Program-made: the position numbers and the translations under genes
In this document: positions 1-64,000 of the stretch, piece after piece
How the letters are laid out: each line of letters opens with the position of its first letter
How positions within the stretch are numbered: position 1 is the stretch's first letter
Notes under the pieces: model-generated
What the model saw: only the letters and a program-made list of their open reading frames with translations
The model's database searches: none
What the model was told of the DNA's origin: nothing
Assembly (NCBI GenBank): GCA_003667245.1
Contig: RCNN01000063.1
Location: forward strand, 1 to 64,000
Direction of reading: 5' to 3'
Source: Heterostelium multicystogenum
Lineage: Eukaryota; Evosea; Eumycetozoa; Acytosteliales; Acytosteliaceae
DNA: 64,000 nucleotides

Positions 1-736
1 TCTTCCTCGTCCTCTTCATCCTCATCCTCATCTTCATCCTCGTCGTCTTTCATCGCCATCGGCATCTTCCCTTTTTCTTCTTTTTAATGGTTGATGTTTT
101 GGTGACAACGGCGAGCCTATTCTTCTTCTTTCCTGTTTTCCTTCTCTTTATCTTTGCCTGAAGGTGTACTAACTGTCGCGCTTGAGTCTTTAGATGAAGC
201 AGCACTTGCTACTAAAGATGGTGGAGCAACAGTCGTAACTTGATCCTCATTATCATCGGCATCTTTTTTTCTTTCTCTTTGTAGGTTCTTTCTTTTTAGT
301 TTGATTGTAGGTGTTGTGGTGGTTGTTGTAGTTGTTTGGCAGCATCTGCGGCGCCGTCACCAGGGTGATGACCACCGGCGGCAGCATCTTTCTTTTCTTT
401 AGCACTATCTTTCTTTCTTTACTTTTGGTTCCTTTGGTGTTTTGGGTGTTTTAGGTTCCTTCGGGGTCTTTGGTTCTTTCTTTGCTTTAGGTTCTTTAGG
501 GTGTTTTTTAGGAGTAGCAGGTTCTTTCTTTTTGCTTTGGTTCCTTAGGGATTTTAGGGTTCCTTCGGTGTCTTTGGCTCTTTCTTAGCTTTGGGTTCCT
601 TTGGTGTTTTAAGGTGTCTTTGGTTCTTTCTTTGCTGAAGCACCCACACAAACGGAGGATCCACTGTTGTAGAAGTTGTTGCTATATTCGACGATACATT
701 TTCAATAGGCTGTGTATTAGGTTGTTGATCTGACAT
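1..736 (-). CDS. Lys/Pro/Glu-rich low-complexity protein, N-terminal part, frameshifted
   Basis: The ATG at 736 opens MSDQQPNTQPIENVSS and runs into repeated TPKEPK / AKKEPK units, read in three alternating frames down to about 420. Beyond that come Ala/Gly/His-rich and Ser/Thr-rich stretches and then an Asp/Glu run at 1-50. The gene leaves the window at position 1. No single frame stays open, but the same amino-acid bias continues in a new frame after each break. I read this as one gene with several single-base indels in A/T or G/C runs, not several small genes. Basic repeats followed by an acidic tail are common in nucleolar and chromatin proteins, but nothing here identifies a family. I do not recognise it. 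Confidence 0.5.
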
Positions 737-890
737 AAGTTATATATTGGATTTTAATCTATCAAAGTATCAGCATATTACATAACAACTTGAATGAATC
801 ATTTAAGCATGCAACTTCATTTAATTAATTTAAAAAATAAATTTCATTTTTCCAAAAATGCGCGCACATTTACCGTAATCAAGAAATTAT

Positions 891-3767
891 TTATTTATAC
901 ATGTTATTGTTGTTAAATTGTTGTTGTTGTTGATTGTTTGATATAAGCTGAAGTGGTCTACCAAAAAGCATTTGTTGTTGGTTGTTCATCATATGTTGTC
1001 CTTGTTTGCTGATTCATCATCTGTTGTTGTTGCTGCTGCTGGCTGCTGTTGATTGAAGAACATATTATTTGGCTGTTGTTGATTGTTCATCATTTGTTTG
1101 CTGTTGTCTCAGTAGTTGCATTTGTTTGGTTATTCATCATCTGTTGTTGCTGACTGTTCATCATCTGTTGTCCTTGTTGTTGCTGTAGCAATCATATATT
1201 GTGTTTGTTGCTGTGGTGACATATTCATAAAGGTTTGGTTATTCATTGAAGACATATCGTTGTTGTTAAATTGGTTAGAGTTTTGGAGCTGTTGGTATTG
1301 TTGCTGTTGTTGAGCTGTCATGTATGCCTGGTTATTCATAAAGTTTTGATTGCCCATATTATTCATATTGCCAGACATATTGTTCATCATATTGTTTCTA
1401 TTTTGTTGGTTAAAGTTTTTGATTGCCCATACTATTCATATTGCCAGCCATATTGTTACCAAATTGCTGTTGTTGATTACCCATAATTGTACATTCCAGC
1501 AGTCATTTTGTTTCCACTTGCATTGCCCATCATCATATTGCTATTGTTATTGTTAAATCTCATCATGTTGTTATTTTTTGCTGTCCTTGTGCATGTTCAT
1601 ATTCATTTGATTTACAGGTTTGTTTGACACAATGTTTTATCATTTGTTGTTGTTGCATTTGTTTCTGTTGCTGCTGCTGCTGTTGAAGGAGTTGTTGCTG
1701 ATACTGAAGTAGCTGCTGTGGTGCTTGTTGCTGCTGTGTGTTTGCGTAGATACATTAAAAGTTGCTGATTCATATTTCCCTTGTTTAATGTTGCTGCTAT
1801 TGTTCATCTGATTTTGATCATAGTTATTGTTGAAATTATTATTATTATTATTGTTATTATGATTATTATTCTGCATAGTCATTTGATTGAGTGTTTTCCT
1901 GTATTTGATTTGAGGTCATTGTCATTGTTTTCATGTTGGATGAAGAGTTATCTAGCTTTCTAAGTGATGCATTGAGTTTTGGCTGTTGGAGTTGCTGTTG
2001 ACCAGCACTGCTGTTTAGTTGCTGCTGAGAAAGTCCCTTTAGCGAACTCCCTGGAATGTGAGGATGTACTCTGACAGCAAGATATCTTCAATTTCGTTTA
2101 GCATAACCAAGTCACGATCATCCTCTTCAAAACTATTTCCTTTTGAAAATCCTCTTTATTAGTGATCTGTTGTTTTAGACTCTTGTTTCCGCCAGAGTTG
2201 CTTCCACTCTGTGTCCATCTCTTTAAGCTGCTAAAGTCGACATCGCGATCACTGAACTGTGTACTCAAACTGTCGAACTGTAAAGGTGGCATGCCCTTTT
2301 CCTTCTCTTATCTGTATCCATGTTATCAATGACCTGTTGATTGTTAATACATACTTGTTCAAATAGTCCACGATTGCATCACAACTTACTTTATATATGG
2401 AATGATCGCAGCGAATTGATGTGATTGTCTACTATGTACAGTTGGAATATCGCCAATACTATGCCATTTGATTCTCTGTTTGAAACAACAACATTTAGTT
2501 GGTATACAGTGCACTGTATAGCTTGATTATCAATGAATGATCACTTACACTAATTTCATATCTAGTATGAGTTTCAAAGTCTACAGTTTCATCTACACCT
2601 ACAACAATAAAGAATTTCTTTAACACACTGTTTATGTTTGGTTAACAAATTCGTTCTAATATCATAATTTTATGCTAACTGCAATAACATACCCATGACT
2701 CTCCTTTTGAATGAAATCCTCTTTCTTGACTAGAGGATAGATGTCATATCCAATTTCTTCAAATACTTCTCTTGCGGCGCTCTGAGTCTCCTGTTTCTCC
2801 CTCTTTTCCCTTACCTTTAGGAAAACCCCATCCCCACCATTGCTCCTTCACCAGAACCACCTTTATACAAATATAAAATGAATCAATAATAAATCAGTAC
2901 AATTGTATTAGCTTCACTTATTTCAACTGTGATCAATCAATCAATCAATCAATTAATCAAGAAACTACAAATAATATACTACCATTCTATTCTGGTAGTG
3001 TATCATTTGATGGCAACCATGTCAATGATGAGTTACTCATCTAGAAGTATGGATCTGATCGATAGAATGATAATCATGAATCTAACTTTGTAGATACGTT
3101 TTGATTGATCAGCTGATGATATACGATCGATCGATCGACGATGTATCGTGAATGGTTCTATTCACAAACCAAAACTATTAAACTAGTATTACCTTTGTCA
3201 TATCCTTATTCAATATAATAGCACCATATCTTGGTATCAAACGTTTAAAAGACTCAAATTTCTTCATCATATCGCTATAATGAAGTTGTATTCAACAAAG
3301 CCTCATGCAATGGTGCAAGTCTCTCATTTCTCTTTTTAAACTAGAATGTAATAGTAGTATACAAAGTTAGATATACACACATATGATTGATAGATATAAT
3401 ATTAAACATACTTAACTCTGCAAAGCTTTCTAAATCATGCTTTGGCAATCTTGGATTCTGAATAAGATTGTATATCAATATAATACCAGTAGGCCTCTTC
3501 AATAAACATAAATAAATCTTCAAATGAGGTGAAGTTTGATTCTGTTGGAATGAAAGTGTCCGCTAGAGATGTCAATATATCTGTCAACTCCTCACTTATG
3601 GGATTATCTTCATTATTATACCAACTGCCACTGCTATTACTATTACTACTGCTATTATTGTTTGTTGTTGGGGTTGGTGTGGCTACCTCTATAGAGGTAG
3701 TTGTAGAGGTAGAAGTATTAATATTAGCTGCTGTTGCCGTTGCCATTGCTACCGTCGTTGTTGACAT
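891..3767 (-). CDS. dcp2: mRNA decapping enzyme DCP2 (Nudix hydrolase) with long Gln/Asn-rich tail
   Basis: Removes the 5' m7G cap from mRNA in the cytoplasm (P-bodies). The ATG at 3767 starts a Thr/Asn-rich leader. It is followed by Box A (ISEELTDILTSLADTFI, FIEEAYWYYID, then IQNPRLPKHDLESFAEL in another frame). Next comes the entry strand of the Nudix fold, PRYGAIILNKDMTK (about 3205-3245). The Nudix box is at about 2760-2855: WGFPKGKGK, then AAREVFEEIGYDIYPL after a one-base slip. The fold ends with RIKWHSIGDIPTVHS (about 2440-2490). From about 2290 to the stop at 891 the protein is Gln/Asn/Met-rich, and the last residues read LISNNQQQQQ and then NNNNMYK. Introns interrupt the catalytic part; one starts GTATGTTT near 3410. 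At least four one-base slips, including one inside the Nudix box, make it look broken. The conserved motifs are otherwise intact, so errors seem likelier than decay. Confidence 0.88.
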
Positions 3768-3962
3768 GTCTATCTATATTATAATCTGTATATTCGATAT
3801 ATTAAAGTGATGTTAATTGGATTTTGACTGTGAGATATGATAAAATGTGTATTTTTTTTAAGAAATTAAAAAAGTGTTTTTCATGGCATGCGGGGTAATT
3901 TACAGAGTGGTTAGTTGGACTTTTTTTTAAAAAAATGAGAGTGTTATCATTTATGATCAATC

Positions 3963-4265
3963 ATGTTTAAGATCATCAATAATAATAGTATCTTATCATA
4001 CATTACTCAATATCTTGATGATAATCTTGATCGGATATGCTTTAGTTTAGTTTGTAAAAGATTATTTAATGAAAAGAGACAAATACCTTCTTTCTGTTCA
4101 ACTTCAATGATGACAGCTTCATAGATAGCACAGGCTATAAAATAGATTATCATTTTAACTCAACACTCAAGTCATACACTAACATTATACAACGCTCAAT
4201 AAACTCAAAAACTGATAAACATCTAACCATAAGTATGTAGTTTCCCATTCATTATAATAGCAATG

Positions 4266-4314
<49 letters not shown>

Positions 4315-5644
4315 CCCAATAATGTTGTATTAAATCTTGTTATTAGCTTCAAATGATTTAGTGAGTGGAATAGAATTGCCTCAAGATGTGACATCTGTTG
4401 GATTCACAGAGGATTTCGATTATCGAGTGCTTGATAAATCTTTTTTTCAAAGAGTCCACCAATCTAATGTCACAGAACTATTTTCAAGTGCATCGTCAGG
4501 CTTGAGCCAAGCTTCAATTCATTGTTGAGCAAAATCAAAAAGATAACATTCGCCTCATACGATGGGGAAATTCAAATTGGAATGTTACCATCATATTTGG
4601 AAGAATTCCATATTGTACAATATCCCTTTTCATTCCCTGATGCCCTTTTGCCCTCATCAATTACCATCTTAACAATGAGCCGTGACTCTCCACTGATTAA
4701 AAAAGCAACATTGCCACCAAATCTCAAGATTCTGAAATTGTTGAATGTAAACCAAAGACTTGAAACTGACGCACTACCAAGTTCACTAGAGCAGCTAATA
4801 GGCGTACCTTACTATACTCTTTTTAGAAATGCAATCGTTGCCCTCAAATGGAACCAATAATTACCAATTCATAGAGATGCCTCCAAATTTAACAGTATTG
4901 CATTATCCTGGTATATTAAGTGAACAACTTTTGCCACAAATCAAGCAAATCAAACTATCTTTGTACGGAGGAAAATCTGATTGTTTTTGTACATCTACCC
5001 TCTATGATTTGGTGGAGTTGGACCTCTGTGATTGGTTTCCTTTCACCAAACTACATAAAGAATCTTCAAACCAAAAACTTATATTTCGGTATTTTGGAAA
5101 TGGACGATACGGATTTGAAAAAGGATTTCTTCCTGATACAGTCTCAACTCTTCGACTTGCCACTCAACCATATTACAAGACAGCAGTGATTCCTCATGGA
5201 ACAAAGATACTCCACTTGGAAACTATGATAATCACTCATCCAATCTGTTAAAGATCAAACTACCTATAACTATCGAGGAGCTTGTTTATAGAGGCTAGTT
5301 ATTTGGATAGAAATAACTTTATTAATCAATTGCCATCACATATATCAACAATACGAGTTGTCAACGCAGATTCTATGCACAATATAAGGAGGTTGGACTC
5401 CGACAACTACTTAGTCTACTCAACTGCTTTACCAAGAGAACCATACTTTAAACAGTACCGCTTTGGTCAGAGCGGTATAAGCGTGCCCTTGTCGGAGCAT
5501 GATTTCGAGTGTTATTTCAACGCAGGATTCTTTAACCTCAAGGATACAACTGGGAAGACATCTAAATTATTCTCCGGACAACCCACATCAACATTTAAAA
5601 AATTTACTAGAATCTTTCATAATATTCTGCAAAATAAAAGTTGA
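3963..5644 (+). pseudogene. F-box/FNIP-repeat protein A, frameshifted
   Basis: The ATG at 3963 begins MFKIINNNSILSYITQY and continues LDDNLDRICFSLVCKRLFNE. This is the dictyostelid F-box-like start that usually precedes FNIP leucine-rich repeats. Downstream frames carry repeats of about 22 residues with LPPNL, LPSSLEQL and LPPNLTVLHYPG cores (4340-5250), ending FHNILQNKS at 5644. Such proteins are presumed substrate adaptors of SCF ubiquitin ligases and occur as large variable families in dictyostelids. The reading frame changes at least four times (about 4115, 4520, 4850 and 5270). A (CAAT)n microsatellite at 4262-4316 lies between the F-box part and the repeats. Given the family's turnover a real pseudogene is possible, but the same indel pattern occurs in essential genes nearby. 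Confidence 0.65.
4262..4316. repeat. (CAAT)n microsatellite, about 13 units
   Basis: An uninterrupted tetranucleotide run, TCAA in phase, of about 54 bp. It lies inside the broken FNIP gene A, between its F-box part and its repeats, and may be intronic. Confidence 0.95.
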
Positions 5645-6079
5645 AATGACCACTTTTAATATGGGTAATTCTAATTGATTTAAAGTTTCTATCGACTTCA
5701 TCATCAAGATTATCCTTGTTATTGTTTCTACCACTAAAAATCACTCAATTACGGTAGACACTAAAAAACCCTTATCCCCCATGAAATTCCCAATGTACAA
5801 GACCATTAAAAAAATTCTAATGTTTCATATATAAGATTTTGATCTAATCTTGATCCTGGTCTGGAAGGTGTTGGGTGTTTTATCTTTCCATTAGAAGTGC
5901 AAAGACCAGCTTTGAAATGTAAAAGTATCCTTTTTTTTCCAGTCTCAACAATTCAATTCACTTCTAATAATTTTCTGCATTCTTTATAAATATGTAATTT
6001 TGAGAGTCTTGTTGTTTGCAGTTGCTGTGGTTAAAGATCAATATTTAGTACTAGCAGCAACATCATATCTGCTGGATAA
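5645..6079. other. Intergenic, AT-rich
   Basis: No open frame with coding character and no RNA gene was recognised between the two FNIP genes. It contains T-runs typical of dictyostelid promoters. Confidence 0.6.
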
Positions 6080-7820
6080 ATGTCAATAATATCTTTAATA
6101 GAATTACCTTTTCTCGTAATAAAAAGAATAATAGACAATGGTCTTTCAAATCTAGATTCTATCTGCTTGAGTCTGACGTGCAAGAGGTTGTTCGAGAATA
6201 GAGATCAATACCTCATGTTTGAGTACAAATCACTCTATGTCAATCATTATGTTAACCTCAAACATAGGGTATCACTCAAATCTTATTCTACTCAATTCAG
6301 CAAGGCAATAGCAGATAAAAGATCATCAAGACAATGCAGTATGAAAGTCTATTCAACGTTACCAACCCAGATTGCAGCAACTGAAAGCTTGTATGACTAC
6401 TACGACTATGCAGGTAGGTGCATATATCGTTCAAAGATACAGGAAGTGTCGTCTTATATTAATGTTACTTGTCTTTATAGACAACACTCATCTTAATATT
6501 CCTGATGATGTCAAAACTTTGATAGTTTATGTTCCTTCTACCAATGTGTTTGCCCGATCTTTCTGCATTTGACAATGTAAAAGAGCTCACCGTGATGGTA
6601 TCATTTGATCCAGTGATTATCAAGCAAAATACACTGCCAATAGTTTAGATGTGCTCTATTTGTCTGGAGATGTGCAAATAGATTCACTTAAAGGAAACAT
6701 ACTTCCAAACACAATGAAAAGATTTTCATTTGATGGTTATGAAATCCATTTGGACCAATACCCAAACAATTTAGAAATCGCTGGAAGTATATCGTCTCAG
6801 AGTTAATCCATTTTGAACACTCATTCCCAACCAAACTGAGACATCTGAGTATTAGCTTCGATAATTGTTGCTTATATGCGGACAAATGGACTCAGAAACT
6901 TCCACATTTAGAAACCCTCGACTTTGACTTTGACTTACCATTGGGAGCAAGATCACTCATCCATCAAGAACTTTTTGAACACTCTGCCAAGCTTGACAAC
7001 TGTTAACAATATTTCTTTGTCTGCTGTTCAGTTCTTACCAAAGACAGTACAATCACTGTGTATCCATGATAATGATTTGGAAGGTGTGATAGAAGAAGGT
7101 TTTTTCCCGCCCAATCTTAATGTTCTCAACATTCAAGAGCTGTGCAGTTTTAAAGTTGGAAGTATTCCAATTCTGTAAAGAAACTGGATGTCATGGTGAA
7201 TTATATATTAACACCGGGGATCATCCCTCCAAGTGTAGAAGAGTTAACCCTCAATATATATACATCTGAGTCAATTCTGATATCAGGATCACTTCCCCAA
7301 AGTCTTAAGAAACTAACATATATAACTCGAAAGGGATCAAGTAAACTCTATCCATCCATACTTCCTCAATCACTAAAAGAGCTCTATATTGGAAATTTTT
7401 ATGAATTTGATTTAGATCCTAATGTACTGCCACCAAATCTTGAGAATCTGTATTGGCCAACTCGAAAAACAGTTGTCCTCTCACGAACAATCTTTCCTCC
7501 GTCACTGACAAAGCTTAGGTTGAAAAACGCTAAAACTGTGTTAGAACCTGATTCGGAAAGTCTGAGTAACGATCGACAACAGGGTCTAACATTAGGATTG
7601 GAAGCTAGTTACTTCAATCAAAATACCCTCGAAAGTATCCCACAAGTGGTCACCAAAATAGAAATAGGACCACTAGAATTTAGAAGAATATCAGGCAACA
7701 CTTTTTTTGAGCATCTCAGAATTCAGAGGTGGATTTATAAACAACACTAAACAACTAAGAGATTTCATATCAAATAGACCTCAAGTTGGCATTCAAAATA
7801 GATTTATAACAAGTGAATAA
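6080..7820 (+). CDS. F-box/FNIP-repeat protein B, frameshifted
   Basis: The ATG at 6080 gives MSIISLIELPFLVIKRII and then LDSICLSLTCKRLFENRDQ, a dictyostelid F-box. An intron of about 67 bp (about 6414-6480, GTAGGT to TATAG) joins DYA to DNTHLNIPDDVKTL. FNIP-type repeats follow in alternating frames: NILPNTMKRFSF, LPKTVQSLCIHDND, GIIPPSVEELTL, SLPQSLKKLTY, ILPQSLKELYIGN, VLPPNLENLYWP and IFPPSLTKLRL. The C-terminus shifts frame once more near 7730 and ends NRFITSE at 7820. It is a probable SCF ubiquitin-ligase adaptor and tandem paralogue of the preceding gene. About five one-base shifts interrupt it. The longest clean stretch (7193-7750) holds six well-formed repeats, which argues against old decay. 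Confidence 0.72.
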
Positions 7821-7988
7821 TAAACCAACAATTAATAACTAAATTTTTCAAGTGTTAGAACTCTGAATCCAAGGAACAAGTGTACATTTTGGGATTTTAC
7901 TTCTTGAGAAACTCTCTGAAAATCCCAATTTATACATCTTGTTGATCAGGTCAGACGTCTTACCATTTTCGAAAAAAAATAGAATAGT

Positions 7989-8989
7989 ATGGATAAGGAG
8001 ATAACAATAAAATATTAACTATAGTTAAGAAAGAAATTAAAGAATGGTCAAAACTTAACGATGATCAATTCACTATTAAAGATTGCTCGAAAGGATATGA
8101 TAACAATGTTTTATATTATTTGTTTGCAATGGTTACAGTCTGCCTGTTGGCGAAAAGATTGTCTTAAGAATTCCTCGTTTATTAAATCATGAAAGATTGT
8201 CCACCTATGCATACACCTAGAATGCAGGCCGCCGTTCTCAAGCGACTCGCTCAACATGGATTACCGGTTGCCAAAATACTTGCAGAAAATGATGCTTATT
8301 TACTTGAAAGCTACATTGAGAATTGCGATTTTAGTGAGTATTATAGCTCTACACTAGACATACCGGACATTGTAGGACAATCTTATTTTAGTCAGGTTGG
8401 AGCAATACTTAGAGGAATACATCAAATTGAAACCGGTGGCAGGTATGGATATCTCCAAACACTAGATCTCAAGGGTGACAGAGATCACTGGCACGAGTTC
8501 TTCACCGATATTCCAACTCAAATCGAAACTTGTAAAGCAAACAATCTATATAGGCTCGAGCTGATTGATGGATACACTCATGTTGATGATCTTGCTGATT
8601 TCTTGAGCCAGTACTATCATACAAGTATTCAGCTTCTTCAACAAGGCAGAGAAAGATAATAGTATTAAAACCGAAATTGATTCATGCAGACCTCTGCAGC
8701 AACAACATAAGAGTAAAAGAAAAAGTCACCTGCTTCATCAACATCTAATGTAGTAGATTTAGAGATAGTGGGAATCATCGATTTTGCAGATTGTTTGGCA
8801 GGTGATGGATTGTATGATGTTGGTCGGATTCTGTCTCACTGCTATTGTAATTGGAGGTTTATAGAAGCAATAGGTAAAACCTATACAGAGAGCGGGTACT
8901 TTTTCTTCTCACCAAACGAAATTGATTCACTTCTATGCATTCTCATTTTGTATATGGTTATTGGAATGTTCGTCAGACGACAAAGCTGA
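7989..8989 (+). CDS. Aminoglycoside phosphotransferase / choline-kinase-fold small-molecule kinase, frameshifted
   Basis: Predicted ATP-dependent kinase of the APH/protein-kinase-like fold; substrate unknown. Pieces in order are ILTIVKKEIKEWSKL (about 8015), GEKIVLRIPRLLNHERLSTY (8150-8205, with the ATP-binding VLRI strand), and a helical core from 8189. The core carries QAAVLKRLAQHGLPVAKILA and LLESYIENCDF, then GAILRGIHQIE. The catalytic loop KLIHADLCSNN (about 8672-8705) supplies the H-x-D-L-x4-N motif. The metal-binding strand VGIIDFADCLAGDGLYDVGRI (8768-8830) follows. All active-site residues are present but sit in at least four frames. Either this is a young pseudogene or the consensus is wrong. 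In dictyostelids such genes form small families of hypothetical kinases. I cannot say whether it is intact. Confidence 0.72.
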
Positions 8990-9118
8990 TATAATTAATA
9001 CAACACGATATTGAATAACCTTATAAAGCTAATAAAATCAAATGTTAATCATTGATTAACCTTACTATAGATAATGATGATATAAAATCTAAATATAGTT
9101 TATTATTAAAGGTGATTA

Positions 9119-11281
9119 TTAATCTATTAGATTAATAAATTTCTTCCATATATTGTTCTTCATCTTGTTCTTCTTGTTCTCCTTGTTCTCTTGTTCTCCT
9201 TGTTCTCCTTGTTCTCCTTGTTCTCCTTGTTCTGCTTCTACATTCTTGGTTTGTTCGACTTCATCTGAATTAGATTCTTGAATCTCCACATTTTCAGATG
9301 TGTTATTGTTGCTTGAGAAATCTAGGTCTACTAGTTCGTCTAGTGAGCTTGAAGTTGGAGCGGAGTTGCTTGGTGCATTTGTAGTAGAAGAGTTCTTCAA
9401 TGCTTCAAATTCTGCTTTCAAAGATTCATATTGTTCTTGTAGTTTTCTGAGAGTTCTCTTTCAATTGCTGGTTCTCCTGTTCGAAAGCTGCTTGCTTCTC
9501 TCTCATTTGTGATAATTCATCATTGGCCGATGTAATTTGATCGTTAAGATTCTTGTTAAGAAGTTCCAACTTTTGTTGATTCTCTGTAGACTCGTCGGTC
9601 ATTCCACTGATCTTTTCGTTGAGTATTTTGTTTTCTTCCTCCAACTTGGCCAATCTCTCAGATTTAGCTTCCAACTCAAGCTTGTCTGCTTCTGCTTTTT
9701 CTTTAAGCTCACTCACTTGCTCTAATTGTTCCTTCAGTTGCTTGTTTTCATCTTCGAGTTTTGTAGTCTTCGACGCATTTTCGTTGGTTAACTGCTCTAA
9801 CTTTTGCTGTAATGAACTCTTTTTCAGCTTCTAACTCTGCAACTTTTTTCGCTTTGGCTGGTACTGGGATTGCTCCAATTTCTCATTGAGCAAAACTTGC
9901 TCCTTGTTGGCATTTTCTAAATCGGAAATTGCAAGTTCTTGTTCTCTTGCTCCAATTGCTCGACCTTTGATGGATCAACTTGATTTGATTCCAACTCAAT
10001 AATCTTGGTTTTTAATATTTGGTTCTCCTCTTCTGATTTGGCTTGCTTTTCAGCATTTTTCTGTCTCTACTGCTGTGATTTTCTCTGAGAGTTGTTTGTT
10101 TTGTTGCTCTAACTCGGCAATCTTGCTGTCCATTTGTGTATCGGTACCAGAGACTTTTTCTTGGAGTGCCTTGTTTCTCCTCCTCCAATAAGCTGATGAT
10201 GTCTTTATATTTATTTTCAGTCTCATCGACACGCATCTGGAAGATCTTGTTTTCCTCTTCGAGATTCTTGATGCGCTGATCATTGGTGGAAATCAGCTCT
10301 TGCTTTTCTTGTTCCAATCTGCTAATTGTTTCGGAGCTAGTTGTATTCTGTTCGATTTGTTCCAGCAATTGTTTGTTTTCTTGCTCCAACTTGGTAATAC
10401 CTTCCAACTTGTTAATCAGCTGTTGGTTGTCTTCTTGTAGTTGATTGATCTGATTTGCCTGACCCTGGAGTTTTTGCTCCAAGTTTTGCTGTAGTTGTTT
10501 GTTCTCCTCTTCCAAACGGATAAGATCTTCTGACTTTGGTGACTGAGCATCTGGAGTGCTGGTTGCAATAGTGGCAGCCTTCTCCAACTCTTCAATTCTT
10601 TCTTGAAGCTTCTTGATCTCATTATCTTTCTCCTCGATTCTGGCGTGGAGCAAGATGAGTTCTTGTTCTTTCAAGAGCTCAGCACGCTGTGTCTCTTGGA
10701 TTTGGCTATCCAACTCCTCGACTTTACCAACAAGCTTTCTCCTTTTCCAACAAGAATTGCTCACGTAGTTTCAATGACAACTGGTTCTGTTCATCTAGTG
10801 CATCTTGAAGTGATTGATTTTGCATTACGAGTTGCTCCTCCTTGAATTGGTATGTCTTTAGTGTCTCGGCGTGATTTTGTTGATTGACAATGGCAGAATT
10901 CATCTTTCCAATCTCGTACTTCAAGTGCTCAACCTCTTTTTCAGACTCTGCCAACAGCTTTGACAATCTTTCGACCTCTTCCGACGACGAAGCGCTGTTG
11001 GAGTGTTGGACATCAACAGTATTTCCATTGGTTTGCTCATCGACAACCTGACCGGTAGACTTGCTTAAGTTCATTGATAAACTCAGCGTTGCTTCCGTCA
11101 TTACCATTTTTGTGATTTCAACAACTGAGTGTAACGATCTGTCAGTTGTTGCTTCTCCTTTGTCAAACCCTCAATAGATTGCTTTAAAGACTTGACTTCA
11201 TCTTGTGTTTTTCAAAAGTGAATCTACCAGAGTATTATTCAATCTAACAAGATCACTTGATGGAGCTGGTTGTCCTGACAT
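9119..11281 (-). CDS. Long coiled-coil protein with GEQ-repeat acidic tail, frameshifted
   Basis: The ATG at 11281 gives MSGQPAPSSDLVRLNNTL and then VDSLLKTQDEVKSLKQSIEG once one A is dropped near 11215. From there to about 9440 heptad-rich coiled coil (LEEENKQL, LEQENKQLLEQI, KIAELEQQNKQLSEKI, LAKLEEENKILNEKI) continues through about six frame switches. The C-terminal part turns Ser/Thr/Asn-rich (TSSSLDELVDLDFSSNNN). It then has a run of Gly-Glu-Gln units encoded by a 9-bp tandem repeat at about 9177-9236, and ends with basic NKKNKMKNNIWKKF at 9119. No motor, GRIP or membrane domain was seen. A scaffold or golgin-like role is only a guess from the coiled coil. Confidence 0.72.
9177..9236 (-). 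repeat. 9-bp tandem repeat encoding Gly-Glu-Gln units
   Basis: TTGTTCTCC-type units repeat head to tail inside the coiled-coil gene and encode GEQ steps on the minus strand. One unit is a base short, which creates a local frame ambiguity. Confidence 0.85.
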
Positions 11282-11455
11282 TATTATCTATCTTTCTATA
11301 TCTTTAACAATAACAACAAAATCACCAAAATGTTTTTTAGTTAATAGATCTCTGTCTCAGATTTTATAATTTTTTGATGTTGAACTTTTATTTGAAATTT
11401 GCTGAGTTCACCCACCCACACACAAATTGGTTTTTTATGAAACAGATACACATGT

Positions 11456-14400
11456 TTATGTACAAAAAGAATAAATCTTTGATTGTTTGTTCAAAAATTT
11501 TATTTTAACTAAATCTTGTGACAATAGGGGATTCAATAAAAATTGGAGTTTGGCAGAGACGGAGACAAAAGTTGGCATAACTCTAAGCAGTATTGATATT
11601 CTGTTTCTTAGAAGCTTGTAGATGTTTCCAGATTTCTTTGAGAGAATCATGTGAAATGCTGTGTAAACTATCCATTTGAATTCGTCCAACTTCATCGGAA
11701 TATCGTCATTTAATTTTTTTTGTATAAATTTATAAGAATTAAATGTAAAATTATAAAGAATAGCTAAACTTGGTAATTAGTATATAGTACTTATTGAAAC
11801 CAGATTAAATAAAATAATATTACATGTAAATAATTTAGATTGTTCGTGTTCTTGTTGTGGAATGGTAGAAGAAAATTTTTTTACCCAGCAACAAAATGCC
11901 ATTGCTAAAAAACTGGAATGCTCTAAAAAATATTTATCTGAACAGTTGAATATAAATTCAAACTTGGATCGATGAATATTAAATTTCTAAAGATGAAAAT
12001 ATCAATTGAGATGGTTAATAAATGACCAATGGTTCCTTAATAATACAAATATTAATATCTAAAACTTACAACTTTGCTTTGACTTGGAAATGTAAAAATG
12101 TTGTTAATTTTTGTTGTAAAGTTGAGTTGTGGAGAATTGGAAACGATAGTTCATTGATAAGTTCTATTTGAAATGAGATTGTAAATTTAAAATTTAACAT
12201 TTAGAGATAGATTTTAGTTGATACTTACTTTTGCCTGAGAGTTTGGAATAGTCATATAATATTTCAAAGGAATCAACTTTTATAAGTAACCCACACCACG
12301 CCATATATTTACCATCCAGCTCAAGCAAGCCCCTTGAGTTGTCCATTCCATTGTCGTCAATAATATATTGTTTAGTTTTATGATTGTTTGACTTTACTCC
12401 ATATATATTCGGAGTTTCATGGGTAAAGATATCAATGAATGTGCATGTGTTGCTTACACTGTTTGTAAAATAAATGTAATCATCTACGAATCGCATGAGA
12501 TAGTTGAATGCCTTTGGATCGTTGTCTTTAAGCTTTGGAAGAAGAATATTGTTGTCAAGATGTCCTAACTCCAGCTCGCACAATTTCGTTGAGCTCTTAG
12601 CGCCTTGAGCAATACCATTGGTCTGCAGATAGTACTCTTCGCCATACTTCATGATATGTTCACAAATCAACTCATCAAATACCTCCATAAGCTCCTGCTT
12701 GCTGATATTTTTTCTTTCCTTGCCAAATTTAACTTCTTCTGCATACTCAATATTGGGTTGACTAGAATAAAAAGCAAGCTTGCTTTCTAGGTAGGTTTTA
12801 TCATTGGTTGCATAGGCAAGCTTAATGATTCTAAGTCTTTTCGCGACGTTAAGCCTTAGCTTTACTTCGGTAATAGTATACATATTCTAAGGTAGATAGA
12901 TATATTCATGTTAGTGTCGTTGGTTAAGTTAATGATGATCAATATATATATTGCATACATGTATAAATACATCTTCATCCAGGATTTTAACCAACATTTG
13001 TTGCTTCAGAGAATCATAACACTTGTTGATATCAATCGACATGATGTGTATTCTTACGCCAGATTTGACTAATGACAAAAGCTTTGGCTTGATTAGCTTC
13101 AACTTGTGATAAATATCGGTTCTGCTTGTTACAGTTGTTCCACACAGGCTTGGGTTCTTCTCCTTCAAGCATTATATATAGAGTCAATATTGTTATGTTG
13201 AACCGCAAATTAATATGTGAGATACTTACAAGCTCATACTTTAAGATTGGAAAATAATCAATCATCATTGAGTTTCCAGATTGAACAAATGTCTTTTTCA
13301 AGAGAGTTGATCCATTATCAGATATGACCGATGCAGATGTGTTTAGTCTGGCAAGATTAGCAATAGGTCGCAGTGTTTTCTCTTTAGGTATAAACCGAAG
13401 ATAAGAAAAAGCCAGACCTCCTTGTTTGTATATACATTTTTAGTTCCTGTTTGTTTGACAATCATCGGTTCATTGTTTAGTTTAAAAATAATAGTTATTT
13501 CATCTATCATGGATTAGCTTACATTGTTTAACAGTAGCTTGTAGTGTGACTGTCTGAGTGATTTGAGCTGAGTGTATGCCAAGCTGTTCCAGTCACTCAT
13601 GAGATAGTAGTGATGATTGCTTTTGGAGGTGGCTGTATCGGTGCAGTAGAAATGCTTGGTAACTATGGTAGGAATGAGATCATCAAACATCCACCAGAGG
13701 AATGATCTCAGGTATTTCATCTTGGGTATGATAAACTCATTGACCTAAGCATAGGTTGTGTCAATATCATTAACTGGGACCAGTATATAACCAAGATATA
13801 TCTTACATACTTTAAATCTACTAACCAGTTGCTCAAAGTTGATGTGATGATACTTCATAGATTTTAGGTAGTTTAGTAACTCCACTTCCAGCTGTTTCTT
13901 GTTTGTGCTCTCGGGAGTATGATGGTTTTGGCCAACAGAGGGTGTTGCCCATATTCGCGCGGTAGGAAGTAGATTATTGATGACAGTCAATACAAATCTG
14001 TAGACATAGTGTATCTCAATATTCTTTCCTTGGATTAGATGTTCCAAGTTTAGTTGTGAATAGGCAGCTGTACTTGATATGTATTGTGTTGTTCGGAACT
14101 CGTTGTAATCACTATCATCATCGTCACTATCACCATCTCTCGATTGTCTTTTGAGCTTCTTGATATCATTGTGCAGCTTCTCATTCATCAAGTTCTCCAG
14201 TATCATCGAGTAGGGAAGGGACTTTAGCTTGGTAATCAATCGCTCAAACAATGGTCTATGTACCATAAATCTCCCTCTTCATCTTAAGTTCATTGATATT
14301 GGGTGGCCGCTTGAAGTGGTCGGGATGAAAGATACATTCCCCAACAGTGCAATTGAATATTCTATTCATGAGCACTCGAACATCTTTCTTGTTGTTGCAT

Positions 14401-14837
14401 CTCAAATCTTAGCATATGTTAGTTTGATAATTTCTTAGTTCATCAATCATCATCTTGTTTTGATATCTACATTTATTCCTAGATGAACTCGAGTACAAGA
14501 TGTGGTTGGTGTGCAACATTACATCTTTGGTACTGCCACTACTCCAGCATAGAGGTAGAATAGCTTGTGAGCTAGAACGAGGGTAACTACCGAATTCACT
14601 CTTAACACTAATCATTGAAGACGAAGTAACTAAACTTCTACTGTCACACTCTAATAATAACTGACCATTGTTGTTGTTGTTGCTATTTGTACCATGGTTC
14701 TTCTTTCGATGTCTCTTTCTTTTTTTCTTATTTATCTTTTCATTGAAGTTGATATCAACTTTCTTGTTGTCACAACTAGCTTCTAAAATAGGCTCATCGA
14801 AATCAAAGTCGAACTCAAAGTCGTCTATGTCATTCAT
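11456..14837 (-). CDS. tert: Telomerase reverse transcriptase (TERT)
   Basis: Catalytic subunit of telomerase. Nine exons can be threaded: 14837-14471, 14407-13811, 13744-13523, about 13415-13230, 13162-12959, 12886-12229, 12163-12070, 11986-11824 and 11763-11456. The RNA-binding domain has the QFP-type stretch (VYRFVLTVINNLLPTARIW) and the T motif (FLWWMFDDL through HFYCTD, WNSLAYTQL). RT motif 2 is RFIPKEKTLRPIANLARL. Motif A is HIMSIDINKCYDSL (catalytic Asp) and motif B is QTNGIAQGAKSSTKLCEL. Motif C is LMRFVDDYIYF (Asp-Asp) and motif E is WCGLLIKVDSFEI. The thumb includes QQKLTTFLHFQVKAKL, IDPSLNLYSTVQINIF and DEFKWIVYTAFHMIL. An A6 run at 11925-11930 (T6 in the coding sense) breaks the thumb frame by one base. 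The exon border before motif 2 is not resolved. Only about 120 acidic/basic residues precede the RNA-binding motifs, so a TEN domain is not visible. Confidence 0.95.
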
Positions 14838-15118
14838 CTATCTATCTGTATCTATATCTATCGGATATAACTATCTACATATTATATTCTCGGTCGAATG
14901 GAATGCAAATACAAATTTGATTGGTCCACAAATGTGAGTGATACAAAATCATCATAATTTTGATTCGATCCAACAAGTTGCAATCAGTCAAACCTGAAAT
15001 ACTGTCAATGAATCAAGTTAAAGTATATTTAGATACTTTTGAAAATGACCTTTCCAGTTTGTCAAAAATACCATCACTTACTAGACCATAAATCACCAAC
15101 ATAAGAATTGGCCATTAA

Positions 15119-16820
15119 TTAGGATTTATTATTAATAGTTTTGTTGATCCTCTTTGTGCTGTCCAATTTCTTTTCGACATCGCTGATTCTTTGGTTAAGA
15201 TGAATGATTTTCTCATTCAGAGATTGGTCTAGCGTGTCAATTTTGCTGCTGAGAGTGGCATATTGAGTTTTAAGGATTGACTCAACCTTTCCAACCCTTT
15301 CAATGAGTGTTTCTATGATAATGTTGTTGTTATTGTTGATTTGTGTATAACCACTACTGAATGTGGTGGTGGTGGTGTTGGCAGCCTCGGGTGTTAGAGA
15401 TAGCTGCGATTGTGAAATTCTGTTGGGGATGATGGAATGTGTGATTGATTCCGCACTCTATTGTTAAATTCTTCATCTGATAATTCAATATCATTATCTT
15501 GAAAACTATATATACTGTTTACATTTGATTGCTTTGTTGTAGTGGTTGTAGTGGTTGTTGTAGTTGTGGGTTGTGAATCTTCTATATCTTCGGCTTGGGA
15601 CGGTAGAATACTAGGGGATCTCGATTGACCTTTTCTACCCAAGATATTACTCTGATCCTCAATTTTATCTGTGTCCATCTATTTCACAAATATTAATAAA
15701 CATCCAGTAGAATGTTGCCTATTACCTACCTCCATTGACGAACAAGATATATCCTCAGCACTTGAATCAGATTCAAATTCATGATTGTTAAATTGACTAT
15801 AACCTGAAATTGGATCTTCCTCTATTAATGGGTCTACCTTATCATCTGTTTTGTTGTTAACTTTAGTATTGCTAACTGTAGTTGATTTTATAGTCTGTTT
15901 TATATTAGAAACGATGGAGGCTGTTGGACTAACATTAAGATTGCTTGGATTCTTATGTGGTTGGTCCTGGACAATTGTTATTTTCTCTGTTTTGATTTTA
16001 ATAGGTTGTTCCCATTGATTGTTGATAACTAGTAGTAGAAGAGTTATTAGAGGTGTTAAGTTAAGATTACATGAAGAGGTATTTACATTTTATGCTTTTT
16101 AGGTATGCTAGCTGGTCAGAGGGTATCAAACAATCATCCATGTTTAAGTTATCCGGATATGAATGAAACATTTTACTTTTGTTATCATTTCTGATGTTGC
16201 TTGTGTCATTATTGTTGTTGTTGGAATCAGTTTGTTGTTTTAAATAGCTCTTGATGCTTGGCAACGCTGTCAAATGTATTAGTGATTTCATATCAAATCT
16301 CTCTCTTGTTATAAACTCGAAATCCATAAGCTTTGCTAAGAATCGCCCATTTTCGTAAATCAACTCGCAGCTATCGATAGACACAATGGCACCAATGATA
16401 AGATCAACACTAGCCATCGATTTGCTGGTACCTAACCTCCTATGGAATCATTGAATATTTGTTGTTGTTCAATGTTAGTGGACTATATGATACAAAATTA
16501 GCCAAAGGATCACATAATAATATTACTTTAAGAATCTATTCATTGCATATTCATCGATTGAAACCTCTATAAAGGTCTGTCGGTCTGATAGATACAATAC
16601 CTTCTTCAATGAATTTGTAAATCCATCTTTCTTTCAAAGAAATATAAGTATACATCGTTATCAATCAATCAATTAACACACATACATATATCTTTGTAAG
16701 TTCATCAGATATGATTTGACCAATCTTCTTTGGTATGGGATTTATCGATACAACTTGTCTCTCAATCCATGGTATAATTTCGACTTTCTTTTTCTGATGA
16801 TGATGACTCGTATTCTTCAT
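15119..16820 (-). CDS. TPP1/ACD-Est3-like OB-fold protein with C-terminal coiled coil (candidate telomerase recruitment factor)
   Basis: The ATG at 16820 gives MKNTSHHHQKKKVEIIPWIE. Splicing out GTATGTGT...GAAAG (about 16625-16675) and GTAATATT...CATAG (about 16433-16527) yields one open frame without frameshift. Its blocks are IIPWIERQVV, KIGQIISDELTKIY, KKVLYLSDRQTFIEVSIDEY, GAIVSIDSCELIYENGRF and LAKLMDFEFITRE. From memory of the family, this order follows the TPP1 OB fold: a PWI start, a GQLL helix, an L-SD-x-V strand pair, then LLLQDC-x-V and a final FYLQVDRF-like strand. A Ser/Asn-rich linker follows (with an intron or gap around 15680-16065). The C-terminus is a coiled coil (IERVGKVESILKTQYATL, KIDTLDQSLNEKIIHL) ending at 15119, with one slip near 15425. 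TERT starts 282 bp downstream on the same strand. The fold assignment is inference from pattern matching. Confidence 0.62.
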
Positions 16821-17789
16821 GATAGATGCATGTCATGACATGAAACTTATAGATCTGTCGGTGGGTCTGTTACTCAATCAAACACAAGATATTTGATTCC
16901 ATAAAGTTAAATGTCGTTTGATAAAATTCAAAAAAATACAAAACATAAAATAACGAATCATAAATTTCAATATTGGTACTTAGAAAAATATACCTTGTTT
17001 CGTAGATATATGTTAACTTAACATATATCTTTACATATCACCCAACAATAAGTTGATCAACCCTTCCCCAAATAAACAAACCTATTATTATTATTATTCT
17101 TTTCAAGCAGAATTGATTATATTACAATAACTAATTTAGTTTTTATACCATTGAATCAATCACCCAATGGTATATTTCTGCTCAAGTTCAAACCGAAATA
17201 AAGTTATTATATTTTATTTGTGTTTTAAAGTTAAGATTGGAGGGAACTTTTGGGTAAGATCCTTATAATTCCGCAAACGAGCCATGATATTCTTCTCAAT
17301 ACCCGAACTGAAATTTCTAATCAATTTTTATCTATTTCAGTGTTTAGTTTACTAAACAGCCACCCAAACACCAACAACACACCCAAAAAACAAAGTATGG
17401 ATTATAAAGGTTATCAAATCATAAAAGTCGTTGGAATAATCGTGTTGTTGTTTTGTGAATCTTATTGACATGATTGTCTTTTGTTTTTGTTGTAAAAAAA
17501 TATTTTTTAAGATCATAAGATTTTTACAAAAAAACAAAATCTTTTTACACCTTTCTGCCATCCATCTCAAATTTTAAGGTGACACAAGTCAGCGGCAGTG
17601 CCTCGATTTCCCAACTGTTTTTTTTCATCAAAATCCAGAAAGTATAAAAAAATAATAATTTAATAATTTTTGACGAAATTTGTTTGTTGTTTAGCCTCAG
17701 TCTCTAGATTCTGTTTTAAAAGCTCGATAAAATATTGTACTCTGGTCATAATTTCTTTATCCCAGTATACATATTATTATTTATTAAAA
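16821..17789. promoter_or_regulatory. Intergenic between divergent TPP1-like and saposin genes
   Basis: About 970 bp separate the starts of two divergently transcribed genes. The 150 bp before the saposin start are very AT-rich, with long A/T runs and a TATAAAAAAATAATAA-like box near 17643, the usual dictyostelid core promoter style. No gene is supported inside; the short open frame at 17250-17468 lacks coding character. Confidence 0.5.
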
Positions 17790-18857
17790 ATGAACAAAAC
17801 TTTATTTATCACTTTGATGTTGGTTGCCTTGTCCGCTGTCGCCGTCTCATCCAAGAAGGTCGAAGCTAATGGACAAGAATGTGGTTTGTGCACTTTCGTT
17901 GCCACCTACGTCGATAACCTCATCCAATCAAACAAGACCATCACTGAAATCGAACAAGAATTAGATAGCGTCTGCTACTATGTTGCCTCCCCACTCCAAA
18001 AGGCTTGCACCACTTTGATCAACAACTACTTGGAGAATTTCATCGCCAAAGAGACCCCAGCCGTCATCTGCGCCCAAATCGGTTTCTGCTCATCTGAAGA
18101 GAAGAAGAAGGAAATCAAGTCTGATGTCCCATGTGCCATCTGCACCTATATTGTCTCCACCGCTGAGTCCTACCTCGCTTCCAACGCCACCGAATCCGAA
18201 ATTATCAATGTCCTCAACAACGAGTGCAAGCTTTTCGGTAGCTCAATGGCCTCTGTTTGCCAAGGTATTGTCGATACCTATGCCCCACAAATCATCCAAC
18301 AATTGATTAACAAGGAAACCCCATCCCAAATCTGTGGTGACCTCTCCCTTTGCACTTCTGAACAATCCAAGAAGTTCGCCGCTCTCATCCAAGTCGATGA
18401 TGGTTTCGGTTGCCCAGTTTGCAAGTGGATCGTTGGTCAAATCGAAGGTTACGTAACTGCCAACAAGACCCAGGACGAAATCATCAATGCCCTCGAGACT
18501 GACTGCTCCGTCATTGGTTTCAAGTCCTGGGTTCAAATTTGTCAATCCATTGTTGCCCAATACGCCCCAGATTTGATCAACTCTGTCATCAACTCCGAAT
18601 CCCCAACTGTTGCTTGCACCCAAATCGGTTTCTGCGGTAACTCTACCACCACCTCATCATCATCCTCATCATCCACCTCATCCAACCCAACTTCATCCAA
18701 TCCAACCTCATCCAACCCATCTGGTTCAGCCATCTCTGGTACTGGTTCAGGTTCTGGTTCAGGTTCTGGTTCAGCTATCTCTGGTAGTGGTTCATCCTCT
18801 GGTGAATTCTTTGCCAGCCACGGATTCAACCCAAAGTCCAAGGTCAGAGTCCACTAA
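17790..18857 (+). CDS. Secreted protein with three saposin-B domains and Ser/Gly-rich tail
   Basis: I chose the ATG at 17790 because it begins a signal peptide (MNKTLFITLMLVALSAVAVSS). The in-frame upstream codons run through AT-rich leader. Three saposin-B domains follow, each with the six-Cys pattern: CGLCTFVATYVDNLI...CAQIGFC, CAICTYIVSTAESYL...CGDLSLC and CPVCKWIVGQIEGYV...CTQIGFC. N-glycosylation sites (NKT, NAT) recur at the same helix position in each. The tail is Ser/Thr/Pro then Gly-Ser repeats, ending SKVRVH. Saposin-like proteins bind or open membranes and lipids, usually in lysosomes or phagosomes. Single exon, no frameshift. Codon use is strongly C-ending (ATC, GTC, ACC), unlike neighbours, which suggests high expression. 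Confidence 0.94.
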   Translation: MNKTLFITLMLVALSAVAVSSKKVEANGQECGLCTFVATYVDNLIQSNKTITEIEQELDSVCYYVASPLQKACTTLINNYLENFIAKETPAVICAQIGFCSSEEKKKEIKSDVPCAICTYIVSTAESYLASNATESEIINVLNNECKLFGSSMASVCQGIVDTYAPQIIQQLINKETPSQICGDLSLCTSEQSKKFAALIQVDDGFGCPVCKWIVGQIEGYVTANKTQDEIINALETDCSVIGFKSWVQICQSIVAQYAPDLINSVINSESPTVACTQIGFCGNSTTTSSSSSSSTSSNPTSSNPTSSNPSGSAISGTGSGSGSGSGSAISGSGSSSGEFFASHGFNPKSKVRVH

Positions 18858-19018
18858 ACAAATAGTAATAATAATATAATAAATTTCATATAATTTTTTT
18901 TTATAAACATTTGGTTTCTAAAACATTATCTCATTTTAGTTTTATTTTAGGAAACATTAGTTTAAATGAGTTAATAAACTAAATATTGTTAGGTACAAAA
19001 ATAAAGATGATATTATGT

Positions 19019-20203
19019 TTAATAATCGGACCAATCGTCATCATCGTCATCATCACCATCATCGTCATCTTCTCTCATGTTTCCTCTTCTTTGGGCCATA
19101 GCAAAGGCAAGAGTGTCTACGAGTGAACGATTACCAGCATCATCAAGCTTGTTGATGTCTGGAAGTTCATTTTGGGTGTGGTCGACCTTCTTGAGATTGG
19201 CACCTCCTCTGATAGCAGAGAGAAGATCGGCACGTCCTCCTCCTCCTCCACCATGATCTCCACTGCTGGGTGGTGGGGGTGGAGGTGCACCTCCTGGAGG
19301 TGGTGGTGGAGGTGGTGCACCGGTAGATGGTTTATTAGCAGGTGGAGGTGGTGGAGGTGGTGGACCACCTGAGGTTGGTTTGTGAGCGGGTGGAGGTGGT
19401 GGAGGTGGGGCAGAACGTCCTCCTGGGGGTGGAGGTGGAGCGGAACGTCCACCGCTTGCAGAGGGTGGAGGAGGTGGAGCGGCACCTCCGGCTTGAGCAA
19501 GAGATTCACCAATAACATTGACGATGAACTGAGCAGTTTCAGCGTTCTTCAACTCCTTCTTAGTGATACCGGCGCTTTGGAAAAGCTTACGCCAATCTGG
19601 TGGAATATTACGAATTTCGAAACCTTGGGTTGGATCCCAACCAATGTGAGACTCGTGACGGAAACCAGATGGTGCAGAGATCTCCATGACAACTTCGTCT
19701 TCGTCGCTGTTACCCAAGAGCTTGTCGAAGAAACCTTTCTTCTTCTTCTTCTCTGGTTTGGAGGCAGTGGATTGAGCAGCAACAAGATTGGTAGAAGACT
19801 TTTGTGAGGCAGTACCAGTGGAAACAAGAGTTGGGCGCATACATTTCTGGAGAGCTTCATTGAGTTCCTCTGCTTCTCTTACATCGGCGAATGAAAGACC
19901 AAAGACAGCACTGTCACCTTCGAAGGTGTAGAAGAATTCACGAGCACGTTGAAACTCGAAACCTTCATACAACTCTTGCTCAAAGACGACACGGGTCGAC
20001 TTCAAGTCGAAGATCTTGATGTAGTTGGTCTTTTCGATACGGTGAGAGATGACAGAGCAGGCACCGACTACACCGGTGTACTCCCAGACACCCTGCTTTA
20101 CCTCGTACAATCTAGCGACAGTTGACGACTTTACATCACAACTGGAGCTATGTACTACACCTAATTGATTCTTTTCTTGTTCAGTTAAAGTCTGAACACC
20201 CAT
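19019..20203 (-). CDS. wasA: Wiskott-Aldrich syndrome protein (WASP)
   Basis: Activates the Arp2/3 complex to nucleate branched actin downstream of Rho/Rac GTPases, at the leading edge and on endocytic vesicles. The protein has 394 residues in one exon without frameshift. WH1/EVH1 covers about residues 10-120 (LYEVKQGVWEYTGVVGAC, KIFDLKSTRVVFEQEL). A basic patch EKKKKKGFF lies near 151. The CRIB motif ISAPSGFRHESHIGWDP is at about 175-191, followed by the GBD helix (WRKLFQSAGITKKEL). A polyproline region occupies about 242-325. One WH2 motif (RADLLSAIRGGANLKKV) lies near 330-346. The C-terminus has a central helix (NRSLVDTLAFAMAQRR) and an Asp-rich acidic tail with the Arp2/3-contacting Trp (DDWSDY). 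There is one WH2 rather than two, and domain order is otherwise standard. Confidence 0.97.
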   Translation of the reverse strand: MGVQTLTEQEKNQLGVVHSSSCDVKSSTVARLYEVKQGVWEYTGVVGACSVISHRIEKTNYIKIFDLKSTRVVFEQELYEGFEFQRAREFFYTFEGDSAVFGLSFADVREAEELNEALQKCMRPTLVSTGTASQKSSTNLVAAQSTASKPEKKKKKGFFDKLLGNSDEDEVVMEISAPSGFRHESHIGWDPTQGFEIRNIPPDWRKLFQSAGITKKELKNAETAQFIVNVIGESLAQAGGAAPPPPPSASGGRSAPPPPPGGRSAPPPPPPPAHKPTSGGPPPPPPPPANKPSTGAPPPPPPPGGAPPPPPPSSGDHGGGGGGRADLLSAIRGGANLKKVDHTQNELPDINKLDDAGNRSLVDTLAFAMAQRRGNMREDDDDGDDDDDDDWSDY

Positions 20204-20618
20204 AATAACTAACTATCTATTACTATTATTAATACTATTATTACAAAGAAATATATAAAATTATCTTTTTTTAAAATTAAAATTAGTTAGATTTGCAAAA
20301 ATTTTTGTTTTTTTTTAAATAAAACAAGTGAAATTCCAAACAATACAATACAATATCCTAAAAAAATTTAATCATTCAAATGTATGGGAATTCAGTGGGT
20401 GAAAAGTTAGGTAACCAACATCAAAATTTTATGATCATTTTTTTTCAGTGGTTGGTTTTGATGCTTGTTTGTGTGTTGTAACTTGATCAAGTTTTTATCA
20501 TAACATTTTTAAAAAGAAATATATCAAATTTATTTAAAAAACTATTATTATTATTTGAAATACCAGCAAGAATTTAGACAACTACTACTATCAAGAAAGT
20601 AGAAGAGGAAAGAGAAAA
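20204..20618. promoter_or_regulatory. Shared intergenic promoter between WASP (-) and Mob (+)
   Basis: The 415 bp between divergent starts are dominated by A/T runs, including T-rich tracts near both genes. No coding or RNA gene was seen. Both genes must use this stretch as promoter. Confidence 0.6.
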
Positions 20619-21560
20619 ATGTTCAACTTCTTTGCAAAAGGTCAAAAGGACAATTCAATCAAACCGGTTTCAAAGCCAAAGAAGAAGAATCCACAAGGAA
20701 CAAGCAGATATACACTAAGAAAGAGTTTGAAAGAAGGTTTTTTGAAGGGAACACTCGTGAGAGACTCTGTCAAGTGTCCACCCGGTGAAGATGAGAATGA
20801 TTGGATTGCAATTCACACCATCGAGATCTACAACACAATGAATTATTGCTATGCATTCGTCCAGGAGTTCTGCAGCGAGGAATCATGTCCAAAGATGAAC
20901 GGAAACAAAGCAACCTATCTCTGGAGTGACGGTACCTCCAAGCCACAAGAGTTACCAGCAAAGAAAGTAAATATCCATCATTATTTCTGAATTTCAATTC
21001 ACGAGAGGACAATAACGACTCGCCAACAATGATTCAGCTATAGCTGGATACCTCTCTATATGATAATCATAGATCTTTATTTGTAGTTCAGCTATCTAAC
21101 CTATTCTTCTTTACAACTAACAATAGTATATTGATAATTTATCTAATTGGATCGGAGATCAAATCGATAATCCAGAGATTTTCCCATTGGAGGACACCTA
21201 TACAAAAGCATTTAGACCAGCTGTAAAGAAGATTTTAAGTAGAATTTTGCGGTAAGTTGGTTATAACTATTTCTAGTTCATTGGTATTCAATCATATATT
21301 AATTCTTTGAATCTTATCATAGTGTATATTCACATATTTATTATCAACATTGGTCAAATATTAAAACTTTGGAAGCAGACAAACACATAAATACATCATT
21401 AAAAGTATGTATACCTTCATATTGTATTTATAGATGCAATCAAATGAGATCATTAGACTAACTAACTATACTACAGCATTTCCACTGTTTCGTTTTGGAG
21501 TTTAATCTTGTTGACGAAACTGATTTGAACTTGATGAAGGATGTATTCGATAAGATTTAA
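20619..21560 (+). CDS. Mob1/phocein-family kinase activator
   Basis: Co-activator of NDR/LATS-type kinases in mitotic-exit and Hippo-like signalling. There are four exons with clean GT-AG borders and no frameshift: 20619-20966, 21127-21251, 21323-21404 and 21477-21560. The start MFNFFAKGQKDNSIK is followed by TSRYTLRKSLKEGFLKGTL. The zinc-binding CSEESCPKM comes next, then TYLWSDGTSKPQELPAKK. Later exons give YIDNLSNWIGDQIDNPEIFP, RIYSRILRVYSHIYYQHW-type sequence, and the His ligands in NTSLKHFHCFVLEFNLV. It ends MKDVFDKI. Length (about 212 residues) and motifs match Mob1 (metazoan MOB1A/B). Dictyostelids have several Mob paralogues and I cannot assign which one this is. Confidence 0.95.
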
Positions 21561-21753
21561 AGAAACAACCTATCATTAGCAGTATCAACATTGATTTTAT
21601 AGATTTAACATTAACATCAACATCAAAAACCAAACAACCTATAATACTACTTAATTGTAATACAATTGACACAACAACAACAACAACAGGACTGTCTTTC
21701 ATTTTAATTAAATTTAAATGATGTAAGTTACAAGGTTTATTGAATATTATAAT

Positions 21754-24700
21754 TTAAGACCACTTGACTAATCCTTCAACTGTCTCTTGTAGCCATGCGA
21801 ATTCATAGTACTTGGCTATATTACCAAAGATAATTAAACTTGTATATTAGTAATATAAAAAATAAATAGAATAGAGTAATATTTGATAATATGTTAGTTT
21901 ACGTTTATATTTTGAATATGTTGTTTCACATAGTTAACTTACTCTTTTTGTAAGGTTGAGTTTGATTCTCTACATTGATATTGACCAGAACAGGTATGGC
22001 AGATATCACTGAGGTTGTCTTTTTTGATTTGGGCACACTTGGAACACTTCAAATCCTGGAGATGGTAAGAGAGTGATCTACGTTGTACAATTTCGACCAA
22101 TGTACTCTCAATTTGACCTCTGTTGTAGTTGTTACTGCATTGTGCACATACCAACTTGTTGTTGGTGATGTTGTCCCGCAGTAAATCAATGTCACGGCAT
22201 GAGTAGCAGTAGGAGCAAATTACATCTGACATGACAAAGGAAAGACATGGATCTTTGAAGGTTGCTTCATCTGAGAATTCACGGATATTGATAATACGCA
22301 TCAAGTTCTTACGTAGACGTTGTACATTGCTCTGGAGTGAGTGATCCAGCATCAAAACATGACATACCGACTTGACAAACTCGAGGGCAGGATTGGTCAG
22401 GTGTAAATGGCTACCAGGAAGTATTGGGAATTCATCTGTATTCTCAGAGTACTTGAGTCCTTGAAGAATTTGGACAATTCTGTTATTGTCCACAACATCA
22501 TTGAATTTATAGGGTAGCAGCTTGTCATCTTCGTCTTGGTCCTCTTCATTCCAATTGGTATTGGTATTTTTTAACATATTAATATCCTTTTGTTTATCGA
22601 TATCATTACTGTCATTATTATTATTATTATTATTGTTGCCATTGTCGCCATTGTTATTATTTGAATTATCTGTAGTACTGGTGGTTGGTTTTAGGATGTT
22701 TTGGATTCTTTGTTTCTCATTGTGAATGTAGAGTTTATGGATAAAGTCAGAGATGACGAGAAGGAAAGAGTTTTGGATGGAGGGTGGGAGGAATTCAGAT
22801 AGATTCCACTGTGAAATTAGGTTGGTCGATTGGATGCTGGTTGTGTCTGGTGATACTTGGTTGGTTTGGTTGTTTGGCTGGTGAGAAACGCCAGCATAGT
22901 TGGAAACATCCATCCACAATAAATTATTCCAAAACTTGGTTGGCTTGATTGTAATCCAAGAGAATAGTTCTTTCTTCTTTATGACACCGATGATGTAGCT
23001 GCAGTACTGCTTGGCATCTTCTATCGATGTCTTCTGAGAGCACAATATGATACGGTTAAAGTTTCCATATACAATTTTGCAACCTAGCTTTCTGAACTCG
23101 AAAATCAACTGTAGGAATACTTTTTTCATTAGTCCATGTAATGTACGGTGGAGGATAGGGTCGTACATTCCACTGTAAGGAGAGCTGATCCAACGGTAAA
23201 AGTGGGTCAGAAGAAGATCGGGAGTTGGATTGTTACGGCGATTACCCATGACCAAATCAAGTGACCACCGGGTAACCATCTTTTTAAGGATATTGAACTC
23301 TTTGTCGCAGCTGTTGAATTGCTCCATGGCTGCGGATGATTTAACTTGTTTCTCGTAGTTTGGCTGCTTATCTGCACCATCCAAATTAAGTGTCTCGCTG
23401 TCTCCATTATTGAGTTGACCTCCAATGATACCTTCAATGTCGGCGAGATGCGATGACTCTAAAATGGTGTTCACAGCTAGACCACCAATGCTAAGCTCAA
23501 AGCAAGCACTGTTATAGCAGTTTGGCTGGTTTATTTCTGTTTTGGAAAGTTCCTCGTGGAATTTGGCATCATCTTCTTCTGATCCACCAAGATCAGGACA
23601 GTTGGTGAGTGACATCCAAAGCAGATGGTTAGATTCCTTCAAAATTCTAGAATAGCATACGTCGGAAACAAATGATGCATAGTCACCCTTAAGATTACCG
23701 ATTGGAATGTTCGAGTAACGTGCTAGTCCAGTGAAGTATTTGATATAGTTGTCAACCTCACTGATACGTGTCAAGAGTGGCTTGAGAGCATGGACTTCCC
23801 AATTGAAAGGCGAGTATTGAGAGTCATATTCATGTGAAATCATCTGTACTTTGGCGAACTCACGTAGCAGTGGGATATCGTGGTACATCTCTGGAAGATT
23901 GACAACTTGAGTCACGAGTATAGTGGCACCCTTGCGCTCAGATTGGTACTCTTCAAGGATCTTGTTGACAGACCTTCTACCATTCTCCATTGAAGTGTCA
24001 ATCTTAAAGTTAAAGTTAATCAATGGATACTTTTCACTTAAAGAATTGAGTAGTTTCTTGCTGATCGAATGTGATTGATAGGGATTGATAAAGATGATTG
24101 TTCCCTGTTTGTTGTGGAAGTTGATAATTGCAAAAATACCGTCTTTTCCATCTTTACTGTTGTGGTAAAGATAGATCTGATGGAAATTGGGCTTCTGCCA
24201 TGTATCCAGATGATCTGTCGGCACCTCTTGACTGGATCTGGTCGAGAAGATATCTACCATTGGCGTTTGGCTTTGCATTACGCTTCAAGCTAGCCATACA
24301 TCCCACTTGAATAATTGCAGAGATATCGAGTGGTGTCTGTGTCTCGTATACTCCTTCAATTTGTGGTAGTGTAAAGAGAGTGGATAGCTCCTTGGAATTC
24401 TTAATGAATTCGTCCTCTGACATTGTGTGTTGTGTCAGATGCAAGCGTGGTTTAGATCTTGGAGGGATAGCATGCGAAGGAACTGGATTGGCTCCATCAT
24501 ATGGATCGCTCTGGAAACTATTCAAATAGAATTGGCGTTGTAGTTCCACTTTGATAGGAATCAGTTGGTCACCAATCAATGACCAGAATGTATAGAATCC
24601 AGGGTGGTTTGTTGGATCAATAGATATAATATGCCAAACTCCTTTACGAACAGCTTCGTTTTGTGAAGTGAAGAATCCATTGAACATCTTACCATTGCTT

Positions 24701-27700
24701 GTTTGTGCTGTACTGTTTTTGAGTTCATCAAAATCTACATCCTTGCCAGTGCGCTTTGCCTTGAGATTAGCACGTAGTTTGCGCCATTGTACTTTTTTAT
24801 ATTTTAACCAACCATCAAGATCCTCTTCGTATTTGGGACAGTCACCAATAAGTTGTTCTTCCTGTCTTTTCTTCTTAATAGCAGCAGGATCATTTGCAGA
24901 TGCAGCACCAGTTCTCTTGTGCTTTGTGAACATGGGTGGCTTGCTGGCTACATTCTGGAATTTATCTTTAAACATATCTTCGATGTCCTCCATATGCTGT
25001 GACTTCTCGACTTTGTTAAAGAAGCTGGTAATATGTGTCTGTTGCTTTGAGTCATTCTGACGTCTCATCTCCTTGATAATCCAATCAGGATGAGGTACAC
25101 GAGGCACTGGATTTTCAATATTCTGAAGTGCAGCAGGAAGTGTAATCATCTTCTGAATGACTCCAGATAAACGCTGTCTGTAGTAATCCCAATCGATAAT
25201 ATCACGCAACTCTACATCTTTACCTTTGGTCCACTTTCTCAAAAACATTACTCTGACGTCATAGTCGGCAGAAAAGATTTCGGTTGGAATAGTACGCTCT
25301 GTTACTGGTGCACCGACTGGCTTGTTTGAAATGATGTATTGGCACTGAAGACCGGCATCTTTAACAATATCCGGTCCAAGGAATTCTTTCAACTTGAACG
25401 CAGTTCCAATTGCAGTGCTCTTCTGACGATCGTATTCATCTAACTTTTTACTCATCTTTGATGATTCAGTAATCAAACGAATCAACTCCTTCTCTTCATA
25501 TCCATCGGCATGAGAATCCAGGACATCCATCCAGTGATTGGCAACGGAGGCGATGGCCTGGTAGCAACCTTCAAGGGTTGTGCCATCCATGAATCGCTGG
25601 AATAGTTCTGTTTGGAATGTTTTGATCAACTCCAACTCTCCACGACGCTTAATTTCGAAACCTTTCAACTCCTGTACACCTCCCTGCTTGTTGAAAACGG
25701 CGTAACGTTTCTTGAGCTTAACGTCTTTTTCTTTACCGGTAGGAATAAACATACATCCATAGGGACCATCGGACTCAAACATAATAGAGCACTCACTACG
25801 TGTGATATATTCTCCATTTGGCCCAAGCTCTTGGTACTGATGATTGGTGTAGAGCTCAGCTACACGTGCATTCAGTAGAGCATTGAGGAAGTTGAACTTC
25901 TTACTCTTTCCATTCTTTAGCTTAAGAGAATAGTCCTCTGGGAAGTTTTCGGGCAATACACACCAGATACCATCTGTATCAAGCTCGAGTGGACGACCAA
26001 GCTGCTCGACAGCGATTCGTGCATTCTTGATAATGTTACTTCCAGTGTGTGTTACGATACCTGCCATCTGCATTGAATACCAACGAGATCCCTTTCTCAT
26101 GACATAACCATAGAAAGAATTGAGAATACACTTGTGTGCCAACTGCATAGATTCATACATAATGACCATGTTTTGGCACTTACCGAGATCATGTGCACCA
26201 CTACCCTTCTGGGCAGAATCTAAATGTCCCTTCCACTGACCATGTAAATCCTTGTAAACATATCTTCTATCACGGAAAAGCTTTACGGTATCGACATAGA
26301 ATGAGTTTTCTCTCATACATACTGTATCCGATTTAATTTCATTCGATACAATATGGGTTTTCTTATATACTTTCCTTTAGTTCCAGAGTTAGTAATGCCA
26401 TTTAATTTGAATCAAACGCCTGTACATACTTTGAATATTCTTTTAATCTCTTTCTTAACATGGCATTCTGCTCGTCCTCTGTGTGTTCTAAAAATGGCTT
26501 CTCCTCTGGTCCAAATCCTAGAATATAATGTATTAGTTATGTTTCTCAGCTTACAATTAACAGTTCTAATACTAACTCTCGGATTCTAGCTGTTGTAAGA
26601 TTAAACGATATTCTGAATAGTTGGACGGAGAATAGTCACCTCTCCATTCCCAATTCAATGTACGCTGGCAGTTATTCTCTGGCTTGTTAAATACACAGGT
26701 TGCACAAAACTCGTCTGTGACAATTGATGTGGGCTGTAGTCTATTGGTCAAAATAATGTTTGGATACATAGCACTAACGTCCAAATGGTAAATAAGCGGC
26801 TTGCTTTCTTGCTTTGGATTGTCACGCAATCCTGACAGACGTGCTACAATATCATCTTTAATCTGTTGGAAGTTGGTGAGTTCTTCTTCATTTACTCCAG
26901 TTTCTTTCATCGCCTGGTGTATAATGGTGTCAACTGATTCTATGTGTGTCTTGATTGCTTCAGCGTCAAGAGAGAAGTGAGTTGGAATGTCAGAACGGAA
27001 AATTCCAGACTCGAGACACTCGACGTGACCACCGACATATGTCTCTGACTCGACTAAATGACCCTTGTAAATCTTACGCTGGTCGTCTATGTGCTTGTTT
27101 GGGAAGATTACGTTGGCACGGAATGCCTGTGTCATGAGGAGTGCCTCACAAAGTGAACCAGAACCCTTACGCAAAACATCATCCGGATTCAAAGGAATGA
27201 TATTACAGAGCGAAAAGATGAATGGATGAATATAAGACATGTATAGATAGTATGTGGCGACTGCATCGGAAACTGAATAGTTTGCAAGCCGCTCGGGATC
27301 TTCACGGGCAGACCGGACCATTTCTTCGGGGTCCAACTCGAGTGGATTGTAACGCAGCTTCTTTCTGACTACTTCCTTAAGACGATGGCTTCCGTGTGGA
27401 AGATAAGAGTCACGCTTCACCCAGCAGAAAGCATCCATATGAACGGCAAACTGTCCACGATAGTCTTCGTCAACTGTTTTTCTGAATCCAATCTCCTGGT
27501 ACAAGTCCATTCCATGGTGCTTGGTACGTGCGTCGACAAAAGGCCAATCGAAACCATCACCGTGATAGGTGACAAAGATGTGAGGACGCAATTCACGGAT
27601 ATGGGAGAAGAACTTTTGCAAAACCGATCGCTCATCAGGCTCATTGAAGACGGTGAAAGGACCTTCGTATTCTGGTTTGGGGGTGTACTCAAAGTCGTCA

Positions 27701-28933
27701 ATATCGGCAGACACAATCTCACGATTGACGATGAGGAAACCTTGTCTGTCCAACATATATGAAATCATCATAATCGAATCGATCTCTGGGTCAGGGAATT
27801 TCTGAGGCAAATGAGTTGTTTCAATATCGAATGCAAGCACTTTGGGGTCGGGACGCTCCTCACGCTCTACCAGCTGACGAACGGTGGTTGGCGATGAAGG
27901 TGTGTCACGCTTGACCTCATACCAAAGACCAACACGAATCTCCAAATCGATAGCAGCACGCTGGTAGTAAGTGACGTCGTATTCTCTAATGTCCAAAATA
28001 TACTCTGTTGCCTGTTTTACGTGTGATTTTTTGGTGCGAGCATTTGTCAGCGAATATGTGGCGAAGGGGTCGTCATATGCCTCTGTCGTCGATTGTCTAA
28101 GTTTGTTTCTCTTAATAATTGGCATGATATCATTACGAATCTCCAGAAGTGTCTGTACATTGTGGAAGCGAATCTTCATATATTTCTTTTTGATGCCACT
28201 CAAGTGATTTTCCAGGTCCAAATCCTCTTTGTCCATCAAGTCGATTCCAGCAATTTTGTTCTCGTATTGCTGCTTCAAGTAAGTCTCCACCTCAACGTGG
28301 TGGCTGTCCTTGACATATATATAGAAATAGGGATTGTAGACCACCCATGCTCTAAAAGAGGTGGCATCCTCTTGAATAAAGAACAGTTCCAAGCTTGCTC
28401 TGTCCACGCCGCTCTCTTTGTCTTTGGTTGAACTCTATAGATATCGCCATAGGAGAGAAGATGATTAGAATCAAACTTAGATTCACTCACGGCTCGGTAA
28501 GACTGCTTCCGCCGCAAGACAACTTACTGGTTTCATATTTAGCAGCCAACCCGAACGAACCGGTTGGAAATTTTCTTTTTCTTCTCTATCAGCTTGGTGT
28601 TGATGATTACTATCCAAAGTGTGAGCATCATCATGATCATTGTCCATATTCTCGTTGTCTTCGTCACCACTATCTTCAATATCATCGTTATCCCATCGCT
28701 TATTGACTTTAAACTTTCTTTTAAAACTATCTTGATTCTGACTACTACTGCTGCTACTACTATTGTCATTTTGATCTCTATTTACTTTATTATAAAAAAC
28801 TACCATTGCTACTACCAGCATTACGATTTCTACTACTGCTATTACTATATGTATTTCTTCTTGCACCACCTTGTCCCATCATCTGGTTAGCAGTTGCGCC
28901 TGTAGTATTTCTCTTGTGATATCCACCACCCAT
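21754..28933 (-). CDS. pole: DNA polymerase epsilon catalytic subunit (POL2/POLE)
   Basis: Leading-strand replicative DNA polymerase with 3'-5' exonuclease. The ATG at 28933 starts a Gly/Asn/Ser-rich head. The conserved part begins VRSGWLLNMKP, then after an intron (28435-28527) VDRASLELFFIQED. Exo I is VLAFDIETTHLPQKFPD. Polymerase motif A is LIYHLDVSAMYPNIIL with the epsilon NRLQPT block. Introns at 26518-26576 and 26362-26425 lead to RENSFYVDTVKLFRDRRYVY and motif B (LAHKCILNSFYGYVMRKGS). Motif C reads LELDTDGIWCVLP. The inactivated B-family C-terminal half follows from 24278. The cysteine motifs (CSYCYSCRDIDL, CAQCSNNYN, CSKCAQ, CHTCSG) bind the small subunit and an Fe-S or Zn. The last exon (21838-21754) gives FGNIAKYYEFAWLQETVEGL and KWS. 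One-base slips lie in A6 at 28794-28799 and within 24154-24278. Confidence 0.97.
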
Positions 28934-29618
28934 TTTTCTTTTGTTATCTTTCTATTTACCAAAAGACAACCAACAATAAATAATAAGATGATCTAATCTA
29001 ATCTAATCTAATCTATTCTGTATTCTATTCTATTGTTTGACTCAACTGTACCTAATTCTAGTCTATCTTTTAGATTGATACAAGTTGTTACCTCTCAAAA
29101 CACCAAAGCTAGAGAGCCAACCAAGCAAAAGACAGCAAAACAGGTTCAATAGAAATGAAATATTATTTATAATAATACAAAAGAAGGAGATGTTTGATAA
29201 TATTAGATAGCAACAAGTATTATGAACAGTTGTTGTTGTTTATTAGCTTCATTAAACCTTGGCTACTTCTTATTCTTTGAGTGAAATATCGTGTTTGTAA
29301 AATTTTTGAAAAAAGGCGCGCTGTCATACTGATTTTGAAAAACTGAAAGTATTGTTAGTGTCAATCGAACTTCCAGACTAACCAAATCCTGTACCGCAGT
29401 GCAGTACAACCACCTGGAAGCGAAATTATATGATTGCATAATTGAATGATTGAATGTGGTCAGATTTAATGAGTGCTTGAGTGTGTCTTGATCGGAAATA
29501 AAAATAAATAAAAATGATGGTGAATGGTGAACGAACTGATTGCTGCTGAAGGTGTAAGTTGGAATTGAAGCGAATGGAAATGTAAAAAATATGATAAAAT
29601 ATATTGTATTGTATTGAT
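28934..29618. other. Intergenic, with short ATCTA-type tandem repeat at about 28991-29032
   Basis: 685 bp of upstream DNA of the polymerase gene and downstream DNA of the MRH protein. It includes TCTAA/TTCTA repeats near 28991-29032. No gene was recognised. Confidence 0.6.
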
Positions 29619-30600
29619 TTAAGAAGAGTATTTGAGGTGATGTTTGTCTAGACGTTCTGATAGTTGGGACGGTATTCCGGTACCTGAAATCTTTCCACGA
29701 ATGTACAAAGCACCATCTGAAACCAATGATCCGAATCCTCTCCAGAAATCGATATTTGGGAAAATTTGTGCACCACTTTGGTGTCGAACCTTCCAGTTGA
29801 TGAGAGATCCAAAGATGATATATGCTGCTGCTGTAGAAAGTAAACTATAGAATTGCAAGGTTAGTCCGAATATTCGCTGACTCTGGGGATCAACAATGAT
29901 AGTTACATTATGACGAAAATCCAACCACCGCTTAGTCCACCTTTCTTTGGTGCACTCATATGATTTCCACAGGCAGCAGTGATGTTGATGAATACAACAC
30001 AATTACCAACTTCAGTGATCGATTGAACGGAATCAACACCGGTGCAGTGAATGTTGATGGTTGTACACGGACACCAGATGCCTGGCAATTGCTTCCGGTG
30101 GAATATTGAATGACACCACCATCTTCGTCGTCGTCTCTTTCTTTGACCTCCATCATATTTGGGTTACCAAAGGTGTACATTGTTGGACGTGGTGCACAGA
30201 CCGACGATGGTTTCAATTGGATTGGTGAATTATTGCAAAAATCATTGCTACTGCAAATGCTAAAATGATACTCAGCATCACTAATTGATCCTTTTCCAGT
30301 CCAGTCCTTGCTATAAACATTAACAACTCCATCAGTTAACTACTGTACTATTGTCTAGGTATGTTCTCTAGAGAATATATTTCGCAAAGAGAAGAGTTTA
30401 TTTGTGCCTGGGCTCCGGTGGCACTCACTCAGTAGTACTTACGATGCTAATTCTGTGAAATTGTAGTAAAAATTGGTTTTTGGATGAGTGAAACCGCAGG
30501 GGTTTATGGCTTGAGATTCTGTTCTTGTTGCAAAAAGCGAAAGTACCACCGAGATGGTAATCATCAACAATGTTGTTGATGAATGTTGCCAGCTCTTCAT
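29619..30600 (-). CDS. Type I membrane protein with MRH (M6P-receptor homology) lumenal domain, Atg27/CD-MPR-like
   Basis: The ATG at 30600 starts a signal peptide (MKSWQHSSTTLLMITISVVL through SLFATRTES). The lumenal part begins INPCGFTHPKTNFYYNFTEL. Spliced to KDWTGKGSISDAEYHFSICS, it continues VIQYSTGSNCQASG, then PCTTINIHC and GNCVVFINITAACG. The paired cysteines and the order of G-C-x-R/T-I-H-C match the MRH lectin-like fold. An intron (29845-29906) joins GGWIFVI to ILLSTAAAYIIFG, which gives a clean transmembrane helix. The tail NWKVRHQSGAQIFPNIDFW recalls the cytosolic tails of Atg27 and cation-dependent M6P receptors. Likely role: cargo receptor cycling between Golgi, endosomes and autophagic membranes. 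One slip at about 30066-30076. Sugar-binding residues cannot be judged by eye. Confidence 0.75.
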
Positions 30601-31498
30601 TTTCTTTAAAAAACTATATGAATATTATTTATCTATAAATGTATATTAATTGTTGTAAAAGATAAGGCTTGATCAAACAAATTAAATATCTAACAAAACC
30701 AGAGAAGAAAGGAAGTAGGAGTTAAATTATTTGTTCGCTGCTATTTGTAACTGATGGCAATTAAAAAATCTCAAACCAGAGTTAAGAAATAATATCATTC
30801 CTAACAAGTTGTTTAGAAAGCTCAAAAAAATTTATATATATAAAAATCAAAAATCGTGAATCTGTTGATTTTCAAGACCAACGAGGTGGGCATTCCATCA
30901 CTAAAAAAATGGAAAAAAGTAAAGTTGTGTTTGAGATGGTTCATGTTGTTTGCTTCTTGTTGATCGTGTGGTACTCTTAGTGGTTAATTACGAAATAGGT
31001 GTAAATCTTAATTTTTGTTAATAAAAATTGTTCCAATGAAGTTTTCGAAAAACTTGATCAGAACTTTCCTTTTCATGCAGCAGAAAAAGTGTTTACACTT
31101 TTCACCAAAGATATTTATTACCATACATATAAACTTAAATAGTTTTAATATATTTATGTTAACTTGTCCCCATTAATAATAAAAATTATAATCTCTACAT
31201 ACTTTCATTTCATTGGATAGCACCCTCACCACCGATTACTTAAATTGATAAAGTTTTAAATTAACATGTTAATATTAAAATACGATTAGAGAAAAAGGCT
31301 GCTTCCAATGGAAGTGTTGTAACGAGAGTGATTTTTGTGTAGTTTAAGGAAACCTTAAGGAAATCAGCAGAATTTTATTTAGTTGTAAATTAATTTGTTA
31401 ATTTTAGCTACAAGGTCCTCAATGGTATTTCTGATATGCTGAAAAGGTCTTTTTCCAAAGAATCCAAATATACCTTATTTTGAACTGCTATATTTTGA
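30601..31498. other. Intergenic, AT-rich
   Basis: About 900 bp with no coding frame or RNA gene that I can support. It lies upstream of the MRH gene and downstream of the RMND1-like gene. Confidence 0.6.
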
Positions 31499-33043
31499 TT
31501 AAACAATTATGTCATGAAGGAATTCGAGTATCATGAATATCAATTCTAAAAAGATCAGTACAATTACAATGATTTCCAATCTAAATGACCTATATTTATT
31601 GAATATTTATTAGCTAAACCCAATTGTTCTTTGATAATAATACATACCTTTAGCATCAATGTCAGCTCTACACATGTCTATTAAATCCCTTACAACCATT
31701 AGCCTGTGGTTTAGAGTTCTTACTCTTGGTTTTATTTCCAAATATTTTTCTGTGAGATTGTGATAGCTCTCATATTGTTTGGTATTCCCAAAAGAACTCT
31801 GGTGTATCGAGTAAATTTGAATGCAGATTAATGGCATTCTTTTGAATATAAAGGTTACCTAATAATTGCCCTACTCTCTTTTGAGATAAACATATCTTTG
31901 TTGATTCGGGTTGTTAGTAGGAACATAACAACATCTTATTAGTAATACCTACCTTTCCCTCTTTTGAAAGGTGTACTGGGACTTGTTTAGTTTCAACAAT
32001 GATCTTTTCTAGATTCTCTTCAAAAGATGATAACTTAACAGACTGAGAGATAGAATGGCTCATGGCTATTTTAACATAGACGTCGTCTCTATCCAGAGTA
32101 ATTTTGTCTTGGAAAATAGAAGTTTGTCCACCATGTGAATATTCAAACTTCATATCGTCAACCAGCTTGTGATCCAATGGTTCAATTCTATATGGATCCA
32201 ACATCTTTATCACTTTAAATTCGACTGAGGGTGTTAAGTCCCAGAATACTACTACTCCATATTCAAAAATGATCACCAATCCATTTTCCTGATGATTGTA
32301 TCCGTATTCTCTTGACAAATCTAAAATTGGCTCCATTAAATAACTTTCTGGTACCAAATCGGAGTCGATTGTTGGGGAGGATGGAGGGTTTAACTTGGAT
32401 GGGTCGTATATCTGGTCATTTAGGTCCCCAGACCAATAAACTGGGGGCTGGTTGGAATATGCTACATTGTGTGAGGGAGGAAGGTGATTGGTTTTTGGTT
32501 TGGGTGCGAGATGATTCGCACCTTCCATCGATTTCGATCTTTCAAAGTTTGGAGATCCAATTTTATCACTAATATGATCCAAGACTATAGTTGGAACAGG
32601 CAAGTTTAAGGAATCGTCCATTGATCCTGGGTTATCTACGGGTGGAGCATCATTCTCTCTCTTGAGGGGAAAATAAAAAAACTCCTTATGTTCAATAGGA
32701 TTTAAGCCAATTTGCTCAACATGGTGATAGGCTGAATTCAAACTAAGTGAATCTGCAACACAATAAGCAGAGACTCTTCGAAGTTCCTTTGTGCTATGTG
32801 CGCACATTAAACCACCATTCTGCTTGTAAACTCTAGAATTCTTTGATGGAATGATTCTCTTCTTCTTGTATGCAGTTTCAGTGGGAGAGCTTTTATCCAA
32901 TTTAGCTGAATGAAAAACAGAGTTGTTGACATTTCCAAGGCTACTTGTATTATTGAAAAAATGGGTACTTGGGGGTGTTCAGATGAGGATTTTGAAAAGT
33001 CTTGGTTCGCCTCATGACCATTTAATTTCTTCAATGGCTCCAT
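31499..33043 (-). CDS. DUF155 / RMND1-Rmd1-Sif2 family protein with C-terminal membrane segment
   Basis: The start at 33043 (MEPLKKLNGHEANQDFSK) leads to a one-base slip in a G5 run (32971-32975) and then a frame open to 31914. The family core is present. It begins RRVSAYCVADSLSLNSAYHH, then LVIIFEYGVVVFWDLTPSVE and PYRIEPLDHKLVDDMKFEY. It continues DKITLDRDDVYVKIAMSHSI, then QSVKLSSFEENLEKII. After an intron (about 31870-31955) comes VGQLLGNLYIQKNAINLHSN and LLDTPEFFWEY. A second slip near 31785 precedes TEKYLEIKPRVRTLNHRLMV. The last exon gives a hydrophobic helix (LEIIVIVLIFLELIFMILEF) as in yeast Rmd1/Rmd8. Human RMND1 acts in mitochondrial translation; others of the family localise elsewhere. 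No mitochondrial presequence is evident, so the compartment is open. Confidence 0.88.
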
Positions 33044-34323
33044 AGTTTATATTATTTTTTTTGGAAATAACGCTGATTACAAATTGAATTGAAATATTTT
33101 CTTTAATTGTACGACTATTATTTACGACTAAATTTGTTATTATTACTATTATTTAATGAGAAATATTTCATCATTATGAATGTATGTTTATTTTCATATG
33201 GAATCAAATCTAAATTATTTATCCCATTAATTGATGATGGTATTTTAGTATTTAATTTACTATATAATTAGCAAAAACTAGTTTCAAGCATAAAACAATA
33301 ACAAAGAAATAAAAGTATATTCTTTTATTTATTATTATAATTAGTTAAAATATAATTATTTAAATTTAAAATAAAATCAATTGTATTATTATTAATTTTT
33401 GGAAGTTTACAAAAACTAATAATTGTAATAATTAATTCTAAAATAATAATAGATATTTATATGTATATATGTTAATATATTTATGGCTCTATATTAAATG
33501 ATTAGAGTATGGAAAATCAAAACCAACATTATTTATAGTTTTCTGGTTGTCCATGTGGAAATAGTGCTATCGGAAAATCTAAAAAAGACACACAAACCTC
33601 TGTCCTACAATATTGGCTTCCACTCAAAATCACATAGCATCCAAGCTTGAATGTGTAGATAAAAATATGAATGAGATTATTAACATATTCCAAAGTTGAT
33701 TTCTATTCTATTGGAATGTGTTGGAGAATTCATTTACTGAAAATTGGCATGATATCAATTGAAATTAACAACCAATGAATTTATTGAAACAACATCATAT
33801 ACTGAGTAGCTACATACATATGTAAGTATATATCAAAGAGGCATGTATGGTGATATTACTTTAAAATGAAACAAAAATTAATAAAATAGAGAAAATAGAG
33901 AATATTGGTTTTGTAATATGATATTCTGTAAGTATCTAAAACCGCAAACCAATCCCAGCATGTTAATGATGTTGATGTCTGAAATAGGTAGATATAAAAC
34001 AGTTGTACAACTAGCAAGTGTTTGGTTGTGGTGTGGGTTGATTTCACACAGTGCCTTTATGAATGTCTGTAGAACTACCCTGTGTTAACTAAAAATATTA
34101 TTCTGTTTCTGCTTTATGGACAACAAATGAGAATGTTTGATCTGACTTTCACACTTTTACTTGTTATGGGGAGATAACACAACACACATATAAATAAATA
34201 AAAAAAAACGATGTGTAATTAGCTACAACATCAACAATAACAATATGAAGATATGATATCTTCAAAATCTAAATGTAAACATTTATATAACTTGTTGCCA
34301 TTCTTGATTATCTAACTTTAAGG

Positions 34324-34355
<32 letters not shown>

Positions 34356-34516
34356 CTCCATTCCAAATACATAGAAGTGAGTTTGTATGCCAATCCTATT
34401 CATGAAAATTCTGATGATGAAACACACTGCATTAAAATTTGCAAATTTAATTTAACATACTGAATTACGCTAATCATTATATTATTATTTCATTTAAAAA
34501 GTTCATTAATTTATAA
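33044..34516. other. Intergenic, very AT-rich
   Basis: About 1.5 kb between divergent starts of the RMND1-like and PRP38B genes. It contains a GATT-type tetranucleotide run at 34327-34355. No gene is supported. Confidence 0.6.
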
Positions 34517-36010
34517 ATGTCACTTGAAACCTATGGTAATAAATCTATGAATATAGAGCCGATGCTCTTGTCTAATATTCAAGGATCTCTATACTTTAGG
34601 AGCTTATAGTAGGTATCAAGTCAATTTCTATAACCTAATGTTCTACAACTAACTAACTAACGAATTGATCTATTTCAAGCTCACTAAAGACATATCATGA
34701 GGTTATTAGTGAAATCAATAATCACGTTGAATATCTATGTAAGTTGAATACCATTAAGCTATTTGTATTAACTATTTATCAATTATATTGTATGGTGGTG
34801 TGATAAATATAATGTAATGTAATGTAATGATGTTATAGTTGTTTTAAGAATGAAACAAACATAACCTATACTGTCATCTACTAGTTGTAGTCTTACCAGC
34901 CAATGAAGTGAAACTGTCAAAAGTTGATTCTTATTTTACAAGGAGATTGCATTAAGCTGATTACTAACATCTAAACTATAATACTATTAGGTCCATATAT
35001 ACCAAATACAAAAACACCATCAAGTGCATATTGTTTGCTATACAAACTCTATTGTATGAAAATGACTGAAAATCAGATGAATGGTATTGTGACACATGAT
35101 TCACCATATGTACGTGCATTAGGATTTCTCTATCTTCGATACTGTTTCCCACCAAGTAATCTTTGGTCGTGGTGGGGAGAAGCACTAGGTGACTATGAAA
35201 CTGTTAAAGTCACTCCACGAGGCGAACCAATGTATGTCAACTTCGCTACGAAATTACAATGCTCCAAAACTAACCAAACATCATTTCTCTAGAACAATCG
35301 AAGAACTATTAGTTTCATTAGTTAGAGAACAGAAATTCTCAGATACACTTTTACCGAGAATACCTGCTAAAGTGATGAAAGATTTGGAGGAAAAGATAAG
35401 CGAATATGAAAAAGAGATAGGTATGACTATAGGTAAAAAAGACACTGGAAAGAATGCCAATAAATCCAACAGCGGAGGTAGATACAATGATAGGGACCGA
35501 TACAATGACAGAGATAACAACAGAGATAGATACGACGACAGATATAATGGTAGAGATAGATATGATAATAGAGATAAAGTTGCTAGAAACAACAGATACG
35601 ACGACAGAGATAGATATGACGACAGATATAACGGTAGAGATAGATATGATGATAGAGACAGGGATAGATATAACGACCGTTATAATGGCAGGGATAAATA
35701 TGATGATAGAGATAGAAACAAATCAAACTACAAAAGAAGTAGAAGTAGAAGCAGAAGTAGAAGTAACAGTAGAGATCGATACGATCGCTCAGATAACAGG
35801 GGCAGATATGATGAAAGAGATCGAAAAAGAAATAGGTCAAGCCGCAGTAGAAGTAGAAGCAACAACAGGGATAATGATGCTAAAGATAACGATAAGCAAT
35901 CGCCCACTACTACCACAACAACAACCTCAAACAAAGTCGAATCTGAAAGGCTTCAAAAAATACGTGAGTTATATGGAGCTACTTCAGATAAAGTATCACT
36001 TGATGAGTGA
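34517..36010 (+). CDS. prpf38B: Pre-mRNA splicing factor PRP38B
   Basis: PRP38-domain protein of the spliceosome; the Arg/Ser-rich tail makes it PRPF38B-like. Exon 1 (34517-34608) gives MSLETYGNKSMNIEPMLLSN and QGSLYFRSLY. Exon 2 (34680-34738) continues SLKTYHEVISEINNHVEYL. A poorly resolved exon around 34890-34950 follows, with a probable slip near 34908. The main exon from about 34991 reads TPSSAYCLLYKLYCMKMTEN, THDSPYVRALGFLYLRYCFP and SNLWSWWGEALGDYE. A slip near 35240 leads to REQKFSDTLLPRIPAKVMKD, the end of the PRP38 fold. From 35460 the tail is RDRY/DDR repeats then RS dipeptides, ending YGATSDKVSLDE. The block order matches human PRPF38B closely. Confidence 0.92.
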
Positions 36011-36247
36011 TAAATACGAAAACAATAAAGCAAAAGAGAATCAACCTATGTTGATCCTACTTGAAAATAACGAGAATGCATTCTTTTGAAATATGTATAT
36101 TTTAATTTTAAATTTATTTGTAAATAAACTTTTTGTTAACAAAAAAAAGAATAAGAGATAAAAAATACCAATTTTCTCTAGCTTGTTTGATTTCCCCCTC
36201 TACTTTACTATGATTAGAATTTGATTGTCGTTTTTGTTCAGTCAAAT

Positions 36248-37076
36248 TTAAGCCTTGAGCTCTGGGAAGTCGGTTGAGGTCAATTCTGGGATCTTCTTGT
36301 TCTCAGTCTTGGCAACAGCACCCTTTTGTCCCTTTCTTGGTGGCTTGCTAGATTGGATGGATGGCTTGGTTTCCAAATTGATGAGAGTCTTCTTTGAGTT
36401 TTTCTTTTCCTTGGTGGCAGACTTGGCAGCGGACTTGACGGTCTCCTTTTGGATTGGAGCGTACTCCTCCCATTGGTTGGTCTCACCTTCACCAGCTTGT
36501 CTGAGCTTCAATGGTTGTTGTTGTGGAGCCTCAGCTTGTTGTTGCTTTTGGTACTCCTCCAAGGTGATGTTGGTGTCCTTTGGAGCAGCCTCCTCAGTGA
36601 CAGCGACAGTGGTCTCTTCAGTAGTTTCGGTGGCAACTACTTCAGTGTTTTTGGACTTCTTGGGTTTGTGATCCCCAGTTACCCTTACCGGCACCACCCT
36701 TCTTGTTTTCACCGGCTGGTCTACCAGTACCAGACTTACGGTCGAATTGACGTCCACGTGGGGCACCAGAGGCGTCGGTACGTGGGGTACGGGTGTGTGG
36801 CTTGCTGTCTCTCTTTGAGGAGGACTTTTGGAAGTCTTCACCTTGAACTTCAGTTCTTGGCTTACGATCAGTCTTGTTGGTACGCTCACCGTTTGAGGCA
36901 CGAGCTGGTCTGTCAGCCTTGACAACCTTGCTTTCAGCTGGCTTCTTGTCAGCTGGAGCGGCTGGCTTCTTGGCAGAAGTGGCTGGAGCCTTGGCGGCTG
37001 GCTTTGATTCCTTTACGACCTTTTCTTGTGGCTCTTCATTGTCGTCTTGAAGAAGATCGAAAAGGTTCTTGCTCAT
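36248..37076 (-). CDS. serbp1: SERBP1/HABP4/Stm1-like ribosome- and RNA-binding protein
   Basis: Binds ribosomes (clamping idle 80S) and mRNA. The ATG at 37076 gives the family start MSKNLFDLLQDDNEEP. An Ala/Lys/Pro-rich stretch follows, then the hallmark GRQFDRKSGTGR...GGAGKGNWG. After a one-base slip between about 36642 and 36690 the frame continues with Thr/Glu-rich sequence, then TNITLEEYQKQQQAEA (the T-L-D-E-W/Y-like box). The C-terminus is LTSTDFPELKA, a short motif also seen at the end of SERBP1/HABP4 relatives. Translation has a strong C-ending codon bias, as in the saposin gene, consistent with an abundant protein. The stop at 36248 faces the PRP38B stop 238 bp away. Confidence 0.86.
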
Positions 37077-39570
37077 CTATTAAATAGAAAATATAATTAT
37101 TAACAAAACAGTTCATAGTTTAAACTATATATATAAACAAGTAGAATGATATCCATTACAATGACAACATCTAATCTTCGAAGATTTAAATCTGATAGAC
37201 TTATTTGATTATTATTGGATTGATTATAGATTATTCCTTTTGGATACACTATATTAATTATAATTGAATGACTATTATAATTGTATCTTATTACTGATTT
37301 AAACTTGATAGATTTTAGTTATCAAATCATACAACTGTAATTATATCTTCCAATTATTATTGTAATATTGATAATAGATTTGATTGATAACTAGATAATA
37401 ATAGTAACTATAGTATACTGAAGGTGTATTATTATTATTAGGTTTGTTCGAGGTAACTTTTTAAAACTTGAAAATTTGTATGAGAGCATTCGTCGTGTAT
37501 CCTGTATCCTGTGCCAAGTGCATCTTGAGACTTGGTGGTGCTACGAATGTATCCCTAGTGTATCCCTGTGTATCCCGTGAAATGGAGTCGATTGATGTGT
37601 CTATGTATGGATATTCTCTTTGTCTAGGTGTACTTAGTGGTAGCAACAAATACTTACTTTCTAACTGTGTATATGTTGGTGGAGAAATGGTTACAATGCT
37701 GCAGTAAATACTACTATGAGGAGGGTGTCGCTCACTCCAAATTTTTTTTAGTTTTTCACTAAGCTACTGGAGATGGATATTTTTTCGACGGTTTGAGGGG
37801 GTCATTCTCAGCGCAGCACCACCTTCATTCTTCCTTAGCTCACCCAAATAAACAACCTTAATAATAATAATAATGCTTTTAAAAAAAACATTGTTAAAAT
37901 AAATAGTTTTTTTTTTTATTTTTATTTTCATTTTATTTTGATGTTTTTGGTATGGCAAGACATACAAACGAAGAAAGGGACGTCGTGCGCTTGGCTGAAG
38001 GTGGTTAAGAGGTTGGAAGGACCTCAACGACGACCATCATTAATCCTTCAATCTAATCAAACGGAGAACACTAGTTCCATCTTATTAAAATACAAAGGGC
38101 AATGAATTCAGTAGTGGTTCTGTGATAAGATCAATTAATTACTACTATAATAATAATGAAAGCATAACTCTCAATGCATCCAAGTCTAATTAGAGTAAGA
38201 TGTATGCTAGAGAGTGACAAAGTTTAATTGGAATCAAGATTATGTGTTTCTAACTCAAATGAATGATTCGTTTTTGATACTATATTTTCTTATGAAGTGG
38301 TGTTTGGTGGTTTTGAGTCGATTCTAGAAATAGTAGTAAAGTTCGACATTAGTTATAATGATAAATAAAACAAAGAGAAAAACAATAGAATCTATTTAGC
38401 AGTATCATTAATAATTTCATTTTTTATGACTATTTGATTATTATTGGAACAAAAACCAGATTTGTATCAAATCAAACTTTAAATCTTTTTTTGAAAAATT
38501 TTCATAAATGTGTGGAGTTTTTTGGTTTTTCCACCCAAAGATTGATTTTTGATAGGCTTTTTTAGCAAGTTTGTTGATAAACAATAAAGTTGTTGGTTTG
38601 TTTATTGTTGTTTTTTTTTTGTTTTTGATATTTATATAGATATATTATATTATTATTATAATAATAGTAATATTAAAAATATAGGTAGTAAACATTTGTT
38701 AGTAATAGTACTTCAACATCGATTGTCAACCATCTATTAAATCAAAAAGTAAGATTCAATTCTAAGATTAGATTAGAGTAATAGGTTTGTGATTGTTCGT
38801 TGTTTGGTTGACCAATTCAAATTCTTGGAAGATGACAGTACTGTTATTTTAAGTTTGAAGGCGAAGTCATGTAGATAAGCGTGTGCGAAGTGCACTTGGT
38901 GTTGACCCTCAAGGATGACACTTGCTTGTCAAATTAGGCAGTATCATATACTCTAGAGTTATATTTTTGATTTTTATTATTTTAAATAAAAATAAAATAT
39001 CACCCCCAATTTACACTACACCAACAAACACAAAACCTATAATTTTGCATTTCACCTATACAATGACATTGTAGTCATCCAATATCAAGATAATAACATA
39101 GGGGTGTACTTAATAATTAATGAATTTGAACAAACACCACCACCAGCAGCACCAATAACACCTATACAATTACAACCACCAGGCAGGTCTCTTTGCTTTT
39201 TGTTTTTTTTTTTTCTTGCTATTGTGTAAAATTAATAAAAATATAAATATCAAAAACATACATACACAATAAATAGTTGGACGTTGGTGTTTGTTTTTTA
39301 AAAGAAAGAAATATCCAACATCCAACAACAACAATAACAATAACAACAAATAATATATTAATAGTAGTAGTAGTAATAGTAATAGATAAATAGTTATAAA
39401 AATAGATATATATAGGAGATATTTGTACTAATAATATTTTAATTTGATAGACAGATAAATAGATTAGATTTGTTAGTTGGTTTTAGAGGTTGGATTTTTG
39501 ATATTATAAGATTTGTTTTTTTTTTTTGTTGTAGGATTAGTGTTTAAATAGTTTTATAGTAAATATAGAA
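37077..39570. other. Long intergenic between SERBP1-like (-) and SHK kinase (+)
   Basis: About 2.5 kb between divergent starts. Short less AT-rich islands stand out at about 37480-37700 (with TGTATCC-type repeats), 37785-38050 and 38870-38960, but none holds a convincing coding frame. One 18-codon frame at 37953 (MARHTNEERDVVRLAEGG) ends at once. The final 300 bp are long poly-A/T tracts typical of a promoter. Non-coding exons or RNAs cannot be excluded. Confidence 0.5.
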
Positions 39571-41594
39571 ATGAGCAGTTCCAATAATTCAATTGAAAGA
39601 CTTGAAAAGTCAATTTTGGCCGCACAGGAAGAAATCAAAGCTTTGGAATCAAAACAAGCTTCAACTGATGTAGAGATTAATAGTCTTATCGAATTGGCCA
39701 TTTCACATAGATCAAATCCAGTCAATAAGGAACGTTTGAACTCATTGTTTACAGCATCTGTAAGTTTGAAAGGAAAGTAATAGAACCTCTTGATCATCCC
39801 AAATTAACACTGGATCACCTTTTTAGATTCAAGACTTAAGAGCAAAGGCATCAAAGATTCAATCAGTAATTTCATTAAAACAGGAGTTAGTCAATTGTTT
39901 GATAAATACAGAGCAACACGATCGTGCACAAGATATTTGGAATCAACTCAGAGAGAGCTCTTTTAAATTATCACCAAACAATTCAAAGGATGTCGTTACC
40001 TCTGTAACAGTTGCAGCTGACCAAGCTAGCTCTAACTCACCAGACACCTCAACAGTTGACGGTAGCACAGCAAGCTCATTGGAGGAGTTGTCAATCAAAG
40101 AAGAAGAGAAGGAGATCACCAAGTGGGAGATTGACAAGCAAGACATTATAATCAATCGTGATGCTAAAATTGGTGCTGGTGCATTCGGTTCAGTTTTCAA
40201 GGGTTCAGTTCGTGGTAAAGAAGTTGCCATCAAGAAGTTGACACAACAATTCTACGATGAAACAGTTTTGAACGAGTTCCGTAAGGAAGTTTGCTTGATG
40301 ACCAAGCTCAGAAATCCACATCTTTTTTTGTTTATGGGCGCTTGCACACAACAAGGTAATCTTAGTATTGTTACTGAGCTCATGCCAAAGGGTTCAGTAC
40401 ATGCACTTCTCAAATGCAAAGAGGACAGTCCAGATTTCATCGATTTCAAGCGTGCTATCCTTATTGCAAGAGACACTTCACTTGGTATGAATTGGCTACA
40501 TCTCTCATCACCACCAATTCTCCATCTCGATCTCAAACCAGCTAATTTGTTGGTCGATAACAACTGGGTTGTAAAGGTTGCAGATTTCGGTTTGAGTAAG
40601 ATTAAGAAGGAAGGTAAATCATCAGGACAAGCAGGTTCACCTTTGTACATGTCACCAGAGATGCTTCTAAACAGAGAGTATGACGAAAAGAGTGATGTCT
40701 ATTCATTCTCTATGTTGCTATGGGAGCTGTTGACAAAGTTGGAGCCATACAACGGATTCTACAAGAACTACAATGATTTGGTTGATGGTGTCACCAACAA
40801 AAAGAATCGTCCAACTCTCAATGAAAATTGGGGTCCACGTTTAAAGGATCTTTTGATTCGTTGTTGGGACCATCTCCCCAACCGTCGTCCATCATTTGAG
40901 GATATTACTCGTCAAAAGTTGTTGGATCATATTCTAATTGAAGGTCTTTTGAGCGACGGTAATGCTCGTCAATTTTGGACACACAACTTCCTTGGTCGTG
41001 AAGAAGTCCCATGGAATCAATTCTATACTAGCTTCTGCACATCATTTGGTGTCGACATGAAGGCTAATCCACTCGATTCGCTTAAGATCAAATGCTTGAA
41101 ATTATTGTTGGTATCCATCGATTCAGAGTCCGTCAAGATTGAAGATTTTGGAAGATTTTTAGGTTGGTTCGGTCCATTGAACTCTGGTAATGAAGTTTTG
41201 GATCGTGTATTATCGGTTTGCTCACTCAAAGGTTTCTTGGGTGAAACTTCATCAAAGAAACGTTATCCAATTCCTTGCCAACAAGAAATCTGGAACCTAC
41301 ATTGTTCGTTTCAGTAGTACCGACCCAGGTTGCTATGCCCTCTCATACGTTTCAAAGAATAAAGATATTTCACATGCCAAGATCATCCACAAGCCAGGAC
41401 ATGGTTACATCCACATGGGTGGATCTACTCACTACCCATCGCTTGATGAACTCATTAAGAATACCGGTAAACTACTTGGTCTCAAGGATCCATTCGAAGG
41501 TGGTCAATTCTATGCATTAATCTATGCATCAAAGAATCCACAAACTAACCATCCACCAGCATATGTTGCTGTTGCACCCTCCCGTAAGGTTTAA
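39571..41594 (+). CDS. SHK-type protein kinase with C-terminal SH2 domain
   Basis: Dictyostelid dual-specificity kinase of the Shk family. Exon 1 (39571-39759) and exon 2 (from 39827) join in phase and give an N-terminal coiled coil (ERLEKSILAAQEEIKALESK; DLRAKASKIQSVISLKQEL). The kinase domain starts ITKWEIDKQDIIINRDAKIG. It has the Gly loop GAGAFGSVFKG, VAIKKL with the ATP lysine, HLDLKPANLL, VADFGLSK and YMSPEM. The catalytic loop is HLD rather than HRD, which is usual in tyrosine-kinase-like families. The SH2 domain follows: GTYIVRFSSTDPGCYALSYV with the phosphotyrosine-binding Arg, HAKIIHKPG, GQFYALIYASK. A one-base slip near 41266-41290 sits at the start of the SH2. Likely phosphotyrosine-linked signalling at the plasma membrane; I cannot say which Shk paralogue. 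Confidence 0.93.
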
Positions 41595-41894
41595 GTCAAC
41601 CAATAATAATCATATAATATTACCAAAACAATGTACAATCCATTTAAAATATTCAGCTAATTAAATTATTTATATTGATATTAAAAACCAATTTTACAAA
41701 GTCTGGAACAATAACATCCATCCACCAATCCCAACAACAACAATTAACTAACGATCTTAAACTTATATGGTATCGATTATAAATAAATAAACTACATCTT
41801 TATTTAACAGATGTTCTTTGATTTTGCTTTAAAATGTCTTTTCATTTTCTTATTTTTTTTGTTGTTGATTTTCTATTTTTTTGCTACAAATAAT

Positions 41895-42308
41895 TTACAT
41901 GATAGTACAACATTGCTTTCCTCCTGCTGGTGATGCCTTTTTTGATTTTAATTCTAAATATTGCTATAGTACGAAGAATTAAAGTAATAGTCGAGTTAGA
42001 ATTGGAATTGACGTTGTTTGAAAATGCAAGTGGAATCAATTGGATTTGGCAAAATGAATTTTTGAAAGTTGTTGTTCAATACATACGACTGTTGTTAATC
42101 CTTCGAAGGAAGATAGTGGCTGATTCTCTTGTAATTGTTTTTTAGCGTCTGGTAAATAAAGACCAATATCTGGTGCTGGATTTACATTGATTGCTTGTCC
42201 AATAGCGGCGATTGCTTCTTGTACTGTCAGAGAGCTGTCGAGTCTCAATGTTTTATAAATTACTGGATAATCGGGTGGAAAACTTAATTCTAACTTGTAA
42301 TGTCGACA
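41895..42308 (-). CDS. Small talin-F0-like (ubiquitin-fold) protein ending in a CaaX prenylation box
   Basis: Two exons (42308-42087 and 41963-41895; intron 41964-42086, GTATGT to CTATAG). With one base removed from an A4 run at 42280-42283 the product is about 96 residues. It starts MSTLQVRIKFPPDYPVIYKT and continues LRLDSSLTVQEAIAAIGQAI. Next come PDIGLYLPDAKKQLQEN, PLSSFEGLTTV, and QYLELKSKK in exon 2. The end is GGKQCCTIM, where CTIM fits a C-a-a-X farnesylation/geranylgeranylation signal. The block order recalls talin F0 (a K-I/V start strand, TVYDACRII-like helix, FGLFLSD, and a closing EYRKK-like strand). F0 normally opens a 2,500-residue protein; here it seems alone. An upstream exon is possible, since a second frame (NPRTTKCRHYKLELSFPPDY) needs no indel. 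Family call is inference. Confidence 0.6.
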
Positions 42309-43490
42309 TTTTGTTGTTCTTGGATTATAAATTAAATACTATATGAAAGATTGGTTGATTCGGTACTTGATAAAGTAGGTTGGAATTGGAAAATTTATAT
42401 ATTCAATTGAATAGAATATATAATTTAAAAATAATTATACTGTTTGATAAATGACTATAATTGTATTTGAAAAGTTGATTCTGTTAGTTCCTTATTTATT
42501 TAAGATGAATGGATAGTATATAATTTTTTGAGATGTAAGTGAAGCTGAGCTCTCAGAAATAATGATTGAATTAAGGATTTGGTGGATGGAAGTGAGGAAC
42601 AACAAACAAAGGAAGAAATAATGGAAATTAAATATTCAAAATCATAAATAGAAAGATAGAGACAAGTTATTTATAATTAGCAATTTAAATAATAATAAAA
42701 TTAGTAATTATAATAGTAATATAGCAGTAAGAGTAATATAAGAACAACCAACAATAACAACAACCTGTGTTGTGTTGACGATGCTGTTGATACTTCATAC
42801 AGACCTGTTGTTTGTATGTATTTGATGTTGTTTTTTATTAAAGTCAACCAGTACTATTGATATACTGCTTCTGAGCTGTTGTTGTGTTATATTTATTTTT
42901 GTTATATAACAGGTTGAGTGATACCACAACACTACAAAGCTAAACTAAACTTACTAGACTTTTATATGATTGATGTTGCAACCAACAAATTAACATGAAC
43001 TTTGCAACTTATTTCATACTTTATATGTTACTTGTATAAATATCAACCACCACACCACATCAACAATCAATCAATCAATCAGTCAGTCAGTCACTTCACA
43101 TATACACACAACACAAACACATTATTAATATAAACCAATGTGTGTTTGATTTGATTGAAAATAAGATTTATGATGTTTTATATTAATGATATATTGGTTT
43201 ACTTGATCGTGTGTTGTGTTATGCTAGTTGTGTTGTGTGTTGTAGTATTGAAATGGTGATTTTATATTAATGTCTGAATGATATTTGAGCGATGAGATTG
43301 AAATTAAAGGTTGTGTAGATAAATCATATCAAAACTAAACTATTAAATTCAATTCAAACCCAAATTCAATTGAATTATTAAAATCATCAATCACATCAAA
43401 ACCAACAACACAAATTTACACAACATCCTCCTTGTTTTAACTACTATAATTTAACTTTAAAATGAAATACATTGAAATCCTAAACATAGA
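42309..43490. other. Intergenic, AT-rich, with CAAT/CAGT tetranucleotide run at 43063-43092
   Basis: No coding frame or RNA gene recognised. The run of CAAT changing to CAGT units is at 43063-43092. Confidence 0.6.
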
Positions 43491-43826
43491 ATGATTGTTT
43501 TGATTGAAAATGAATCTGGAGAACGTTTACTATCTGTTTATCTATATGATCGAGTTTTAAAAATACCAAATCAAATAATAATGAATGAATTTGGGTGTGC
43601 TGCTACTACTATGTGGTTTAGATGACAGTAGCCATTTGGTTGGAATTGATCGTACCAATAATTTAAAGATTTTTGGTGTGGAACAAGTTAACAGTGCAAT
43701 ACTGTTTGATGTTGGATGCTGATTGGTCGGACAATATTTTAAGAAACACTCATCTACACTACTACTATCATCGATGAGATACTTTACATTAAATTTATAT
43801 TTTAAATATAAAATACTGTAGTTGGT
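43491..43826 (+). other. Coding-like fragment, possible small gene or gene remnant
   Basis: From the ATG at 43491 the frame reads MIVLIENESGERLLSVYLYD and then RVLKIPNQIIMNEFGCAATT, to a stop at about 43622. A one-base shift continues DDSSHLVGIDRTNNLKIFGV and EQVNSAILFDVGC. After an in-frame TGA there is another 35 codons to 43826. The amino-acid composition is protein-like rather than AT noise, and an AG acceptor (ACATAG) lies just upstream. I recognise no family. It could be exons of a small gene, a remnant, or chance. Confidence 0.22.
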
Positions 43827-44957
43827 TTTCAACTTTTTGAACTAAAGTTGAGTTTTATACTTGTTATAAAATAAATAAATAAATTAATTAATGAAAAGAT
43901 AAATAAATATATATATATTAAATAAATAAGTGTATATAATAATTAATTAATATTTATTATAAAGTTATAGAAATGATTGACCTGCACCTAAGCTATTTGA
44001 AAAAATTGGATAAAGTTGGGTCAATCCGTTTTGTTTATAAATAAAAAACCTCCTCAGTCAAATGAATAACACTTTCTAATAATGAATTGTTTTTTGCTTA
44101 AATAAAAAAAGGTCACTCGATCGAGATCTGATAAAATGATGGCAACCATGGTTTGTTGTTTTTTGGTTTTTTTTGTTTTTTGATGTTTTGTTGCCCAAAT
44201 CAAACTCACCTATCTCTACGAAAACATCTGTTGTTTTTCAAGTTGCCCACAACTGTATGGTAATGTAAATATCCATTTACCATTAAGTCAGTTGGAGTGA
44301 CTTGATTGTTTTCTGTTTTTTCTTTTCCCCTATTGCGTGTTAGGTGTGGGTTGCATAAATCAATTGATTTAATTTATTTAATAGTTGTATTCCAAGTTGG
44401 TTTGTACTCTGTGTTTAGGTTATAGAGGAAAACAATCAGAGAATGGAAATAGAAATTAGAAAATGAAAACTGAGTGTGCAATTAGAATCTTAGTGCATGG
44501 AGGTTGAATCTTGCTATTATTATCGATGTCTTCTGTCCAGACACAAGTTTTTTTTGTTTTTTTTTAAAGTGTGGTAACCCTTACTGGTCCCATCTTTGCG
44601 ATAAGATTCGATAAGATACCACTGCAATAGGTTACACAGGATCAATAATATTAATACATAATTCCTTCAAGTTTGTCGATGTTTTAATCTAATCCATGAA
44701 TGACTAATGATCAATAGCAAGTGTTTGTGTGCATTTATCGAATCAGCATGCGATTGTGATATCATTAGTTCCGAGTTGATGAGTCATTAGTGTTGAGGTG
44801 AAATTCCATATTGCTTTAGGATTTGCTGCGGGTTCTAAGAAAACCTGATTCCTTGGATTGTTTAGTGGTGAATATTTGAGGAAGAAAGTAGTAATGAAAT
44901 TATATGGGTTATTAAGTCGAGATGCTTCTCTACTCTTTTCAAAATCAGTTTATGGTT
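43827..44957. other. Intergenic, nothing recognised
   Basis: AT-rich sequence with T-runs. No ORF, tRNA or repeat that I can support. Confidence 0.55.
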
Positions 44958-45064
44958 CACAAACCTACTCGCTAAGTATGTTCACACCAAACTAGGAACT
45001 CTCTGTACCGGTTACTTTCAGAGAGTTCCTAGTTTGATGAAAATACTTAGCGAGTAGGTTTGTG
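44958..45064. repeat. 107-bp near-perfect inverted repeat (hairpin)
   Basis: Left arm begins at 44958 and right arm ends at 45064. The outer 22 bp pair perfectly. Then one mismatch and a small 2-nt bulge interrupt, and a further 18 bp pair perfectly around a loop of about 13 nt centred near 45011. Such a stem of about 46 bp could be a foldback transposon relic or a pre-miRNA-like hairpin transcript. No coding frame covers it. Confidence 0.85.
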
Positions 45065-45437
45065 TTATTTAATCCCTCTGGAAGGAAAAGGACCATGCAA
45101 TGCCTAAGTTGGATGTAGCTGGAGAATGAGGAAGCTCTTACCTTTTGATTTCTGCATGCTTGAAGATCATGACTACATCAAATTTTTCGTTTTGTAACTA
45201 TCACCACACTAAAGTTAAGTCCTTCTCTGAAGTATCTTGGATCCAATGATTTCTCTAAGTTGGGATGGTGTCAATGAAATTACCATTGGATGTGTATATT
45301 TTTTTTCCATAAGTTGAATGTTGTAGTAATAAGAAGATATTATTCAGTTTGAGAGTATGTATGTTTTTTCCTAGAGTGGTCGTCTGAATTAGACAAGGTT
45401 ATACTAAAGCAGTATGTATAATAAAATTGAATTACAC

Positions 45438-45454
45438 TCAAAAGTCAGGATGGT
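45438..45454 (+). repeat. 17-bp copy of the 5' end and flank of the tRNA-Val gene
   Basis: These 17 bases are identical to 46459-46475, that is, six bases of 5' flank plus the first eleven bases of tRNA-Val. A further GGTTATCA match (D-arm) follows after a divergent stretch. It may be a decayed tRNA copy or a duplicated insertion junction. Confidence 0.6.
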
Positions 45455-45857
45455 TTTAAAATCGGTTATCAATACAGATTATCTCTGTAGTGATAATATT
45501 TTTATTTCTACGGTGATGTAGGGATAAAATTACATCTATATTAAGAAGAGTTCTCTATATTAAAATAGATGCTGTGATCCATTCCTGGCGAGCATAGCTA
45601 TGCGGATACACTATCGGCGAAATGAAAGGCCAGTCCACTGGTTCTATTCGGTCACAAGAATTACACTATTTCCATCTCCTCATCATCTTGAGAGTTACCC
45701 TATGTTCTTCGTAATACATTGAACCTGTAATTGCACGACTGTGGGATGTCGTTTTTCTAATTATTTTTTTTGTTTTTGTTGTTTGTTGTTGTTTTGTTTA
45801 GAATAGGTCATCTCTATTAGCGCCAGCTTGTGCAACACTTATTTTGACTCTCTACTA

Positions 45858-46325
45858 TTAGTTTGTGGTTTTTTTTCCAATGTTGTTTTGAGTGTTTCTT
45901 TGATGGTTTTTGGTTGATATTTTGAAGGATTTAAGTGTTGTTATTAGGTTAACAGGAATTGTACCAATGATAGTCATAATTGGGTTAATTCTAATTATGT
46001 TTTGGTTATTGGTGGAGCATTTGAGTTGTAAGGAGTTATGATTAATTTTTTGTTTGGAGGTGTGATGCTGTTGAGTGTGTTTGTATAGTATTTAAGGAGG
46101 TCATTTCGGTGTTGTTCAGTGGCTAGGCATTTTAAAGGATGTGATTAGTTGTTTCTTTTTCACTCAGGTTACAATGTATACAGATCGGAGAGGTAGTCTT
46201 GGGATGGCGAATGAGATGAAGTGGTGCTCTCCAAGGACCATTGTTGATCAGGAATTTCTACTGGAGGAATCTGTGCACTGGTGGTAGATCAGATATGAGT
46301 TCGAATGTGTACCTAATCAAATATT
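45858..46325 (-). mobile_element. Degenerate C-terminus of a non-LTR retrotransposon ORF2
   Basis: On the minus strand the translation, with one stop and one slip, reads RYTFELISDLPPVHRFL, KFLINNGPWRAPLHLIRHPK and SPICIHCNLSEKETTNHIL. It then continues KCLATEQHRNDLLKYYTNTL and ends GTIPVNLITTLKSF...KKTTN. The C-x2-C...H-x3-C block behind an ETTNHIL phrase is the zinc-knuckle region found after the reverse transcriptase of L1/TRE-type elements. Dictyostelid non-LTR elements target tRNA genes, and a tRNA-Val lies 140 bp away. No RT core was found, so this is a 5'-truncated relic. Confidence 0.55.
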
Positions 46326-46464
46326 ATATTTTACTTTTAGATCTATTTGTAATTCACAATGACAAGAATTATTATCGTTTCCAATATTAAATAGAAAAAA
46401 ATAACAAAGTTTAAAAAATAAAAAATAAAATAAATTATTTGAAAAAATTTTGTTAAAATCAAAA

Positions 46465-46537
46465 GTCAGGATGGTGTAGTTGGTTATCACAAAACCTTAA
46501 CACGGTTTGGGTCATGGGTTCGATTCCCATTCTTGAT
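46465..46537 (+). tRNA. tRNA-Val (anticodon AAC)
   Basis: A full cloverleaf can be folded by hand. The acceptor GTCAGGA pairs with TCTTGAT (two G-U pairs). The D-arm is GTG...CAC with AGTTGG in the loop. The anticodon stem AAACC/GGTTT carries loop TTAACAC, giving anticodon AAC. The T-stem ATGGG/CCCAT has TTCGATT. There is no intron. Discriminator base A is at 46538. A 3' oligo-T terminator is not immediate; the next T-run is about 15 nt downstream. Confidence 0.92.
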
Positions 46538-46799
46538 AAAATTTGCGGTATTTTTATACCGCATGCGGAAAATTATGTGTTTAAAAAAAAACAAAAGTAA
46601 CCAGTGGGTTTTCCTGCTGTTCCAAAAGGGAGTTATCTACTTATCCCGAATCCCGTATGCATAATTCAAAAGACCTTTCTTACATATTTCACTTCTTACA
46701 AAGATGGAAAAAATATTCTTGCCAATCACAACCTTTGTGTATTGAAAAAAACAAAGTGTGCCATATTAAAAATTTATGTAAACATTTATTTTTAATTGA

Positions 46800-49700
46800 T
46801 CAAAACCATGACTGATTGGCTTTCTTCAAATCAGATGCCATTTTCATGAATGATTGTGATGCGTTTGCCATTTCATTAGTTCTATCTTCAAGTTCACTGA
46901 TTTTTTTACCTCTTTCATTGAGTGCGTTCATTGTCTCTGCTAGCTGGCTGCTAATTTCTTCGACATAAACCTTTTGTTTGGCTGCGGGATTGTGTTGAAC
47001 TGTGCATCCTTCAGAGAAAACCTCCTCAAGCTTAACTGGTGCTTTACCAAAAAAGAACTTGGCAATAGATGATTGTGTATCCTTTGGCTCTGGAGGGATT
47101 TGAATGTTTGGATTGAAAAATTGATGATTATGTTTGTGGTTTTGTTGAAGGGATAGAGTGTAGTTGGAATTTGTTGTATTTACAAAGATAGAGCCACCCA
47201 TGCTGGAGCACACTAGATTTGCTTTGGATGCATCTGTATTGTTTGGGATGGTGGCAGAGAGCATACGAGCCAAATTGCGGATAGTATAGAGTTGTATTTG
47301 GTTGGATTGATCAAAGATACCAATATATATTTGATCGGATCCAATATCTCTGAATAAAAAGGATTTGATTATTGGGAACTTGTTTTCAGCTCTATAAAGC
47401 CGCTCATGCTGTAGTGGGTCGTTTGAGGGTGATCCTTTGAATAGAGATAGTTGCTTCGATGGGACATTAAAGCTAATCATCTCTTTCTCACTAATAGCAA
47501 GTAGAGTGATATCATCTAATCTAAGAGTTGGTATTGGTGGTTTTAGTTGTGCAGTATGAGAATCAGCTAACTTGGTGTTTTCATCAACAATTGACTGTTG
47601 TGGTTGGCATTGAGGTTGTACTGGCATGACTTCGAGTGGTGGTAAATCAATAAAAAGATAAACGATATTTCTATCATTCTTATCGAAATACATCAATGAC
47701 TTGATTGCTGATTGACAAGCACGGAAGGAAGTAATTAATTGAAGTGTTGGGAAATCAATAGCCAGTATATATCCATTCTCTGTACCGACATGAACAACTG
47801 ATATATCTTCATTTGCTCTTAAAGGCATATGACACAGTGAAATTGCAGTAATTGGAGATGTTTTTCCTTCTTGATCAATAAAAGGGGACGACATTCCTTT
47901 GAAATCAATAGAGGAGCTATATACAGTTCTATTGATGGTGATGCCAGGAGCTTTGGAATTATTGGTCATTGTCAGAATGAAATGATAGATATTACCACCT
48001 GCACTTCCAAGAACTGCTCTAACACTTCCAGATGATAGATATGGGATCAAAACAATTGATGTAATTTTTTGAGGGAATTTCCATTCCGAAAATTAGTTGA
48101 CATCCTCCCCAAACCGGATCTGGTAAAGATAAATATGCTGGAAGAACTGGTTGTACCTCTTGAGATGGAGATGTTTGTTGTTGGACCGGAGATATTTGTT
48201 GCTGTTGAGTTGGAGAAGATTGTTGAGTTGGAGATGGCTGTTGAGTAGGAGGTGATTGTTGTGTTGGTGGTTGGTTTTCATTTGATTCTTGAGAAATTGG
48301 TTTATCGATTGTGCTTGATTCTTGAGTTGGTGGAACTACATTATTTGATGTTGGAGCTGGAGTTGGTTCTGAAGATGGAGATGGAGTTGGGTAGACTGAT
48401 CTTTCAATTCTTCTTGGAATATTCGAAAAGTTATAAAATTGTACAAGACCATCAGCATAGCTAATTGCAAGTACGAGATTTACAATAGAGAATGACATTG
48501 CAATTGGGTTAGGGGGTATACCATCGAGTTTTCCAAGAAGTTGATAAGAGTTTGGATTGGTAAAATCCCAAAGCTTTATGGTTTGATCAGTGTGTACACT
48601 GACCATTAGTTGGAACAAACGAGCGTGTTTTGATATTACCACCAACAACTGGAGAGGTATTGTTTGACTGAAATGCCTCGACCAATAGAGTTTTGACATT
48701 AATATCACATTCATAGCATTCGGCCAGTAATGGTGGTGCTGACAGCATATTCTTGAGATTCACCTCGTCCACTGGTGTTGGCAGCATGATATTATCAAAC
48801 TTATAGTGGACCAGCTCGTTCTTTGAAAGAACCATAATTGAAACCAATTCTTTCACCGATGGGAAAGGTAAATCAATGATTGGTACGAATGATGTGATAT
48901 TCTGGCAGACTTGGGAAACACCCAATTTCTGTATTTCCTTGTAGCTTTCACCCTTGATCATGACCAAGCTTGCTGGTGAATGGTAGTATCCTTTGAAGAG
49001 TATAATCTTTTTATCTTTAGTGTATACCAATTCCAATTGATCAATTGAAACTCTTTCAGTTGTGTTGTTGTTAGCATTTGAATCACCTTCTGTTCCTGGA
49101 GTTGTATTGTTTAAGCCAATTGGTTTGAAGATCAACATTGGTTGTTGCTTTGGATAATCTACCATGAATACAGAGCCATCAAAGAATCCACATACAAATT
49201 TACTTCCTTTTCTACTCCAAACAACTTTAGTTACAAACGATTTAAATTGATTAAAGGTCTTCTCGACACGTCTGCACTCATTGTTCCATGAAATAATTAC
49301 TCCATTCGAATATCCAATCAATAGTAAATTATGATCGGATGGGGAAATATCAATAGCACTTGGATAAATTGGTATGTTTGATTGTTGCTGTTGTGTCTTT
49401 AGTTGTGGGAAAACTTGGCTATTGCGTAGGAAATTGTTAAATTTACTGATAATGTCAGCAGTCTTTTGCATTGGTTACTTACTCTAATGTAATTTTGTAA
49501 GATGATAAGAAATGAGAAACAGCATTGTACACCTGGATGTTCCCTGTTTCATCACCAATATATATAAAGTTACAACCATAGATACAAGCAATCGAGGTGA
49601 TTCTACTTTTGAAATTCAAAATATTAACCATCTTTTTCTCATGATAATCCCATTTCTCAATTGAATTGGACGTAACAACAAGTATTTTTGGCTATAGTAA

Positions 49701-50251
49701 TAGTAATAATATTAATCATTGATTATTAATGAACCATTCCACTTCTATTTCTGCAGGTGATAATATAGTTACAGTGCCAATTAGAAACAGTAATTTTAGA
49801 ATGGCGGTATTTGAAGTCGACATAAACTGGTATTCCATTCCTTGATGTCCAAAGCTAGAGGTACAATAAAACATATAAATAATACCATCCAATATCAATC
49901 TTACAGCAATAGGAAGTAATTACATTTTAACTAATCCATTATTAAATCCAACCGCTAGCAGCTTTTGAACACAATCATAGTGTATTGACGTTTGCATTAT
50001 CATACAATCCACAGTGATATGGCTATAAACACATTATATAGTTTTGATTAGTATTTATTAATCTGAGGCTGACTTGATGCACAACAATCAGCAATGAATA
50101 GGCTTAACATCAGATTTCTTAACCATACATTATAATCATATCTCTGACCTATACTTGATTTCGAAGGTGAAGATGAAGAAGATGAAGAAGATGATGATGA
50201 TGTAGGTGAATCACCTTTAACCAATTGTTTAATTGAATTAAAAATAGACAT
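46800..50251 (-). CDS. Tomosyn / Lgl family WD40 protein with C-terminal R-SNARE motif
   Basis: Regulates SNARE-mediated exocytosis by binding syntaxin-type SNAREs. The ATG at 50251 (MSIFNSIKQLVKGDSPTSSS) begins a multi-exon gene. WD-repeat blocks include DCVQKLLAVGFNNGLVK, NFKSRITSIACIYGCNFIYI, SDHNLLLIGYSNGVIISWN and SRKGSKFVCGFFDGSVFMVD. Others are DQTIKLWDFTNPNSYQLLG and GTENGYILAIDFPTLQL. A Gln/Pro/Ser-rich insert (about 48120-48400) interrupts the second propeller. The C-terminus ALNERGKKISELEDRTNEMA continues to KANQSWF and aligns with the tomosyn R-SNARE; Arg of ELEDRT would be the zero-layer residue. Slips occur near 48590-48620 and 48040-48070. Unlike VAMP there is no transmembrane anchor, as expected for tomosyn. 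Confidence 0.9.
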
Positions 50252-50310
50252 ATCTCTTCTTCTATAAAAGTACAATTAGACCTAAATACAATTAACACTT
50301 ATTATGTCAC

Positions 50311-50347
<37 letters not shown>

Positions 50348-50726
50348 TACTACTACTTATTATAATATGTATAACAATAATATTATTAATAAAAGTATAA
50401 ATGTAATGTACAAAAATAAATGTTTATCAAATGAAATTTATTGCATATTTGATTTTTGTATTGAATCAATGAAATCATCACCACCACATTTCAATAAAAA
50501 ACATTGATCAATATACTTTTTTAGATCATTGACAAACACCACAGAAAAACATATTGACTTGATTGATTGCATCATTATTGTGGTTTTGAGCAGCAAGATG
50601 ATCTGGCTGGGTCTGAGGCTATCCATTATACATGACAAGTTCATTCATAAATGGAGCTTTAAGAATCAACTTGATTGTATGATGATTGTATAATAGGATG
50701 ATGATGATGATACCTTTTAAAGTAAT
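50252..50726. other. Intergenic with (ATT)n run at about 50306-50347
   Basis: 475 bp upstream of tomosyn and downstream of VPS36. It contains about 14 ATT units. No gene seen. Confidence 0.7.
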
Positions 50727-52157
50727 TTATATTATAAATATGTTTTCTTGGAATGATATACCTTCTATAGTTTCATCACGACAAAGTTTCTCAAGCTTTT
50801 CACATTGTAATAGCTTTTCTTTTGCAAGATTCAGTGAGATCTGTTGGAGTTTGGCGAGGTGAAATGCGGTGATTGATCCACCAGCCTCTTTGATGAGATT
50901 CAATATTTCCTGTGCGACTTGTTCATCACTTTCATCCTTCGATTGCACTACCATAACTCCAGAGTCGAATTTGCGAAGTCTCACCGGAAGATCTAGCTGT
51001 TCAAAAAGTAGGCATGCACGATATAAATCGTCGGGCGATATCAGCTCTATTCCACGTGCACGATTGAATAGACAATACAAATCGGCCAGTGTGATCATTC
51101 CACTCGACAAACTACCGACTCCAGTGCCCTTTGATGTAAGAATTTGCTTGCTGACCAACCATTCGGAGAGCTGCTTTGAAAGCTCAGTGTGATATTGAGA
51201 TTTTGCTGTTTTCTTTGTGACTGGTGCGGCAATACCCATTTCCACAAGAAACTGGCGGAGTGTATCGTCGTCGCTCGATGATGCTCCTGCCTGTCTGTCA
51301 ATTGTTGCTTTGAGCTGAGTTGATAAAGTGACCATTTCTTTTGCCTTGTCCATCAAGGCACCCAAATCGGCAAACGCCTCTGAGAGTGCTTTATCAGTAG
51401 CCTCCTGTCTTTGATTCATCTGCTTGATCAGGCCGCTAATACCTGCATTGGAGGTATCGAAATTGGTCGGGGCAGGTGGTCGACCTCCGGTATTGTTATT
51501 GAATAATGGACTTGATTGTTGTTGCTGAGCTTGTATCTGTTTCTGTTGTTGTAGTTTCACCTGTTCTTGTCTCTGCTGCTCTTGTCGGTCGAAGAGTAAC
51601 TGCTTATATAACCTATAGAACTCGTCACGCTTCGATGTACCATTATGAAAAGATAACTTTATATGCTTACTATTTCTACAGAGAACCGATATCTTTGGTG
51701 ATGATCCCATACCTAAAAATCCTGCATTCTGCACTCAGTGGGATTCAAAGCAAACCATATTAGAATATTCGTTGAATTGATATCAATGTGGGGATGAACC
51801 AAGTTGGGTTATACATACAAGAGGCTCTACCGATACGACAGACTCATGCAATAAACCAATTGAAGTGTGTTGATTGTACCAAATGATTCTAACAGATGAT
51901 ATTGATAATATTCCTTTTTGGAATTGTGTTTGTTGATCCCTGTTCCGAATATCATTTCATATGGTTAATACTACTCATTCATTCGTTCATTCTTTGATTC
52001 TACACCATTGACTATTGAACAAAGCAGATGCTCAAGTCAAAGATAGTACTTACCCATCATATATTGATACATTTTCTACCGATAGTACAAGAGACTCATT
52101 ATCAAACAACTTTGGCAGCTTCTTCACATCCAACTGTACACTATGAAATGCATCCAT
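50727..52157 (-). CDS. vps36: VPS36, ESCRT-II subunit
   Basis: Sorts ubiquitinated membrane proteins into multivesicular endosomes. The ATG at 52157 gives MDAFHSVQLDVKKLPKLFDN and ESLVLSVENVSIYDG, the start of the GLUE domain. A second exon (about 51835-51935) reads KGILSISSVRIIWYNQHTSI, and a third (about 51733 on) MGSSPKISVLCRNSKHIKLS. A Gln-rich spacer follows. The winged-helix core is DTLRQFLVEMGIAAPVTKKT, YHTELSKQLSEWLV, GMITLADLYCLFNRARGIEL and ISPDDLYRACLLFEQLDLPV. It ends GISFQENIFII. The order is standard for VPS36. Exon borders in the GLUE part are approximate, but I see no frameshift in the long 3' exon. Confidence 0.95.
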
Positions 52158-52637
52158 CTTTCTTTCTTTAATAATATATAATATATAGATATTTACAATA
52201 CAAACAAACTAATAAATGAATGAATGAGAGTTGGAAAATTTAAAATAGATCTCTAAAGTTCATACAATCTTTTAAAAAATTATATATTAAAACAATGTTT
52301 CATTTCAATGCAAAGTTCAAATCTATTTTTAACTCTCTTTATTACTTTCTCAATATCTTATCTAGGTTGAAGTAATTATAACAATTGACCAATATCTCTA
52401 CAAAGCACTACTCTACTTTGATTGTTGTTTGAATGATCAATCAAATCAGATCATTCACCAACTTCACCACCCACTCACCCACCCCCTGCTAGTCTATCTT
52501 CACAAACGATTACAATAATACTAGTTTGTTGTTGTGTTGTTATTCTATTATACTATTAAACTAATATATATATAAAATATACTATCTATCTATCTATCTA
52601 TTTAATAAATAGACAATTAACATAAATAATACATAAA
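52158..52637. promoter_or_regulatory. Intergenic between divergent VPS36 and DeSI genes
   Basis: 480 bp, AT-rich with TATATA and CTAT repeats close to the DeSI start (52565-52600). It presumably carries both promoters. Confidence 0.5.
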
Positions 52638-53622
52638 ATGAATATTAAAAAGAAAGATACAACACCTGAGAAGATCTATTTAAATGTTTATGATTTACAT
52701 CCTGGTATGTGTGATAATATTATATTATATTATATTATATTATGATAGGTTCATACTAGGCTTAGACATACTAACTCATGTACTTGGCATAATGTTGTTT
52801 GGTTGCATTGGTTGATTCATTTGATTAGTGAATAGTTATTTTTATTATTTTGGATTGGGTGCATTCCATTCAGGTGTTGAGCTTTATGGATCAGAGTACT
52901 CCTTTGGTGGACACGAGTATTCGTTTACTGGTGTGTTTGAAATTGAACCGAGAACTGCCACCGGTGTGATATTTAGAGAGAGACTGCTCATTGGTGAGAC
53001 TACCAAGTCGCGCAGTCAAGTACAGAGTATTGTTGATGCCATCTCCGATGAATTCACTGGAATCAGCTACCATCCCCTACAGCGAAACTGCAATTCATTC
53101 TCACAGGAATTCGTAAAAAGACTCACTGGAAAGGACATTCCAAACTACATCAACAGACTCGCTTATATTGGCAACTTTTTCAGCTGTCTCATTCCAAGTC
53201 TAGCATCAATAAATACCCCAACAGCATCGACTCAACAAAGAATAACAGGCTCTGGCGGCAACAACAGTAGCACGGGCAGCTCTGATCGAAATATAAACTC
53301 TCCACACTTCCCAGGGCAAGGATATACTCTCTCAAATTTGCCAACTCCACCACCCCTTGAACTGTCATCGGATGAAGACGATGATGACGAAACCACATCA
53401 CTACAGAAATCACCTAACAACAGCAGCAGCAATAAAAGTGAATCACTATCTATGTCACTATCATCATCTTCACCACCAACATCATCAGCAAACTCTGAAT
53501 TAGAAGAAAGAAGAAAAAAGATGGCATTGGCAGCAAGTAAACGCCAACAACAAGACGACAGAGAAAACCTATTATCCCCCTCGCCAACTTTGCAATCATC
53601 ACCAACAACAAGTAATTCGTGA
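52638..53622 (+). CDS. PPPDE/DeSI-2-type deSUMOylating (or deubiquitinating) isopeptidase
   Basis: Thiol peptidase of the PPPDE superfamily that removes SUMO or ubiquitin. Exon 1 (52638-52704) gives MNIKKKDTTPEKIYLNVYDL. The intron is 52705-52828. Exon 2 starts in phase: VNSYFYYFGLGAFHSGVELY and YGSEYSFGGHEYSF, with the catalytic His in FHSG. The catalytic Cys is in YHPLQRNCNSFSQEFVKRLT. The domain closes with PNYINRLAYIGNFFSCLIPS. After about residue 150 the protein is Ser/Asn/Pro-rich with an acidic patch (SSDEDDDDE) and no further domain. The catalytic domain closely follows human DESI2. The tail is far longer than in animals, as often in dictyostelids. No frameshift. Confidence 0.94.
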
Positions 53623-54014
53623 TAAACAAAGTAAAATGATATTAAAACACAGAATTCAATTTTTATAATATTATTCATTATTAAGATAATTATTAAACAA
53701 AAAGTGATAAATCCAACATCTTCCTTTTCCTTTGATGTTTTCAATAACAAAAAACCAGCAATGACATGATATAAATTTTTATTATTTGATTTTTGCAAAG
53801 TTTACCACCATTAAAAATCAAAATTATTTGAATTTTGTCAAATGGTTTAACAAAATGTTTGAATTATTTTTGAGAACAGAAAATTTGATCAACAAAAAAG
53901 AGTTTCAGAACTAACTGATCAATTAATTGTAATTATACACTCTTGTATTAGATTCATAAATATTAAATTTACTAAATTAGGAATATCCAGAGTTTGAATT
54001 CATTGTAGTGCAAA
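53623..54014. other. Intergenic, AT-rich
   Basis: About 390 bp without a recognisable gene between the DeSI and LIM genes, which run in the same direction. Confidence 0.6.
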
Positions 54015-54948
54015 ATGTGTAAGCAGCAAAATAATATTTATAAAGTAAATTGACAAAGTCAAGTCAAAGTTTTTCTAACAATAATTTGTTCGTTACAAAA
54101 TTAACAGCTGAAAAACCAAATTGTAATAAATGTTCAAAAGTTATTGAAGGAGAGTCTATCAATGCATTGAATGCTGATTGGCACAGCGCTTGTTTTACTT
54201 GTTCAGTTTGTATGTAATAGCAAAAGAAGTAAAAGTGGATATCCACTTTAAGAACAACATGTTGGAAGATGAGAGAGTTTGGTGGTTGGCTGTATTGGTT
54301 GGTTGGTTGGTTGGTTGGTAGGTCGAGCGGTGTGTAGAGCTAATGTTGATATAATTTGTTTACCAAATTATTCAATCCAAAATGATTTCTAATTCGTCCA
54401 ATATGTAGGTGAAAAACCAATTCAATCATACTTTTTGAAAGACGGAAAACCAATTTGTAAAGAAGATTATAATCAAAAATACTTGGAACCATGCACAAGA
54501 TGTAGCAAACCAATCTCTGGATCGAAATTGACTGACAATGTCGGTAAACATTACCACCCAGAGTGCTTCACATGCACTACCTGCAATATAAAGTTGGATG
54601 GACAATTTTTTGTTAGAAACAATGAAATCAAATGTGCTCAATGTAATGAACAACTCAAGGTATCAGAGAAAAAAAACTCTGGAAAAGATCTTGGAATTTG
54701 CTTTTTCTGCAGCAAGACTTGCAACACATCTGATGGACCAGTCATTGTCATTAATCCCAACGAAAGATACCACAAAGATTGTTTCAAATGCATTAAATGT
54801 AAATCTCTCATCCAAGGTGAATTCTATACACTTTCAGATATTCGTTCCAGTAAGTTTTATAATATTTTTTTCAAGTTTAAACGAAATCCAAAACTAATCA
54901 TTCCAATATTTATTTACAGAGGACTATGTTTGCATGAGCTGTAGTTAA
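54015..54948 (+). CDS. Three-LIM-domain protein
   Basis: Zinc-finger adaptor, probably cytoskeletal. The start is only four coding bases long (54015-54018) before a GTAAGC intron (54019-54107). Joining it to 54108-54209 gives MSEKPNCNKCSKVIEGES. Exon 3 is 54409-54849 and exon 4 is 54920-54948. LIM1 has CNKC, WHSACFTCSVC and ICKEDY. LIM2 has CTRCSKPISG, HYHPECFTCTTC and CAQC. LIM3 has CFFCSKTC, RYHKDCFKCIKC and the final CMSC. All borders are GT-AG and in phase with no slip. About 200 residues and no other domain. Dictyostelids have several LIM-only proteins; I cannot choose a paralogue. A GGTT tetranucleotide run (54296-54320) lies in the second intron. Confidence 0.94.
54296..54320. repeat. 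(GGTT)n microsatellite in LIM gene intron
   Basis: Six or so GGTT units inside the intron at 54210-54408. Confidence 0.85.
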
Positions 54949-55487
54949 GTGTCCAACAAACAAACTTTCACAACATATAATTCGAAAGCACAAGCAATAA
55001 CCTAAGAAAGAATCTATTTATTAAACAATCAATCACTCAACATAAACAACCAGATTCTCTATGAGAATAAACTTTATTTTATATTGTAAATTTCAATACC
55101 AACACATAGATAAATAGCATGGCTATCTAGGTATCTTTACTACCAATCAGAGAATACATATATTTTAATTTTATATTTCCAGGTTGTATTATTTATTTGT
55201 TTTTTTGTTTTTTTAATTTTCTTGGTTTTTTTTCTTTTTTGAAATTATAACTAATAATATTTCATGATTGTAGTTGGATCATTATTTGTTGTTTAATTGA
55301 GGTAGATGTATGCTTTTGCTTTTTTTTCTTTTTGTTGAGTCGCTATACAAAGCGCATAAGAGTTGCGGTCGTTTAGTTGATATTTAAATGATAAATATGT
55401 TTGAAATTTTGATGATTGTTGTGAGGGATGATTTTGATTGTTTTGTTTTTTTCAAAGTAAGGAGTAGACTTCCTATAATTTACATTT
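54949..55487. other. Intergenic between convergent LIM and Tup1 genes
   Basis: 540 bp of T-rich 3' flanking sequence. Nothing recognised. Confidence 0.6.
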
Positions 55488-57362
55488 TTATGAGTCATAC
55501 TTCCACAATCTGGCTCTATAGTCACCACTACCAGTGGCAAAAAGTCCACCTTTTGGTGAAAGTGCAACTGAGATTACAGAATTCTTGTGACCTTGGAGCA
55601 TCATGTGAGTGGTTCCTGACTTTGGATCCCAGAATTGTACGGAACGATCCTTGGAACCAGAGATCAACCAATTACCACATGGTGAAAAAGCAACTGACAA
55701 TACAAAGTCTTTGTGTCCGTTGAATGTTGAACGGCAACGAGAACGTGAACGTGATCCAGAGAGATCCCAGAGTTTGAGTGATTTATCGAGACTACCAGAG
55801 GCAAGTGATTTACCATCTGGTGAGAAGGCAACTGAATATACTGAATCCATGTGACCTTCGTATCTCTCGAGGAAGTAACCAGAGTGTGCGTCCCAAAGTC
55901 TAACAATGTTGTCCAATGAACCTGCAGCGACCAATCTACCATCTGGACTTATAGCAACAGATGTAACACCATTCTTTGGTCCAACTTCCTCATTACCCAA
56001 TGTAAATGCACACTAATAATATAATAATAGCAATTAATAACTGTTTTTCCAGAGAATTATTATGTTGTTGGGGATAGTTACCTTTCCTTCCTTAAGATCC
56101 CAGATCTTTGCTTTCTTATCACCACTACCAGAGACAATGAATCTACCATCATAAGAGAAATCCAAAGAGTAGATATCCAACTCGTGTCCAGTGAAAACTT
56201 GTTGTACTTTTCTTTGTGCAATGTCCCATACTTTAACAGTCTTGTCCTCTGCTCCTGTAGCAAGGTATTTTACCATCGGGACTAAAACATACAGATCTAA
56301 TATAGAGATCTCCTTCCTTTTCACCGTCATCATAGAAATTGCTAAATTGAAAACGTTAGGAAAAGAGCAGTGATTACTTTTCTTTGGGATGTCAACTTAC
56401 TATAACTTTTTACCATTCTCTGTATCGAAAATTTGAGCATATCTGTTGCAACCTGTAGCAAGGTATTTACCATCATTGGAGAATTTTACGCAGCAAACAA
56501 CACTGTTGTGTCCCAATGTCTGTAATAAATCGATGTTGAGATTTGTTTGTACATTTGGATTGTATCCAACCAACCAATCTGGACCATTCTTATCTTTACT
56601 CTCGTCCATTTCCATTTCATTAGGGCTATAGGAATCATTAATTAAAGTTATGTTAGTAAATGCAAACTTATTTGGTGGAATAGAATACTTACAATCTTCT
56701 TCTGTCATCACCTCCCATTTCTTTATGTGGTGGTTGGGTTAAACCTAACTCACCAAGTGGTTCACCCAAACCTTCCTTCTTGTGTCTAGAGTCAATGGGT
56801 GAGAGTATTGGGAATGATGTGGATTGTTGCTGTTGCTGTGACATGGGCTGACCTGGTTGTGGTTGGTGTGGGTAAAACTCTCCAGAATTTGAACGATTTC
56901 TACCTGTTGGTCTTTGTTGCAATTTATCGGGGATAGTTGGAGTTGGTGTATTACGGGGTTGGCCAGCATTGACATTGGGTGCAGGACTGTTCGATCTAAA
57001 TGTATTTGGGCTGTTTAAGTCTCTTGATCCTGTAACCTGCTCCAATTGTTTCTTTAATCTCATGATCTCCTCATCGTATTGCTGTTTAATCTTGTTATGT
57101 GATCTTTCGAGATCCATCAAAGTTTGCTGTACCATTGAGATCTCCTGAAGCTGTGATTGTACTGCGAAAAACTAGGTTAGCGATATTGAATCAGATCGGG
57201 GTGAATAACACTTAATTAATTTGTAGACCTACATTTTCTTTCATAGTCTTCTTTATGGTGTTTATATACATTCAACTCATGTGTCAATGTCTCAACCTCA
57301 GCTCTAAGACTATCCAAAAGCTCTGTAGCTCTTGATCTAGGTTGTTGTTGTTGTTGATACAT
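55488..57362 (-). CDS. tupA: Tup1 transcriptional corepressor
   Basis: WD40 corepressor that works with a Cyc8/Ssn6-type TPR partner. The ATG at 57362 ([20 protein letters not shown]) starts the tetramerisation coiled coil, [20 protein letters not shown]. After an intron it continues [21 protein letters not shown] Pro/Gln/Asn-rich linker follows, then [20 protein letters not shown]. Seven WD blades come next, for example [55 protein letters not shown] and [20 protein letters not shown]. The last is [19 protein letters not shown] at 55488. A run of four T (56268-56271; A4 in coding sense) breaks blade 2; three bases there restore [13 protein letters not shown]. That is a strong sign of a sequence error rather than gene loss. 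Confidence 0.95.
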
Positions 57363-59788
57363 CTTTTTTTTTTGTTTTTATTTGTTTTTTATTATTTTTT
57401 TATGATACTTGATATTTCCTTAATTCCAACCCAAGTATATTTTATCTTCTTTCTATCTATCTATCTACTAATCTATATCTAACTATCTTATATCCGATCT
57501 ATCTATCTATCTATTTATCTACAATGAGTATATATATCTTCCTAAATAATAATAACAATAAGTAGTCAATTTGATAACCAATATATATAAATAAATAAAA
57601 CTATGTATCTATGATTATAAGTTTATATTTATTACTATTACTATTACTATTACTATTATTACTATTATTATTATTATTTATGTATGATATTTTAGATTAG
57701 ATGTGATATCAAAATGATGTTCAGAACAAAGGAGGTTTTGGTTGATGATGTTTTTGTTTTGAATTTAAAAAAGTTTTTCTTTTGTGTGTGGTTTTTGTGT
57801 AAAGTTTTTTTTTTTTTCCTAAATTTTGGATGGTTGAATGGGATTATTTTTTCAACCGTAGAATGACGCTTTTCATGAGGTAATAAAATAAAAAAAAAGT
57901 GATTCTGAATATAGGAAATTTAAATCTTGTTTAATTTATCAACAATTATAAATCATTCTAATTTGTTTTTTTGTTTTTGTTTTTTGCACAAAAATAAACT
58001 TGATATTACTAATTTTTTTTTAAACTTTGGTGTGACAGTGTGGTTAGTGGTAATGACCACCACCAAATCAATCAATTTATAAAAGTAGTGGGTTTGTGTT
58101 TGAATGTGTGTGTGTTTATCATGACTGTAGTAATATGACTTTTGCATGATGAAGTGTTGGACTATTTATTAATAAAGATGATAGATTCAATGTTAGATTG
58201 GTTAGTGGCCACCAGCATTTTTTTTACAGTACTCTGAGGGTTTAAACAACAACAACCACAATAATAATATTAATAATACCAACTACCACAATAACAACCA
58301 TAAAAAGTTAAGTAAATGGATATTAAATATTTGATATCAATATTGGTAGCAATTCCAAAAGGTTCATTAATTAAAATCAACATCCACACTGACTGGTTAG
58401 CATATCGCACTTTTAATTCTCAGAGTAAATTTTGTTGTTAGTGTCGTTATCGAATCACCTGTTGTATTGTTCTATGTCGGTGTGTGGGTGGAATGTTTCA
58501 TGATAATAAACTTAGCTTCGTCGTCAAAATAAAGATTTAATTATTAAGGTATGTGCTGAACTGAGACTGTGGTTGTTGAGTGTGGTGGGGTTGGTGTGAA
58601 TTGATTTGGTGTATGTATATTTATGGTATCCTCCTACTAATAATAATAAGGCATGACCAGTTCAATGGATAATAACAATAAAATCATTATCCAACACACT
58701 AAAACTTTGTTCAATATTGAATATTCGAGTTGATGAATCAAAAACTCACACTCACAAAGTAACTGTGTGGTATGATTTGTTGGTCACCGAGTTTTAGTTT
58801 GGTATCGAAAAGACACTTTTTTTTTTGACCTTTTATGATTCCAAAGTTAACACACATTGATTAATATAGTCATCATTTCATCTTTTTAAAAACTTTGAAT
58901 ATTTTAGTACAAAGGTGAAGCTGATGAAATCAACAATCAATTCAATAATGCTCCAAGCATGAAATATTGATTATGGTGTGGTTCCAAAGGTTTGGCGGCA
59001 ACACAGGCAATATTAAGAAATGGTGACAAGAAAATTTATAAGTGGATATAGAACCACTACTATTACTGTATACTAATATTAGCTATTTGTAATTTATCAC
59101 CGATCATATGTATGGATTGAATTAGATCGGTCTATTTTATTTTCTTAAGATCACAATCACCATACTAATAAAATTAAAGATGAATATGATTCAACATGAA
59201 CAATAAATATATATTGGTGATAATCAACCAAATATTTTTATTTGATAGAATAACAAAGAATCATTTCAATCCTCAGGTATAAATATTATTTTGATGATCA
59301 TGATTTTGTATATTGGATGAATGAAACAGAAACCAATATTGTCATTGAAATAAGTCAAGTAAAGTTAATGTAGTTTGATTGTTCACATAAATAGTGGGAT
59401 CAATAAACATTCATTAGTAATAGCTTTTGTGTTTACTAATGACTCTTGAAAATTGGAAAGATTTGAATATTATTATTATTGGTGTTGAAACTATGATATA
59501 TCCAACATATGTGGATTGGTCTTCTGTATCCAATTGATTCTAAAGTTTATCTCATGAAGAAATGATGATTGTTTGCTCTAATGATTCCTCACTGACCATA
59601 AAAAGTTATCGCTATGACTAACATGGTTTTGTTGAATGGAATGCATTATCGTTCTTTTACCGATTGAACATCTCTTTTCTTTGAGCTGATCTGTGGACAA
59701 TGAGTGGATGGGTTGAATTCTTAGTTGTTGGACAGCAGATTGGATGATCACAATTTATTTTATTTATTTTCTTTCAAACTATTAATAC
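57363..59788. other. Long gene-poor interval upstream of Tup1
   Basis: About 2.4 kb with CTAT repeats (57455-57515), ATT/CTATT repeats (57628-57680) and long T-runs. I found no coding frame, tRNA or known small RNA. Most of it probably serves as the Tup1 promoter and the 3' flank of UPRT. Unannotated non-coding RNA cannot be excluded by eye. Confidence 0.55.
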
Positions 59789-60693
<905 letters not shown>

Positions 60694-61182
60694 CTTATGA
60701 TATTCTTTAGATCGATCTATTTAAAATACACCAATCAATATATCTTATGTTACAAAAATGCGCACCAACATAAATTTCGATCGAAATAAAAATTAAAAAA
60801 AATCTATTTAATAAATAATTTGAAAGCAAAATTGATTTGATGAGAAGTGGTGTCACTTGTGACAAAAGCCATAACTACCTCTTTTGGATTGATCCAATGA
60901 ATATACATGGTAACCAATTGGCTACAAATTGTCTATCCTATTGGTATGCATTTCAAAATAATATTATATTTTTTCATAATTTACAATTGTTGTTTTTTTT
61001 TATTGTTAAGCATATTAAAGAGCTTGTTGTTGTAGTTAGAATGTAAAACATGATTGAAAAAAGAAAGTTATATGTTTGCTTTTAATGAACTCGATTATTT
61101 ATATAAATGTATTTTGTTTGTTCTTTTTGTTGTTTTCTATAATATATTTTTTTGATTGAACTAATATTAAATTAAATTAAGA
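60694..61182. other. Intergenic, AT-rich
   Basis: About 490 bp between the UPRT start and the WIPI stop, with no supported gene. Confidence 0.6.
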
Positions 61183-62458
61183 TTATGATTCTCCAATCTC
61201 CATAAATTGAAGGGGACTTTCTTCTCGTTTACATTCTCCCTTTGCGAAATCATATGTATACTTATAACAAACACCAGAATGCACAAATAACTATGATTAT
61301 ATTTGGTTGAGTTAGTTATATTTGATATGATACGTTTTGTTGATAGCAATAATAACTTACCAATAATTGAGTTTGGAGCAGAGCTAAATGCACAAATGGA
61401 TCTTGACTCTGGAATTTGAAACTGTACAGCACTCCACTCTGATTTGAAGTAGTTGGTCGGTAGAATGTCACCCATGAATGAGAAACTAGACTGTCTGTTC
61501 TTTACTTCTGATTCTTGGTCACGAACTTGATTTACTGCTGAACGTGACAAGTCAAAGATGTGTCCTGTGTTCTTGTCTGATGATACGCAGAGTGCTGTTG
61601 ATTCGTTGTTGAAGGCAATACTGTAGATCCTCTGCACGATTGCTACCACGACGTACTTCTTTGATCTTCTCACCAGTGGCTGTGTCAAAGATACGAATGA
61701 GAGTACCCTTCTCACTTGCTGTGGCCAAACTTTGTTCCATCCCTGTTGAGGGCGATTTGTGATAGTGCAGATTCATGTGCAGGAATAATCTGTGTTTGTT
61801 TTATGATCGTACAACTCGACATGTACATAACCTGGCTTTAATCCAGGACATGCAAGCACGTTTGCTGCACCAGGGCAATACTGCACATATTCCCTTGGGA
61901 TTGTTGGTTGTCCTCCAGTTGATGAACCAATTGTAAATCTGCAAAATTATAAAACATATACTTTATTCTCAAGAACAACTACAATTCTATATAAAGTTTG
62001 AATAGTAAGTCAGCCATTCACGAGTCTGTCATGAGCTCTGCTGATGCAAAGACAACCTACCTATCTCTTCTTAGTTTTACAGCTTGACTTCTGATTTAAA
62101 TTCCAATTTAGCGATACATTTGTTTTGATAGTCATCCCAAATCATCACTTGATTAGGTGTGTATTTTGGTTTGGTTCCACCACCTACAATTGCTAGAATA
62201 TTACATCTGAAAAGCATTTCAACAATACCAACACCTCCATCGAATACTGTGATATCAAGAGAATGTCAGTCGCGTTGCATAAAATGAACGTAAAATAAAT
62301 CATCATGATTTCATACCTCTACCGAATCGCTCTTTAAAAGGATCGCATGAGAATATCAAGAATCCTTTCTCTGTACCACATGCAAAGCAGCTGTAGTCTT
62401 GATTGAAGTTGGCAAACAACAAATTTGGATGTTTATCTCTGCAATTGCTTAAATTCAT
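61183..62458 (-). CDS. wdr45l: PROPPIN, WIPI3/WIPI4 (WDR45B/WDR45) type autophagy protein
   Basis: Seven-bladed beta-propeller that binds PI3P on autophagic membranes. The ATG at 62458 gives [20 protein letters not shown] and [16 protein letters not shown]. Later exons read [40 protein letters not shown] and [19 protein letters not shown]. Next come [15 protein letters not shown] and [20 protein letters not shown]. The lipid-binding signature is [17 protein letters not shown] (FRRG equivalent, two Arg kept). Then [12 protein letters not shown] leads to [20 protein letters not shown] at the end. The order matches human WDR45B throughout. Slips occur at A4 (61951-61954), near 61905, near 61735, near 61640 and near 61280, so no single frame is long. 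Confidence 0.93.
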
Positions 62459-63530
62459 CTTTATATATCTTTTTTGTTCTTATTGTTCTTTTTCTTCTAT
62501 ATCTTTCTTTTTGTACCTGTTAATTGAATTATGACTGACTAACGATATATTAAACTATAAATACAATATCTATCTGTTTATGCTATTCTTTTCTTACTAC
62601 AACTGAATCAACTAAACACTATTAAAAATAAAAATCAAAAACTGTGAAAATGATTTTTCTTCTTCTTTTTTTTGTTTTTTTTAAATTAATTTTGTACAAT
62701 GTTGTTTTCTGACTACTCTGAGTAGTCAAACAATCTAATTTACTGTTATTTCTGTCAATAAACAATAATAAAACAGACAGGAGTGCTTTGGTTATGATAT
62801 AGTACAACTATTGTTATTTACGCTATAGTAATGTTGTTTTACTTGAGTATTAGTTAGTTTGGTAATAAGTTCGATGATAAACAACCTATGCAAATGTTAC
62901 TGAATATATAATCTAAATATACAATTAAACTAACAAGATAAATGAAGAAATATGAATTTGATAAATTATTTGATTGATTGATTGATTAATAAAATTGATT
63001 AAAATTTACAGATATATAGAAGGTAGTGTTTAGTATTGTGTATTATATTAATATAATATTTATATATATATAAATACATTTATACCTTAATAAATAGGTT
63101 TTGAAATAATAAGAAATGGATAGTGGGTAATTGTCAACATATTAATTAATTGATTTTTTTTTAAATATTTTAATTCAATTTTATTTATTAATATTTATTA
63201 TTTATTTACCTTGTTGTGTTCTTTTTTTCAAATTTTAATTGTTGTTTTTTGATTCAAGTTCCAGAATTATTATTTATATATATACTTAAGTCACTGGTTT
63301 ATACTCATTAACCAACAATATATAGTTTTTAGAATATTATTATAGATTTAGGTAGTTATTTATTTAAATTTGTAAATACCAGGATTATTCAAGTCCTGAT
63401 ATGATTGGTTTTTAGTAAGGAAAATACGACTATGATTTCTCTTTTGAAAAATCTTATTATAATAATAATAATAATAAGGATGATTTGTTTGGTTTGTAAT
63501 AATTTATAATATGAGTTTAGTTTATTGGTA
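62459..63530. other. Intergenic, AT-rich
   Basis: About 1.1 kb upstream of the WIPI gene and downstream of the PLD gene. T-runs and GATT repeats (62976-62990); no gene supported. Confidence 0.6.
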
Positions 63531-64000
63531 CTACCATGTTGTAACAGGTAGGGTATATGGTGAATTCCAATCACGGTCGAAAATAGATTGGAGTTGGGCA
63601 GTAAGGTCGGCATTGAAAACGTTATAGCTGAGTCCACCGGTGTTGGTGAAATAGTCTGAGGACCAGTTGGATGTTCCAACATAGGATTGTTGCTCAGTTA
63701 CCATGTACTTGGCGTGATTGACACGGGTGTAGGGTGCTTGTGGATTGACTGGCATGTCGGGGATTTGGAACCAACGAACCTGGATGTTCTTGACTTGTGC
63801 CAATGAGTGGAGGAACTGTGGAATGATTCTGGTGTTTGTGTGGTTCCAGTGGGAAATCAACATTCTCACTTGGACACGACGGTTGTAGGCAGCTGCTCTG
63901 AGAGCATCGTCGATAACAGGCCAGAAGGTATTGGGGTTGTTGTAGAAGGAGCTTGGAGCATAGTCCATAACTGAGATGCAGACCGACTTGTTGGCGGCGT
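63531..64000 (-). CDS. PLD3/PLD4-type phospholipase D-like protein, C-terminal part (runs off window)
   Basis: The frame is open from the window edge: NKSVCISVMDYAPSSFYNNP, then TFWPVIDDALRAAAYNRRVQ and VRMLISHWNHT. The second HKD-type motif follows: VNHAKYMVTEQQSYVGTSNW with SSDYFTNTGGLSYNV. It ends FDRDWNSPYTLPVTTW at 63531. The H-x-K-x4 arrangement followed by Glu, and the GTSNW-S phrase, are characteristic of PLD3/PLD4, lysosomal type II membrane exonucleases/lipid enzymes in animals. Dictyostelids carry several secreted or endolysosomal homologues. The start, signal anchor and first HKD motif lie beyond 64000. No frameshift in the visible part. Confidence 0.92.
   Translation of the reverse strand, partial: AANKSVCISVMDYAPSSFYNNPNTFWPVIDDALRAAAYNRRVQVRMLISHWNHTNTRIIPQFLHSLAQVKNIQVRWFQIPDMPVNPQAPYTRVNHAKYMVTEQQSYVGTSNWSSDYFTNTGGLSYNVFNADLTAQLQSIFDRDWNSPYTLPVTTW

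Follow-up and report, generated by a model that had tools for sequence, protein, structure and literature searches.

A candidate TPP1/Est3-type OB-fold gene in tandem with TERT in Heterostelium multicystogenum

The window analysed here, i.e. the whole stretch of 64,000 nucleotides from contig RCNN01000063.1, carries on its minus strand a gene with a predicted OB-like N-terminal domain, referred to below as the OB-like gene, and directly downstream of it a gene for TERT. The OB-like gene starts with an ATG at 16820, is interrupted by short canonical introns and lies in tandem with TERT, 281 bp upstream of the TERT ATG (14837). An initial annotation had put this distance at 282 bp; its tandem placement beside a genuine TERT agrees with our analysis, and the distance is corrected here by one base. 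Table 1 gives the coordinates of the features.

Table 1. Features of the OB-like gene, its TERT neighbour and other genes in the window.
Feature	Position	Strand	Content	Basis or remark
Exon 1, OB-like gene	16686..16820	-	ATG, VEIIPWIERQVV, GQII; presumed helix and strand 1	open frame with GT donor
Exon 2, OB-like gene	16527..16630	-	KKVLYLSDRQTFIEVSIDEYAMNRFLK; presumed strands 2-3 and helix	frame maintained across canonical AG/GT borders
Exon 3, OB-like gene	16087..16439	-	remainder of the OB-like domain with VDLIIGAIVSIDSCELIYE, RFLAKLMDFEFIT and a presumed C-terminal helix; N-rich linker begins	frame kept
Exon 4, OB-like gene	15730..16028	-	low-complexity linker, acidic stretch	frame and splice borders
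Exon 5, OB-like gene	15396..15678	-	low-complexity linker; in-frame stop near 15395	translation
Coiled-coil frame	15119..15457	-	probable C-terminus of the OB-like gene	open frame
Spacer, OB-like gene to TERT	14838..15118	-	281 bp	no open stretch above 45 codons on the gene strand
TERT	11456..14837	-	low-complexity N-terminus, RNA-binding domain, RT motifs	frame broken at several places
Saposin-B multi-domain protein	17667..18857	+		
WASP/N-WASP homolog	19019..20212	-		
Mob1/phocein piece	20559..20990	+		
DNA polymerase epsilon catalytic subunit	21939..26376	-		24154-26376 E 5e-195 to PDB; frame break near 24154-24284

The four accepted introns of the OB-like gene are of the GT...AG type, measure 51-87 bp and have a GC content of 26-31% as opposed to 31-36% in the exons. 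Joining exons 1-3 at their GT-AG borders yields a single open frame, and PWI, GQII, LYLSD, VSIDEY, IVSIDSCELIYE and AKLMDFEFIT all fall within its first ~130 residues. The initial annotation had described just such an N-terminus, spliced in one frame through two introns with the motifs in this order, and the spliced frame bears this out; canonical introns are found close to the proposed sites (near 16625-16675 and 16433-16527), with exact borders at 16685-16631 and 16526-16440. One part further on is less clean, as exon 5 reaches its stop before the coiled coil that had been named as the C-terminus. An open frame for this coiled coil exists, but joining it to exon 5 requires either a base error or a weak intron at 15456-15404 (GTGCGG...CGCAG), and its matches to several families, some of them coiled-coil, are below cut-off (best DUF1664, E 2.5e-4). 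The coiled coil, situated beyond a frame break, is not a secure part of the gene, although it probably forms its C-terminus. Base errors in the assembly of the window are likely, since frame breaks are also present in TERT and in the DNA polymerase epsilon gene. A search of the genome (29.7 Mb, 528 contigs) found the OB-like gene as a single locus, at this place only. The 45-codon stretch in the spacer contains ICICIPFDRE, which on comparison with the human sequence slightly resembles a stretch of the human TEN domain, a likeness that was judged to be chance.

Judged by its sequence, the downstream gene is a genuine TERT. Its RNA-binding domain matches PF12009 above the cut-off with 60.2 bits (59.2 bits on a joined piece), a database search matched plant TERT (E 1.4e-20), and the RT motifs can be seen by eye, together with an RVT_1 match (E 8.4e-5) that stays below the cut-off of that family. 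No second TERT locus was found in the genome. The first ATG is preceded by an in-frame stop, and frame breaks without good introns occur near 14255, 13450 and 13050. The first 110 residues are of low complexity and have no fitting Pfam match, and a comparison of these residues with the TEN region of Lotus TERT revealed no likeness, 1873 of 2000 shuffles scoring as high. The Pfam RNA-binding match begins only near residue 258 of the joined TERT model. Residues 112-257 were assigned by eye to the part following TEN, since HILYS stands at position 112 here and at 388 in Lotus TERT, and the alignment of this region is non-significant, as at least the same score was obtained with 666/2000 shuffles against Lotus 201-600 and with 1471/2000 against Lotus 1-200. 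Thus, the TERT model showed no recognisable TEN domain in what is a weak test, and a very divergent TEN domain or an upstream exon may exist. Two telomerase RNA template strings that were searched for are absent from the window.

The first ~130 residues of the OB-like protein combine PWI, GQII and LSD with two hydrophobic strands, in the same order and at nearly the same spacing as in human TPP1 and yeast Est3, members of a family that recruits or modulates telomerase at the chromosome ends of animals and yeast; the overall resemblance is weak. The sequences of human TPP1 and S. cerevisiae Est3 (ScEst3) used for this comparison were checked against PDB chains. The intervals between five landmarks, the last two of which were chosen by eye, are 17/25/34/20 in the window domain, 18/31/35/21 in human TPP1 and 19/45/35/20 in ScEst3, so that the spacing differs much only between GQ and SD. 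In the alignment, the PWI, G and D columns are common to all three proteins, with the PWI and G of exon 1 falling on their counterparts in TPP1 and Est3. The layout of PF10341 (TPP1) is likewise present at family spacing, with PWI before strand 1, a G near strand 1 and an S/R-D turn between strands 2 and 3, although these patterns were set post hoc. With patterns also written after sight of the sequence, the ordered PWI-GQ-SD signature appeared in none of 200000 shuffles and its PWI-GQ part in 1/200000, while both last strands were also placed in 444/200000 shuffles of the remainder.

PF10341 is the sole Pfam family that matches the spliced 152-aa domain (13.5 bits, E 0.063). The match spans residues 10-129 of the protein on positions 18-125 of the 158 in the profile, and its score amounts to half of the curated cut-off of 26.5 bits, so that the threshold is not reached. 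It was seen again with a 148-aa piece and was lost with a 118-aa piece, with exon 3 alone, which has no Pfam match, and with the whole 371-aa protein. None of 20 other pieces scanned matched PF10341, two of these being later frames of the OB-like gene. However, an E-value of 0.063 alone is no proof of membership, because matches to unrelated families with E 0.009 to 0.07 occur in the TERT exons, in an antisense frame and in the linker of the OB-like gene.

In addition, our own TPP1/Est3 profiles were used, which were built from the family members in the protein database described below and are narrow, with mammals and budding yeasts only. With the combined mammal and yeast HMM, the window protein obtained 1.8 bits and rank 170 of the 4623 scored sequences (5396 given); with the TPP1-only HMM it obtained -0.1 bits, a score reached or exceeded by 93 of 1283 scored shuffles (2000 made), and with the Est3-only HMM 1.7 bits, reached or exceeded by 141 of 1851 (2000 made). 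These tests have little power even for true relatives, since with the TPP1 HMM ScEst3 obtains only 4.2 bits, and the Est3 HMM gives human TPP1 a score of -0.4 bits. Among six hhalign settings, the mixed TPP1+Est3 profile in global mode gave a window score that none of 50 shuffles reached, and the other five were unremarkable, with shuffles scoring at least as high in 32/50 (tp, local), 8/50 (tp, global), 5/50 (es, local), 6/50 (es, global) and 12/50 (tpes, local) cases. A further profile comparison aligned PWI, GQ and SD in register at a probability of 0.7% and E 0.076, which is not significant. Pairwise local alignment with six family members was notable for ZpEst3 (13/2000 shuffles at least as high) and weak for human TPP1 (125/2000), NdEst3 (443/2000), ScEst3 (1393/2000) and two other mammals (314/2000 and 529/2000). 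As a control, human and donkey TPP1 were aligned with Est3, where two of four pairs were notable (8/2000 and 4/2000) and two were not (492/2000 and 549/2000).

With the window domain as query, 126 candidates were scored in a protein database and none reached E 1. Sequence search of the PDB yielded no convincing chain, the best hits being unrelated proteins (E 0.17), and exon 3 found no homolog in bacterial/archaeal and viral collections. The same protein database does contain TPP1 and Est3 of animals and yeasts, with 38 proteins at E <= 1, of which 35 carry PF10341 and the remaining three, on visual inspection, resemble fragments of TPP1 from mammals. That no dictyostelid homolog was found in it is uninformative, since a TERT query retrieved only two plant TERTs among 7994 scored candidates. 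A PF10341 profile search of the whole genome gave no candidate, which says little because the exons are short and lie in different frames; the corresponding PF12009 search did detect the TERT locus. Among the papers listed by searches of an open-access library, none deals with a TPP1/Est3 protein of dictyostelids.

Taken as a whole, the sequence evidence makes an assignment to the TPP1/Est3 family plausible, and we favour, with moderate confidence, the reading that the OB-like gene encodes a divergent TPP1/Est3-type OB protein that acts on telomerase via a surface other than that used in humans. The TPP1/Est3 identity put forward initially is therefore retained in part: PF10341 is the only Pfam match and the order and spacing of the motifs agree, but the score is below cut-off and nearly all other comparisons are non-significant. 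The strongest competing explanation, which we consider rather unlikely, is a fast-evolving lineage-specific protein unrelated to TPP1, whose motifs and weak Pfam score are due to chance and were noticed because of the adjoining TERT. It would account for a sub-threshold score at the level of the spurious matches, for the non-significant results of the narrow profiles and of five of the six pairwise tests, and for the fact that no relative was found. However, the ordered landmarks and their spacings agree with those of two distant family members, the only Pfam family with a match had been predicted in advance, and known relatives perform barely better in the same narrow tests, both in the control pairs and across the HMMs.

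It is less probable still, and in our opinion improbable, that the gene belongs to a different OB-fold family, such as CST, RPA or RMI, and lies beside TERT by chance. The strand order deduced from the sequence is compatible with OB folds in general, but no other OB family was matched in Pfam up to E 10 or in NCBIfam (bacteria and archaea; 118-aa piece only); RMI1 and RPA, which the initial annotation had named as alternatives, did not emerge. The PWI element before strand 1 is not known as a feature of the CST, RPA and RMI families. A telomerase split over two genes, with the OB-like gene carrying the TEN domain unrecognised in the adjoining TERT model, would suit its position directly upstream but is very improbable, as neither pairwise comparison with human and Lotus TEN (689/2000 and 940/2000 shuffles at least as high; a weak test) nor a TEN profile, weak with its two members (18/50 local, 31/50 global), gave any indication of it.

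The slime-mould repeat family PF00526, which is typical of dictyostelids, has 150 scored matches in the genome. Four units of TAAGGG (24 bases) occur as 90 overlapping matches on 15 contigs. Eight of these contigs have them in the first 115 bases; in the remaining seven they are reversed and at high positions, which would fit right-hand ends. Four units of TTAGGG are absent from the genome. The TAAGGG arrays make telomerase-type telomeres likely, and contigs such as C47, C354, C376 and C495, with arrays in the first ~115 bases, may represent assembled telomere ends. A 2019 study of D. discoideum telomeres cites TAAGGG as the repeat of P. pallidum and TTAGGG as that of D. fasciculatum, and reports a failure to find homologs of mammalian shelterin proteins (PMC6759168). 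In the present genome POT1, the usual partner of TPP1, was not found, which counts against a TPP1/Est3 protein, although all these searches are insensitive. They returned no match with the PF02765 and PF16686 profiles at the first thresholds and nothing with human POT1 as query. When the limit was set to E 10, a PF02765 piece appeared on contig C123 (E 0.03), which was rejected as POT1 because an RPA OB family fits better (PF16900, E 5.2e-8, versus E 0.0015 for POT1). This locus (L019, 901-1866) appears to encode an RPA-type OB protein with a CxxC...CxxC element and a weak POT1 match.

Under the favoured reading of a divergent TPP1/Est3-type protein, the gene product would begin with a PWI helix and an OB barrel, continue with a disordered linker and probably end in a coiled coil. 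An AlphaFold2 model computed for a piece lacking exon 1 (exon 2 with intron 2 and the adjoining part of exon 3) had a pLDDT of 36 and is uninformative on the fold. The protein would most likely be an accessory protein of telomerase or of telomere ends, whose OB domain may dock on TERT or on a TERT partner and thereby raise the dwell time or processivity of TERT at TAAGGG ends, while the linker or the coiled coil may bind a second telomere protein. The gene frame, its motifs, its position beside a genuine TERT and the TAAGGG arrays are direct observations, whereas the OB fold, the family membership and each functional step are inferred. The initial annotation had proposed telomerase recruitment; the sequences lend no support to a recruitment of the human type. 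At the position of the acidic loop of the TEL patch, the window domain has FLKRLGTSKS. Human E215 has no counterpart that could be placed, since the alignment has a gap at or close to this position; in human TPP1, this TEL-patch residue contacts K78 of the TERT TEN domain (PMC4359370). The charge of the TEL patch is not fixed in the TPP1/Est3 family, since the TEL region of H. polymorpha Est3 (HpEst3) is positively charged (PMC7338525). Because the acidic loop is missing and, in the weak test above, TEN was unrecognised in the TERT model, docking would probably take place elsewhere on TERT. The obvious alternative surface would be the IFD-TRAP region. Either the function of the OB-like protein differs from that of TPP1, or patch and partner have diverged or been lost together and the contact lies elsewhere on TERT. 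The most far-reaching version, according to which dictyostelids keep a TPP1/Est3-type protein in tandem with a TEN-less TERT, patch and partner having been lost together in favour of a TEN-independent telomerase contact, is unlikely.

Animals and fungi belong to the lineage that is sister to Amoebozoa. If the OB-like gene is indeed a TPP1/Est3 relative, this telomerase partner would predate the split from that lineage, and a genetic handle on telomerase control would become available in a tractable model. If, moreover, TERT truly is without TEN, the pair would allow a test of which part of the TPP1-telomerase contact is ancient, and a TEN-independent route would mean that the ancestral role of TPP1/Est3 is separable from the TEN-docking role in animals and yeast.

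Among known systems, the POT1-like DDB_G0286375, MybAA and MybL of D. discoideum are comparable in being proposed telomere proteins of a dictyostelid, but none of them is proposed as TPP1-like in PMC6759168, where the word TPP1 is absent. The OB domain of human TPP1/ACD (PF10341; PDB 2i46, 7tre) shares PWI, GQ, SD and the strand order with the window domain and represents its only Pfam match, and three of the four landmark intervals are within 1 residue. In contrast to TPP1, the window protein has FLKRLGTSKS in place of the acidic TEL-patch loop and no POT1- or TIN2-binding motifs recognised by eye, and its gene has a probable coiled-coil C-terminus and the tandem arrangement with TERT. Est3 (S. 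cerevisiae, PDB 2m9v and 9swn; H. polymorpha, 6Q44) resembles the window protein in the PWI, G, D and IIG positions, and HpEst3 also in its positively charged TEL region (PMC7338525). However, ScEst3 comprises 181 aa, whereas the window protein has a long low-complexity linker and probably a coiled coil.
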